Shown here: piece by piece, positions 1 to 64,000 of the stretch | Position numbering within the stretch: the first letter of the stretch is position 1 | Layout of the letters: each line of letters opens with the position of its first letter | Assembly (NCBI RefSeq): GCF_965363235.1 | Contig: NC_134838.1 | Coordinates: forward strand, 3,725,001 to 3,789,000 | Length of the DNA stretch: 64,000 nt | Source: Mytilus galloprovincialis | Taxonomy: Eukaryota; Mollusca; Bivalvia; Mytilida; Mytilidae | Reading direction: 5' to 3' | Position numbers and translations under genes: made by a program | The notes under the pieces: generated by a model | What the model was told of the DNA's origin: nothing | The model's database searches: none | The model's input: the letters and a program-made list of their open reading frames with translations, nothing else

Positions 1-1724
1 CATATATTTTATTACAATAGTTTATGAAAAGCTCTTTAATAGTAGTTAATGAATTTGTTAAAAGCACTGAAAGATTAGTTGTACAACACTTACTAGAGGC
101 CGAGATAAAACGAGATTTAAATGGTTTTTTGTGTAGTTTAGGTAGCCAATACATATAAGGGACCTTCAAATGTTTAGAAGAAGCCTTAAGCTTGCATGTA
201 GTATTTTTATTTCAAAAATCGAAATATTTTGTATACCTGCTCTGTTTATTTTTGCAAAGTCTTAAAAGTAAATAAGTGAATGCTTATCGAGTCGCACTCT
301 TTGTCGAGTTTACTTTAAATTCTCGAGTTAACTGTTGTGACTCGAGTTTCAACAATCAACGTTTACTTGAAACTCTCCACCTCACCAAGTCAGGGTTAAA
401 CTTGAGTAACCCTTGAAAGAAGTCAAGCCAATCAGATTTTGTCATTGTTTTACGCTTGATCAGGGACTTATCCTAGAGTTACCTAGATTTGTTCCGAATA
501 GCAACTGTAGTGCATTCACGTGATACTCTTGAAACTCTAAAATCGATTCTAGAGTTTCAAGTAAACTGGGTCATAGAGATAAAGTTATTTTTTTTGGTCA
601 TATTTAATATTGTTATCTAATAGGGTATTGGTATTGCTCTGCTCATAATTGTATCGTATTATCAACATTGATCGTGATTTTGTTCAGAATAATAATCGGG
701 GCTCAATGATATTTCATCAGTAAGGAATAATATAACCAAAGTGATGTTTTTTCTTCATTGTAATTCCTTTTCTTTTGGTCCACCAAATACATTTTATTAT
801 TGAACTTTGAAGTTTATTTCATACAATCATCACAATTATAATCACTACAAATATTCATAAATCTCTATATATATATGGTTGATCTAAATAAAGACAATAG
901 TAACTTAATATCACTTACAATAATATTTCAAATTTTGCATGTTCAAAATAAACTGTTTCGTCATCAGTATTTATTGATTAGCATTTAAAGTCTCTTTTGT
1001 TCGCCTCTCTTTTCCAGCACTACTTGCTATTGTGGGGTGGCCAGTTCTTTTAGTGGAGATCTGGAGAGAACCACTGACCTCCGTAGGAAAACTGACAATC
1101 CTAGTCAATTTAGATTTGAATCGAATGCATCTGCCACGTAGGGGATTAGAGATCGTTCACACGGGCACCTTCGACAGCACTTTTAAAACAAATGATCAAG
1201 TAAATACAGACAGAAGCAATCCCATTTACTGCAAGAGAAAATCCGAACGGTGTTGAATTATCACAATGAATGAGACTGAAAAAAAACTAAACGATCGAAA
1301 CTTACTTTACAACTGATTTTTCAGTCTTTTAAGAACTCCTTTGATTTAATAATTGTTTCAATGCAAAATCGATCTACTAGTGAATATCATATCATGGCTG
1401 ACTTTGATTTTTTTCAAAAGTATATAATTTAATGAAATTTATCGGTTCTTTTACCTCTTACAATTCCCATTGTTTACCTTTTCAATAATAAGCAATACGA
1501 TGCTACCTGTTTTTCAGTTTGGGAAAGAGTCATTCATTCCTCATACTGAAACGGTAAGATCATCAAGTAACTAATAATGTTACTAAGGTGCAGTGATTCT
1601 TTTTTATTTTATGATTAATAGTCATTTAAATCAAACTGATAACTTATATGTCATTTTTCCGGCGCAAAACTTGTTTACGACATTGGTAGTTTCTTAAAAT
1701 TTTTTCTTTAGTGTGAGGTTTTAT
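1..1724. other. Intergenic sequence downstream of receptor 1
   Basis: This A+T-rich stretch has no supported gene. It lies downstream of the first receptor gene, which is on the minus strand. It holds a near-perfect 34-bp palindrome at 528-561 within a region rich in inverted CTCGAG/GAAACTC words (about 285-565). A 74-codon open frame at 1032-1256 sits in what looks like an old dispersed repeat rather than a gene. Minus-strand AATAAA signals at about 1720-1725 (overlapping the receptor stop codon) and near 1602 could end the receptor transcript. Confidence 0.5.
528..561. repeat. 34-bp near-perfect palindrome
   Basis: The two halves, CTTGAAACTC and GAGTTTCAAG, mirror each other around an ATCGAT centre with one mismatched pair. 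Related inverted words lie upstream from about 285, so this may be the end of a degraded foldback element. Confidence 0.6.
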
Positions 1725-4700
1725 TCAACAATTAGAAGAAGATGATTTCTCATTGACCCTTGTGACAAAAGATAGAGACACTTGACCAGTAGGCTCTTTT
1801 CCTACTTCATTGTGGCCAATCTTAAACATTTTATGGAAATCTTTTTTAAATTTTTCATTTGAAAAATAATAAATAAAGAAATTAATCGATGGATGAAAAT
1901 GGGCAAACACTGTGATACAAAGATGCACTTCGTGGGAAAATGTATCGTTTGAATCAGCCACAAGCAATATTGCAAACGGTATCCAACAGATCGAAAATAT
2001 TGCATACACAATAAATATTGTTTTTGCAAGGCGCAAAGATTTATTGTCAATGACTGGTGCGTTTCCTCTACTTGTAACTTGTTTTCTTTTATGTCGGACA
2101 AATAAAAACAATTTTAAGTAAGAAATTCCTACAACTATCAAAGGAATCCACACAAGACAAACTGAAAATACAACAGTATAACTGTATGTTGCCATTCTGT
2201 CCCAAATACATTCCAAACTTTTGTCATCAAAACCATGCCCACCAATTCCACCATAATTAAGTAGAACCATGATCAGTCCAACTACATACAGTGATATACA
2301 CATTATGATACATGATCGCCGAGTAAATATTTTCTCGTAATGAGAGTTGTGACAGATTAATATGTATCTGTTGAAACTGAGCAATGTGATAGACCCAAGA
2401 GACACGATACATGAAACTGTACACATTTTCCCGATTATATCGCACAGAATTGGATACTGCATGAAGAATGGCCGGCCTTCAATTTTACCTGAAAAAAAAG
2501 AATTAAATGAAATGTTTATTTATTGAAGCGAAAACTAACATAAGTATTTATTTTCAAAATTCATGTAACAAAGGTAAAGCATTTGATTTACTGATTCGAT
2601 CCATAAAAAAATCATACTTGTACCGGTAAAAATGATGATTTACATATAATGTCAATTTGTAATATGAAATTAAACAGACCTAAAAAATCCAATTGCACGA
2701 GTTTTGCTTTCTATTTATATCTATATTTATGCTTGTATCGCTTACATGACCTCCGGAGGTTTTCGGAGGTCAACTCGATAGATAATTTAGATGGCGTGAA
2801 GACTTAACACAAGAAACGAAACTACATATATTCAAGTTCATGCCCTGTAAATTATTTTATAATTTGGATAAACGTTTTACATGGTTATCAATCCAATATG
2901 AAAATTTGAGTCAAATCGGTGGATATTTCATCTTTATCAAAGAGGGACGAAGGATACCAGAGAGACAGTCAGACTCATAAATCGAAAATAAACTGACAAC
3001 ACCATGACTAAAAATGAAAAAGACAAACAGTCAAATAATAGTACACATGACACAACATAGAAAACTGAAGAAAAAGCATCACGATCCCCACCAAAAACTA
3101 GGGGTCATCTCAAGTGCACCGGAAGGGTAAACAGATCCTGATCCACATGTGGCACTCATCGTGTTGCTCATATTATAATAAATCCGGTAAATAGTCTTAT
3201 TCGGTAGGTCACATTCATGAAAGGGAAGGGGATTGTAGTTACAACGTAAGGAACATATCCGATATCATCTGTGAAACAGTTATTCCATAACGGTCAACCA
3301 ACTCGTGATGGCGTCCGTAAAATTTACAAAGGGATGATTTCAACTTCAACATTTGGAACTCTAGGTTTAATAACTTCCTTGGGATCAGCAACCCTCTATC
3401 AAGAAAATCGTGATAGGAAATACATGCACGGGAATATCGTAACAATTAGGAGATATATATACCCCGTATGCAGGTGCTGCTGGAATGTTGCTACTTAGCA
3501 ATGGAAAGTCCACAATTATCTATAAACATCTAAAAGCATTAAGGACAACTGTTTATTCATATTTGTCATTAATTTATAATAAATATTTGTAGGCTTGATA
3601 TATGTCCTATTTCATCTCACCACCAAACAAGTTTTTTTTATATTCTGTTAACTATATTAACTGTTTACAAAATTTAGAATTTTTGAAAAACTAAGGCATT
3701 TCTACCTCAGGCATAGATTACCTTAGCTGTATTTGGCAAAACTTTTAGGAATTTGGTCCTTAATGCTCTTCAACTTCGTACCTTATTTGGCCGTTTTAAC
3801 TTTTTGGGGTTCGAGCGTCACTTATGAGTCTTTTGTAGACGAAACGCGCGTCTGGCGTATATACAAAATTTAGTCCTGGTATCTATGATGAGTTTATGAT
3901 AACAAATGTTTGATTATTTCGTAATATAACATCAGAACTTAGTATGGGTGAAAATATAAATATAATATAGATTTCAATGATTTCTTTGACATTAATTGAG
4001 GTTAATTAGATGTACCTTATTTCACAGTTGATAGCTCAATGAATATCTATCAAAATAATTGTATAATTAATTATTGTATATTTGTATTAGTTACATTATT
4101 CTATAATGTCAACTATGTTTTTCCTGTGACTCTACTGCACCAGAAATGTTATAACATATTATATATTATTCTGGTGGGCGGAGTTTCTCCATCTTTTTTG
4201 TGTGTTTTTCTGCTGTTCATTCATAAATCGGAAACTTATATCAGAATTCGGAAAATGGCCTACAGCAAATTAAAAATAGTATCTGTCTGAATTGAACACT
4301 CACTGCTGATATTCAATACTGTGGATTCATTTATTTTCGTGGATACCAATTTTCGCGGATTGACGAAAACGATCATTTTCGTGGATATTTGATTTCGTGG
4401 TTTTGCCAAAGTCTGGTTACATTCCTATAGAAAATTTGTAATTCGTTGGACATTGGAATTCGTGGTTTCCGGGTACCCACGAAATCCACGAAAATTGGTA
4501 TCCAACGAATAATATTGAATCCACAGTATAAGTAACCTATTTTATAGAGTTATTACTTTCTTACTATGTTATTCAGTGCTTTTTCAATCTTAACGTTTTG
4601 TTATGAATCACAATTAACTACCAAACTGCGTTAAAATTTAATTCAAGTGAAACATTAGATACTTCTTTCAGTTCCTTTATGTAATATGTTGCTTTATATA

Positions 4701-5928
4701 ATTATACTGCAGAAATTAACACAAGACTACTGGTTTAAAACAATCAAAACATAAGCAGAAATATTTGACATTTTAACACTTCATTCAACATAATTTTTCG
4801 AAGAGGTTACCCATTAGTGTCGATAGATTGCATGAATAAACGTTTGAAATAATCAAAACCTTAAACATATGTTTTAAAAAAGTAAAATCCTATTAATATT
4901 ATATTCTTATTCGAAACAATGATTTATTTTTAGACATAATACTGTAATTCCAATTTTCATTCAATCTCTTATTGTAGTTGCAATTCAAAGTATTGTTGCA
5001 TATCGAGTCCTTCATTATTATATATAGGACGTAGTGTAAACTCATATGCTAAACGACAAAATAAGAATTAAACAAAAAAAAAACTTTATACTTTGTGAGT
5101 ATTTTCAAAGCAAACATGATTGCCATACACCAATTGCAAAGTAACCTCTCAATCAAATTCTTCGAATATATCTCATTTTCCTCTCTTGAACTGTATATTC
5201 ATTTACTTCGCCATAAACGTAACCATAACTTATTCAGTAAATCTTTAAGAACTCTTTGTCGTCTTTGTATATCTTAGTCGTATTTGGCTTGGTATGAAAT
5301 TTTGAGTCCTCAATGCTCTTCAACTTTGTACTTGTTTGGTTTTAGAAATATTTTGAAATGAGCGTCACTGATGAGTCTTATGTAGACGAAACGCGCGTCT
5401 GACGTACTAAATTATAATCCTGGTAACTATGGTAAACAAACAATAAGATAAATCAGCATGTTTTGTTGGCATTATTTGTAAAAGTTACTTGATTGTATAC
5501 ATATTCTATAAAATACTTGATAAATATCTCGATATTCATAATTTAATACAATAAGTATAGACACTCTGATAAATTGACGAAATCGATGACCGTTCTGCAA
5601 AGTTAAGATACAGATATGTATTCTTTAAACCAACAAAAGAATCATACAGTAAGAAATATTACTTACCAACAACGCTCATAGGATCTGCTACCATAGTAAC
5701 GTACATGTCTGATATAGCTATATTGATGATGAATATGGACTGTACGCTCAACTTTCCCTTCGATCTGGCTGTAATAATCAAAATTAGAGCATTCCCGAAT
5801 GTTCCTACAAGAGATGCAATAGTCTGTAAAGCTATAGATGTAATTGCGAACCCAGGTGATTCCTGAATAAATTCATATTTTCCAAAATATTTGATAACGA
5901 TACTAGATATGTTGAGAGTAGTATTCAT
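1725..5928 (-). CDS. Class A GPCR, melatonin-receptor/moody-like (receptor 1; exons 5667-5928 and 1725-2488)
   Basis: Predicted 341-residue seven-helix receptor of the plasma membrane, ligand unknown. Exon 1 (87 codons plus one base) carries an N-terminus with NTT and NIS glycosylation sites, TM1 with the GN motif (N46) and TM2 with D74. It ends at a GTAAGT donor. Exon 2 begins after a pyrimidine-rich acceptor and completes the same Gly codon (phase 1), giving VVG-KIEGRPFF. Exon 2 holds the TM3 Cys (103) and ECL2 Cys (181) pair, NRY in place of DRY (127-129), the TM5 Pro (203), CWIP in TM6 (255-258) and NFFIY in place of NPxxY (290-294). NRY followed by ICH, and the missing TM7 Pro, are as in melatonin receptors; insect moody and Tre1 are also related. 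The C-tail is Ser-rich. The intron is 3.2 kb and full of repeats. The GPCR call is firm; the subfamily is inference. Confidence 0.88.
2560..2970 (+). repeat. Dispersed A+T-rich repeat, family E (intron of receptor 1)
   Basis: The text around 2580-2820 recurs with mismatches at about 9590-9810, and in reverse complement at about 36880-37270. Shared landmarks are TGATTCGATCCA, AATTGCACGAGTT and TTTCGGAGGTCAACTC. It has no coding capacity and its class is unknown. Confidence 0.6.
2935..3540 (-). mobile_element. PLE-2 3' fragment (end of RT ORF plus 3' tail)
   Basis: The minus-strand frame 3239-3445 encodes the C-terminal end of a reverse-transcriptase protein (FYGRHHELVDRYG and SQMISDMF). The main PLE-2 copy at 40320-42360 carries the matching nucleotide stretch near 40620-40800. 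The non-coding tail (2935-3238) recurs at 7095-7840, 40320-40620, 43620-43900 and 57540-57870. It is a 5'-truncated copy lying inside the receptor 1 intron. Assignment to the Penelope-like group rests on the longer copy. Confidence 0.65.
3735..3905 (+). repeat. Hammerhead-bearing dispersed repeat, copy 1 (decayed ribozyme 3815-3858)
   Basis: This is a ~150-bp repeat unit. The ribozyme core reads CTTATGA where the family has CTGATGA, a change at an invariant G of the hammerhead core, so self-cleavage is not expected. Stem II (GTC...GAC), GAAA, the CGCGCG stem III and the GTC cleavage triplet are all kept. Other copies are at 5278, 19556, 56870 and 63640. Confidence 0.7.
4319..4526. mobile_element. 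Palindromic MITE, 208 bp, TA target duplications
   Basis: The termini read CTGTGGATTCA and TGAATCCACAG, and the element is largely self-complementary through the words TTTTCGTGGATACCAATTTT and AAAATTGGTATCC. TA dinucleotides at 4317-4318 and 4527-4528 fit a Tc1/mariner-type target duplication. It is non-coding. The repeated CGTGGAT wording resembles a MITE widespread in mollusc genomes (recalled, not searched). Confidence 0.8.
5278..5432 (+). repeat. Hammerhead-bearing dispersed repeat, copy 2
   Basis: A ~150-bp unit opening with a segment on the pattern TGCTCTTCAACTTTGTAC and closing with TAAATTATAATCCTGGTA. It lies in the receptor 1 intron in antisense orientation to the gene. It contains the apparently intact ribozyme at 5362-5405. 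Confidence 0.8.
5362..5405 (+). ncRNA. Type I hammerhead ribozyme motif, apparently intact
   Basis: The order is as in a type I hammerhead. Stem I 5' strand GCGTCA is at 5362-5367, core CTGATGA at 5368-5374, and stem II GTC-loop-GAC at 5375-5387. Then come GAAA at 5388-5391, a minimal self-complementary stem III (ACGCGCGT) ending in the cleavage triplet GTC at 5397-5399, and stem I 3' strand TGACGT at 5400-5405. All six stem I pairs form, one of them a G-U. The core matches the Schistosoma satellite hammerhead pattern. Cleavage would follow base 5399. The RNA would be read antisense to the receptor transcript, so the ribozyme would act only if transcribed from the plus strand. Confidence 0.82.
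5564..5614 (-). promoter_or_regulatory. Intronic duplicate of the receptor 5' leader block
   Basis: This block matches the conserved leader found 25 bases upstream of the receptor 1 and receptor 2 start codons (5953-6005 and 16235-16283). Shared landmarks are CTCT..TAAATTGACGAA and CCGTTCTGCAA. Here it lies about 50 bases inside the intron, downstream of exon 1, with no second exon 1 beside it. It is best read as the stub of a partly deleted tandem duplicate. Confidence 0.55.
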
Positions 5929-5952
5929 AATTCAATTCTTTTGTTATATGAG

Positions 5953-6005
5953 CTCTAATAAATTGGTGAATGCAATGTCCGTTCTGCAATATCCAGATAC
6001 AGATG
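5953..6005 (-). promoter_or_regulatory. Conserved 5' leader block of receptor 1
   Basis: This block begins 25 bases upstream of the start codon and is shared with receptor 2 at the same offset (16235-16283). It is probably transcribed 5' UTR. Its role is unknown. Confidence 0.5.
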
Positions 6006-6084
6006 TCAACTGGTTAGTTTGCTGATGGTTAATCGTTGATTGGTATAATGTTTAAAAATTAAAGTAAATCAGAATGTTCTCCCC

Positions 6085-6090
6085 TTTATA
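6085..6090 (-). promoter_or_regulatory. TATA box of receptor 1
   Basis: The minus strand reads TATAAA, 162 bases before the ATG. The flanking text (GTTCTCC next to the box on the plus strand) is the same beside receptor 2, where the box lies 164 bases before its ATG. Conservation of box, flank and spacing supports a real core promoter. Confidence 0.6.
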
Positions 6091-6100
6091 AGTCTAATAT

Positions 6101-7094
6101 AACACCTACATGTTTAAAACTGTATAACCGTAAATGAATACGTCAAAGCAGTTTGTAATTGGTTAATGCATCAACAAAATTATTATATTTGCATTGGTTT
6201 TCAGTAATTTTTTCATTCTGGAAAAACGTCGGAAGTACAATACCAGTCATTTCCCTTGTTTACAGGCCACCTAGTATCTATTTTCCTTTATAGAGATGAC
6301 GTGCTGTCATCATAGATCTTTAATCATATCCTTGTATTACAACCCCTAATTAAAGGATAATTTCAAAGAAAGACGCGTCTCTGTATCACCATTCAATATA
6401 TTGTGATGTCTTTTCCCTACTGAGAGATATGGTATATAGCAGTATTTGGTAAAGTCCAATAAGACACTTCAATCTTTTGTTTTTAATGAGGGAGAGACGA
6501 CTTTGTGGGGACAATAAAAATATAAAATATCAGACAAAGTCAAAAAAGGAGCAACACCCTAGCCAACAGATGAATAACATTTAAATTACATTCATTCACT
6601 TATATATTCAGATTGTGCAAAATTAACCATTTCACAATCGTGAAAGATCAGACAAATAAAACTAATAAATCGATCATTTTTGGGGAGATTGAATGCATTT
6701 TCAACAGATGTAAAAACTATGAATCTGTCCTCAGGGGTGTCTGGCAAATGTTAAGTGAGAGAGTTATCTGTACTCGACTACTCTTTGTACTTAAAACATT
6801 TCATTTGTAAGATAATTTTTAGGGTGAGGTTAAGTTATGTTAATTTGTCATAGGAAAGAAAATAGATTTACAAATAAGAAGTGCACTTTTTTTTATTTAA
6901 CAATTATTATTTCCGGAATGACTGTTCAATCTTTTTATTATTATTTTATACTATTTTATCATCTTTTTTATTTTATTCTTCGTTTAGAATGACTGTACAC
7001 GCTCTGCTTATATCTAAATTGTATGCACTTATAAACACGATTATCTACATCAAACAAAAACATGTTTAAAAATTTTTGATGCCATAATACTTTT
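6101..7094. other. Intergenic A+T-rich sequence
   Basis: No gene or clear repeat was recognised between the receptor 1 promoter and the nested retroelement at 7095. The open frames here are short and unremarkable. Confidence 0.4.
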
Positions 7095-7840
7095 TGTTTT
7101 GTAAAAGAGGGGCGAATAATACCAGAGAGACAGTCAAACCCATAGATTGGACGTTATTTGACAACTCCATGGATAAAAATATATAAAGACAGACAGATAA
7201 TAGAACACACGTTTGATAATGTGTTACATATTTGTTTTTTGTTCATTTTTTGTACATAAATAAGGCCGTTAGTTTTCTCGTTTGAACTGTTTTACATTGT
7301 CATTTCGGGGCCTTATATAGCTGACTATGCTGTATGGGATTTGCTCTTTGTTGAAGTCCGTACGGTGACCTATAGTTGTTAATTTCTGTGTCATTTAAGT
7401 CTCTTGTAGAAAGTTGTCTCATTGGCAATCATACCACATTCTTTTTTATATATGAATAATAGTACACAAGACACAACATAGAAAACTAACGACTAAGCAA
7501 CACGAACCCTACCAAGAACTGGGGGTCATATCAGGTGCTCCGCAAGGATAAGAAGATCCTACTCCACACGTGGCACCCGTCGTGTTGCTTCTGTTATTAC
7601 AAATCCGGTAAATATTCTAGTTCGGTAGGTCACATTCGTGAAAATGGAAGGGTATTTTAGTTACGACATAAGGAACATATCCGACATCATCTTTGGAATG
7701 GTTATTCCATCAGCTCATGATCGCGTTCGTAAACTTTACAAGGAATGATTTCAACTTCATCATTTGGAACTATGGTTTTAAGAGCTTTCTTGTGAGCAGC
7801 AACCCTCTATCAAGAAAATCATGATAGAATTCTTTTGTTT
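7095..7840 (-). mobile_element. PLE-2 3' tail interrupted by a family C repeat
   Basis: The tail text (GACAGTCAAACCCATA, later GGTAGGTCACATTCGTG and AACCCTCTATCAAGAAAATC) matches the PLE-2 copies at 2935 and 40320 but is split. A family C repeat (about 7215-7450, plus orientation) lies between a left part ending near AATAGAACACAC and a right part restarting at AATAGTACACA. A degenerate further fragment occurs at about 7970-8170. Confidence 0.65.
7215..7450 (+). repeat. Dispersed repeat, family C (nested in PLE-2 tail)
   Basis: The 3' portion contains the family signature GTTGTCTCATTGGCAATCAT followed by a T-rich end. The same repeat occurs at 29930-30310, 34430-34830, 44100-44470 and 59570-59845 (plus) and at 43050-43400 and 56585-56715 (minus). 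It is non-coding. Insertion into PLE-2 with a duplicated target suggests retroposition. Confidence 0.6.
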
Positions 7841-8520
7841 TTGTCGGAGAGAGATTCCAATAAAACTGTATAGGATTAAATATAATTTAAAAGACTAGCG
7901 GAAGACACCAAATTCAAAATGCATATACGTTTTTCACAACTAATAACGCTATATTATAAAATGATAAACGAATAGAAAACTAAAGACTGCGCAACACGAA
8001 CACCATACAGGATGATCTCATATGCTCCGGAAAGGTAAGAAGATCCTGTTCTACTCAACACACCCTTAGTTTTGCTCCTATGTAAGTTCAAGCTCAGTGT
8101 AGGTGTTATTGGGTAATGTCACATTCAAGAAAAAGAGGATAGGATTATGAGTATGACAAGTAAAGATTTCCAATAAAACGACATACGAACGTTATTCGAC
8201 GTACGGACTTGCACTTTGTAAATACAGCTGTTTCCCAAGCCACGGAAAGATATATAATATTCAGTGATATGTTAATTTGTTAACGTAATTGTTCCTAGAT
8301 ATGATATCGTTGTTTCATCTCATAGAGACATAATTTGGGAATGTTACAATATAAAAAACATGGTAGCGTCTAAATTTTAATTCTTATGAGGGCCAAAAGT
8401 GGAGGAAAGGGCAGTATATATTTTTGTATACGTTTAAACTCTTACAGGTTCGCGGCATATAAATCTTAAAAATATGTCGAACAGCCCTATCTTTTGAACT
8501 ATATTTTGACCTTTGAATAA

Positions 8521-8800
8521 AAAAGAATTGCATATCAAAAACGTGAAATCACAAAAATACTGAACTCCGAGGAAAATTCGTAACGGAAAGTCCCTAATCA
8601 AAAGACAAAATCAAAAGATCACACACATTAACCGAATGGACAACAACTGTCATATTCCGGACCTAAAAATGGTGGATTGAACCTGATTGTATACCTCTCT
8701 CTTGTATGACAGTCGCATCAAATTCCATTCTTTTACAACGATGCGTGAACAAAACCGACAAATAGTTAAAATTCTTAAAATATAGGGTACAACTTTCCGT
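8521..8800 (+). repeat. Dispersed repeat, family B
   Basis: Signature words are ACTCCGAGGAAAATTC, GAAAGTCCCTAATCAAA and GGACAACAACTGTCA, with TATGACAGTCGCATCAAA further on. Other copies are at 23648-23960, 38797-38905, 50055-50330 and 54676-54950, and reversed at 55735-55815. It is non-coding and its class is unknown. Confidence 0.65.
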
Positions 8801-9189
8801 TCTTGGATATAATTAATTTTTCACGAAACTTCGTTGTAAAAGTGGCACAGTTTGAGCCGCAACGGGTGTTCCTCTGGGAAATTGCATTGTCTATATTTAC
8901 AGAATTGCAACCTTGAAAGAATGTTTCTTGCCAACCATTGGTTTTGGTTAAATACGTTGCTCATGTTTAAACCAATATCCAAGAGTTTTAAAATCCTACT
9001 CTAGTATTTTCGAATAATTCTAACAAAAAAAAATGATGAGAGAATTCATAAATTTTTACTTATCACGTGAGACTCTAGATAACCACCGTAATTCTCACTG
9101 ACATACCACCACGTATAAACAACACCTTACCTTTAAGGAAAACGTTTTATCCGAAGGATGATTTTCGGACAATTTCAAAAACTGTCTAA

Positions 9190-9960
9190 ATCAACTGTCA
9201 ATATCAGCGTTCAGAATATTGTTTTAATTTAATTTTTTCATTAAACGTATGAATAAAAAAAAAAGTCAATTTAAATGTTGTGTTTAAAAAGGTGTGCTCG
9301 ATTGAAAACTAAAGTATGATTTTTTTTTTGTTCAATCATCAATGAAAGTAAAATAATGAAATCATAATTCGCTTCAAGCAGTCAGTATGGTTCAATTTTG
9401 TTACATAAAGCTTAGAAACATTGATAATGAATTGTTTACTTGCAAGTGAATAAAACGACCTCATTGAATCCGTATTCATGTGAACTTCTATTCAACTCCT
9501 TAGCTAGAGATGGATAACGCATAAAGTGTGTGTGATCGTTATTCAAAGGAAAAGAAATTCAATATTGAAATTGAAACAATCGTTCCGAATTTGATTGACT
9601 GATTCGATCCACTAAAAATCTTTCTTGTGCAAGTAAAAACGATGATTAACATCTGTTTTAAATCTAAATTATAAAATCAAAAAGACCTAGAAAAATCTAA
9701 TTGCACGAGTTCGCTTTCTATTTGTATCTATATTTATGTTTATATCGCTTATATGACTATTGAGGGTCTTTCGGAGGTCAACTCAATAATTAATTAGATG
9801 GAATCAAGACTAAAATACACACATAGCAAAGTTACATATTATCAAGCCAATGTCCTGTAAATTGTTTATTTTAGACTTTCAATAATTTGGATATATGGTT
9901 ATAAATCAAATATGAACATGAATTTTACAGCTAGTGCCCCTTTAATCTCAATCTAGTTTA
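9190..9960 (+). repeat. Dispersed A+T-rich repeat, family E (longest copy)
   Basis: This is the longest of three copies. Its first half (ACTTGCAAGTGAATAA, TCCGTATTCATGTGAACTTC) is matched in reverse complement at 36880-37270. Its second half is matched at 2560-2970. It ends with AGCTAGTGCCCCTTTAATC, recalled at 37240-37255. It has no recognisable ORF. Confidence 0.6.
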
Positions 9961-10127
9961 ACATATAATAAATGTTCGTGGTGTCTGCATATATTTCTTT
10001 TTTATTGTTTCAATTATTACTAATAAACATGATATGATTTGAGCTGTGTCGGATAAAATCAACCTTATGTAAATGAATACCAATACATCTGTTAACCTAT
10101 TTCGGGTTGAAATATAAATGCAACTGT

Positions 10128-10700
10128 TTAAGGAGGCTCGCGGGTGCAAAAATTTCCGCAAAAGATTAACCATTTGTTTTTTTCATTACAAATTTTATTT
10201 ATTACACTATTAGTTATTACTTTATGATTTGGTACAAAAATCAACAAAAAAAAAATTGATTCTGTTTGACCCCAGATGACTTTTAAAATGTTTATATCAT
10301 TGAAAAAGCTGCAAATTATCTCCCTTTGGTGCAAAAATGCCTTTTTTTGGCATTTAAATTGAAATATCTTTTATAACTCATTGGTGACCTATATTTGTTG
10401 TTATTGTTTTCAAATAAGGTGTACTAAATAATTGTAAAATTTATGCGATTTCTGTAATTTAGTTTTTTTTTAATTCGATATTACCTCTATTTCTCCTATT
10501 AGTTCAAAAGAAAAAAAGGACATTTACAAAAATGTATGCTTCTTTCGAAGACAGATTGCGAGCTTAAATGAACGGTGACCTCATTTTTTTATTTCATTTA
10601 TCTATTTTATCTAAAAGTATATGATAAAGTTCTTTTATAGAAAAATATAGCGAAATCCTATATTTAAAAAAATATTGATTTATACCCGCGAGCCCCTTAT
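10128..10700. mobile_element. Non-autonomous TIR element, ~565 bp, TTAA-type
   Basis: The ends read GGAGGCTCGCGGGT and ACCCGCGAGCCCC, inverted and one base different in length. The left end follows TTAA (10128-10131) and the right end is followed by TTAT, probably a mutated TTAA. The interior is A+T-rich and non-coding. TTAA targets are used by piggyBac and Kolobok transposons. Confidence 0.65.
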
Positions 10701-12437
10701 GAACTCTACAAAACAGTCAAAGATTCTTTTATAATTTCGTATTTGAATGTTCTAAACCCAACCTTTAGTCTTGAACATGTACATGTATACGTGCACTTTT
10801 AAACAATCGATTTTATATCTGACGACGATTCTTATCTTAGTTTATTTAACTTTTGATGCGGTACTGCATAATTGGATCCTGACTTAGGAAAGTGTGTCTA
10901 GTGGCTAGATTGCTAATACAAATATCGTTACGCATCGTGATTGGAGTATTAATTGATGATATTAACCTTGTTAAATTCGTTTAAGAACTTCTTAAAGTTA
11001 AAGTAAATGTTTGCCTGAAATTTTGTAGAATATTTAAATGTTATGTTATTGTAAACACTATCTCCTGTTTTTAATTGTATATGTTTTTGTATACCTTTGC
11101 ATCATTGAGTTTTCCAACAGTATAGCATTTTTGTACGGTTGCAATGATAACATCGAAGGTGTAGAAAGTTATCAAATCCAACCTGCATTGATGGTATGAG
11201 TTGTTCAGCACTAATTCAAAACACAAGCGGAGTCAAAAACATTACCAGCGTCTAAATTTGGGAAAAAAATATAAATCTAGATTACTCACAGGGAGCTTTG
11301 ATGTCGTCATTTCAAATCTCCATCATTCGCTTAGGTAACATACAGTTTTTTGAATGCCTTATATTTAATAAGATTATGCACTTGCAAAGGATGATTGAGT
11401 ATGTTTTCTCAATATAAAGAATGTATATGTAGCTAGTTTTCTTCTATTTAAATCAGTAAGAACAGATCATTGCACGATATAAAATACGAAATTTATTTAC
11501 ATTCAATTTTTAAATAATGGAATTGATGCTGTCAACATCAGATATGTTCTTCACCACAATGTAATCACAAATCCAGTTTCTTTTTTAATTGAATTTGTTC
11601 TTTTTTTACTCCTACAGTTACATCAAACCCATTTGATTTAGAATCTGTAGCCATAAACAAACATGACAAGACTTTGATTAAGAAACACCCTTTAAAATGT
11701 GACGTTTCAATTTCTCCAATGTATATGTTCCGGACCATATGAGTATTTGGACCATACGCGTATGGTCATGACCATATGCGACTTTTACGTCAGGTTATAG
11801 TAAAACAGTTGACTTCTTGTGTAACAGTTCATTAAGATATTTTTGCACTCGTAATAACATATCGGTAATGGAAAAAAAATGTGTATTTACTATAGTTTTG
11901 ACTAGTGATGAAATTTACTGTGTGAAACTGCTTATTTTATTTTGTTAATCTTCTTCGTTATTACTAATACTAATTTTTAATGAAAAAATGACCTTTGATA
12001 GTCTTTTTAATGACGTGACAACTAGAGGTAAGCATAAATGTACCTCTTAATTACCCCGACCATACGCGTTTTTGGTTGCATTGTAGTTTCTGTGTGTGTG
12101 TTGCATTGTCGTTTTGGTTTTTTATAGCACTTCAGTCTTTCTGTTGTTTCGTTGTTTTCCTGTTTATAGTTTATGTGTTTACCTCAGTTTAAGTTTGTAA
12201 CCCGGATTTGTTTTCTCTCTATCGATTAATGACTTTCAACAGCGGTATACTACTGTTACCTTTATTTTTCATGTATTAAGCATTTCATATCACCTCACAA
12301 TGATATTTTTTTTTATATTTCGCTGCTTTGTAATGAACTCTCTTGTTAACAAATCATGAAGTTTAACTGTATCATGGTTTAGCTTGAATTGTGAAATTTG
12401 TTTAAAATGCATGTACCAAGTGAGGAGTATGACAGTT
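10701..12437. other. Intergenic A+T-rich sequence
   Basis: No gene was recognised. A short GACCATA/TATGGTC inverted cluster lies at 11730-11790, and the related word CCGACCATACGCG recurs at 12057. These may be the ends of a small decayed element of about 330 bp. The rest shows nothing I can name. Confidence 0.35.
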
Positions 12438-12741
12438 GTTATCCATTTGTGTGGTGTGTTTGATCTTATGAGTTTGCTATCCATTTGTGTGGTGTGTTTG
12501 ATCTTATGAGTTTGCTATCCATTTGTGTGGTGTGTTTGATCTTATGAGTTTGCTATCCATTTGTGTGCTGTGTTTGATCTTATGAGTTTGCTATCTATTT
12601 GTGTGCTGTGTTTGATCTTATGAGTTTGCTATCCATTTGTGTGCTGTGTTTGATCTTATGAGTTTGCTATCCATTTGTGTGATGTGTTTGAGCTTATGAG
12701 TTTGCTATCCATTTGTGTGCTGTGTTTGAGCTTATGAGTTT
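12438..12741 (+). repeat. Minisatellite, 38-bp unit, eight copies
   Basis: Units start at 12438, 12476, 12514, 12552, 12590, 12628, 12666 and 12704. Each runs GCTATCCATTTGTGTG to CTTATGAGTTT with a few substitutions (GGTG/GCTG/GATG, GATC/GAGC). There are no spacers. It sits 322 bases downstream of the receptor 2 stop codon. Confidence 0.92.
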
Positions 12742-13062
12742 GCTATTTGCATAGGGACTGTTCGTTAAACTGTTTTATGACCTTTTAACAGCGGTATACT
12801 AATGCTGCCATTTTTTTGGCTATTCAAGTGTCAACATATCAAAATTGTTTTAAATTTTAAGTATTATATGACTTTTACATAGAATCAGCAACTTGACAAG
12901 AAAGTCTATCAGAACTTATTGATGAAATATGGATAAAAAGATAAGTGGGAATACGTACATGAGATACCTACAAATAATCAACAAATAACAATATTTTTTT
13001 CTTTATTTCGAAAATAACTAACTGACGGGTTCCTTGTTATAAAGTGTAATTTTATCTTTAGA

Positions 13063-16000
13063 TTAAGATGCGAACAGATTGGATGAGGATGATTTCAAAT
13101 CAGATAAAGATGTTATCATATCAGATGAAGATGTTTTCAAATTAGTTGAAAATGTTTTCATATCAGATAGAGATGATTTGCTTTTGATTTTCCTGACAGA
13201 CGATAGCGAAACTTTAACATTGTTTTTCTTGCCAATATGAAATAGTTTGTGAAAATCTGATTTAAATTTTCTATTTGAAAAATAATAGATAAAAAAATTA
13301 AATGATGGATGAAAATGGGCAAACACTGTGATGCAAAGATGTATTTCGTGGGAAAATGTATCATCCGTATCGGCCACAAGCAATATGGCGAAAGGTATCC
13401 AACAAATTGAAAATACCGCATACACAATAAATATTGCTTTTGCTAGGCGCAGGGATTTGTTGTCAATGTTTGATGCGCTGTTTTTACTTGTTACTTGTTT
13501 TCGTTTATTTCGGACAAACAAAAACAGTTTGAAGTAAGAAATTCCAACGACTGTCAATGGAATCCACACAAGACAAACAGAAAAAAATACTGTAAAACTG
13601 TACGTTGCCTTTCTATCCCAAATACATTCCAAACTTTTGTCATCAAAACCATGTCCGCCAATTCCAGCGTAATTAAGTAGAACCAAGATTATTCCAAGGA
13701 CATACAGTGATATGCACATAATGATACATGATATCCGAGTGAATATTTTCTCGTAATAAGAGTTGTAGCAAATTAATATGTATCTGTTGAAACTGAGAAA
13801 TGTGATAGATCCCAAAGACACAATACATGAGATGGTACACATTTTCCCAATTATCTCGCACAGAATTGGATACTGCATGAAGAATGGCCGGCCTTCAATT
13901 TTACCTGGAAAAGAAGAACATATGTGATGTCATAGTTGATACTACAAAATGAGTCTTTTGCATACGACGATACGCTTTGTTATTTTACTTTGTTGTGGCG
14001 TCCAAATGTTACGCCTGGTATATAAGATGAGTTAATATGGAAAATATTGACCAAAACAAATTATTCAAAGATACAAGGAAATACTAGTGTTCCTAAGACA
14101 AGCGAGACAAGCGCATGCTGTAATTGTTATCTATTACTTATTTACTAGTATGAAATATGCTTTGTATGTTTGATTATAATCAGGTGCAAGGGTTTTAAAA
14201 TATCAGATCAATACCCAGAGACAATTCGAATTTAATAGTAAACTAAGTTGGAGTTGTTGATACTTTATACATATTTACTACAATAAAAAAAATATCATAA
14301 TAGAATCGAATGCTTTCTTTGAAACAATTCAGAATTAAAAATGATCTGTTATTGGCATGTGGATTTAATCTGAAGGTAAAGCTTTAAGCACAAAACTTCG
14401 GCAGATATTTGTTCACGGATATGAAACCAGTATGATCCCGTGTGCTATCAAATGTATAGCCTAACGATAATGTTAATTGTTCAGTTGTTGGATTATAAAC
14501 TCAAAACGGAGCTAGGGCCGTAAACAACTGCCGTGATGATATAAGTGTGTTGCTCCGTGTTGAAGGCCTCACTGATTGTGAGATGTAAAACAACAATAAC
14601 AGCTCTGTTCCCTTTATTTTTGTAATGTGGTGTGTATATACTTGTTTTATCTAATAGATAAAAAAAATTTAAAAGAATAAAAGTCATACAACAGTCTACA
14701 AAAGAAACCCCAAGATATTAAAAGACTAAACAATTCACCAAAAACCGCGTGTAATCTCAGATGCTCCAAAACAATTATCGATTTCACCCAGAAACTCTAA
14801 ACTTATATGTATGACAGAAGATACTTTTATTTATTAAACTCGCATTAATGATAATTTTGAGACTTTGTTTTCTTTCCTTTTGCGTTTTAGTTATAATATG
14901 AACCGACACAACCCTATATAAAAAAAATACATATTGTACGATTGCCAAACTGACAACTATAAACAACAGTCTAAACGACTTATATATAAGCTACTATAGG
15001 TCAACAAACTGTCTTGAAAAATAGACAAACCTCGACCGTATAGTCAACTAGCCTGATTTATGACAAAACAATACTAAAACATTTCAAGTAAGACAGATAG
15101 TAACATATACGAATAAATTCAGCTTCCTGACTAGAGACATACAGAAAAGGAATATGGCGAGGTAAAGTATGTTTTTAAAAGCTCAACCCTCCAATGATCT
15201 GGGATAGTGGTGTAACAGCTCAGCATAAAAACATACCGTAAATATTCATAAGCAGAGACTTGATTGATAAGACTGGCTCGGAACACAAAAACAACTTAAC
15301 AAGACAGACAAAGATAGTACTGATCTTAAAGTATAAAATAAACAATGTTCTCTGTGACTCTATTATTTTTATATAAAATGGAGGTTGTCCATTATTACAG
15401 GGAGACATGAAAGATCAATTAAATTTATCAAGATAGTTATTCTGTGTTTTAAACAAGTTGTAATTCACAACAATGTTTCAAGTCGATTTTTTTTTTATAT
15501 TATATAAAGGAGTCATGTGAACTCGAATATAACAAATAAGTAACAATCTAAAAACAGTTAATCTGTAAATGATCTTTTTCTGGCACACATTAACACCAGT
15601 TTTCGAAGCCTTCGTATTTATTTTCTTCTTAACCAGTTGATTAAAAGATGTTTTGTCTTGAAACCAACCCTTTTTGAAGATTCATAGTCAAAGAAGATTT
15701 TGTATCGATATGTTTCAGTCTAAATGACAGTGGCTGTGCAAATTCATATGCAAAATAAAACAAATCAGAAACACTTGCGGCAAAGGAAGACCTTACAAGA
15801 TTATGATGCTAGAACTAAAGATGATGTTATCTGATGTCAATGATGATTTCTGTAGACACCAGCACCATGTGAAAATGTTGCTATAGAGCGATTATTTGTT
15901 TAAAATTTACTGTTTCCAATTTGAACGTGATATAAGATAGCTACTTACCAACAATGCTCATAGGATCCGCCATTAAAGTAACGTACATGTCTGATATTGC

Positions 16001-16210
16001 TATATTAACGATAAATATAGACTGTACGGTCATCGTTCCCTTCGATCTTGCTGTTATGATCAAAATTAGAGCATTTCCGAATGTTCCCACAAGAGACGCA
16101 AAAGTCTGCAAAACTATACATGTAATTGCTAAGCCTGGAGATTCTTGAATGAATTCGTATTTTCCAAAATATTTGGAAACGTATCCAGGTGTATTAAAAG
16201 TCGTGTTCAT
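13063..16210 (-). CDS. Class A GPCR, melatonin-receptor/moody-like (receptor 2; exons 15949-16210 and 13063-13904)
   Basis: Predicted 367-residue seven-helix receptor, paralogous to receptor 1 and with the same phase 1 intron inside a Gly codon (2.0 kb here). Exon 1 encodes NTTFN, TM1 and TM2, ending DPMSIVG; exon 2 begins KIEGRPFF. Key positions match receptor 1: NRY at 127-129, the TM3 and ECL2 cysteines, CWIPF in TM6 and NFFIY in TM7. It differs from its paralogues in the C-tail, which is about 25 residues longer than that of receptor 1. The tail ends in roughly five copies of a seven-residue Ser/Thr-rich repeat on the pattern S-D/N-M/L-K-T-S-S, a possible kinase and arrestin target. The 38-bp minisatellite lies just downstream. 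Confidence 0.88.
13948..14035 (+). repeat. Possible very decayed hammerhead repeat
   Basis: The words GAGTCTTTTGCATACGACGA and ACGCCTGGTATATAAGATGAG resemble the core and tail of the copy at 3735-3905, but too many positions differ for a firm call. It lies in the receptor 2 intron near its 3' end. Confidence 0.3.
14036..15948. other. Remainder of receptor 2 intron
   Basis: No exon was recognised. Faint matches to the PLE-2 tail (about 14694-14765) and to family C (about 14930-14975) are visible. Text at about 15180-15240 (CTCAACCCTCC, GGTGTAACAGC) resembles a composite repeat also glimpsed near 43340-43410. Confidence 0.35.
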
Positions 16211-16234
16211 AATTCAATGCTGTAAGTAGAACAA

Positions 16235-16283
16235 CTCTAGAAAATTGACGAATGCGATGTCCGTTCGGCAAAATTCAGATACA
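16235..16283 (-). promoter_or_regulatory. Conserved 5' leader block of receptor 2
   Basis: This is the counterpart of 5953-6005 at the identical 25-base distance from the start codon. The shared words are AAATTGACGAATGC, ATGTCCGTTC and CAGATACA. Confidence 0.5.
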
Positions 16284-16368
16284 ATCTATTAACAGTTAAG
16301 TTTCTGTTTGGTTTGAGGTGAATCGTCGTTTGTATATATTTTAATAATAACCAGATGTGTTCTCCTCT

Positions 16369-16374
16369 TTTATA
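16369..16374 (-). promoter_or_regulatory. TATA box of receptor 2
   Basis: The minus strand reads TATAAA 164 bases before the ATG, in the same flanking context as the receptor 1 box. Confidence 0.6.
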
Positions 16375-16764
16375 AGTTCTTCAAGACACCTTCATGTGTG
16401 TGATAATATCACGTAAACATATGCGTAAAAATTATCTGTTATTATGGCGATGCACCAAGAAAATGACTATATTTGTAATGACAAGTAAAAATAAAATTAT
16501 AATACATTTCATCGGAAGTAAAATACAAAGTTTTTCCTTGTTTACAGGCCAACCCATGTTTATCTCGATGACGTTTTGGGCTTTTAGTTCTATAATTGCT
16601 AATTCATATCCTCTGATTAACAATCCCTTATTAAACTATGTTTTTTATTTAATGCAACTTCTAGTTATCATATTTTTCTACATTCATCCTTATAAGTCGC
16701 AAATAACCTGACAACGCCATGGGGAATAACAAAAAGAACAAAAAGACGGAATACAAAAGACAAT

Positions 16765-17173
16765 GTAAAGAACTAACGACCGATCAACCCAAACCCAACA
16801 AAAGAACTAACGACCGATCAACCCAAACCCAACAAAAAACTAACGACCGATCAACCCAAACCCAACAAAAAACTAACAACCGATCAACCCAAACCCAACA
16901 AAAAAACTAACGACCGATCAACCCAAACCCAACAAAAAACTAACAACCGATCAACCCAAACCCAACAAAAAAACTAACGACCGATCACCCCAAACCCAAC
17001 AAAAAAACTAACAACCGATCAACCCAAACCCAACAATAAACTAACGACCGATCAACCCAAACCCAACAAAAAACTAACGACCGATCAACCCAAACCCAAC
17101 AAAAAAACTAACAACCGATCAACCCAAACCCAACAAAAAAACTAACAACCGATCAACCCAAACCCAACAAAAA
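16765..17173 (+). repeat. Minisatellite, 32-35-bp unit, about twelve copies
   Basis: The unit is AACTAACGACCGATCAACCC followed by AAACCCAAC and an A run of variable length. About half the units carry CAACCG in place of CGACCG. A 64-codon frame across part of it is a by-product. It lies about 400 bases upstream of the receptor 2 TATA box, and on its right it runs into a fragment like the PLE-2 tail (to about 17280). Confidence 0.92.
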
Positions 17174-17366
17174 CCGGGGTAATCCCAGGTGATCTGGGCG
17201 GGTAATCAGACCCTGCTCCAAATGTGACACACGTCCTTTTGGTTGTACGGTCGGTTATACAGAAAGTCGAGTAATGTCAAATATATTTATATTTTGTTTT
17301 ACTGTGTCAACAGATCCGAATGTGAACGACGGCATAGACATGTATAAACCGTTAAACTCTCACACA

Positions 17367-17505
17367 CACTTCTGGCCTAAGATTCAAGTTGGAACACTGC
17401 TTCTGTCAACTGCCACCTCCTTGTGGCCTAATATTCAACTTTGAACACTGTCTCTGTCAACTGGCATCCTTCTGCAAATAGATTCAAGCTCGAACACTAC
17501 CGTGT
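17367..17505 (+). repeat. Degenerate ~52-bp tandem repeat
   Basis: Three diverged units share GATTCAAG.T.GAACACT and CTGTCAACTG. It lies between the minisatellite and the 3' end of the fasciclin gene. Confidence 0.55.
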
Positions 17506-17780
17506 CATTTAGTTTTAGATTCTGAACGTTGATTAAAAGTCTAAACATGATAAAAAAAAAAATCAAATTCTTCATCGTTTTTTAATATAGGACTCACAAA
17601 AGAATAAAATATATCAAAAACATATATTATACAAAAAGAAATATGTAATAACAATGAGAAATATTACAAAATCACATATTTTTTACATAAAAATTATTAG
17701 CAAAAATGTGTACATATCTTTAAATATTATGAATATTCATTGAGATTCTGCAGTTTAATCTAATGGACCCGATAATTATG

Positions 17781-17913
17781 CACAGGACAGAATCAATCAC
17801 GTGACCTACAGAGACGTGCAGACTTCAGGAGGACACATGGCAGAATCAATCACGTGAACTATAGAGACGGGCAGACTTCAGGAGGACAAAGAACAGAATC
17901 AATCACGTGGAAA
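17781..17913 (-). repeat. 53-bp tandem repeat across the fasciclin stop codon
   Basis: The units are 17781-17833 and 17834-17886, plus a partial unit from 17887. All share AGAATCAATCACGTG, and the two full units share GCAGACTTCAGGAGGA. The gene's last codons and stop (17859-17861) use the middle unit, and the first unit lies in the 3' UTR. The CACGTG word occurs three times. Confidence 0.85.
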
Positions 17914-20900
17914 ACGCCATTTGATACAGACTGATCTGCTACAATCACTCTTGCTTGGTTTATCTTTACTCCATCTACAAAAATCAAGAGGTCAAAATCA
18001 GTCCAGTACATTTTGGATCTAATGTTATTTAATCTGGTTTATCTTCATGTGTGAAATTAACAAACTTATCTTATAGTCATAAAACTACTACCAACAAAAT
18101 TTAACACCAAAAATTGTTAGCCTTTTAACATAAAAATATCAAAGATACATAATAGGCGTAGATGTAAGCAAAGTCCCCGACATGTAAAAAAAATAATTCA
18201 ATTGAAAGAAGAAAAAACAACTGCTTGATTTATGATCAAATCAAGATTCACCAACGAACAACAACCCCTGAATAACTGGCACTGGCTCCCGACAAAAAGT
18301 TCTCATTGAATAAACAATCTTTTAATGGCTTGTCTTGAATGTCTTTCATTTCTGCATGAAACTCTCATTAACACTAGTAGCTAAAACTATGAAATGAGTC
18401 CACTTTTTTGGTTTTATATATAAAGAGTTTTCTTTCTAAAAGGAATAACAGATTGGTGCAATTCAATGCAGTATAATTGACTATCTGAATTCTTAACTTC
18501 ATGTGTGTAACCATGTGCATTTACATTTACCTGGACTGACTCTGATTGTTACATTGTTTCCCTCCACAGTCTTAACCGACAGGTTTTTAAGTCCTGCGCT
18601 GTAATAGGTCAGTGGTATCACGTGGTATGTTAAGACTTCCGTCAGAGCTGTGATATTCTTCGACAACTTCTCAAGGAATCCAGCTGGTAACTTTTCAAAG
18701 GCTTCGTTTGTTGGTGCAAACAATGTGTATGGATCTGGACCTAGAATTAATTAAGAAATAATTGATACAAGCTATACTTTATTGCAGTTTTAACATGGGT
18801 AGGCATTTTATTCGTGATTAGTTTTGCCCGAGCGATAGTGAGGGCTAAAATAACACGAATATAATGCCTACCCATGTTAAAACTTAACAATAAAGTATAG
18901 CTTGCATAAATTATTTCGATTCTGATTAGGACAATTAAGGTAATTTCTATGTCAGATGTCTATAAGGGAAAAGCGATTGTGTAGGCTCTTCCGTGAACCT
19001 CCCTTTGTTGTTTGTAAAGAAGCAAACAGCTGGCACTGTGATTTTTCAGAGGGAGAAGTTTTTGAACAGCCAGCATGAATGGTTGTCGTATCCAGGTCAA
19101 ATATGTCGGAATGCAACAGATTACAGTCATAATAAAATAAAACAACATGTGCATCGTTTAAGAGTTTGGAAGTGTTTTAAGTTAGTGAAATATATTAAAT
19201 GCATGCTAATTTGATAAAATTCATTATTCTGCAGTAGTCAATATACGCATGTGCAAAAACAAATTATTTGATTAGAGCATGGTTTTATTTATAAAGCGAA
19301 AGAAGCATGTCATATTAAAATAAGAAACAAAAATATGATATCGAGTATATCAATATGTTTCAGTCCCGGAATAATCCCAAATAAGATCCAAAAAGCTGGA
19401 AAATTTCTATAAATCAGGGTTGTGATTTTACTATGACATGGATCTTTGCAAAAAATAAATATCTAAGACAGATATGTGTTAACCCTATCCGGATACCTTG
19501 ACAGCACGTGCCTTCATATGACATATTAATACATTTCTTGATAGTCAAACATTTTTTAGGAATTTTAGGTCTTTAATTCTCTTCAACTTTTTACTTGTTT
19601 GGCTTTATAACTATTTTGATCTGAGCGTCACTGACGAGTCTTATGTAGACGAAATGCGCGCCAGGCGTATTAAATTATAAGCCTGGTACCTTTGATAACT
19701 ATTTTATCTAGTTTTTATGTAATATACATACCGGACAATGTCTTGACCAGTTTGGCCAAAGTAACAGCTTTTACCAAAGTCATTAAATCTTTATTTTTAG
19801 CCACAGTAGCTACAAGGTTTTCCGTTGGGAGAGGAAACATAACTCTACTTATAACGTGTATCACTCCGTTTGATGCCTTTTGGTCAGCTAATACCACTGG
19901 ACTTCCTGTAGCAGTCACCAGCTATAAATATAAAAGGTCTTGTATTATAAAATCAGTATTTATAAGTAAAATATAACATTGAATAAAGTGTGAATGTAAC
20001 TGTACCTCAAAAAAGGTAGCAGTTACTAGCTAGAAATTAACGTCTTGTACTCAGTATCTATCTGAATAATATAACAGGGAATCAAGTGCACTTCCCAAAA
20101 CTATTTGAAGGAAGTAATGAATGCCCTGTCTGTCTGCCAGACACATACTTTATGCATCACATAACTGTATCGCGCTTAATTATCACAGAGTTTGAATTTC
20201 GTGAGTTCAAAGGGAAACTTTTTTTTTTATGTCTTAAATTCTTATTGTTCTTAAAAATCAAATTTTTCCCCAAACTTTCCCTTTTATCCCGAATAAGCGA
20301 AAACAAGACTCTCGTAAATTGTCAAATTGACTGTACGTAAGGGCAGGGAAAAAGCTGTCTTATTACTTTGGAAAAAAAATTACACGAGAGGATTTTTTTT
20401 CTGCTATTTTTGTCCGCCTCTGTTCTACAAAATAAAATAACTAGATAATATTTTGTTTATCTTAAAGTTGCTATATCCTTGCATTATATAAGGGGAAGGG
20501 GATATAGTTCACCATTTTGTTTGTAACACTGTTACCACGTTACAATACAGGAACACTTTTTGTCAAATCGTTAAAAGACACATATTAAGCTAATTTAACT
20601 TAATATTAGTAGCCTTGACGTTCATTGTTTTTTTTGTAAGGTTTTATCAGTTTGTTTTTAAAGGGTCTCAAAATCGTTGCCTTCTCATAACTTGAGATTT
20701 TTCAACCACTGTATCTTTTATTGTTGATAAGTTAGGGTCGAGAAATCTTTATTTTATGTGTAACGTTACCTCTACCATTTGTTCTATTGTTATGATATAT
20801 TTCTTTTTACTATCCTAAAACTACACTTTTTTCTGATCGATTATCTTTGAATAGAAATCGAAAATAAAATATTTTTAAAACACTATTTTACTTTATAAAA

Positions 20901-22034
20901 AAACTACCTTTGGTTCAAACCATGGATATATGTTAGTTCTAATACTGGCAGCTGGATTAAGCGTTGGAACAATCCCTTCATCTTTAATTTGGTTAGAAAA
21001 TACACTTCCTTTGAGAACGTGAAATTCTAATACTTGAGCAAGAAGCTTGTGGTCTTTTTTCAAACTATCTACAACACCAGGTGGTAGACTAGCGAATGCC
21101 TCGTCAGTTGGACCAAATACTGTAAACGGACCTAAAATGTAAACAGTCTCTTGATAAATATTTTTAAATTTGTATAAACACAGCGTGCGTATATTTACAT
21201 ATAATTTACATGATTTACTATGACCTCTACTAAATAGCCGATAAACATCGTATGCATTGACCGTACTGTATTGATCTACTAAATGGCCTTTATACAAATA
21301 TGTCACTTAGTCGACATCCTGTGCTCATTATCAATGTCCATGATACATTTTATAAAGAACAGAGCAAAATTTATCATCTGAAAACTGATTTTCCAATGTA
21401 AAGAAAACGGTCTTGTATATTTCTGTACAATGCATCTTAAAACATGGCTACTTACCAACATTTAAATATTAATATTAATTAATTAAAACATTATCACAAT
21501 GGACCGGACAAATTGTTCAATTCTAAGGAAGTTATTGTTTTTGTTAGCTAATATGTACAGCACATGGTTTTTTTTAAACACATTATCTTTGTCGATAAAT
21601 GCAGTCTTTTAAAATTTACATCATATTTCATTGAAAATGGAGATATACAAAATACATACAATTATGTATACAAATGGCTAGATAAATAGTAACCGGTGTT
21701 TTCCAATCAATATGAGTGTTAGCTATGGCTATTTATAAACTTGTATTTTTATAGGTAAAGTGACCTACATTTCTGTGGTTATTTATACACTTGTATAGTT
21801 ATATAAGTAACGCGTTATCTTTCTGACAGGTAAACTTATATGTCTTACTAAAGTTGTACAGATAATTCATAGTATACCTGCTGATGATAGAACGTCAGCT
21901 AGACCGGCAGCCTTGACCAGCTGTACTAACGTATTTGCTCCCAGTTTTCCTGCCAATTGGACAATAGTATCCTCACATAAACAGCCAGTGATTACACTCA
22001 ACAGCAAAATGTACGAGAACTTCATCATGTTCAT
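17859..22034 (-). CDS. Secreted two-FAS1-domain protein (fasciclin/periostin-like), five exons
   Basis: The exons are 21878-22034, 20908-21131, 19732-19921, 18531-18740 and 17859-17974, all with GT-AG introns of compatible phase (1,0,1,1). They give 298 residues. Residues 1-20 form a signal peptide ending GCLC. FAS1 domain 1 (about 21-165) has the H1 motif TVFGPTDEAF (56-65) and the H2 motif SNGVIHVI (144-151). Domain 2 (about 166-292) has TLFAPTNEAF (196-205) and SNGVFHVID (278-286), with N-glycosylation sites at 219, 243 and 253. There is no membrane or GPI anchor, so the product should be secreted to matrix or haemolymph. FAS1 domains mediate cell-matrix adhesion in periostin and TGFBI. 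The short first exon and the split of each domain by an intron explain why no single open frame shows the gene. The exact start could instead be one of two nearby in-frame Mets. Confidence 0.9.
18756..18917. mobile_element. Palindromic foldback MITE in fasciclin intron
   Basis: The arms AAGCTATACTTTATTG / CAATAAAGTATAGCTT and ACATGGGTAGGCATT / AATGCCTACCCATGT pair across a short centre, about 162 bp in all. Its lower edge is about 14 bases from the acceptor of the exon at 18531-18740, so it occupies the branch-point zone. Confidence 0.75.
19556..19703 (+). repeat. Hammerhead-bearing dispersed repeat, copy 3 (decayed ribozyme 19625-19668)
   Basis: Core CTGACGA, stem II GTC...GAC and GAAA are present. 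However, the cleavage triplet is GCC rather than GTC and stem III begins TGCGCG, so the A-U closing pair is lost and cleavage is unlikely. It ends about 30 bases from the donor of fasciclin exon 3, antisense to the gene. Confidence 0.7.
20086..20892. other. Fasciclin intron 2, remainder
   Basis: The intron sequence is A+T-rich with T runs. An 84-codon plus-strand frame at 20086-20340 shows no family resemblance, and I do not call it a gene. Confidence 0.4.
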
Positions 22035-22147
22035 GTTGGTTCTACTAAAGCAGCAGTTTTAATCACAAGCTGAAAAGAAGCTACCTACTATTGAGCAAGG
22101 TTCTAAAAAATAGCAGCTGACTGTTACGGTTGAGTGTATAGTTAAAG

Positions 22148-22171
22148 TTATATAAAATGTTTAATCACGTG
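22148..22171 (-). promoter_or_regulatory. TATA box and CACGTG E-box upstream of fasciclin gene
   Basis: The minus strand reads TTTTATATAA at 22148-22157, about 115 bases before the ATG. A CACGTG palindrome follows at 22166-22171. The spacing is typical of a core promoter, but transcription start data are lacking. Confidence 0.45.
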
Positions 22172-22404
22172 GTTCACACCCGTGTTGAAGGTTAAAATGA
22201 AGAAGGTTCAAATCCCGGTTATACAACATTTATATATCTGTGTACATACAAGTACTTGATGTCATTCCGGTTTTGAGTGTGTGGATGGATTACTGTCATG
22301 AGACCAATCATTTTTCTTTGACGAAAGAAAGAATTAAGTGACCACGGGGTAAACGAAAATTAATCATAAGTTCAGACAATACGGTGGTAAATAATAAAAA
22401 CGAC

Positions 22405-23151
22405 TTAAGGTTTATGTACCCTTCTGTAGCCATTTTTGTACGAATTTTTCAAACCTCAATTGTATCAAAACTAAAGATATAATAAATAATAGAGATAGGC
22501 CATTTAGTACATGTTCCAAGGGGAAACTTGATGCAAAGCATTATTTTTTACTGTTTCATTGCATTTGATAGAAAAAGAGGACTTTGTGGCAAATAAATCA
22601 AGATTTTTATAGAAAATCCACAGCCTTTAATACAGAGATTTTTGTTATAAAATTTGAAACATAAATTACTCACTTGATTTTCTATGATGTGCTAGTGTTT
22701 ATTTTTTACAAAAAGTTCTAAGTAACCTGTAAATTCCAAAACACCTCGTGCTGAGTCACTAAAGTCGAGCGCACCCTAAAAGGTGTACTTGATTTTGGCC
22801 ATATTTATACTTGTCTTAACCAATAACTACATTTATAAACTTGTTTTAAGGAAATCAGTGCTAGCACTGCATGCAATAATCCTATATCTATCAGTCATCA
22901 AATTGCCAAATATGAGAGTACAAGGATAAAGGCTGTGGATTTTCTATAAAAATCTTGATTTATTTGCCAAAAAGTCCTCTTTTCCTATTAAATGCAATGG
23001 AACAGTTAAAAATAATGCTTTGCATCAAGTTTTCCCTTGGAATATGTACAAAATGGCCTATCTCTATTATTCATTATATCTGTAGTTTTGATACAATTGA
23101 AGTTTGAAAAGTTCGTACAAAAATGGCTACAGAAGGGTACATAAACCTTAA
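22405..23151. mobile_element. Foldback/TIR element, ~740 bp, TTAA target duplications
   Basis: The left arm (22409-22629) and right arm (22927-23147) are long inverted repeats beginning GGTTTATGTACCCTTCTGTA. They enclose a ~300-bp spacer. TTAA occurs immediately outside both ends (22405-22408 and 23148-23151). There is no ORF. It fits a non-autonomous TTAA-targeting transposon (piggyBac or Kolobok type), or a foldback element derived from one. Confidence 0.85.
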
Positions 23152-23647
23152 ACATGTTAAAGACAAAAAAAAAACTTGTCTAAAAACGTAAGTCAAAAAA
23201 TTTAAAAAATCAGTAACATGAACACAACAAAAACCGGGGATAAACTCATGTGCTCTTGCGGAGTATTCAGTTCCTGCTTCGCTTGACGTACCGCCGTAAT
23301 CTGAAGCAATTACCTATTTCTGATAACCCAATAAATATAAATAATGATAAATAGATAAAGATAGGACTACCTTCAACACTGACTTATATAAACGGTAGAC
23401 TTGGAACAGGTACAAAACAAGTGAGCCGGTTTAATTACATTTTGAGCACTGACTTAGTCCTTTAATTTCTAAATCTTTATCAACAAAATCAAAATAGACA
23501 GAATGGTAAACTTCACAAATCAATTTAGGAGAATCGCTTCAGTGATAAATCATAAAGATAAATTTCACAGTGAGCTTTAAGTCCTTATTTTTGTTATATT
23601 TACTTTGTTGCATAGATCAAATTTATTTGTTCAGTGTATGTTGACTA

Positions 23648-23960
23648 AGTAAAAAGTAAAATCCCAAAAATACTGAGCTCCGAGGAAAATTCAAAACGAA
23701 AAGTCCCTAATCAAATGGCAAAACCAAAAGATAAAACACATCAAACGAATGGACAACAACTGTCACAATAATTATTTCTGACTTAGTAAAGGCATTTTCA
23801 AATGTAGAAAATGGTGGATTGAACCTGGTTTTATAGCGCTGCTAAACCTCTCACTTATATGACAGTCGCATCAAACTTCATTATATCAATACCGATGCGT
23901 TACCAAAACGGACAACATAGGTAAAATTGTCCAAATAGGGGTACAGCAGTCATCACCGTT
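23648..23960 (+). repeat. Dispersed repeat, family B
   Basis: It contains the family words CTCCGAGGAAAATTCAAAAC, AAAGTCCCTAATCAAATGG and GACAACAACTGTCAC. It is preceded at about 23220-23330 by a degenerate fragment resembling the PLE-2 tail. Confidence 0.65.
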
Positions 23961-24149
23961 TCACAATCTCAATCAGAACAAAAAACAAACAAATATTTAA
24001 CAAAGAAGCACACAAAAAGCTTATATCAAATTTAACAACCACATTTATTGCTCACTTATTTTTGTATTATAAATCAACCCATAAAGGATTGAAATAATTG
24101 AAGTCCTGTGACTGAATGGCTAGGTTCACATCAGCTCTGGACTGGGTTG

Positions 24150-24312
24150 CTCAAATCTATGGCTAAAATTAGCCATAGGTTAGCTTATCCAACGGCTTAT
24201 TAATCATTAATTTATCCAGTGGCTTACTATCTGTTGGCTATTTTTCAATTGCTCCAAGGCAAAATGGGAGTATGGTTAGTAAGCCACTGGATAAGGTAAT
24301 TTAACCAGTGGA
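24150..24312. repeat. Imperfect inverted repeat
   Basis: The phrases TTATCCAGTGGCTTACTA and TAGTAAGCCACTGGATAA mirror each other (about 24222-24295), with further GGCTTAT/ATAAGC words outside. It is probably a small foldback element. Confidence 0.55.
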
Positions 24313-24461
24313 TAACAGCTATACTCTCTTTTAATTTGTCTTAATGTAGACGTTGCTGTTTTTCCCCAAGTTATTTACACTAATCAGAAGTAATCTGTAA
24401 ATATTACATAACCCTTAGTTCAACTAAAGATTGCAACTGCGAGTGTTCCTAAACACAGGTT

Positions 24462-24907
24462 CAATAGGAGATACTATTTAATGCAAAAATATACTGAATA
24501 TTAGTTAAATATTACGGCTATTTATTTTACTACAGAAAATCTCAACCTTTATTTCTTGTATACCTTTAGTCACTGGCAACGTAAACTTACAAAGAAAAAA
24601 GGGTGCTCTCTAACACGACCGCGTTGATGTCTAAAAATAGAATTTTTGTAAACCCGGAAGAAAACTATCACCACAGATTATTTTAAAATTCAACATCAAA
24701 TTTTTATCATCATCAGTCATTTCTTATATTGTGAATAGATATTTATTTTTAATTTGTTTTAATTTTTATTTTCTGGGGGAAGGGGACTGACTGCTATTTT
24801 ATTTATTTTTTGGGGTGGGGTGGGGGGATATAAACAAAAAAGCGGGGTCTGTTTTGAATATTGTTTTTTACTTTTATGTTTAAAAATAAATAAAGATAAG
24901 AGTGTAG
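24462..24907 (+). repeat. 446-bp direct duplicate, copy A
   Basis: It is nearly identical to 29030-29473, 4.57 kb downstream, from CAATAGGAGATA to AAAGATAAGAGTGTAG. The difference is a handful of substitutions and indels, mostly in homopolymers. It contains a G-rich box (GGGGTGGGGTGGGGGGATAT). Neither copy has an ORF. Confidence 0.85.
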
Positions 24908-25147
24908 ATCTCCTAAATATTTCTTAATTATCAATAATGTTCCCAAGAAAATTATACTCTAAAACTTCAAAAGTTGCGCACAATATTCCTACATCACCAT
25001 TAAGTTCGACGTCAACATGGTCAACGAGCGTTTTCTGAAATTTTGAAATCGCTTAATAAAATTTGTTAGTTCCATTCATGTGTTTTTTTACATGTTGTTG
25101 GTTGATTCTGTCTGGTTCTTTTAATGTCTTTTAACAATATATTTTCC

Positions 25148-25402
25148 TCAAGTTGTGGAAATCAATTTAACAATGTTTACCCTCAATTCACCTTCAAATG
25201 CTGTATATTGTCGTAAGTAATGTAGCAAGGGAAAATGGGACGGAAGTTTACGGTTTTCCATAAATAAATTAAAACAAAATTTTGGATATGCAAAAATATG
25301 ATCACAGGCTGCTAAAATTTCATGGTGCATATCATCGGTCATTGTTAATTTTCCATATTTTGATTCAAATAAAAAAGATCTGACATTCTGCAAGTAAATC
25401 AA
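25148..25402 (-). other. Unrecognised open frame, 84 codons
   Basis: The translated frame is of mixed composition (ESKYGKLTMTDDMHHEIL, FPLLHYLRQYTAFEGELRVN) and looks less like random A+T-rich translation than its neighbours. I do not recognise a family. It could be a relic of a transposon protein or a chance frame. No upstream promoter, splice partner or matching frame was seen. Confidence 0.2.
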
Positions 25403-25670
25403 ACATTTTTACTCTTAATTTATTTGAAATAAATCATATTTTCCCTGACACACACTTTGTTGAAATACAACCCTTCAATCACTTGAAACCCAGCTTAAAA
25501 ATTATGTGCTTGCTTTCCAACGTCTCCTGATGTACATTTTAAAATTAAGTAATTATATTTTCTTGGGTCGTCTGTAAACATGGTAAAACGGCTAATATTA
25601 TCCTGGTATACAACCAAATACAGCCAATTTCGTTGAGCGTGTAGATAAAGGTAATACCTTTGATTACATT

Positions 25671-25801
25671 GAAGTCATTATAAGGTTAGGTAAACTACCC
25701 TCCTTTAAGAATTGACTAGTCCGACAGACAACCAATATATCTGTCTGTAGGACTAGGCCACTTCGAAAGGAGGGTAGTATACCTTACCTTACAATGACTT
25801 C
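25671..25801. mobile_element. Palindromic foldback MITE, ~131 bp
   Basis: The termini GAAGTCATT and AATGACTTC and the inner words CTACCCTCCTTT / AAAGGAGGGTAG and GACTAGTCC / GGACTAG pair almost throughout. It is non-coding. Confidence 0.75.
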
Positions 25802-27446
25802 ATGGTTCAGCTAGCAAGCAAGCTTACCAAAGATATGACCTTTAGCTACAAACTCATTGAAATCAGCTGTAATTCAATGAAATAGTTTTGGTCGCTGTTT
25901 GCGATTAGTCTTTCATTAACCTTCGTTTCATGTACAAGTTTATATTAACGAAAAGGCCCAACTTTCGCTAGTACAGGAACAAGTTCCATTATGACAGCTA
26001 TAACATGAGTAGCAGGACAAGTCGCGAACTAAACTGACATTTCGAGGACTTGTCCTTTTAATTTAGTGAATGCACCTTACTGAAGGGACGGCTATAAGTT
26101 ATCTATATCTTTTTCTTGGTACTTCCCCAACGTAACGAACAATTCTTCTTTTACATGTAGAGGACTGTCTTGGTGTCTCAGCATTGTCTTTGCAACAGTG
26201 GTACATAATTATCATTGACATTATCAGTCAAATATTCGCCTCTATCAGCAATAAATCACTAAAAGCTAAAAATAATTTTTTAAAATAGCAAAATTTAATC
26301 TGTTTGGATTCTATGTTCCGAGTCTGTCAACATGCCCCATTCTTTTTTTCGATAGCCTTCAATATCTTACTCCAAATTTCACCACACGATTTTGTTTAAT
26401 TATTAGAAACATTTCATTGAAACAAATTAAGCACATGTAACGTCGGAAATAAGCGTTTTTTCAGATTATTTGACGTTTTCATACGTTTGGACAAAATGAC
26501 TACCGTTTTGCAATGTTTTGTAGCATTTTATTCCTTTAATACCCAAACATGTAATTAATAAAAAAAAAAAAAAAAAAAGAATCTAGGCATTTTGTACTTT
26601 CCCTGTATCTTACTTTTGTTTTGATTAATTATAAATCAGGTAAAAAAAAACACATTTATTGCTTTAACAAATGAAATATTAACTTGGACAAAATGACTAC
26701 TGCTTGAAAAACGACTGTAAAAAGAAGCCTTTAAAGAATCTACTCTTTTTGAACTCACGAACAATGAGGCAAATATTTTTTTGGATAGTTGTTATTATTA
26801 CCTTACTGTTTTCATACACTTTCTGCTATATCTACTTATAAAATTCATTTCTGGTCTTTGAGTCAACGAAAAACGTCGGACATTTTTCTTATTCTAGCTT
26901 AATATTTATTAGCCGCCGAGTCCAAAAAAAATTTTTTGTTTGCGGAGGAAATTTCTAATATTCTCTTTTAAATCCTATGGGTTAAAGTTAACTGATTTTG
27001 TTCATAAAAAAATTGGCTCAAAAGATTTTCTAGAATGATAAATCTTAATTTTTTTTTATTTTTTATTTACAGTCAGTTGCCATTTGTAGCAATATTTTTC
27101 CAGTTTATGGAAAGCAGATTGTAAACCGTTTTGCGATTTTGATAATATTAAATTCAAAGATCATAATATGCAAAACTAAGACTACAAATTGATATTAAGG
27201 ACACAGAATCACATGTTCCATCAAAAATTTAATGGAGATCATTGATAAAATAATTAAACAATGTGGGGCTCAAACTTTCACCTTGTTTGACACTTAGATT
27301 TTTTTTTAATCAGATTGTTTATTAAAGATTCACAACATTAATATATATCTTTAATAGCTACGTGGTCGGCTGTAAAAGTCTGACATGAAAAATATAAAAC
27401 AATTTAATTGAGAAAACTAACTACCTAATTTATAACAAAACCTAGA
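25802..27446. other. Intergenic A+T-rich sequence
   Basis: No gene was recognised. A run of 19 A residues is at about 26561-26579. The phrase GGACAAAATGACTAC occurs at 26491 and again at 26686, a hint of a diverged duplication. Confidence 0.35.
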
Positions 27447-28029
27447 AAAGGAGTAGGTCCGATAAGGGCCGATTTTGGCCTCAATTTTTAAGTTCATATA
27501 ACGACATATTTTAGACACTTTTTAAACACTTAAGTGTCTATTTCAAATGAATCAATTAGTTTATGTTAAAGATTTTAACTGATTAAGTCATTAAAAACGC
27601 TCCGATTCAAACTGAAATATGAAAAATCTATCAAATATGCCAAAAATCGTCACTTTTCAGATGTTTTTTGTCAAAAATGAAAGTGGCCGCATCCGGGTTC
27701 ATCCTCAACCTTTATATATATTATGTATTATCATCAAATTCAACTTACATTTCAATATCACGAATGAACACGAATGCGGCCACTTTCATTTAAGACGGAA
27801 ACCGTCTAAAATTTAGCGAAAATGCTGAAATTGTGAAGATTTCAGTAAATTAGCATGACTTAATGATACTAGTACACGATATCTGTGCATTGTATTGTCA
27901 AAAACAGCCCATATTTAAGTAGCAGAACCATACTTCTTTCCAATAAATAGCTTAACGATTACATTTTCACAATTTTGTAAAACTGCTATATTTTGGGGCT
28001 AAAAAGGGTCTTACTGAACCTACTCCTTT
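27447..28029. mobile_element. Non-autonomous TIR element, ~583 bp
   Basis: The imperfect terminal inverted repeats start AAAGGAGTAGGTCCGATAAG on the left. On the right, read in reverse complement, they start AAAGGAGTAGGTTCAGTAAG. Inside is a second inverted pair, AATGAAAGTGGCCGCAT / ATGCGGCCACTTTCATT (27676-27692 and 27774-27790). No transposase or clear target duplication was seen. Confidence 0.7.
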
Positions 28030-28109
28030 GAACCATTATCACCCAAATCAATCCCAAAATAACAAAAAAATCATTGTCTTAAAACAATAATAATGCTTGT
28101 TTTAGCCCT

Positions 28110-28365
28110 TTATTCATACAAATTAGGACAACACCCAAATTAATCCATGATTCCATCCATCTTTTTTGTATGTAACCTTGTGCATGTTGTGGATAAATTT
28201 CATAGAGATCCATAACACTTGTACACACGTTTTTTTAAATAGTTTAAGTCATAACCTCCAAATCAATCCAAACCCGTTCCTTTGTTGTATGGAACCTTGT
28301 GGTAAAAATCAATTTCACAGAGATCCATTCACTAGCACACAAGTTATATTGTCTGGAAAATGAAT
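28110..28365 (+). repeat. Two-unit diverged tandem repeat
   Basis: Two units of about 130 bases share CCAAAT.AATCCA, GTATG.AACCTTGTG and TTTCA.AGAGATCCAT. It is non-coding. Confidence 0.45.
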
Positions 28366-28707
28366 TTCTTCCATCAACGACATTGCCATACCATTATACG
28401 GACGCCAAAGAAATGGTGTATGTGCTGTGCTGGATGTATAGATACGCAACCATTTCATCCTGAATCCAATGCCTCATGCAGGCATATGTAACTTAATCTG
28501 CACGTATAAAGATCATTGAAATATCTCCACAATTGGTCTGTGTTATCGGTAGCCTGTTGCAAGGCTAGATTTCTGCCCTATTTAACACAACCTCTTTCAA
28601 AAGAGGCAATCTGTATTTGTGCTAAAATTCTTAAAGATCTGGCATATCTTGTTTTTGTATGTCAGTATGTCCTGAATATGCATGAAATATAACAATTACA
28701 TGTGTAT

Positions 28708-28749
28708 CCAAGGATTTGTATAGGAAGATCTTACTATACAAATCCTTGG
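28708..28749. repeat. Perfect 15-bp-stem hairpin
   Basis: CCAAGGATTTGTATA (28708-28722) and TATACAAATCCTTGG (28735-28749) are perfect complements around a 12-base loop containing AAGATCTT. It is too short to be a typical MITE. No function is assigned. Confidence 0.75.
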
Positions 28750-29029
28750 TGTATCCAACAAGAAAAAATTCTTAAACACGTTTTTATATGCATAGATATA
28801 CATGTGTTGTGAAGAAGTTGTAATTTCGTACAAATATAAGGGTTTTTTGTACACAGGTGATACACATTTATTTGGAATAATTATTTTATTCAATTTTTTA
28901 CTCGCAAATCTATATATTACTTCAACCTAACTTTCAGCACTGTTATCTGTCTTAATACTACAAATAAGGATTTAGATTATAATATATATATTTTTTTTTA
29001 CCAAAACCAAATTCTATGTCCACAAAATA

Positions 29030-29473
29030 CAATAGGAGATAGTATTTAATGCAAAAATATACTGAATATTAGTTAAATATTACGGCTATTTATTTTACTA
29101 CAGAAAATCTCAACCTTTATTTCTTGTATACCTTTAGTCACTGGCAACGTTAACTTACAAAGAAAAAAGGGTGCTCTCTAACACGACCGCGTTGATGTCT
29201 AAAAATAGAATTTTTGTAAACCCGGAAGAAAACTATCACCACAGATTATTTTAAAATTCAACATCAAATTTTTATCATCATCAGTCATTTCTTATATTGT
29301 GAATAGATATTTATTTTTGATTTGTTTTAATTTTTTTTTTCTGGGGGAAGGGGACTGACTGCTATTTTATTTATTTTTTGGGGTGGGGTGGGGGGATATA
29401 AAAAAAAGCTGGGTCTTTTTTGGATATTGTTTTTTACTTTTATGTTTAAAAATAAATAAAGATAAGAGTGTAG
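29030..29473 (+). repeat. 446-bp direct duplicate, copy B
   Basis: This is the partner of 24462-24907. The flanks differ on both sides, which marks the ends of the duplicated unit. Confidence 0.85.
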
Positions 29474-29929
29474 GGTTAGGGCAAACATAGAATCGTATGT
29501 TTGACGTCAGAACGAAACGTTACATAGTTAAAGATATAAAATAATTTTGTCGTTCAAAGTATTTAGTATTTAGAGAACAATAACATAATGGGATTATAAT
29601 AGAAACGCAACATAATGGCGGGATGTTTAAAAGTACAGAGCCACGTCATATGTACAAAAGAAACACAAAAAGTCACACGTACAAAGCACACACGCAAAAA
29701 TGAAAGATAATACAAACAACACATTGACGGGATGCATAAGTACCGAGCCACGTCAAATGAATATTACCAAAAACCGACCAAATAGTAAAAGCAATATTAA
29801 AAATAGAACAAAGACAAATAAAAGAACAATATAACACGTTATTAAGATCTAAACAACGTCAGTACGCATAATCTATATACCAAGACCATCATGTATTATT
29901 TGTGAAGTTGATATGGAATATCAACAAGC
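29474..29929. other. Intergenic A+T-rich sequence
   Basis: No gene was recognised. A 45-base motif (GGCGGGATG...AGAGCCACGTCA) is repeated with changes about 105 bases further on (GACGGGATG...CGAGCCACGTCA). Confidence 0.35.
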
Positions 29930-30310
29930 CATTTCAATTGATATTTAATACTGTGTCTTTCTATGTTTTGATGTTTTGCTCTTTTTTCAGGTTAGAAGGT
30001 TTGCGCCTATTAAAACGTTTAAACCCGCAGCAATATTTGCACCTTTCCTAAGTCAGGAATCTGGTGTTCAGTGATTGTTGTTTGTTGATATGTTTTTAAT
30101 TTTTTAAATGGATTTGAACGTTGGTTTTTCTGTTTGAATGGTTTAAAACTTGTAATAGTTTGGGTCCCTTTATAGCGTGCTGTTCGGTGCGAGCCACGGC
30201 TCCGAGTTGAAGGTCGTAATGTGACATATAATGATTTGCTTTTACAAATTGTGACTTGAATGGAGAGTTGTCACATTGGCACTCATATTACACATTCTTA
30301 TATCTATGTG
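29930..30310 (+). repeat. Dispersed repeat, family C
   Basis: It shares AACGTTGGTTTT.C.GTTTG, CCTTTATAGC.TG.TGTT, GAGCCA.GGCTCCG and GAGAGTTGTC.CATTGGCAC with the copies at 34430 and 59570. Confidence 0.65.
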
Positions 30311-30593
30311 ACTTAATCAACGACTGCACCTCAGAGTAGATTCACATTAACAGCATACAGTGGCGGAATGAACACAAGGGGCATGAACCCCCTATCATTT
30401 ACGGTCACCAAAATGTTTTCTGACATTATTTTATTTCAATTGAATCCGATTATCTAGATATGTAAGATGCACAGAAATGATGACTTTACTCACAGCCTGA
30501 TTTGACTTATCGTTAATTAACCATGCTTGATTTACTACAACATAACTAGTGGCATAATCAAGGGGCGGTGGAGAAAGCATGCCCCATCTTATT

Positions 30594-30613
30594 AACCCCC
30601 CCCCCCCCCCCCC
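30594..30613 (+). repeat. Homopolymer C tract followed by A run
   Basis: About 18 consecutive C residues are followed by seven A. On the other strand it forces a poly-Gly stretch in a chance open frame. Confidence 0.9.
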
Positions 30614-31309
30614 AAAAAAATGTTGGCATACCAGTAAATCGTCCAACATAATATAATTCCGTTTTGGGAGCGTCGTCAACCTTTTCGAAAATCCAGAATC
30701 CACCCATGATATCGATGCTCGTGAAAATATTTGACAACTATATGTAATGTGTATTTTCAAAGGCTTCTATGTAAATACATGCAGGTGAGTAAAAGCTCCT
30801 GTGCATAAAATTAACAATAAAAATAGTACTTTCAAAATTGAGTAAAAATAGATGGCCAGTATCAAGTTCATGAGTTGTGTCTGTTTATCTATGAATATCG
30901 ATATGGAAAAAGGTAATTCAGTTACATATTGAAACAAAACGCTCTTTTTACGGAGAGAAAAATGATCTCAAAATGAAAGACAAAGTGTCAAACGGAAGTT
31001 CGGCATTGACCATTCAGTCGTCGGGAGAAGGAGGGATGGGGTGATTAAAATTCGGAAACAAGGATTTCTTATTTGAAACTTAATTTTTCATTTTCCGTAA
31101 TTTTAAATGGAAAACAGCTACAATAAAATACCGAAATACCGTCCTCCATCTATAATAGATTGGAAACAGGTCGTCAGGTCATTAAAGACGCTCTGTCTGC
31201 CTACCGTAAAAATTGGTGAAAACGTGAAAAATCTGATAACAAAAATCTTTAGACAGTCATTTGAATAAAATTATGAATACTGTTAATATTCGAATATCTC
31301 ATTTAGGAA

Positions 31310-31690
31310 ACAATTCTGAAATTAATAATAGGATCCATGATATTCCCATTTCTAGAATTAAAAAAAAACTCAAGGTACTCGCAGGGCGGTTTGTGTTCGT
31401 ACCGACAGACAAGGCAGCCAATAATGTAGTGGTGGTGTGACGCATATACTATACGGAAGTTCTTCAAAATAAAATTATCAATTCCTCTACATTCAGGTCC
31501 GTACGCACCACAGATAGTCAAATCGTTAACAAGCATAACATATTTTAGGTATTTTTTATATATATATCTCTAATGATTTTCGGTACTTATCCATCTTCGG
31601 ATTTCAAATGTTTGGCTTTGAGCGTTCCGGATGAAGGTAAATCCAGAAAAGCTCTTCGGACGCAATAAATTATTAAACGTGTTGTTTTCC
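31310..31690 (+). mobile_element. Penelope-like RT fragment (PLE-3) with hammerhead-like end
   Basis: The plus-strand translation of 31320-31555 reads FVFVPTDKAANNVVVV, then IYYTEVLQNKIINSSTF. This is the N-terminal part of a Penelope-like reverse transcriptase (compare VVPADKAPNIIVFV in PLE-2). The copy is short and broken. A motif at 31622-31663 follows the layout of a decayed hammerhead: GCGTTC, CGGATGA, short stem II, GAAA, GCTCTTC, GGACGC. Confidence 0.6.
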
Positions 31691-32143
31691 ATTGGTTTTT
31701 GTGCCTGATCAATTGTGATATAAGAAACAACTATTTGGTCTTACGCATAGTAAAATTACCACTAAGTCTTGCAAATCCCATTGCCACCTGTGGGTGATGT
31801 TCGTGAAGGGATGCCATATCTCGGAAAGGATCGGCAACCATCGAGCCTAATTAACATGATCAAGACAAACACAATACGGTATCATGCTTGGTATGGACTG
31901 TTTGTAAAGTACGATATCTGACTTGTGAAATGGGCGTACTACAGAAAGCACAAGAAGTTCTTAATTCATAGTTGAAGGCCAGAAATTAAACTATGGTCGT
32001 GATGACTCTCTCTCCTTACACCAGTTGATCAAATACTTAAACGTCATAGAGTCATGAGTAATATTTTCTGCGTTTACGCTTTCATAAGCTGAAATCATCA
32101 ATTCAAGCAAAACACATGCTGTGATCGATGTGCGTTTTTATTC
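31691..32143. other. Intergenic sequence
   Basis: No gene was recognised. It may be further remains of the repeat-encoded protein at 32144, but I could not trace a frame. Confidence 0.3.
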
Positions 32144-32412
32144 CTAATTAATTACATTTGAACAAACATGAAAATAATTTGCCATTCTAGGTGTTGCAAT
32201 ATCGGCGTCAGTGAGGTCACATGTCCATTCACTATCACGCAATATTTCACTCAGATTTTTAAAGCAAGCCATTGCAATGTGCAATCCACCAAACATGACG
32301 ATAAACTTATCTTCTCCGTACAAATCTGGCCATTCCCACTGAAATTGCTTTGCCAATACTAACGGGGTTGATCTGCAGCTATAATTTATGGCTGCCCGGG
32401 ATTTAGAAAGTT
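32144..32412 (-). pseudogene. Fragment of a repetitive invertebrate protein family (AKQxQWxWP / GEDKFxVMFGGLHI)
   Basis: Read upstream of its apparent start, the frame continues as STPLVLAKQFQWEWPDLYGE and then DKFIVMFGGLHIAMA. I recall this wording from a multicopy family of uncharacterised proteins in molluscs, cnidarians and lancelets, usually in repeat-rich loci. Its function is unknown and a transposon origin is possible. The fragment is bounded by stops on both sides and has no recognisable neighbours, so it is most likely a relic. Confidence 0.45.
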
Positions 32413-33501
32413 AACCACCTTTTTCATCTTATCCAATGAATGCTTGATCATTGCACATGAAAGGACGTGTTTTCAAACAGTGGCATCATAGAAGTTACAC
32501 GAACTCGAACAGAAGAGCCTAAATGTTTAGAGGAATGAAATGATGAGAAAAAATATGTTTACAAAATCAAAATCCTTATCTGTAAGATGTACTTCGATTA
32601 ACTTGTAGTGTGTGTAAATTGCTAATTATGTCTATAAATAGTCTGCGCATGCGCGAAATTGTTATGTGTATAATAATCTTAAAAACTGGTATTAAAACAA
32701 ATTCATAACGTCAATAAAAATCCAAAAGCACTAAGTATATAATGATTAGTTCAAATGTTTTTATGTGAATTTTGTAATATTTTCGCTCATGCCCAAACCC
32801 TGAACATGGTAAATATTCATTTCTTGTATGTATGTCACACGAAAAGAAAATAGCGACCAGATCTGATAATATTTTATTCTAAAAGAAGGTCAAAGAAAAC
32901 GTTTTCCAGAAAAATAAGTATTTTAAACTTGGAAAAAACATCCATTTTAGAAAAGGTGGTGGCCATCTTGAAAAAATATTTTTTTTTATGGCCAGCAGTT
33001 TTTTCTTAAAAAGTATATAATAATGATGCTTCGTGCTAATTTACATGCTTGTAGCATCATGTGCACAATTCTCTCGATTTTGCTTGCTGATATATATCTT
33101 CCACTATATTGTATGAACATCAAGATTATTCTCCTTAAATCTGTATAGGGAAGTTTTATCCAGCTCTAATAGTATAGTTTTATTGTTGATATTCACCCCA
33201 TATGTATCTAGTGTTAAATTAGGTATTAATATATGATAGAACTTTCTTGGTATTCCTAAGTATTGGAAAATTTTATATACACAGAAGTAGTTTAACTAAA
33301 ACTACAAAGTTATTTTTCCTTTACCTGTATATATTATGAAAACCGGTTTTTTTCAAAAGTGAATTGTTAAATATTTCGCGGTGTTGTCTTGCCATGGCTT
33401 TGTTTGGACTTGTTTGTTTGCTTTTTGGCCATGAATGTTTGTCCATACTATTTTATTAACTATGTATTTGCATTCAAGTATCGCAGATCAAATTTATACG
33501 T
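32413..33501. other. Intergenic A+T-rich sequence
   Basis: I see no gene, RNA or clear repeat here. Confidence 0.4.
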
Positions 33502-34138
33502 TCATAGCCTAAATTGCTCGTCATAGGTGGCCCAGTTTTCTGACCTCGTTGCCGCTAATCTTATATCGCGCATATATTTTAACAATTCCTGTGCCCGTGT
33601 ACTGTATTTTTCAATGTAGACACTCATAAAAACCATGAATGCTGAAGTCCATTCATTTATGGACAAATAAACACTCGACGATCTTTTTTCATTTAAAATT
33701 TTTCCCCTTTTTAATTTCAAATCGCCCTCGTTTACCTCTTCCATTGCTTTTTGCGTTCTCAAATTTGTTCCTTAATTTTAAAAGGCACGTGTTCCCCCAC
33801 TGTGTCATGAATGCTAGATTCTTGTGACGGAGTGAAATCAATGGAATTATTTGCAATTTCAAAGTTTAGGTGTAACGGGTCGTGCCTTACAGCGGGGAAC
33901 GCTCGTGCATCCTCCTCCAACTCATTACCTGATGAGAAATCAGTAGTTTCGATCGTCCTTCTGCAACCACGTGTCCGACCCCTTCTGTTTTCTTGGCAGT
34001 TCTTTTCCGGCCAGCTCCGTCCTTCTTTTGGGGGATTTCTTCGTTCTGTCCTCTCTGTCCTCCTGTCCTGCTAGTCGCTCTAATCTTCTTTCCCATGGCC
34101 CTTGATGGCGATCCTATGGCATTTCTCTTGTTTGGCAT
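33502..34138 (-). mobile_element. DIRS/Ngaro-like retroelement fossil, gag-like N-terminal part
   Basis: The two minus-strand frames resemble the N-terminal, gag-like ORF of tyrosine-recombinase retroelements. One is a basic, Lys/Arg-rich head. The other is a segment of the type WTSAFMVFMSVYIEKY...LLKYMRDI. Only this part is present; no RT, RNase H or recombinase region was seen. The copy is broken and is a fossil. The family call is by recalled similarity. Confidence 0.4.
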
Positions 34139-34429
34139 CTTTTCTTTTTCTTTTAAAAAGTATAACTAATTGGTGTAACACCTGCTTTCTAGTTGACAGC
34201 AAATTATCTAGTGCCCGATACGGGAATTCCAAAATTCTAATTCAAGCTGATACGGAAATTCCAAAATTCTGATTCAAGCTGCGAGCGCCCTCTATGGCCA
34301 TGCCGAATATTGCAATGAGCTACAGACTGCAACACCCACGCACCCACACGATAGATTTGATTGAATTTAACCAGATTATTGAAATTATAAAATTTTTATA
34401 ATCTCTATTATTAACGTTTTTTGATTGAG

Positions 34430-35060
34430 TTAAGCCTTCCAATTGATATTATATCGTGTGTTTTTCTATGTTGTGATGTTATACTATTGTTCCAGAAAAA
34501 GAGAGAAGGTTTGGTACCATTAAAACGTTTCGTCCCGCTGCAAATGTTTGCACCTGTCCTAAGTCAGGAATCTGATGTACTGTAGTTGTCGTTTGTTTAT
34601 GTAATTTATACGTGTTTCTCGTTTTTTATATAGATTAGAACGTTGGTTTTCCCGTTTGGATGGTTTTACACTAGTAATTGTGGGACCCTTTATAGCTTGT
34701 TGTTAGCTGTGAGCCAAGGCTCCGTGTTGAAGGCCGTACATTGACCTATAATGGTTTATTTTTATAAATTGTTATTTGGATGGAGAGTTGTCTCATTGGC
34801 ACTCACACCACATCTTCCTATATCTTTATACAATAAAATTGAGAATGGAAATGGGGAATGTGTCACAGTGACAACAACCCGACCATAGAACCGACAACAG
34901 CAGAAGGTCGCCAGCAGGTCTTCAATGCAGCGAGAATTTCGATCCCGCACCCGGAGGCGTCCTTCAGCTGGCCCCTAAACAAATATATATACTAGTTCAG
35001 TGATAATGAACGCCATACTAAACTCCAATTTCCATTCTGAAAAAAAGACGAAAGATACCA
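34430..35060 (+). repeat. Dispersed repeat, family C, with adjacent composite repeat
   Basis: 34430-34830 is the fullest family C copy (AAAACGTTTCGTCCCGCTGC, CACCTGTCCTAAGTCAGGA, GTTGTCTCATTGGCACTCAC). It is followed by a second block, 34850-35060 (GTGACAACAACCCGACCATA, GCACCCGGAGGCGTCC, TAAACTCCAATTTCC). The second block's CCGGAG...GGCCCC wording recurs at 56520-56575. Non-coding. Confidence 0.65.
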
Positions 35061-35290
35061 AAGGAACAATCTACCCATAAGTCGAAAGCGAACTTAAAAA
35101 TAATACAAAAACAAACAAAAAAGACAAAACGACAAAATCAGTATACAAAACACAACACAGAACACTGTCAGAAGAATGCGCAACAGAATACAACCATAAA
35201 CCAAACATACACTTTCATTTGCACACTGTAACGATTAGTTACCACAGTCGTCTTTTGTTAACGCGTAGTCCTTCCAATAGCTTGATTCGA

Positions 35291-35336
35291 GTGCCACTGA
35301 TGAGTTTTACGTACATGAAATGGGTGTCTGGTCTGC
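35291..35336 (+). repeat. Hammerhead-like remnant
   Basis: CTGATGA (35297-35303), GAAA (35317-35320) and a GTC triplet (35326-35328) are in hammerhead order, with partial stem I (TGCCA / TGGT). Stem II (GTTTTACGTACAT) is poor. It is probably a diverged relative of the 150-bp hammerhead repeat. Confidence 0.45.
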
Positions 35337-36879
35337 TGGTTTATATGCCCAATACAGGTACTATTAATATTTTTTTTCAAATAACTCTTAAGACTCGTTC
35401 TCATTTTGACATATACAAATACAGTTTTTATATTCGATATAACTCAGTTCTGATTGAAACTCATGTTTACAAAGATAAATTTATAAAATACTATTTTAAT
35501 ACAACATCCTTTTATTTCATTTATCATCTGCAGGGGTCCTTCATCCGGATCAATCATCATGCAAGTCTGATTATTGTTTCAATCTTTGGTTAATCAGAGT
35601 CAAACGTATTGATGGCTTCTTTGTTGTGGTGCATGACGATGTTATAATTGTTTGTTTACTAGTCAAACTCATACCTAATCTTTGTGGTCAGTATCACGAT
35701 TCTTAACTAACAATAGATGATGAATTTAGATAACATGAACAAATATTTGATGAAAGTTTATTTAACCCTACAATTAATAAATCAAGAAATGTGCCAGATA
35801 TATGATAATATATAATTGCTGTTTAATTAAAAATGTACATATTTGCTAACATACTATAATGATGATGTAAATAGAACTGTGTATTCCTTATTGAAAAGAG
35901 TGGCGGATTATGACACGGGGACATTCAAAGCTCACATATCGAAGAGAACTGCCAATTAACGTCATATCATTTGAACGACGAACAAGATTGCCTTACAAAT
36001 GATTCTGGTTTGTATTTTTTAATTTTCAAATATTTGTTCAAATATGAGTCAAGTGTTTTCTTTAAATGATAATTGTTGCATATATTAAATTTAAAAAAAG
36101 TTAAATCAGTAGGTCAAACACATTAGGTGTTCAAGTTAATTTGCACTTGATTTTTTAGAATTATATGAAACAAAAATAGTTTTTTCATTTTATGTACACA
36201 TATTATATATTTACATGCAATATTGTTTAAATCCTTTTTAATTGACTAGGAGAGGTGCTAGAAGTAATTCCATTTAGACAGTAGATTATAAACTTGTAAT
36301 TCTCCTATCTCCCATCAATATCCGGAATTAATATTAAAGTTAAAACAACAATCCGGAAAGGGCTCCATGCGGGAGATGTAATACCAATTCGAGTTTCATA
36401 ATCTAATGAATTGTGGGTAACGTTTTCAAAAGCGTATACTAAAACGTTGTGATTGGTTTAAACGTTCTAGACAATGGAAATTCAAGCAATAACGTAACGT
36501 TATTTACATGTTGGTGTGCGAACAATGAGATTACCCATAATCCTTTAGATCCTGAAAAGGCGAATTGGTAGTCACAATATTAATGTTACAAGTTTTACTG
36601 TATCAGATGCAAGTTTCGACTCTCTTTAAAACTGTATAAAAAGACATTTTCCATGTACATTCAATTAGATTGTGTTGACTTACCATATATGTTTTTAGGG
36701 GGGTAAAGGTAATATGTTTCCTCCATAAGCCACAATACTAACAGTTTCTTAGTTTACCACTTTTTTATATAAAAGTTGGACAAATGATGGTATCTATAAT
36801 ATATAAAGAGCAAAAAATAACACTGACATTTTTTTCCCTATATTACAACTGTTTTCAAATGGGTATTTTAAATTTTGTA
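35337..36879. other. Intergenic A+T-rich sequence
   Basis: The 124-codon plus-strand frame at 35219-35593 overlaps the ribozyme remnant and has no family resemblance. Nothing else was recognised. Confidence 0.4.
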
Positions 36880-37270
36880 TTATAGATAAAAAATTAATGT
36901 TTATCTTAGTTTTTACCTTTATAAGAACGATTTTTTTGTGGATCGAATCAGTTAATAAAATTATTTACCTTTGTTTCACTTGCAATGTTGACATTCTTTT
37001 CCTTTAAATAACCGTAAACGGACAATGCATGCGTTATTCTATCTCTTTCTACGGGGTTAAATTGAAGTTCACATCAATACGGATTTAATGAGGTCGAATT
37101 ATTCACTTGCAAGTGAATAATTCATTATCAATGTTCATTAGCTTAATTTGACAAAATAAAATTAGTATTTCACTATTTCACTTTCATTAATGATTGAACA
37201 AAAACATCATACTTTAATTTTTTATATATATCTCGTAGCTAGTGTCCCTTTAATGGAAAGACTAATCTTT
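36880..37270 (-). repeat. Dispersed A+T-rich repeat, family E (reverse copy)
   Basis: This is the reverse complement of text at about 9300-9640, including the ATTCACTTGCAAGTGAAT palindrome. It lies about 500 bases downstream of the receptor 3 stop codon. Confidence 0.6.
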
Positions 37271-37803
37271 TTATTCATAATTATAGCTAATTAACTTTTT
37301 CGAACAGAACGGGGTTTTTTTTGTATAGTAAAGCATTTGTATGCGAAGTATATGTTTTTTACATCTTCTGATGATATCCAAAATATTTTCACTAATCTAG
37401 TTGAAACATTTGAAATACTTTTTGTGCTACATTACAACAGGAAATATACTTGAAAATACATATTTCAATTTTAGATGCTATGTACTAATAGGAATATGAA
37501 AGTAATATAAACTGGGGCCAATAACTTTTTATCTCATTTTCCAAGTTTTATAAACTTTCTCCATTACCAGTTCCGTAAACTTTGTCATCTCAAATTTAGA
37601 ACCATGATTATGGACTGAATTTCTTTTTATGTGTTAAATTTGTCCTAATGTATGGGAAAATGGTAAAGCGTAATGGACTTTCGTTATTATAAAAAGTGAT
37701 TTAATTCATACAACAGAGAAAATAAAGTAAGCAATGCAAAGTTTTTTCTAACTAATTGTTATTGATAGATCTAATTCAATCTTCAGATTGAAAGGATTTG
37801 ATT

Positions 37804-40800
37804 TTAATACCGGGTAACTCTCGTTGTGGAGGTAGTCCCTGATTGTGATACTTGTCCATTATGCTGTGCTTTATATCTTCGGCTGCAAATTCTGAATATT
37901 TTATGAAATCCTGCTTTAAAATTTCCATTTGTATTGTAATAAATCAACCAGTTGATTGATGGGTGTAGATGAGCAAAAACTGTAATAAAGAGATGTACTT
38001 CGTGTGGAAACGTATCATCTGAATCAGCAACAAGCAACGTAGCGAACGGCATCCAACAGGTTGAAAATATTGCATATGCAATAAATATTGTCTTAGCTAG
38101 ACGAAGTGATCTGTTGTCAATGTTTTGGACATTTTCTCTACTCACGATTTGTTTTCGTTTATTTCTGACATAATAGAACAACCGTAAGTACGACATTCCG
38201 ACAACTATCAAGGGAACCCACACAAGACAAACTGACAATACAACGGTGTAACTGTATGTTGCCATTCTGTCCCAAATACATTCCAAACTTTTGTCATCAA
38301 AACCATGTCCACCAATTCCAGCATTATTTAGTAAAACCATGATCATGCCAACGAGATACAGTGATATGCACATTATGATACATGATCGTCGAGTAAATAT
38401 TTTCTCGTAATATGAGTAGTGACAGATTAATATGTATCTGTTCAGACTAAGAAATGTGATGGAACCCAAAGATGAAATACATGACATGGTACAAATTTTT
38501 CCAATGATCTCACAGAGAACTGGGTACTGCAAAAAGAATGGTCGGCCTTCTATTTTACCTGAAAGGAAAGAATTATTTTGAAAGTATTGAATTTAGATTA
38601 TTGCAACTTCAATCACCTATTGTGCAATAAAATTATAGCCCTTTATATATTGTATATTTGTTCATTCGTACCTTTTCCTAGATCGATTGTGACGTCACCA
38701 AATTCGTCCTTGCAATAATAAATACCAACTGTGTCTTTAAATGGAAAAGACATTGCTTACCCTACAGCTTGAGTTCAGCTTCGTGTAAGTTATAGAAATA
38801 GTAAAATCACAAAAAAAGAACTCCGAGAAAATTCAAAACGGAAAGTCCCTAGTCAAATGGCAAACTCAAAAGATAAAACACATCAACGAATGACTAACAA
38901 CTGTTTTTATCAAATAAAAGAAATAATTAAAATTTATCACATATTTGTTATGAAAACCTTAGGTTTTGCATATGCAATAACCTCAAAATTGCCCGGGGCA
39001 AAAAAGAGTATATTGATATTGTGCCCTCTAAATGACGTGACGTCATTGCATCCTTAACGACAATGGCGAACAATGACGGTGCAAAATTTTCGCATTTGTG
39101 TATTGCCATATATTCCAAAATTCTCGCTTTTGTTTATTGCCATATTCTAAAATAAGTCGATATATAATAATAAATTTCTATGGAGTAAATGATAGAAACT
39201 AAATTTGAAAATGTGATAAAAAATTTGTAAATTTGTTTTAATATTTACCTGTTTTGTTTCATTAAATTGTTGTAATTGAACTTTTTCCCCTCTTTCCTGC
39301 AAAACTTAAATATGTGATAAATAGATTATAACATGTCCTTTCCATATTGGACTTGGTATAATCCCTTGACCCATATCGGCCCTCGGCTAAAGCTTCGAGG
39401 CCGATATGGGAGTCTCGGGATGATATCAGGGCCAATATGGACAAGGGCATGTTATAATCTATACTTATGATATAGTAGTTTGCTGATGTTAAAATATCAT
39501 ACATTGATAAAAAGATACAAATTAATATTGCAACCAAATCCTTAGTGAGTCGAATGAATTCCTAAAGTTCTTGTTCCTCTTTATTAAGTGTGGTTGGATT
39601 GTTAGATTTTGAATGCTTATTCCTATTACCATATGACGATAATGAAGGATGATTGTCTTTGTAAGAGAAGAATGTCTTAGATAGGAGAGTTTGGCTATGT
39701 AATCTCTTTCCACGTTTAGATATAAAAATGTATACAATTGCCAATATACTAAATGAGTGATGAGGAATTTTAAAGATTATCACTATTTTGCGAAATTTTC
39801 CTTTAATTGGTAATTTCCTTTCTCAGCACAGTAGAGTGATATGAAAAATTATCGCTAGACACCAATGGTTCAAGTGCCATTTTCAACGAAATTAACAGCG
39901 TCGTCATGGGTAAAATATTGATAAACTGATTATCATTGGTCATCTCAAATCGATTGTTGTTCATACTTTCGCCGTCTCGGCTCAAGCGATAAAACCAATC
40001 TCGTTAAGATGACCAACGATAATCTATAAATATTATATAAGCTAGAACCTCACTAAAATACAAGTCTCTCACGGTCAACCATTTCGTGATGACGTCCATA
40101 AAATTTACAATGGAGATAAAGAACATAAAATAATACTAAGCTATTGAAAACATAATCAACTAGGAGACACCTCGATCGGTTGCTATGTGCTAACGATTTT
40201 TGAACTCACTTTATCGGAAATGACCATACATGCCGACGAGAATTAACGTTCACTTTGCTTTTGAGTACACTGTTTTATAAAGTTGCGGGTAAAACAATTC
40301 TAATACAAAGTTATATATGGCCTTTGTACGTAAAAGAGGGACGAATGATACCAGAGGGACAGTCAAACTCATAAATCGACAATAAACTGACAACGCCATA
40401 GCTAAACATGAAAAGGACAAACAGAAAAACAATAGTACACATAACACAACATAGAAAACTAATGAATAAACAACACGAACTCCAACAAAAACTAGGGGTG
40501 ATCTCAGGTGATCCGGAAGGGTAAGCAGATCCTGCTCCACATGTGGCACCCGTTGTGTTGCTTATGAGATAACAAATCCGGTAAATAGTCTAATTCGGTA
40601 GGTCACATTTATGAAAGGGAAGGAACTGTAGTTACGACGTAACGAACATGCCCGATATCATTGGTGAAACGGTTATTCCATAACGGTCAACCAACTCGTG
40701 ATGGCGTCCGTAAAATTTACGAAGAGATGATTTCAACTTCACCATTTGGAACTCTTGATTTAATAGCTTCCTTGTGAGCAACAACCCTCTATCAAGAAAA

Positions 40801-43800
40801 TCATGATAGGAAATGCAAGCACGGGAATATCGTATCTATGGGATAGATGCATTCGACATAGTCACCAAATTTTAAATTATTTAGTAAAAGAACATCATCT
40901 ATATAGCGGAAAAGGCAATTTTGTGAGGGCCTCAGGAAAGATTACTTTATTGTAACTAACTGAGTTTACCCTCTTTAAATAAAGAATTTATTATTATTAT
41001 TATTATTATTATTATCAATTGGGAGATATATACACCGTATGCAGGTGCTGCTGGAATGTTGCTACTTAGAAATGGAAAGTTCTCAATTGGGAAGATGAAA
41101 TCATCACTTTTTTCGTAAAGTTTTTTTTCAATTGACCCTCATTGTCAATTTCTATATGTAAGTCAAGATATGAGGCCGACTTAACTGTATCTGTTGTATT
41201 CTATATTTCGTGTTCAATGGGATAGATGCATTCGACAGTCACAAAATTTAAATTATTTAGTGAAAGAACATCATCTATATAGCGGAAAGTAGAGTTAAAG
41301 GATTTTTCCAACTTCTTATCTTTCTTTCTAAGAAGTTCCTGTATGAGGTCAGCCTCATAATAATAAAGAAACAAGTCTACAAGAAGAGGGGCACAATTCG
41401 TTCCCGTTGGAATGTCGATAGTCTGTTAAAAAACACGTCCTCCGAACGTAACAAATATGTTGTCAATCAAGAAATCAAGCATCTTGATCATGTCAGTTTC
41501 AGACAATTTTTTTTAATCAGAGTGATCCTTTACAGAGTAGGATTTATCACTTCCTAAGACAAGATACTTGTATCTTCATTGGCCATTCTTTTTTATGAAA
41601 CAAAGCAATACCAACTCTTTCAATGTGTCTGTTAGTTTGGAATGCGGAATACTTGTATAAAGTGTAGATAAGTCAAATGTTTTAATACTATTACAACATG
41701 GAAGAGAGTTAGATTGTATGTTCTCTAAAAGATCGCCACCTCTAGAATATGCAGTTTCACAATAACTTTGAAGCCCGTCTTTGATTGCTGATAAAATAGA
41801 TGTTAATAAATTAGAAAGAGGTTTTGTGGAGCACTTGGAAGACCCAGTAATATACCGTTGTTTGTAAGGACACTTATGCAGTTTAGATTTACCAATACAG
41901 TGATGGAAGATCCAGTTCATTATCTTTGGTTGAAATTCCAAAGGAACATAGAACAGACCTATGAATATCCAGGATTTCCTCTTTAGTAAGTATCGTGAGG
42001 GTATATGTTGGGTTTCCAAGTGAATTGTCAATACCTAATTCGTTTATCAAGCAGTTAATGTAATGAGTTTTATACACAAAAACGATGATGTTTGGGGCTT
42101 TATCTGCGGGGACAACAACATATTTGTCATGAAGGTAGGATAAGTGTTTTGCAACATTATGGTCTTTAAAGATTGACGTAGCATGGGCATTGATAGACCC
42201 ATTCAGTTTCTTTATTCTGATTTGTATCAACGACCTCTGGGCCTTAATCCATTCTACGTCTTCCTTCTCACGCTTAGCCCATTGCCTGGCATAATCCTCG
42301 ACTGAATCCATCAAAATTTTAAAGTTGTATTTCCAATTGATGGATTTGAACTGAGATTAATTAGAATATTATACCGTAAGCATATATTTTATATGCAGTT
42401 GATTTCTTAATAGCACAATCTTTAAAGTTCTAACACAAAAATTTCTTTTGCTATGCATAGCGTTTAATGGGCTGACATTTTCAGTTCAAGTAGTTCACAC
42501 CTTTCAACAGTTTATTCTAGAAAGTGCATGTTTCAATGGATCCTTTGACTGGATTAATGACTTTTTCTAAGATTCCCACGATCTGTTATATTACGTAATT
42601 CTTAAAATTCTTAAAATGTAAAATTTGTTTGCAGTAGAACTCTACGTTTAATTTAACTTATGACACGACTTTGCTTTTGGTTCTTGTAAGTTTGATTAAA
42701 CATGCAACTATAAAATTGTGTGTGTTCCGAGCGCACACTTTATTGAATAAAATAATGGTATTATGTTTCTATATTGATTAATTGTGTATATAGATAATAA
42801 CAATAGAAAAGTGAAACAATAACCCTTTCAGCTTCACATAAAGTTGATAGTTTGCAATTCTTGACTAAAACAGGAATAGTCTGCATGTACGTAAAACATT
42901 TATGTCTTCATGATGACACATAATCATATCTTCAGTAATATTGGTTTATTTGCCACGAGAACACGGATACTGGACAAAGGTTATTTCACATTTCTTGTTT
43001 CCAGTAACTGGTATCATTTTTAAATACAATAAAATATATTGATATCTTGATATAAAAAAAAAGATGTGGTATGATTGCCAATGAGACAACTCTACTCAAG
43101 AGACCAAATGACACAGAAATTAACAACTATAGATCAATGTACGGCCTTCAACAGCCAAGCCCATACCGCATAATCAGCTATAAAATGCCCCGACATGACA
43201 ATGTAAAACAATTCAAACGAGAAAACTAACGGCCTAATTTATGTACAAAAAGTGAACGAAAAACAAATATGTAACACATAAACAAACGACAACCACTGAA
43301 TTACAAGCTCCGTAGTTGGGACAGGCATATACATACAGAATGTGGTGGGTTTAAACATGTAAGTAGGATCCCAACACTCCCCTAACCTTGGACAATGATG
43401 AAACAGTACAACATAAGAACGAAAAGTTTGTTTGTGTTTTGTTTTTATTTTTATTTTTAAAGTAGTCCAACAACAGCGGTATGTATAAATATTTAACAGT
43501 GAATTTAATGGAACACAAAAATAAGAAGATGTGATATCATTACCAGTGAGACTACTATCAACCAGAGACTAAATCAAAGTTTTTAATTGGATATATTTCT
43601 AAATAATTAGTTACCCTTTTCCCAAATGTGACCTACCGATTTAGACTTATTACCGGGTTTGTACTAACATGACCAACACGACTGGAGCTACATATGGAGC
43701 AGAATTTGCTTACCCTTCTGAAACATATGAAATCACTCCCAGTTTTGGTAGAGTTCGTGTTGCTCAATCTTTAGTTTCGTTGGTGTGTTTTGTGTCTTTT

Positions 43801-46800
43801 GTTTGTCTTTGTGTCTTTTCGTTTTGAGTCAAGCGTTGTCAATTGTCAGTTAATTTTCGACTTATGGAAGTCCCTCTGGTATCTTTCGCCTCATCTTAAT
43901 TAAAAGGGTCGATAATTTACCCGGATAGTTTCTGTCTTAACGGGGCTCGATTTGCTAATAAGTTTTTTTTATAGTCATACATCGAAACCAAATCTTTCTT
44001 ATTTCAATGAATTAAGCCAGGTATTAGGAATTTGCGTTGACAAAATCCTTCCCTTAATGCATAACCAGGGATGCATAGATAACGTCCATCACCTTTTCAA
44101 CTGATTTTTTTAGTTTTTTTTTTTTTTATGTTGTCATGTTGTACCAATGTCCAAATGTAGGCGCGCGCTAATATGCTTAACCCTGCCGCATTCTGTATGA
44201 GCCTTTCCCAAGTGACGCGAGGAGCATGTAGTTAAGTGGTTGTAGTATGCTGATCTATATAATATTTCGGGTTTTTTTTGTAACAGAAATCTGGCCGTTA
44301 GATTTCTCGTCTGAATTGTTTGTCATGTCGAAGCTATGCTGTACTGGTTTTGCACATTGTTAAAGGACTTACGTTTGACATACAGTTATTATCTTCCATG
44401 CTAGTCTCTGTTGGAGAGTCGTCTTATGGCAATTATACAAAATCTTCAAACGTTTGTATTGACAGCATTAATAGTATTTCTCTGTTTACATATCCATGCT
44501 CTTTCCTTTTGGAGATCATGAGAGTTTTGTTTCTTAATCCTTTTTAATTCTTAGGAACTTCTGTTGCTGTTTCCGGTATTAAAGTTATGATCACTTGGTA
44601 TAAATTTGGAAAATAATTTGTTTTTCCCTCTGATGTCATATAAAAGTATGTTCTACCATATATAATATTATATATTTATATTTTCTGTACGTATTACCTT
44701 TGTCTATTGTTTTATAATGAACATTTAGTAAGTTATTCTTCATTATAATTCTCATGTTTAACAAACTGGACAATTTCACTCCTCGAATAAAGGCAACAGT
44801 AGAACACCAGTGTCCAAAAGTCATAAATCGATTGAGAAAAACAAATCCGGGTTACAAATCAAAACAGAGGAAAGCACATCAACTATAGGAGAAAAATAAA
44901 GGAACGGATGTCATACAACGAACGATAGGTGCATCAAAGCAAGTTGCAACGATATAGTTCCTTGCATTTTCTACTTTAATTTCATTACAAAGCCCATTGT
45001 CAATGTACTTAAAAGACATTCTGTACATAGGAAGGCGCCAAAAGGTTCTGGAGGTGTTGGCTTTTTGTTAAATGTACAGTTTTAAACTTTTTTTTACGTA
45101 CGTGTGATTGACAAATCTATCGATGGTATATTGGGATTAGAACTTCGTCATAAACAAACAGGCTTGTGTTTCGTTGTATTTTCATGTTATCTACCACCTG
45201 AAAATTCACCATGGGGTAGAGACCCTGAAACTTTTTTCTCTCATATTCTGGCTCAAATTTACTTGCATTGCGATATGGATGCCATCTTTTTATTAGGCGA
45301 TTTTAACTCTCGAATTGGCCATTTGAATGGCTTAAATATTGAATTTGATAATGTTTGTGAAAGGACCACTATAGACTCTGTTTGCAATAAACACGGACAA
45401 GTATTTGTAGAGTTTCTAACTGACAGTAAATTCTGCGTTTTGAATGGTCGTTTTGGTGAAAAATCAAATCAGTACACGTCAATTTCATCAAGAGGCATAT
45501 CTGTTGTCGATTATATATGCGTTCCTCATAATATCATTGGCAGTTGAAAAGACTTAAAGATTGTACCGTGTGGTGACGTTGTTGGTGCCGAGGGAATTCA
45601 AAATCTCATAGACACTCGATGTAAAATTCCTCATCACGCATTTTTAGTTTTTGACTATCATTATAGATACAATTTGAATTCAGAATCGGGTAACGGAAAC
45701 AAAACAGATATCAATAACGATGTGAAGACAGATCAGAACCGAAAAAATTTCAAACTACGTAGTATTCCTGCGGATTTTATGTGTTCCGACATTATTAAAC
45801 AAACGATAAATGTACTTATTAGACCAATCGAGATTTGTAGAGAAGAACAAGGTGAAATAGATAGTATATATGCAGCTTTTTGTGACACAGTTTTTCGTGA
45901 AATGGAAGATAAAGTACCGTTCACTGATTGTTCGAAACGAACACGGAGAAAATTTCGTAATGATAAACCCTTCTGGAATGACGAACTTTCTCGATTATAG
46001 AAGAATATGCGAGACAAAGAAAAGCCGTTTCTTAAAACTAACGGACATGGTGCCCGACGAAAAGCTAGGACAGAATTATCGACTTCTCAAAAACATTTGA
46101 TAATCGTTTACGTTTCTTAGAGAGAAAGTACAAATCGAATTTTGCGCTTGACATTGAAAAAGTCTCTATAGATAATCCACGAAAGTTTTGGGATGAGTTG
46201 AACAAATTGGGCCCGAACAGGAAGAAAGATATACCTATGGAGTGTGATATGGGCGGTGGTAATATAACGTTTGATAGATCGAAAGTTTTACAGAAATGGG
46301 AATATGATTTCTCGAATTTGTATAAAAAAGTTAATACGACATCTGATGATACATTTTACGCACATGCTATGCAACATAAACAGTTACTAGAGGACAATAT
46401 GCTAAACCCTCTTTTTGAACCAAACAGAAAGTTAGATTGAACGATTTCGATCGAAGAAGTAAAGAAGGTTGTTTTTAATTCTAAAGACGGAACATCGCCA
46501 GGCATTGACCTTTTGTATTATGAAGTTTTGAAGAATAATAGTGTTATATCTGTGTAACATAAGCTATTTCAATTATGTTTCGAAACTGGAAAAGTGCCTT
46601 CAGTATGGAGAAAGGCTATACTTCATCCAATTCCAAAAGGTACACAATTAGATCAAAGAATTCCATTAAACTACCGTGGTATAAGTCTGCTTTCTGTACT
46701 AGCCAAGTGTTATAGTTCGGTTTTAAACAACAGATTGCAAAACATGATTCAATTGTTGACGAACAGAACGGATTTCAAAAAGATCGATCATGTTTGGACC

Positions 46801-49257
46801 ATGTCTTTACATTAAACAGTATGATTCAAAATCGGAAGTCAACCTTTGTAACTTTCGTTGATTTGCAGAAAGCCTTTGACTTCGTTGATCGCAACTTACT
46901 GCAGTACAAACTGAAGGGAATAGATGGTTACATGTACAATGCTATATCCAGTTTATATGTTAACACTGAGTCTTGTGTGCGTGTAAACGGGTTCCAAACA
47001 AACTGGTTCCCTTGTGTAAATGGTATCCGACAAGAAGACAACCTTTCGCCGACGCTTTTTTCAATCTTTATTAATGACTTAGCTGTTGAGAATAAAAATT
47101 TGAACATGGGTATCCCGGTAGAAAATGAAATAATCAGTATATTGTTGTACGCTGATGAAATTCCTTTAGTGACTGAAAACGAGCGCGATATGCAAGTTGT
47201 TCTTGACGTACTTAATAAATGGTGTGAGAAATGGAGATTAAACGTAAATAGTGCAAAATCAAGTGTTATGCACTTCCGGAAAGGTCGAATTCCACGGACC
47301 AGTTCAACATTCAAAATTGAAATGAACAACTACAAATCGTTGAGCAATACAGGTACCTGGGCGTTATTTTTAGCGAGAAACTTAAGTATGCTGCTGCAGT
47401 GGATGCATTTGCCAAAGCCGGTGGTAGAGCACTTGGTGCTGCTATTTCAGAAGTTCATTCATACAAAGAAATCGGATTTAAAACCTTTGAAACTGTGTTT
47501 AACTTCTGTATCAGCCCTGTTTTATATTGTTGCTCTGGTGTTTGGGCTACAATACTTATCATGACATTGATATGATACAAAACAGAGCCGTATGATATTT
47601 CTGTGGTTTACATCGGTTTGCACCCACTATAGCATTAAACAGTGAACTTGGCTGGTTACCACTAACGCAAATACATTGGTGAAATATGGTACGCCTATGG
47701 AACCGTCTCATTCTTATGAACGACGAGAGACTCACGAAAAAAGTTTTCGAGTGGGAGTATAAGAATAATGGATTATGGTGCACACAAGTTATGGACATCT
47801 TTAATAAACTTGGTTTAAGTTACATCTATGAAACAAATAGTGGACATGCAAGAAGCTAAAGAAAAACTTTTATGTTATACTGAAAGTGAATGGAAATACA
47901 AATCTGCTTTATCAACGAAATTACGAACATTTGTGACCTTCAAAGAAAATTACGAAGTAGAACAGTATATCATATCAAATCTGTCTAATCAAGAACGATC
48001 GGCTCTTTCCCAATTAAGATGTGGGATTCTTCCTATACGCATTGAGACTGGAAGGTTCCGTAACGAAGCGTTACCAGACCGAATATGTGTACTGTGTGAA
48101 AAGCTAGAGGTCGAAGATGAAAATCATTTTATGTTAAACTGTCCATGTTATGACAAACTTAGACAAAGGTTTATACGAAATAATTATAACTCATTTTTTA
48201 TACTGTCCAAGTATACCTCTGGAGACGGTCTTCCGATCATAGGGTTTGGACGCAGGTTCCAACTGTTTTCCACCGCATATTTGGTATTTAATGTAGTTTG
48301 ACCCGAGTTAACTCGTTTTAGTTGGTTGTTCCTGGCCGGCGGGATCGGGATGAAAGAGCCTTTGTTATTATTTGGTATTTAACTAAATATACAACATATA
48401 TGTCATATATCAGCATTCAGTAATCATCTATAATTGTATTGATTTATTTATGTATTTATTCTTATGAATTGTATTTTCAACTTATTAAAATCCGGTGTCC
48501 TTCAAGCTGTCTGGTCTTATCATATCGAAAGATATTCAACTCGTGACATCACAACAAGTATTTGTGAATTAATATGCTGTTCAGTAATCGTTGAATATAT
48601 TTTTACATTTAAATTCTTTTATTAGCTATTCTATAAATCCTTTTTCGTTCTTTTTATTTTTAGAATTTCCTTTTTTATTAAGTTTTGAAATCTCTGATAT
48701 TTGACCCCGCGATGGAACACAACTAACAAGACATTTAATGTCGAAATGCGCATATGGTGCAGTTAAATTGGTACCGTTGATGTTAGTAATATTTGATCAT
48801 TTAATCCTCACCTAGAATATTTGACAGTCGTCCACTAAGTGTATTAAAATATTTAAACAAAATTAAAGAAGTAATCATCTTCCAAAACTATCGTCTGTAA
48901 CCATACAAATTTGCATTGTATGACCACAAATAGATTAACGTACCACTACATACCAATTATTGTAAATACTCAATAAGATAGCTACTTACCAACAATACTC
49001 ATAGGATCCGCTATCAAAGTAACATACATGTCTGAAATAGCCAAATTTACAATGAAAACAGATTGCACTTGTTTTAGTTCCTTTGTTTTCGATACAATCA
49101 TTAAAATCATAATATTTCCAAAGGTGCCAACAACTGATGCAATTGTTAAAAATATAATACTAAGTATAGCAGATACTGGGGAATCCTGAATAAATTCAAA
49201 TCGTCTGAAATATAGATTATCGGTCCTGGTACTGTTTGATGTTAAGCTGTTATTCAT
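37804..49257 (-). CDS. Class A GPCR, melatonin-receptor/moody-like (receptor 3; exons 48990-49257 and 37804-38558)
   Basis: Predicted 340-residue receptor built like its paralogues: exon 1 (89 codons plus one base) ends DPMSIVG at a GTAAGT donor, and exon 2 resumes KIEGRPFFLQYP. NRY falls at 129-131 and the TM7 motif is NWLIY (292-296), again without the Pro of NPxxY. The N-terminus has NNS and NST glycosylation sites. Exon 1 is clearly diverged from those of receptors 1 and 2 (EFIQDSPVSAILSIIF), while exon 2 is close to receptor 4. The 10.4-kb intron holds a LINE, a PLE-2 copy and other repeats. Exon pairing is inferred from order, strand and phase. The usual Met at the start of the exon 2 open frame is Leu (TTG) here, which supports reading exon 2 as internal. 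Confidence 0.82.
38797..38905 (+). repeat. Dispersed repeat, family B (partial)
   Basis: It contains AACTCCGAG and AAACGGAAAGTCCCTAGTCA. It lies in the receptor 3 intron. Confidence 0.6.
39320..39462. mobile_element. Palindromic foldback MITE, ~143 bp
   Basis: The arms TAGATTATAACATG / CATGTTATAATCTA and CCCATATCGGCC / GGCCGATATGGG pair around an AAGCTT centre. A smaller inverted pair (ATTATCATTGGTCATCT / AGATGACCAACGATAAT) follows at 39927-40027. Confidence 0.75.
40320..42360 (-). mobile_element. Penelope-like retroelement, PLE-2, long broken copy
   Basis: The minus-strand protein remains begin near 42360 (SVEDYARQWAKREKED, VVPADKAPN). They continue through KCSTKPLSNLLTSI and FDLSTLYTSIPHSKL to the palm segment with YIDD and end in the 3' tail at 40320. 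This order is that of Penelope-like reverse transcriptases. No endonuclease was seen in this copy. The copy is broken in several places and carries an internal insertion with an (ATT)n tract (40981-41020) beside a repeated segment. It lies in the receptor 3 intron. Fragments elsewhere are at 2935, 7095, 40070, 43620, 49690 and 57540. Confidence 0.75.
43050..43410 (-). repeat. Dispersed repeat, family C (reverse copy)
   Basis: It opens with GATGTGGTATGATTGCCAAT and continues with the reverse complement of the 7215-7450 copy. It also runs into text such as GTTGGGACAGGCATATACAT, seen in longer mussel repeats (recalled). Confidence 0.6.
43620..43905 (+). mobile_element. PLE-2 3' tail, plus orientation
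   Basis: GTGACCTACCGATTTAGAC and GTCCCTCTGGTATCTTTCG frame a copy of the PLE-2 tail, inverted relative to the main copy 1.3 kb to the left. Confidence 0.6.
44100..44475 (+). repeat. Diverged family C repeat
   Basis: It has weak but ordered matches to the 34430 copy (CCCTGCCGCATT, TTGTAACAGAAATCTGGCCG, GAGAGTCGTCTTATGGCAAT). Confidence 0.4.
44985..48395 (+). mobile_element. APE-type non-LTR retrotransposon (LINE), 5'-truncated and decayed
   Basis: The remains of ORF2 appear in order: an apurinic-type endonuclease (GSGGVGFLLN, CYLPPENSPWG, LLGDFNSRIG, VVDYICVP; about 45000-45546), a linker, and reverse transcriptase (GTSPGIDLLYYE, NYRGISLLSVLAKCY, VDLQKAFDFVDR, LLYADE). A C-terminal Cys/His region follows (ICVLCEKLEVEDENHFMLNC, to 48301). 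The catalytic YADD reads YADE. The frame is broken by stops at about 45547, 46438 and 46556 and by frame changes near 46000, 46750 and 47350, so it cannot make the enzyme. The domain order suggests the CR1/Jockey/I side of LINEs; the clade is not resolved. It lies antisense to receptor 3 in its intron. Confidence 0.85.
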
Positions 49258-49689
49258 TTTTAAATGTCAGATCTAGAAATTAGCATGCACTCGTAAAGAA
49301 AGATTCAAATAGACCTCAAGATACGTTGTTGGAAATTGACTTTGAAACCTCTACAATCTTTGCGCAACATTTTCACGCTTCTCATAAATATCCAAACCAA
49401 CCAAAGAAATCTAGTTTAATTTTATCCAACGAAATTGGATTTGTGTCCGACAGTCTCTTTGCTTTATGGAAGACCGAGTAAATGAAACGGATATTTAAAT
49501 ACACCCACACACAAAAAAAGCACAAGTTGTAACATTTTTTATCAACAACTTGTGTTTAAAACAAAGCATAACTATATAACTTATTTTAGTTTTTGTATTT
49601 CTTGTTTTTACGTTAGCATTTTATGTTCCTCATTCCGATTTCTTGAGTTAACGATGTACTAAGGTGAGGTTTAGAAAAAGATGCCCGTA

Positions 49690-50045
49690 CAATTTGCAAA
49701 GGAAATTACCTCAACTTTACCATTTGAACAAGAAACTCATGTGGGAAACGTAAGATTAGTAATATGGTATCATCTAGGAGATACATACTCTAACAACAGG
49801 CGCTGCTAAAATGTAGCTACATAAAATGGGCAGATCAAAATTTGGAAAGCTAAATTTATCCCTTTTCGTCGTACAGTTTAGTTTATAATTGATCCTCAAT
49901 TTCTTGGGTAAGTCTAGAATGATGCAGAATTGTATTCTTTATTCTAAAAATTGATGAGATCAATGCCAGTACCAACACAGTAACCACATTTGAAATATTT
50001 AAGAGAACACATCGTCTACAAAGGGGAACGTAAAGTTGAAGGATT
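49690..50045 (-). mobile_element. Diverged PLE-2 fragment
   Basis: The text around 49765-49830 (GGAGATACATACTC, GGCGCTGCTAAAATGTAGCTAC) and 49850-49910 matches the interior of PLE-2 (compare 41025-41150) with many differences. It lies upstream of receptor 3. Confidence 0.55.
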
Positions 50046-50054
50046 GAAAAAAAG

Positions 50055-50330
50055 TATAACAAAAATACCGAACTGAGAGGAAAATTCAAAAGTCCTTAAT
50101 CAAATGACAAAATCAAAAGACTCAAACACATCAACTGAATGGATAACAACTCTCATATTCCTGACTTATGATAGACATTTTCGTATGTAGAAAATGGTAG
50201 ATTAAACCTGGTTTTAAAGCTGTCTTAACCTCTCACTGTTTCAGTCGCATAAAATACCATCATATTGACAACGATGTGTGAACGAAGCAAACAGACATAA
50301 GAGGTTTCAATGGCTACCTTCGTATTCGTT
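50055..50330 (+). repeat. Dispersed repeat, family B
   Basis: It contains ACCGAACTGAGAGGAAAATT, TCAACTGAATGGATAACAAC and CAGTCGCATAAAATACCATC. Confidence 0.6.
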
Positions 50331-50407
50331 TTATCTCTGCCCAAGCCCAGGAGTCTGAATTCTGGGGTTTCGTTCATTTTAGTTTTATCTGTTCCAAATA
50401 ACAAGTC

Positions 50408-50490
50408 TTTATATATATATATATACACACCGTATTTATTTACTTTTGCTAAATATATATATATATATATATAGCAAAAGTAAATAAACT

Positions 50491-50554
<64 letters not shown>

Positions 50555-50580
50555 CAAAAGTAAATAAACACGGTGTACAG
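50408..50580. repeat. (AT)n microsatellite inside an inverted repeat
   Basis: Three AT runs are separated by TATTTACTTTTGCT and its complement AGCAAAAGTAAATA, which occurs twice. The outer words ACACCGTATTTATTTAC and GTAAATAAACACGGTGT are also inverted. It abuts the 3' end of PLE-1; a shorter AT run abuts the other PLE-1 end at 54140. Confidence 0.8.
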
Positions 50581-50589
50581 AATGTATAT

Positions 50590-53097
50590 AATAATATTTT
50601 TAAATTTGCAAACTACATTTCACATCAAATAATAACAGTTCGTTAAAATATTGTCACTAGCGCTTTCATGCCTTCTGGCAATCTTCAGGCGACGTTTTAA
50701 CAAAGTCCTTGACGACACTGCCGTTGGTAACGTTTATTACGTTACAATAACGCTAAGGGGAGATAAATCAAACGTGTTTACGTAGATCCGTTTAATTTTG
50801 GCTGAAAGTCCTTTATAAAGTGTGCTTCCTTTGCCAGTCTTTTATATTTGTTCGATTCGCTCATTTTATAGAACGGATATACGGTAATTTTCCACTACTG
50901 CACGTTTCGAAATGTTCGCTCACATCTTGCATTCGTGTGGATGGATCTCGTATCTGTTGTCTGTGAACACGAACTCTTTGACAAATTGAGTTACCAGTCT
51001 GTCCGATGTACCATTCCTTGCAAGTGCTGCATACAATACAGTAAATAAGGTTTACCGTTTTGCAATTCATGTCTGCATTTGGAACAATGGTTTGGCCGTT
51101 TTTCAATGTTATTTGCGGCCGGTTGCCATATATTCACAAAGACCACATCTAGGGTCATTACATTTTGAAACGTTGTATTGTATTCCATTTGGGTCATAAA
51201 ACTTAGCCCTTGTTAAAATCTTTTTAAGATTTAAAAGCTGTCTTTTACTTTTCAGGAATTTTTCTGTAGGGAAAAGCTTTTTTAATTTTTTCGTTTTTTG
51301 TAAAACTGGCAAATTTGCTTTTATGACGTTGAATATGTCAGGATTGTACGGGTTATGAGTGCTAACAAACGGGATAAGTTCTGTATTACTCTCTTTACGT
51401 GCTGTGGACCTGAGTTCCGTCATTGGTATTGCTTTTGCCTTTTCTATTCCCTTTTCTATTAGTGGGTTTGGATAGTTTTGTTCTTTCAAAAACACCTTTA
51501 GTTCATTCAAACGTAATTCCTTCGTGAAATCATCACTCACAATTGCACATACACGTCGTGCTAGACAAAACGGGATGTTTCTTTTCGTATGTGAAGGATG
51601 ACAGGAATGAAAATTCAAGTACTGGTGGGTGTCGGTCTTCTTATAATATATATCTGTGGTTAAGGTTGTTCCATTCTTTAATATTAAAATATCTAGAAAT
51701 GGCAGTCTTTTTTCGCTAGATTCGATGGTAAATTTAATCGAAGGATGTAATGTGTTTATCAGACTATGAAACTTCTCTAAATTGTGACTTTTGTTTAAAA
51801 TGATAAAACAGTCGTCTAAGAATCGCTTCCATTCCGATTTTACGTACACTTTAAAAGCTGTATCAAATTCACTTTCAACTTGTTGATACATTTTATCCTC
51901 CAGAAATCCCATCACGAGAGTTGCGTATGTTGGAGCAACTTTTGTTCCCATAGCTGTACCAGAGATCTGTAGATAATATTTTCCATCAAAGAAAAAGGTG
52001 TTATTATCTAGTATGATTTTCAATCCCTCCAACAAAAAATTATTCGAAAATCTTTGGTCGATAATGTGCCTATATGACTCTAGCCAAAATTTTACAGCAT
52101 CTAATCCTAGTTTGTGCGGTATATTGGTGTAAAGACTTGTTACGTCGAAGCTTACCAATATTGCATCTTCTTTGACTTCGGCTGGTAAATGATTTAAAAA
52201 ATCAAAATTATCACGGATAAAACTAGGTACATATGGCATAAAGGTTTCAAAATTAGGTCAATGAAATGGCTCAATCTATGAGTTGGACACTGCGGTCCAG
52301 CAACAATAGGCCGAAATTTTAAATCTTTTGGTGAATTTATTTCGATATATGCGCAATTTTGTTGTTGAACTGCTGTTTCTACTTCCTTACTTTTGTGGAT
52401 TTTAGGTAGTCCATAAAAGTTGCTTGTCTTTACCTCAAATTTTGTAAGATAGTCAACTTCCTTTTCAGTAGTACAATGAGGAAATTTTGAAATAAGTTTG
52501 TTTATATTTCTCTTAGTTTTCTTTTCCATATTGTCGTTGAGTTCCCGATAATATTGTTTATCATTGAGCTGTTCCTGAATTTTGTCTCGGTAATATATTC
52601 TGTCCATTATTACTAATGCACCACCCTTGTCAGCTTCTTTTATAATTATCGATTCATCTTTTTGTAATCTGTATAAAGCTTGCTGTTGTTTAAATGGTAA
52701 ATTATTTTTTACTTTGTCCTGTGGCTTCGGTATTAATGGAAAGTTTGACAGATGATTAATGTATAAGTCTAAATCTTTATTTTTTCCTTTTTCCGGTGTA
52801 AATGTAGATTTATTTCTTACAATTGATTCGTCAGCTGTCTTTGATTCTTTATCCCCAAAATGGTTTTTTAGTCTTAATTTTCGGCAAAATTCTTTGATAT
52901 CCACTGAGAGTGTATCAGTGTCAGCTGGAGGTGTTGGAGTATATTTCAGTCATTTATTTAACACTTTCATTTCATCGGAATCAATTTTGCGATTAGACAA
53001 GTTAATTATTTTTGGGTCGACCCTGTTACTTGTTTCAGATTGGTTTCGGAACGTTCCTCTATTTGGTAGGCGGTTTTGTTCCGACCCACACCTAAAA
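50590..53097 (-). mobile_element. Penelope-like element PLE-1, minus copy (RT plus GIY-YIG), broken
   Basis: Coding remains in order are IIKEADKGGALVIMD and FYGLPKIHKS (RT fingers), SFDVTSLYTNIPH, SGTAMGTKVAPTYA, FLDDCF (palm) and a C-terminal GIY-YIG endonuclease (CKEWYIGQTGNSICQRVRVH). The RT-then-GIY-YIG architecture is that of canonical Penelope elements. The reading frame has about three breaks. The 3' non-coding end carries a hammerhead motif (50642-50701). Very high similarity to the inverted copy at 53098-54140 suggests a young insertion. Confidence 0.88.
50642..50701 (-). ncRNA. Hammerhead ribozyme motif of PLE-1, minus copy
   Basis: It has the same sequence as the motif at 54036-54095, read on the minus strand: core CTGAAGA, stem II TGCC/GGCA, GAAA, minimal stem III AGCGCT, and cleavage after CTA. 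It lies downstream of the endonuclease region. Confidence 0.7.
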
Positions 53098-54140
53098 AAT
53101 GAAGACCCATCAATACCTGAATTTTCATTCCTGTCATCCTTCACATACGAAAAGAAACATCCCGTTTTGTCTAGCACGACGTGTATGTACAATTGTGAGT
53201 GATGATTTCACGAAGGAATTACGATTGAATGAACTAAAGGTGTTTTTGAAGGAACAAAACTATCCAAACCCACTAATAGAAAAGGGAATAGAAAAGGCAA
53301 AAGCAATACCAATGACGGAACTCAGGTTCACAGCACGTAAAGAGAGTAATACAGAACTTATCCCGTTTGTTAGCACTCATAACCCGTACAATCCTGACAT
53401 ATTCAACGTCATAAAAGCAAATTTGCCAGTTTTACAAAAAACGAAAAAATTAAAAAAGCTTTTCCCTACAGAAAAATTCCTGAAAAGGAAAAGACAGCCT
53501 TTAAATCTTAAAAAGATTTTAACAAGGGCTAAGTTTTATGACCCAAATGGAATACAATACAACGTTTCAAAATGTAATGACCCTAGATGTGGTATTTGTG
53601 AATATATGGCAACCGGCCCGCAAATAACATTGAAAAACGGCCAAACCATTGTTCCAAATGCAGACATGAATTGCAAAACGGTAAACCTTATTTACTGTAT
53701 TGTATGCAGCACTTGCAAGGAATGGTACATCGGACAGACTGGTAACTCAATTTGTCAAAGAGTTCGTGTTCACAGACAACAGATACGAGATCCATCCACA
53801 CGAATGCAAGATGTGAGCGAACATTTCCAAACGTGCAGTAGTGGAAAATTTACCGTATATCCGTTCTATAAAATGAGCGAATCGAACAAATATAAAAGAC
53901 TGGCAAAGGAAGCACACTTTATAAGGGACTTTCAGCCAAAATTAAACGGATCTACGTAAACACGTTTGATTTATCTCCCCTTAGCGTTATTGTAACGTAA
54001 TAAACGTTACCAACGGCAGTGTCGTCAAGGACATTGTTAAAACGTCGCCTGAAGATTGCCAGAAGGCATGAAAGCGCTAGTGACAATATTTTAACGAACT
54101 GTTATTATTTGATGTGAAATGTAGTTTGCAAATTTAAAAA
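53098..54140 (+). mobile_element. Penelope-like element PLE-1, truncated inverted copy
   Basis: The frame 53099-53959 carries the C-terminal part of the PLE-1 protein, from YLNFHSCHPSHTKRN through a GIY-YIG domain to FQPKLNGST. It is essentially colinear with the minus copy and differs at a few residues. It starts exactly where the minus copy's 5' end stops, so the two share a head-to-head junction. 3' non-coding DNA with a hammerhead follows, then an AT run. Confidence 0.88.
54036..54095 (+). ncRNA. Hammerhead ribozyme motif of PLE-1, plus copy
   Basis: Stem I is bipartite. GTTAAAA (54036-54042) pairs with TTTTAAC (54089-54095), and GTCGC (54044-54048) pairs with GTGAC (54080-54084) using one G-U. 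Core CTGAAGA is at 54049-54055, stem II TGCC-AGAA-GGCA at 54057-54068 (with a T-T base step), and GAAA at 54070-54073. Stem III is the self-complementary AGCGCT, and the cleavage triplet CTA ends at 54079. Position 7 of the hammerhead core tolerates any base, so CTGAAGA is acceptable. Hammerheads are known from Penelope-like element terminal repeats. Confidence 0.72.
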
Positions 54141-54675
54141 TATATATATATATATATGTGTTGTTGTGGTTACGTCCGTTTTAGCTATACCTTAGTTTGA
54201 AACCAGGAGCCTGTATTTCAGTCGTAATCATTAATAGCTGTATACATTCATTACATTTGAAATGATAAATGCTTCAATCAAATTGTTAGTTTCATCTTTT
54301 GAAGGTGTTTAATCATTCGGCTAGCTTGGCTTTTACAGCTGGCCTTATGGTATAAGGTGTGCTCATCATTGTACAACGTGTTTTGCTCTGTTTTGCACTT
54401 TCCAGTTCAGTGTTCAGTATCGTTCAATCTGAATGGCAATCAGATAACGTCTCTATATCTCTGTTAGTCATGCATTTTACACAAATTCATTTGATTATAA
54501 TTATGAACACTGCGTTGACCTACGGACAATATAACGTTGAAGTATAAATAGCGCATGCTCGTAATATTATGATGAAGAGGCGATAGAGAGCAAAGAGATA
54601 TTCATCAAAAAACGAACTGAAAATGTGACCATGACAAAAATACGAAAGACTACCAAATGACAAATAATTATTTAG

Positions 54676-54950
54676 AAAAAGTAAAATAACCAAAATACAG
54701 AGAACAGGAAAATTTTAAACGAAAAGTCTCTTATAAAACGGCAAAACTTCAATACATCAAACGATTATTCCAGACTTGAAGTAGGCATTTCTTTATGAAA
54801 AAGGTGGATGAAATCTCGTTTTATCGCTAGCTACGCCTCTCATATTTGTCACAGTCGTATCAAATTCCATGATATTGACAACATTGTTTGAGCAAAACAA
54901 ATAAACGTAATAGGTTAACATTTCAAATATTGGTTGGGGTTCAGCAGTCA
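54676..54950 (+). repeat. Dispersed repeat, family B
   Basis: It contains AAAGTAAAATAACCAAAATA, AAAAGTCTCTTATAAAACGG and GTCACAGTCGTATCAAATTC. Confidence 0.55.
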
Positions 54951-55887
54951 ACATTGTTACACTTTAATCGTTTGCTAGTTTCAAATAGTAAAGACAAATT
55001 GTACGGTATTTTTGGTGAACTTTGGTGTATCAGTTTGTACTTTTTGAATATCTATTTAAAACCAAAAAATAGTGCGATGACTGTTCTGCTAAACAGCCAC
55101 AAAAAAGTTAAGTTACCTTAAAAAATACTTTCTTTGCCATAAAGATACAAAAACAAAGTCTACTTTTTTAACGCTGCCAAGTTAGATACGTCGATTATAT
55201 AATTCCATGGACCATCAAGACTTTAGAAAGTATATTTTAAAGATTAACCTTTCCAAAATGTCAGTTGAAAGTATTCTATTCAATTCTAATTTCAATACAT
55301 TTGAGCGATTGAGCTTAAAAGACATAAATTCCCTAACATACACAATTACTTAGTATATATTAGTAGTAGTTCATTGAAAACTTTGTTCACTAACCTTATC
55401 AAAATGCATGTATAAATCAAAGCTAAATCCGGTCTGACATGTCTTTTTGATTGCTTCAACACAGGAATTTCAAATGTTAAGTTTATGCATGTATATTGAT
55501 GAATTTCTTATAATGCTTGAACATTTACATTTTTCTAATTTACACATTGGAACAAACAATCTTTTCAAAACAAACTTCTGACAGCTTTACAATTTTTTTG
55601 TTGTAACTATTCCATTTTCACATTAATCATCTCACCATTAGTTTTATGACGCGTTTCTTTACATTGAAATATAAAGTTAAACATGAGATGATTAATTAAC
55701 GTTACCAGTTTAGAATAAAGAATAGCACAATGAGCTTTTGGTCATTGGATTAGGGACTTTCCTTTTTGAATTTTCCTTTGATTTTTGTATTTTCGTGATT
55801 TTACTTTTCTAAATAAACTGTTCAAAGATACCCGGCTTATTATTTGGGTATGCCAGACGTTGCGTTTCGCCAAGAACAACTTTCTTA
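54951..55887. other. Intergenic A+T-rich sequence
   Basis: No gene was recognised. There is a small inverted pair TTAATCATCTCA / TGAGATGATTAA (about 55624-55695) and a reversed family B fragment at 55735-55815. Confidence 0.35.
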
Positions 55888-56830
55888 CTTATGCCGGTGT
55901 TACACATTAGCGTATAGACCGACGTGCACCAGACGTACAGAGAAAATGGACTAAGTCCGTCTACGTTATGTGCACGCAATAGAAAAGCTAAGACGTCAGA
56001 CGCGCGTTGCACATGTTGAAAGTACGTCAAAATTAAAAAGTATTCGCTTGGAGAACGTTTTAACTCCATAAGTTTTATGCAGCAAAAAATGTTAATCTAG
56101 CTCTAGCGTTTTTCAAAAGTATACATGTTCGCTACACGCACGTAACACATACATTACAAGCGCGTTGCATAAGTTTGAGATCCGTTTAGGGCATTTTGTA
56201 TACGCCTCGAGATCGTTCGATTTTTACTTGGACTTATGTGGAGCGTGTTTCTAACATACGCCTGGCGTATTTTCAGCGCTTCGTGAACGTATTATACAAA
56301 CACACCCATGGCGTTCTGACATTCAACAAATCTTGCTCTGACATTTATATAGTGGTATATGTCCGTGAATTTACAAAACCATGTTTATCCAGAAGTAGAA
56401 CACACAATGTAATTGATAATTGAAATTGGGTTTATATCTAAGAGACAACAAGCCGACCAAAGAGCAGATACATTCGAAAGCCACATATATAGGGTCCTTA
56501 CTGCAGTAGGAAAATCCCACACCCGGAGTTGGGATCCAGTTGGCCCCTTAATAAAAATGTGTACTAGTTCATTGAAATACCTCATACTTATGAAAAAGAA
56601 AGATGTGGTATGATTGCCAATGAGAAAACTCTCCACAAGAGACCAAATGACACCGAAATTATCAAATATAGATATATAAAATGATATATTTAGGTCATAG
56701 TAGGACCTTCAACAATGAGCAAAGCACATTCTTTGTAGTCAGACAAGTCAGATGCGTCAACAATCACAAGAGAATTGACAGCGCCTGGCGTACGTCGGTG
56801 CTATACGCTGATATGTGACGCCGTTATAAG
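55888..56830. mobile_element. Non-autonomous TIR element, ~940 bp, CpG-rich
   Basis: The left end CTTATGCCGGTGTTACACAT and the right end (in reverse complement CTTATAACGGCGTCACATAT) are inverted and continue with AGCGTATAG. The interior is rich in ACGTACG/CGCGCGTTG words unlike the A+T-rich surroundings. A family C fragment with its neighbour block (about 56400-56720) is inserted inside. No transposase was seen. Confidence 0.65.
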
Positions 56831-56869
56831 AATTTGACAAAAGGTACGTACGCTTGATGAATCATATAT

Positions 56870-56995
56870 AAGAAGTTATCAAGGTACAAGGCTTATAGTT
56901 TGATACGCCAGACGCGCGCTTTGTCTACATAAGACTAAGTGACGATCAGATCAAAATAGTTAGAAAGCCAAATAAGTATAAATTGATGGAGAGTT
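56870..56995 (-). repeat. Hammerhead-bearing dispersed repeat, copy 4 (decayed)
   Basis: The reverse complement shows the family text. The CTGATGA core has lost bases (CACTTAGTC) and GAAA reads CAAA, so the ribozyme is dead. Confidence 0.65.
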
Positions 56996-57184
56996 GGACG
57001 GAGAGTTGTCTCTTTGGCACTCATACTTCATTTTCTTATATCTATATAAAGCTGAAAAGCATTGATGACCCAAAATTTCAAAAATTTATCCATAAGTAAT
57101 CTATGCCTGGGATAAGAAAATCTTAATTTTGAATAATTCATACTTTTGCAAACAGTTAATTAATAAAATTTACCATTTAATTGA

Positions 57185-57325
57185 TATTCATGTCAACATC
57201 GAAGTGCTGACTACTTGGCTAGTGATACTCAAGGGGACGAAACGTCCACCAGCAATAGCATCAATAAAGTGGTGTAAATAGTTATCAAAGATACCATGCT
57301 TATATTTTGATACACAAACCCCGTT
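57185..57325 (+). repeat. Second hammerhead-like repeat block
   Basis: A compact fold is possible at 57216-57254: CTAGTG / CACCAG outer stem, GATA, CTC..GGG hairpin, then ACGAAACGTC before the closing strand. It lacks a proper CTGATGA core. It is followed by AGTTATCAAAGATACCA, the same word that begins the reversed 150-bp repeats at 56870 and 63640. Confidence 0.4.
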
Positions 57326-57539
57326 TGAGGGGTCCTTCATGATTTAATTATTTTTTAATATTTTACGTATTTAGGCAATCCTAATTAAAGCTCTTATAGG
57401 ACTGAGATAACGCTGCGCCTCAATATTTGTCGATAAAGGATCATAACACTATTTTGGAATGTCACTACATAAAATTAGAAAGTTATACTAGTGCCTACGT
57501 TGTCCTTATATAAGGATGTATATAAATACTTGAATTAGG

Positions 57540-57870
57540 TATTAGAAATTTACTTCGTCATATTTTACTACAATCCCATTCCCTTTTCATAAATGTGACC
57601 TACCAAATTAGACTATTTACCTGGTTTGTAATAACATGAACAACACGACGGGTGCCACATGTGGAGCAGGATCTGCTTACCCTTCCGGAGCACCTGAGAT
57701 CACCCCAGTGTTTTGGTGGCGTTCGTGTTGCTTAGTCTTTAGTTTTCTTTGTTGTGTCATGTGTTCTATAACTTTTTGATTGTCTTTTTCATTGTTAGCT
57801 ATGGCTTTGTCAGTTTATTTTCGATCTATGAGTTGGACTGTCCCTCTGGTATCTTTCATCCTTCTTTTTT
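57540..57870 (+). mobile_element. PLE-2 3' tail, plus orientation
   Basis: GTGACCTACCAAATTAGACT, GACGGGTGCCACATGTGG and GGACTGTCCCTCTGGTATC match the reverse of the tail at 40320-40620. It lies just downstream of receptor 4. Confidence 0.65.
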
Positions 57871-57953
57871 TATAGCTAATTTCAGCTGAGGTATGGCTCA
57901 GACAGTAAGATGGTAATTTCATACAATAAATGATTTTGATGCCTTCGGTTAAT

Positions 57954-58726
57954 TTAATTTAAATCTTCAGATGAAAGTGATTTCATATGAATGCTCATGA
58001 CAGGTACAGATTTAGGCACAGTACCGATAGGCTGTGATGAAAACTGTTGTCCACGAATTTTGAATATTTTGAGACATCCTGTTTTGAAATTTCCATTTGT
58101 AACATAATAAATCAACCAGTTGATTGATGGATGCAAATGAGCAAAAACTGTGATGGAAAGATGCACTTCGTGGGAAAACGTATCTTCAGCATCCGCAACA
58201 AGTAACATTGCAAACGGTATCCAACAGATCGAAAATACTGCATACACGATAAATATTGTTTTCGCTAGTCTAAGTGATTTATTGTCAACATGTACTGCGT
58301 TTTCTGTACTTGTCACCTGTTTACGTTTACGTCTGACATATAAAAATAGTTTTAAGTAAGAAATTCCTACAACTATTAACGGAATCCACACAAGACAAAC
58401 TGAAAATACAACGGTGTAACTGTATGTTGCCATTCTGTCCCAAATACATTCCAAACTTTTGTCATCAAAACCATGTCCACCAATTCCAGCATTATTAAGT
58501 AGAACCATGATCATACCAACGAGATACAGTGATATGCACATTATGATACATGATCGCCGAGTAAATATTTTCTCGTAATGAGAGTTGTGACAGATTAATA
58601 TGTATCGGTTGAAACTGAGCAATGTGATGGACCCTAGGGACACAATACATGAAACTGTACACACTTTTCCGATTATATCGCACAGTAATGGATACTGCAT
58701 GAAGAATGGCCGGCCTTCAACTTTAC
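57954..58726 (-). CDS. Class A GPCR, melatonin-receptor/moody-like (receptor 4), exon 2 only
   Basis: Exon 2 (257 codons with stop, preceded by the two bases that complete the split Gly codon) encodes TM3 to the C-tail, beginning KVEGRPFFMQYPLLC. It has NRY-ILICH after TM3, GHGFDDKSLECIWDR in ECL2, CWIPF in TM6 and NWLIY in TM7. A consensus acceptor precedes it. No matching exon 1 occurs up to base 64000, so exon 1 either lies off the window (intron over 5.2 kb) or is lost. The core is close to receptors 1 and 3 at the nucleotide level. The C-tail (SLSSEDLN) is its own. The open frame has no internal damage. Confidence 0.85.
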
Positions 58727-59569
58727 CTAAAAAAATAAAAAAATAAATCTGCATTCTATCATTTATTAATAATGAACTCAAAAACAATATAAAGAAAAAA
58801 GAAATAATAAATATGAAATTTCATTACTGAATTTAGTGATATTAAATTGTATTGTCTTGCATTAATTATTGCTCATTGGTCAGACAAAGTTTTGTATTTT
58901 GAGGTTTTTAGGTGGTTTTTTTTAATATTTTTTATGTGAAATATGTTGGTCAATCTCAATGAATTTCATGTTGTTACACACAAAACATGTGACTGTGTTA
59001 CTATTGATATTAAACTCTTTCTACCAATTAAAGCATACATTTCAAAATAGTGTTATTTTTAGGTAACAATGAAGCCGATTTGAAACGAGCAAAGATTTTG
59101 TCAAAGAATGTGTAATTCTTTTTCTCAAAATTTTCATTGATCAGTATCAAGAGCAAATATTCACCAATAATACCACACGGTCTTGAGTTAAACATTTTTT
59201 TTTTTAATTTGACAGTGTTGACTTTATTTGTCTTCGTGATATCATGAAGCTTTTAAGCGACTTTTGACTTGACGTGTCGAGTTTGTGCATTACTGGTCCA
59301 GGTGGGTTCTGATGTGCGATTCGAACACTATGGGTTTTTACAGGGTTGTCTCCATTTTGTTTACATTTGTATTGTATATCACTTGATTTGTACTATATTG
59401 GTAATGTTCTTTCTACTATAAAATTTTTTATCGGCCTCTATGTCAAATTACAGTCAACTCTAACATTTCTTTTGATAGCGACTTTGTTAAATTTTTTATT
59501 AGTTTTGTTGTGTATCTGTGATGTATGTTTACACAGGTTGGGCTGGTGGGTCCAAACTATTGTCACATA
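58727..59569. other. Presumed receptor 4 intron, no exon seen
   Basis: A+T-rich sequence. A 74-codon plus-strand hydrophobic frame at 59346-59570 has no family resemblance. Confidence 0.35.
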
Positions 59570-59845
59570 AACCAATTGTGTACAGTAGTTGTCTTTTGTT
59601 TATGTAATATACGTGTTTCTCGTTTCTAGTTTTTTATATAGATTAGACCGTTGGTTTTCCCGTTTGAATGGTTTTACACTAGTGATTTTGGGGCCCTTTA
59701 TAGCTTTTTGTTCGGTGTGAGCCAAGGCTCCGTGTTGAAGGCCGTACATTGACCTATAATGGTTTAATTTTATAAATTGTTATTTGGTTTGAGAGTTGTC
59801 TCATTGGCACTCACATCACACATCTTCCTATATCTATGTAAATAT
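59570..59845 (+). repeat. Dispersed repeat, family C
   Basis: It is close to the 34430 copy: TTTTATATAGATTAGACCG, GAGCCAAGGCTCCGTGTTG, AAGGCCGTACATTGACCTAT, GTTGTCTCATTGGCACTCAC. Confidence 0.7.
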
Positions 59846-61937
59846 AACGGAGCTACAAACAACTTTTATACAACTGGAAGGTTTAGCGAGCAATAAAACA
59901 AGGTTAAGGTAGCAATACACAGTTAGGAGTGTGGATTCCTAATTCAGCACCTGAAATTTGAAAGTTTAATAATGCAATAAAAAAAAACATTTTTAGACAG
60001 CTGCGTATGAATTTCGCCTTCAAAGATAGTTTACAAGAACCCAAAGGTTATTTTTCACATATTTAATGGGCTTTTTTCTTTTTGACGTATCCAATTATAA
60101 GCCTGGGTAAGTAACTGCGTGTCTGTAAGATATATAAATGCCTGATAAAATGTTCGTCATATCAGAAATAAAATGATGATCTCATTTTTGGCATTTAATT
60201 TTGATATAAGCAGATATTAATGGGTTTTTTTTAAATTCCTATACATGCTGCTCTAATGTCGATATTAACCGCTAGGATTATATAAAAAAAAATGAGAAAA
60301 TGTAAGTTAGGAGCTTTAAAAAGTTATCAACTGACATTACAGCCGATTATTATTTTATCTCCTACAGATATAAAGTATATTTCTTTGGTTCTATTTATCA
60401 TTAATCAAGTAATATTTATCTTGTCATTATTTTCAATCATGGGCAAATCGCTAATAAAACATCTTTGAATGCAGATTTTAAAAATCTCAAGTATTAATGT
60501 AAATATAAGCAGTCAACTTAAAATAAATCAAAAACAGCCTTAAGGATGTTTGCTTGTCATTTTTTAGAATTTTTGACAGATTTTCGAAATCCTCTGGTTT
60601 TAACCATTTGAATGCCTTAAAAAGAAATTTTGCCCACGGATCCCAATTTTTTTATATAAATCTTTTACATGTATAAGTATAAACCTTTTTTAAAAGTCTT
60701 ATGAAATCTTATTTATTTTTTGATTCCTCAATTAATCCCCTATCAATATATACTAGTCATATGGAAAGCTATATATTTTGAAACTGAGCAGCGAACATCC
60801 TTAAGGTAGTATATTTATATCTCATAGCTGTGCTTTCTGTTTGTGAGTTATTCTTAACCTGGTCCATTGAAAGTTATTTAGGATTCATTTGAACATGCTG
60901 ATTTTTTTTTCTTGTAGTGTCGTCCATCTCCATACAAAATAAACCAAGTAGTTGGTAAATGTTCCATCTGACGATAATTTACGATAGACGGACAGCACAT
61001 TTTAACAATTATTTTGGTGCTTAAAGTAAAAAAAAACAAATGTATGTGCAAGACCTTTTTATATATTCTTGTAAGATTTAATTTAATTATTCAGGGAAAA
61101 GTTCCTGTTACCTGTCACAATGGTTAAGTAGATGATTTGTAAATCATGGATATATTCTATAAAATTGATGCAGAGACATTGGCAACCATGTCTCATGTTG
61201 ATAAACAGTATTATAATGGGCTACCAAAACTGCATGACAATTTACATACGAACACGAAAATGAATTGTGTCATAAGAACGCCAAGATTATTAAACTTTTA
61301 TAAAACTTGACAATGATCGTTTGGATCAGTCTTCATACTTTCATTTATTATTTTGTGATTCAGGTTAAATAAACAAGAACATATATTTTACCAGTTCATA
61401 TTAAGCGATGCCATTATAAGTTTATAGTTTGGATTTCAAAAAACATCATGTGTAATAACCAATCACGACCAAAGAGAATGGGGTATATAATGTTGGTTTT
61501 GTGTTTCATTCTTTACTAAAGCTGTTAATTATTATTGATGATGAACCGATGAATGCAATTATAGATAGTGAATGTTAATTCAGATTCTATGTAGAAGATA
61601 GTAGTAACTGTGAAAATTTAAGGCAGAAAATGTTGTACCGCTTACTTAAAAAAAACACGTAAACACTCAAAGTACAACCCTGTTATATGTATGATGTCTT
61701 AAATTGATAACATTCCAGTTATATAATCATCCTTTCTATAAAATATAGTTCAGCATTAAGATATTTTAACCCTTTAAGACACAGTTACAGAGAAAAATTC
61801 TTTAAACTGCTGGTATAATGTAATCTCTGACTTAAATTATTGTGACAGACATCATCATTTTGAAATGGCAAATGTTTGATATACATAAGGAATCAAAATT
61901 GTGAGAGTTTTTTTTACCTTTATTACCTTATTGTGTA
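59846..61937. other. Presumed receptor 4 intron, remainder
   Basis: It is A+T-rich with no recognisable gene, RNA or repeat. Confidence 0.35.
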
Positions 61938-62100
61938 TTAAGGGCAAGTTACAGTAAATGGGCTATGTCACAGATTTTATTAACATTTTGCATACAATCT
62001 TTGCTCGATGAATTACAACTTGTATTGTAACGAGCCAAGGTTGTATGCAAAATTGTAGCAAAATCAGCGACATAGCCCATTTACTGTAACTTGAACTTAA
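61938..62100. mobile_element. Palindromic MITE, ~155 bp, TTAA target duplications
   Basis: CAAGTTACAGTAAATGGGCT and its complement form the ends, and an inner pair (TTTGCATACAA / TTGTATGCAAA) continues the fold. TTAA lies outside both ends (61938-61941 and 62097-62100). Confidence 0.82.
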
Positions 62101-63045
62101 GCAAATTAAAGTTGAAATAAAAATTTGAACTCGTTCATGTAATTTCGCAGAGTATAATATGAATAGGAACTTTATACCAAGGTTGATAACCGTCCAAAGC
62201 TATGAATGATTTCAATGCATAATTTCAGGTGTTTTGCGTTGCAAAAACCCTAATTAAAATGACAAACTAACTAAACGTTGAAAAACAGAAATTCGTCAAA
62301 AACTTACTTAAACGGGATTGTCTGTAAAACAGATTATCTTTACTAAAGATAGGAATATATAGTAACTACATGCGTAAATCTTGGAGAAAGACGTCTTTAA
62401 GCTATACATCATACTGACCTAGTTCCATCAAACGAAATATTGATTCATAAAGTTAACGACTTTTAGACAAATAAAGTGCTCTTAACTGGATCATAACATG
62501 TGAGAATTAAGAAATAAATCACTCTTACAATCATTCTTAGTATAAACATTAAAACAAGGAGTGGCACCAACTTCCTGGATGACAAAGTTCAGTTATAATA
62601 ATTTAGTCCTTACATGAATAGCAGAGATTTATACTTGAAAAGGAGCGGCAAAAGACACCAAAGTGATAATCAAACCCATATATTGAAAACTTACTGAAAA
62701 TGATTGAAATGTTGTTACGTTCAAAACATCGTTGCTTAAAATAAAGAATAATGTTCGCTCAAAGACATTTTTCAATATCAGAAAGATTTTATGAATTTTT
62801 AAACGGGTTTTAAAAAAAATAATAATCTTAGAAATAAAAATGGTATTTTGTGATAATGTTGTCGTTTATGTGCCGTCGTTGTTACTTAGCCAAATTTGTT
62901 ACAATATTTCATTGTATGAAACTTTGACACGGTTTCATAACAAGATGTTCTCGTTTTTGATAAGGGGCAAATCATATTAAACATAAATAACTTTATGTAC
63001 CAAGGCAGTTGTTTCCAAATAGTTCGTTTCTATGTATGCTGGCGT

Positions 63046-63163
63046 TTGTTTTTGTTCCACTTCAGTGTTCTTGTTGTACGCTTGATTTCCTCTTATAGTT
63101 GATGTTGTTTTTGTTCCACTTCAGTGTTCCTGTTGTACTCTTGATTTCCTCTTATAGTTGATG
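63046..63163 (+). repeat. 59-bp direct tandem duplication
   Basis: Two adjacent units (63046-63104, 63105-63163) run TTGTTTTTGTTCCACTTCAG to TTATAGTTGATG with about two differences. Confidence 0.88.
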
Positions 63164-63639
63164 TTTTTCACTCGGTTTTAGTATGTTTCTCTCAATTAAA
63201 TTATAACTTAAAAACACAGGCAAACTACGGTTGCCCATATTTGATTTAAAACAAATATATTGCCTGAAACTGATATAATTATAAATGCTTTATATCTTTA
63301 TGCAGAAAGTTTTCTTCAGTTAAAAAATGTTCTGTTTTTAATATAGGCAATCATATGAACCAACTAAATCTTGCCAACATGTTCATTTGTTCATATGAGT
63401 AATGAAAAAATATCCTTCAACAAAAATACCGAAACATCACGTTATAAATTTCATGTGTCCGAATTGCTTTTCTGGATTCATCGTGTATGCTTAAGGCCTA
63501 ATATTTGAAAGCCATTGATGTATAAGAACCGAACAGTTGAAGAGCTATAGAATTTTATATAACCAAAGGATTAAAATGAATGTAATCTCCAAAAAAATTT
63601 ACGAACACCATTATTCTTTGGTGTTCATATTTGTAATAA

Positions 63640-63772
63640 TAGTTATCAAAAGTACCAGGATTATAATTTAGTACGCCAGACGCGCGTTTCGTCTACATAA
63701 GACTCATCAGTGACGCTCATATCAAAATATTTATAAAGCCAAACAAGTACAAAGTTGAAGAGCACAAATACG
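63640..63772 (-). repeat. Hammerhead-bearing dispersed repeat, copy 5
   Basis: This is a complete reversed unit, with the family's text on both sides of an intact ribozyme core at 63673-63716. Confidence 0.8.
63673..63716 (-). ncRNA. Type I hammerhead ribozyme motif, apparently intact
   Basis: On the minus strand: GCGTCA (63716-63711), CTGATGA (63710-63704), GTC-loop-GAC (63703-63691), GAAA (63690-63687), then CGCGCGTC with cleavage after 63679. TGGCGT (63678-63673) closes stem I with six pairs, two of them G-U. Here the ribozyme is in the same sense as the presumed receptor 4 transcript, so it could act in that intron. Confidence 0.82.
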
Positions 63773-64000
63773 TTCATATTCTATTTGAAGGAGTCATTGT
63801 GCCTTTCCCGTGAAGCCAATAAATGGTATTTGTCACTGGAAATTATTACTCATGAATAACACTTATTTGGCCACTTGTTGAGCAGGTAATGTTTGCTCTT
63901 ATCCGTTTATATACCTTTTATACGCTTTTTATGTGCCTTTTCTGATTCCAATGATCGACATAAAAAGAGGTTGAGTATTCAAAAAATAGTTAACCCCGTT

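Follow-up and report, generated by a model that had tools for sequence, protein, structure and literature searches.

A hammerhead motif antisense to a predicted GPCR gene

The window, meaning the whole 64,000-nt stretch of Mytilus galloprovincialis DNA analysed (C1:3725001-3789000), carries on its minus strand a well-supported rhodopsin-type GPCR gene, and the intron between two of its exons holds two copies of a dispersed repeat, one of which bears the hammerhead motif studied here (Table 1). Minus-strand frames at 1728-2519 and 5662-5931 matched positions 56-260 and 1-43, respectively, of the Pfam 7tm_1 profile, and although the match of 22.1 bits in the second frame would by itself fall below the Pfam cut-off of 30.5, its order relative to the 93.2-bit match in the first is correct. 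The placement of the intron is likewise well supported, with a donor GT at 5666-5665, an acceptor AG at 2490-2489 and a frame that is unshifted across the junction. The upper limit of exon 5667-5931 is that of its open frame, the start codon not being fixed. The first-pass annotation had located the motif inside a GPCR intron, and both the splice sites and the order of the 7tm_1 matches bear this out, with the qualification that the gene runs on the opposite strand. The hammerhead is thus antisense to the gene and would be unable to cut the GPCR pre-mRNA, which carries its complement.

The covariance-model search proposed in the first-pass annotation returned a full-length match to Rfam Hammerhead_1 (RF00163) on the plus strand at exactly the expected place, with a score of 33.8 bits and E values of 1.8e-7 for the 91 bases searched and 1.3e-4 for the whole window, but this score lies 0.2 bits short of the curated gathering score of 34, and a default scan at that threshold leaves the motif unlisted. 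In the Rfam alignment every conserved core letter is present, as had been claimed, and the three stems form with stem I open, the arrangement of a type I hammerhead. All six positions of stem I pair, one of them as G-U, again in line with the first description; the compensating differences that it had read into this stem, however, did not hold. Among 129 motifs compared, the 3' strand of stem I is TGGCGT in 105 and TGACGT in five, and the change seen at 5400-5405 converts a G-U into an A-U pair. A compensatory change was therefore rejected, since one strand alone had altered. The exact 38-mer formed by the core and TGACGT was found at 197 places in the genome, the focal copy included.

The self-cleavage site, which we take from established hammerhead numbering applied to the Rfam alignment, is predicted to follow C5399, and RNA of the copy would probably still be able to cleave itself. 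Nearest-neighbour folding gave the motif no support (z 0.43), the hammerhead fold reaching -6.3 kcal/mol against -9.6 kcal/mol for the best fold, with an ensemble share of about 0.0009, by energies that ignore the non-canonical contacts of the hammerhead core. These energies, like a score short of the curated cut-off, are what a chance resemblance to a hammerhead might produce, yet such a coincidence has a negligible probability given the complete core letters, the E value over the window, the thousands of identical cores described below and the activity published for what is apparently the same family (PMC7229834).

The copy that contains the motif is 166 bp long (35.5% G+C), not the 150 bp first estimated, and aligned locally to the majority sequence of a repeat unit of about 355 bp with 151 identities, 13 mismatches and 7 gap positions. 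The exact 32-nt hammerhead core occurs twice in the window, at 5368-5399 (+) and 63679-63710 (-), and with up to three mismatches four times, compared with none in 100 shuffles. Three further copies of the repeat were recovered in the window, which corrects the term "solitary" used initially. No tandem pair of hammerheads is present at the focal locus, the nearest other copy found being 1.5 kb off and broken in its core, and no LTR pair or direct repeat flanks the focal copy within 4500-6500. Elsewhere in the window, 27655-27811 can be drawn as a hairpin with 75-nt arms, 71% complementary, and a 7-nt loop; its matches to microRNA families were far under the cut-offs, and it is possibly a small inverted-repeat element.

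Table 1. Features of the window, with coordinates counted from its first base
Feature	Position	Strand	Evidence or remark
GPCR exon, 7tm_1 profile positions 56-260, includes stop codon	1725-2488	-	E 2.4e-26, 93.2 bits
Predicted GPCR intron containing the focal and second copies, both antisense to the gene	2489-5666	-	
Second copy, same intron as focal copy; core broken (CTTATGA)	3653-3889	+	Rfam 24.1 bits
Focal copy: 5'-truncated solo retrozyme copy (unit 182-350 of ~355)	5270-5435	+	local alignment, genome-wide relatives
Type I hammerhead ribozyme motif	5362-5405	+	Rfam RF00163, 33.8 bits, E 1.3e-4 over window
Stem I 5' strand, pairing with 5400-5405 (5 Watson-Crick, 1 G-U)	5362-5367	+	sequence, Rfam alignment
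Stem-loop II, 4 bp, 5-nt loop	5375-5387	+	sequence, Rfam alignment
Stem-loop III, 2 bp, 4-nt loop (Rfam: 4 bp, loopless)	5391-5398	+	sequence, Rfam alignment
Predicted self-cleavage site, C5399 (H17) / T5400 (N1.1)	5399-5400	+	Rfam alignment
Stem I 3' strand TGACGT (family norm TGGCGT)	5400-5405	+	129 motifs compared
GPCR exon, 7tm_1 profile positions 1-43	5667-5931	-	E 1.2e-4, 22.1 bits
Third copy, core broken at U16.1	19549-19704	+	
Fourth copy, intact hammerhead at 63673-63716	63632-63764	-	33.0 bits

Abundance and arrangement of the repeat family

Across the genome (1.385 Gb in 331 contigs), the exact 32-nt core was matched 8,870 times (4,270 on the plus and 4,600 on the minus strand), whereas its reversed control was not matched at all. 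The unit to which these cores belong measures 355 bp and has a G+C content of 38.9%. When the first 100 exact cores listed of the 8,870, all of them on C1, were grouped at distances within 1.5 kb, they formed 81 clusters, 67 of which hold one intact core, a count in which some lone cores may be adjoined by decayed units. Lone cores are therefore normal in the sampled part of the genome. Inside the clusters, 13 of 19 core-to-core intervals measured 354-359 bp and the rest 178, 225, 336, 716, 725 and 1277 bp. At one locus (L072) two intact cores, at G000:C1:5210240 (+) and 5210418 (-), face each other 178 bp apart and could form a hairpin transcript. The longest listed frame in the units of the array at locus L043 encodes 94 aa, four frames gave no Pfam match, and none of the viral contigs searched contains the 24-nt core stretch used as query.

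Twenty sampled loci with relatives of the focal copy, 17 of them fetched by their exact core, yielded 24 hammerheads at E values up to 1, of which 17 scored 33.0 bits, three 33.8, one 36.1 and the remainder 31.1, 31.0 and 24.7. A hammerhead of at least 33.0 bits was present at 17 of these 20 other loci. Since the related hammerheads mostly score 33.0-33.8 bits, a score under the cut-off is a property of the family and not of the focal copy; only the 36.1-bit hammerhead passes, and the Rfam gathering score overlooks this mussel retrozyme family at 19 of the 20 loci, that is, most of the sampled copies.

Units of tandem arrays were compared in 20 arrays (61 units), leaving out repeat views of one array and three loci (L028, L083 and L089) whose near-full units were not adjacent and on one strand. 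Identity was 95.2% within arrays (77 pairs) and 91.9% between them (1753 pairs), a difference seen in 19 of the 20 arrays. Such likeness would follow from repeated copying of a single circle, and local homogenisation or gene conversion could also explain it.

Conservation of the hammerhead core

The focal copy differs from the unit at 12 of 120 aligned positions outside the hammerhead and at one of 44 inside it (Fisher p 0.19). Genome-wide, exact matches number 8,870 for the core, 5,796 for the tail and 3,293 for the upstream 32-mer; these raw counts favour the core, as constraint on source elements would, and are confounded by truncation and subfamily variants. On C1 to 19.68 Mb, copies with an exact upstream 32-mer retained an exact core in 20 of 56 cases and an exact tail in 12 of 56 (p 0.14), while those with an exact tail retained the core in 20 of 73 and the upstream 32-mer in 12 of 73 (p 0.16). 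The 61 array units diverge by 2.6% within the 44-nt hammerhead and by 4.5% elsewhere, a contrast that is biased because several arrays had been fetched by their intact core. Three comparisons hint at an excess of core conservation and none settles it; for the core of the focal copy the excess is not significant.

The intact core of the focal copy, and the fact that its sole hammerhead substitution turns a stem I G-U into an A-U pair, could be read as signs of a domesticated ribozyme kept by selection and acting on the GPCR transcript or on an antisense RNA, much as a role in mRNA biogenesis has been ascribed to a small number of conserved hammerheads of amniotes (PMC7229834). Domestication is nevertheless extremely improbable here, given that one in 44 against 12 in 120 is no significant difference, that the motif lies on the strand opposite the gene, that identical cores are found in their thousands, and that well-kept copies elsewhere retain the core no more often than the tail to a significant degree (20/56 and 12/56).

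Ends of the copies

Gapped extension from all 55 exact-core places on C1 to 11.54 Mb (L043-L092) delimited 46 stretches, and the 3' ends of 40 fall inside one 14-nt interval (unit 348-355 or 1-6), at a distance of 34-47 nt, or about 41 nt, from the predicted cut on its 3' side. In contrast, the 5' ends are scattered, with two of the 46 inside that interval (p 6.7e-17). The six exceptions end at unit positions 334, 293, 66, 314, 127 and 188, and by eye some of them appear to be alignment breaks or rearrangements. In a second sample (L002-L042), whose members were picked because their DNA was similar or because they adjoined a similar stretch, an exact core being required and two stretches that hit a locus edge being dropped, 28 of 35 stretches have the usual 3' end and seven do not. 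The focal copy is included in both samples, every stretch of which was selected for an exact core; the first version of the analysis had given 36 canonical 3' ends among 48. Of the 40 stretches in the first sample with the usual 3' end, 24 span at most one unit and 16 are longer (95-1206 bp). Together with the prevalence of single-core clusters, this removes the contrast drawn in the first-pass annotation between a solitary repeat here and typical retrozymes.

Target-site duplications were sought in 36 flank pairs, with ends from the first version of the analysis, and were not found, the longest shared word averaging 5.92 nt compared with 5.65 +- 0.19 nt (highest 5.97) in 20 re-pairings; it is consequently the end pattern that makes the case for target-primed integration. 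A gathering of 5' ends at the cut site was rejected, as one of 81 (the focal copy counted twice) lies within 2 nt of it. That one, at position 1182 of locus L057 (minus orientation), begins with the base that directly follows the predicted cut, which at this frequency may be chance. Locus L075 contains, in minus orientation at about 1445-1560, a copy whose end coincides with the predicted cut site to the base; by eye, part of the element follows it in inverted form.

We also scrutinized eight loci with an exact tail and an inexact core, hand-picked from 53 known places of this kind. All eight proved to be the same retrozyme with an altered hammerhead region, running past the cut site; two (L096 and L097) are altered in a loop alone and the other six carry further changes. 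No other element sharing the tail was seen in the roughly 200 bases upstream at these loci.

The array at L043, which has three hammerheads, is enclosed by a decayed open frame (1071-1247, 2320-2694 and 2631-3032 of the locus). To the eye this resembles a reverse transcriptase, perhaps a Penelope-like or related one; three of its pieces gave no Pfam match, and one piece searched against the PDB gave none there.

Penelope-like elements encode reverse transcriptase, and 5' truncation occurs in them. The first-pass annotation had offered a Penelope terminal repeat as a possible source of the focal copy, and type I hammerheads do occur in elements of this type, which are present in mussels alongside retrozymes (PMC7229834); the setting of the L043 array could be read in the same sense. 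However, that array interrupts the frame and does not bound it, and the hammerheads of Penelope-like elements are described as minimal and atypical (PMC7229834), whereas the focal motif matches the whole type I model. Moreover, the eight loci above show the retrozyme and no second element, and none of 13 frames of at least 70 aa in window 1-12000 matched a Pfam reverse transcriptase or GIY-YIG family, the matches obtained being the two GPCR frames with 7tm_1 and one weak, sub-cut-off match to another family. In the loci and frames sampled a Penelope origin is thus not shown, and we rate it as very unlikely.

Origin of the focal copy and a proposed insertion route

Taken as a whole, the locus is very probably explained as an old, 5'-truncated single copy of an abundant non-LTR retrozyme that lies antisense in a GPCR intron. 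As published for Mytilus, and by extension here, multimeric retrozyme transcripts would be cleaved by their own hammerheads, the released unit would be circularised by a ligase of the host, and the resulting RNA circle would be copied into new sites by a reverse transcriptase that the element borrows. We place the probable start of reverse transcription at one position some 41 nt beyond the cut, on a joined or uncut template. The combination of a fixed 3' end with scattered 5' ends points to such a fixed start, and probably to a template in which the cut site is joined: on a self-cut linear template the enzyme would run off after about 41 nt. The sampled copies run past that point because they were selected for an exact core, but so do all eight of the hand-picked tail-exact loci that lack one, so the template would be either a circle or uncut RNA. 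Synthesis that stopped within one unit would give solo copies, synthesis that continued past it would give tandem arrays, and one such event may have left the focal copy in the intron, antisense to the gene.

Solo copies might alternatively have been reverse-transcribed from uncut linear read-through transcripts instead of circles, as the end pattern demands only that the cut site be joined in the template and a ribozyme as slow as that of the mussel retrozyme (about 0.1 per min; PMC7229834) leaves uncut RNA. We regard this route as possible though rather unlikely: units are more alike inside arrays than between them, and the RNA reported from mussel tissue is mainly circular (PMC7229834). Read-through of solo copies would in addition be predicted to bring upstream host sequence along. 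Retaining the circular template, we propose more generally that animal retrozymes insert in the manner of 5'-truncated SINEs, with a fixed start on a closed circle, no target-site duplications, solo copies as the normal outcome and arrays as the product of multiple rounds, a generalisation that in our estimate has an even chance of being right.

With one hammerhead alone, the focal copy cannot release a unit and is for that reason most likely an inert relic. Of the possibilities first raised, the solo relic of a retrozyme is therefore the best reading, and it is unlikely to be an element active in its own right, given the single hammerhead, the 5' truncation, the 10% divergence outside the ribozyme and a core excess that is not significant. 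As one of thousands the copy by itself matters little; the family-wide end pattern matters more, because a fixed 3' end is a testable clue to how animal retrozymes re-enter DNA and supplies a motif for a helper search. No mention of animal retrozymes ending at a fixed 3' point was found among the titles and abstract openings listed, which cover few subscription journals.

Comparison with known systems

Plant LTR retrozymes (PMC4918200), as described in PMC7229834, are likewise non-autonomous and hammerhead-bearing, with an RNA circle as the proposed intermediate. They differ in that their hammerheads are of type III and that they possess LTRs, a primer-binding site and target-site duplications of 4 bp. 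Penelope-like elements and Terminons share with the present family type I hammerheads and a tandem occurrence, but their hammerheads are minimal (PMC7229834, PMC7761336). In the unit of about 355 bp described here no protein family was found. Penelope-like elements have been suggested as retrozyme helpers (PMC7229834), and a 2020 review states that such repeats have no conserved motif from which the autonomous retrotransposon used could be deduced (PMC7761336).

The closest counterpart is the Mytilus non-LTR retrozyme of Cervera and de la Pena (2020), for which about 5000 type I hammerheads in repeats of about 350-390 bp, together with RNA circles (clones deposited in GenBank as MN642551-MN642576), were reported from M. 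galloprovincialis (PMC7229834). The family described here has the features of metazoan non-LTR retrozymes, namely a unit in the range of about 170-400 bp that contains a single type I hammerhead, a tandem arrangement at some loci, low G+C, no LTR and no coding capacity. By description, not by letters, it fits the published Mytilus element in unit size, copy number in the thousands, ribozyme type, tandem arrays and low G+C, as well as in the absence of an LTR pair around the focal copy (PMC7229834). The focal copy differs from that description in being solo and 5'-truncated, and the family in that lone cores dominate the sampled part of the genome and that its copies share the fixed 3' end described here.
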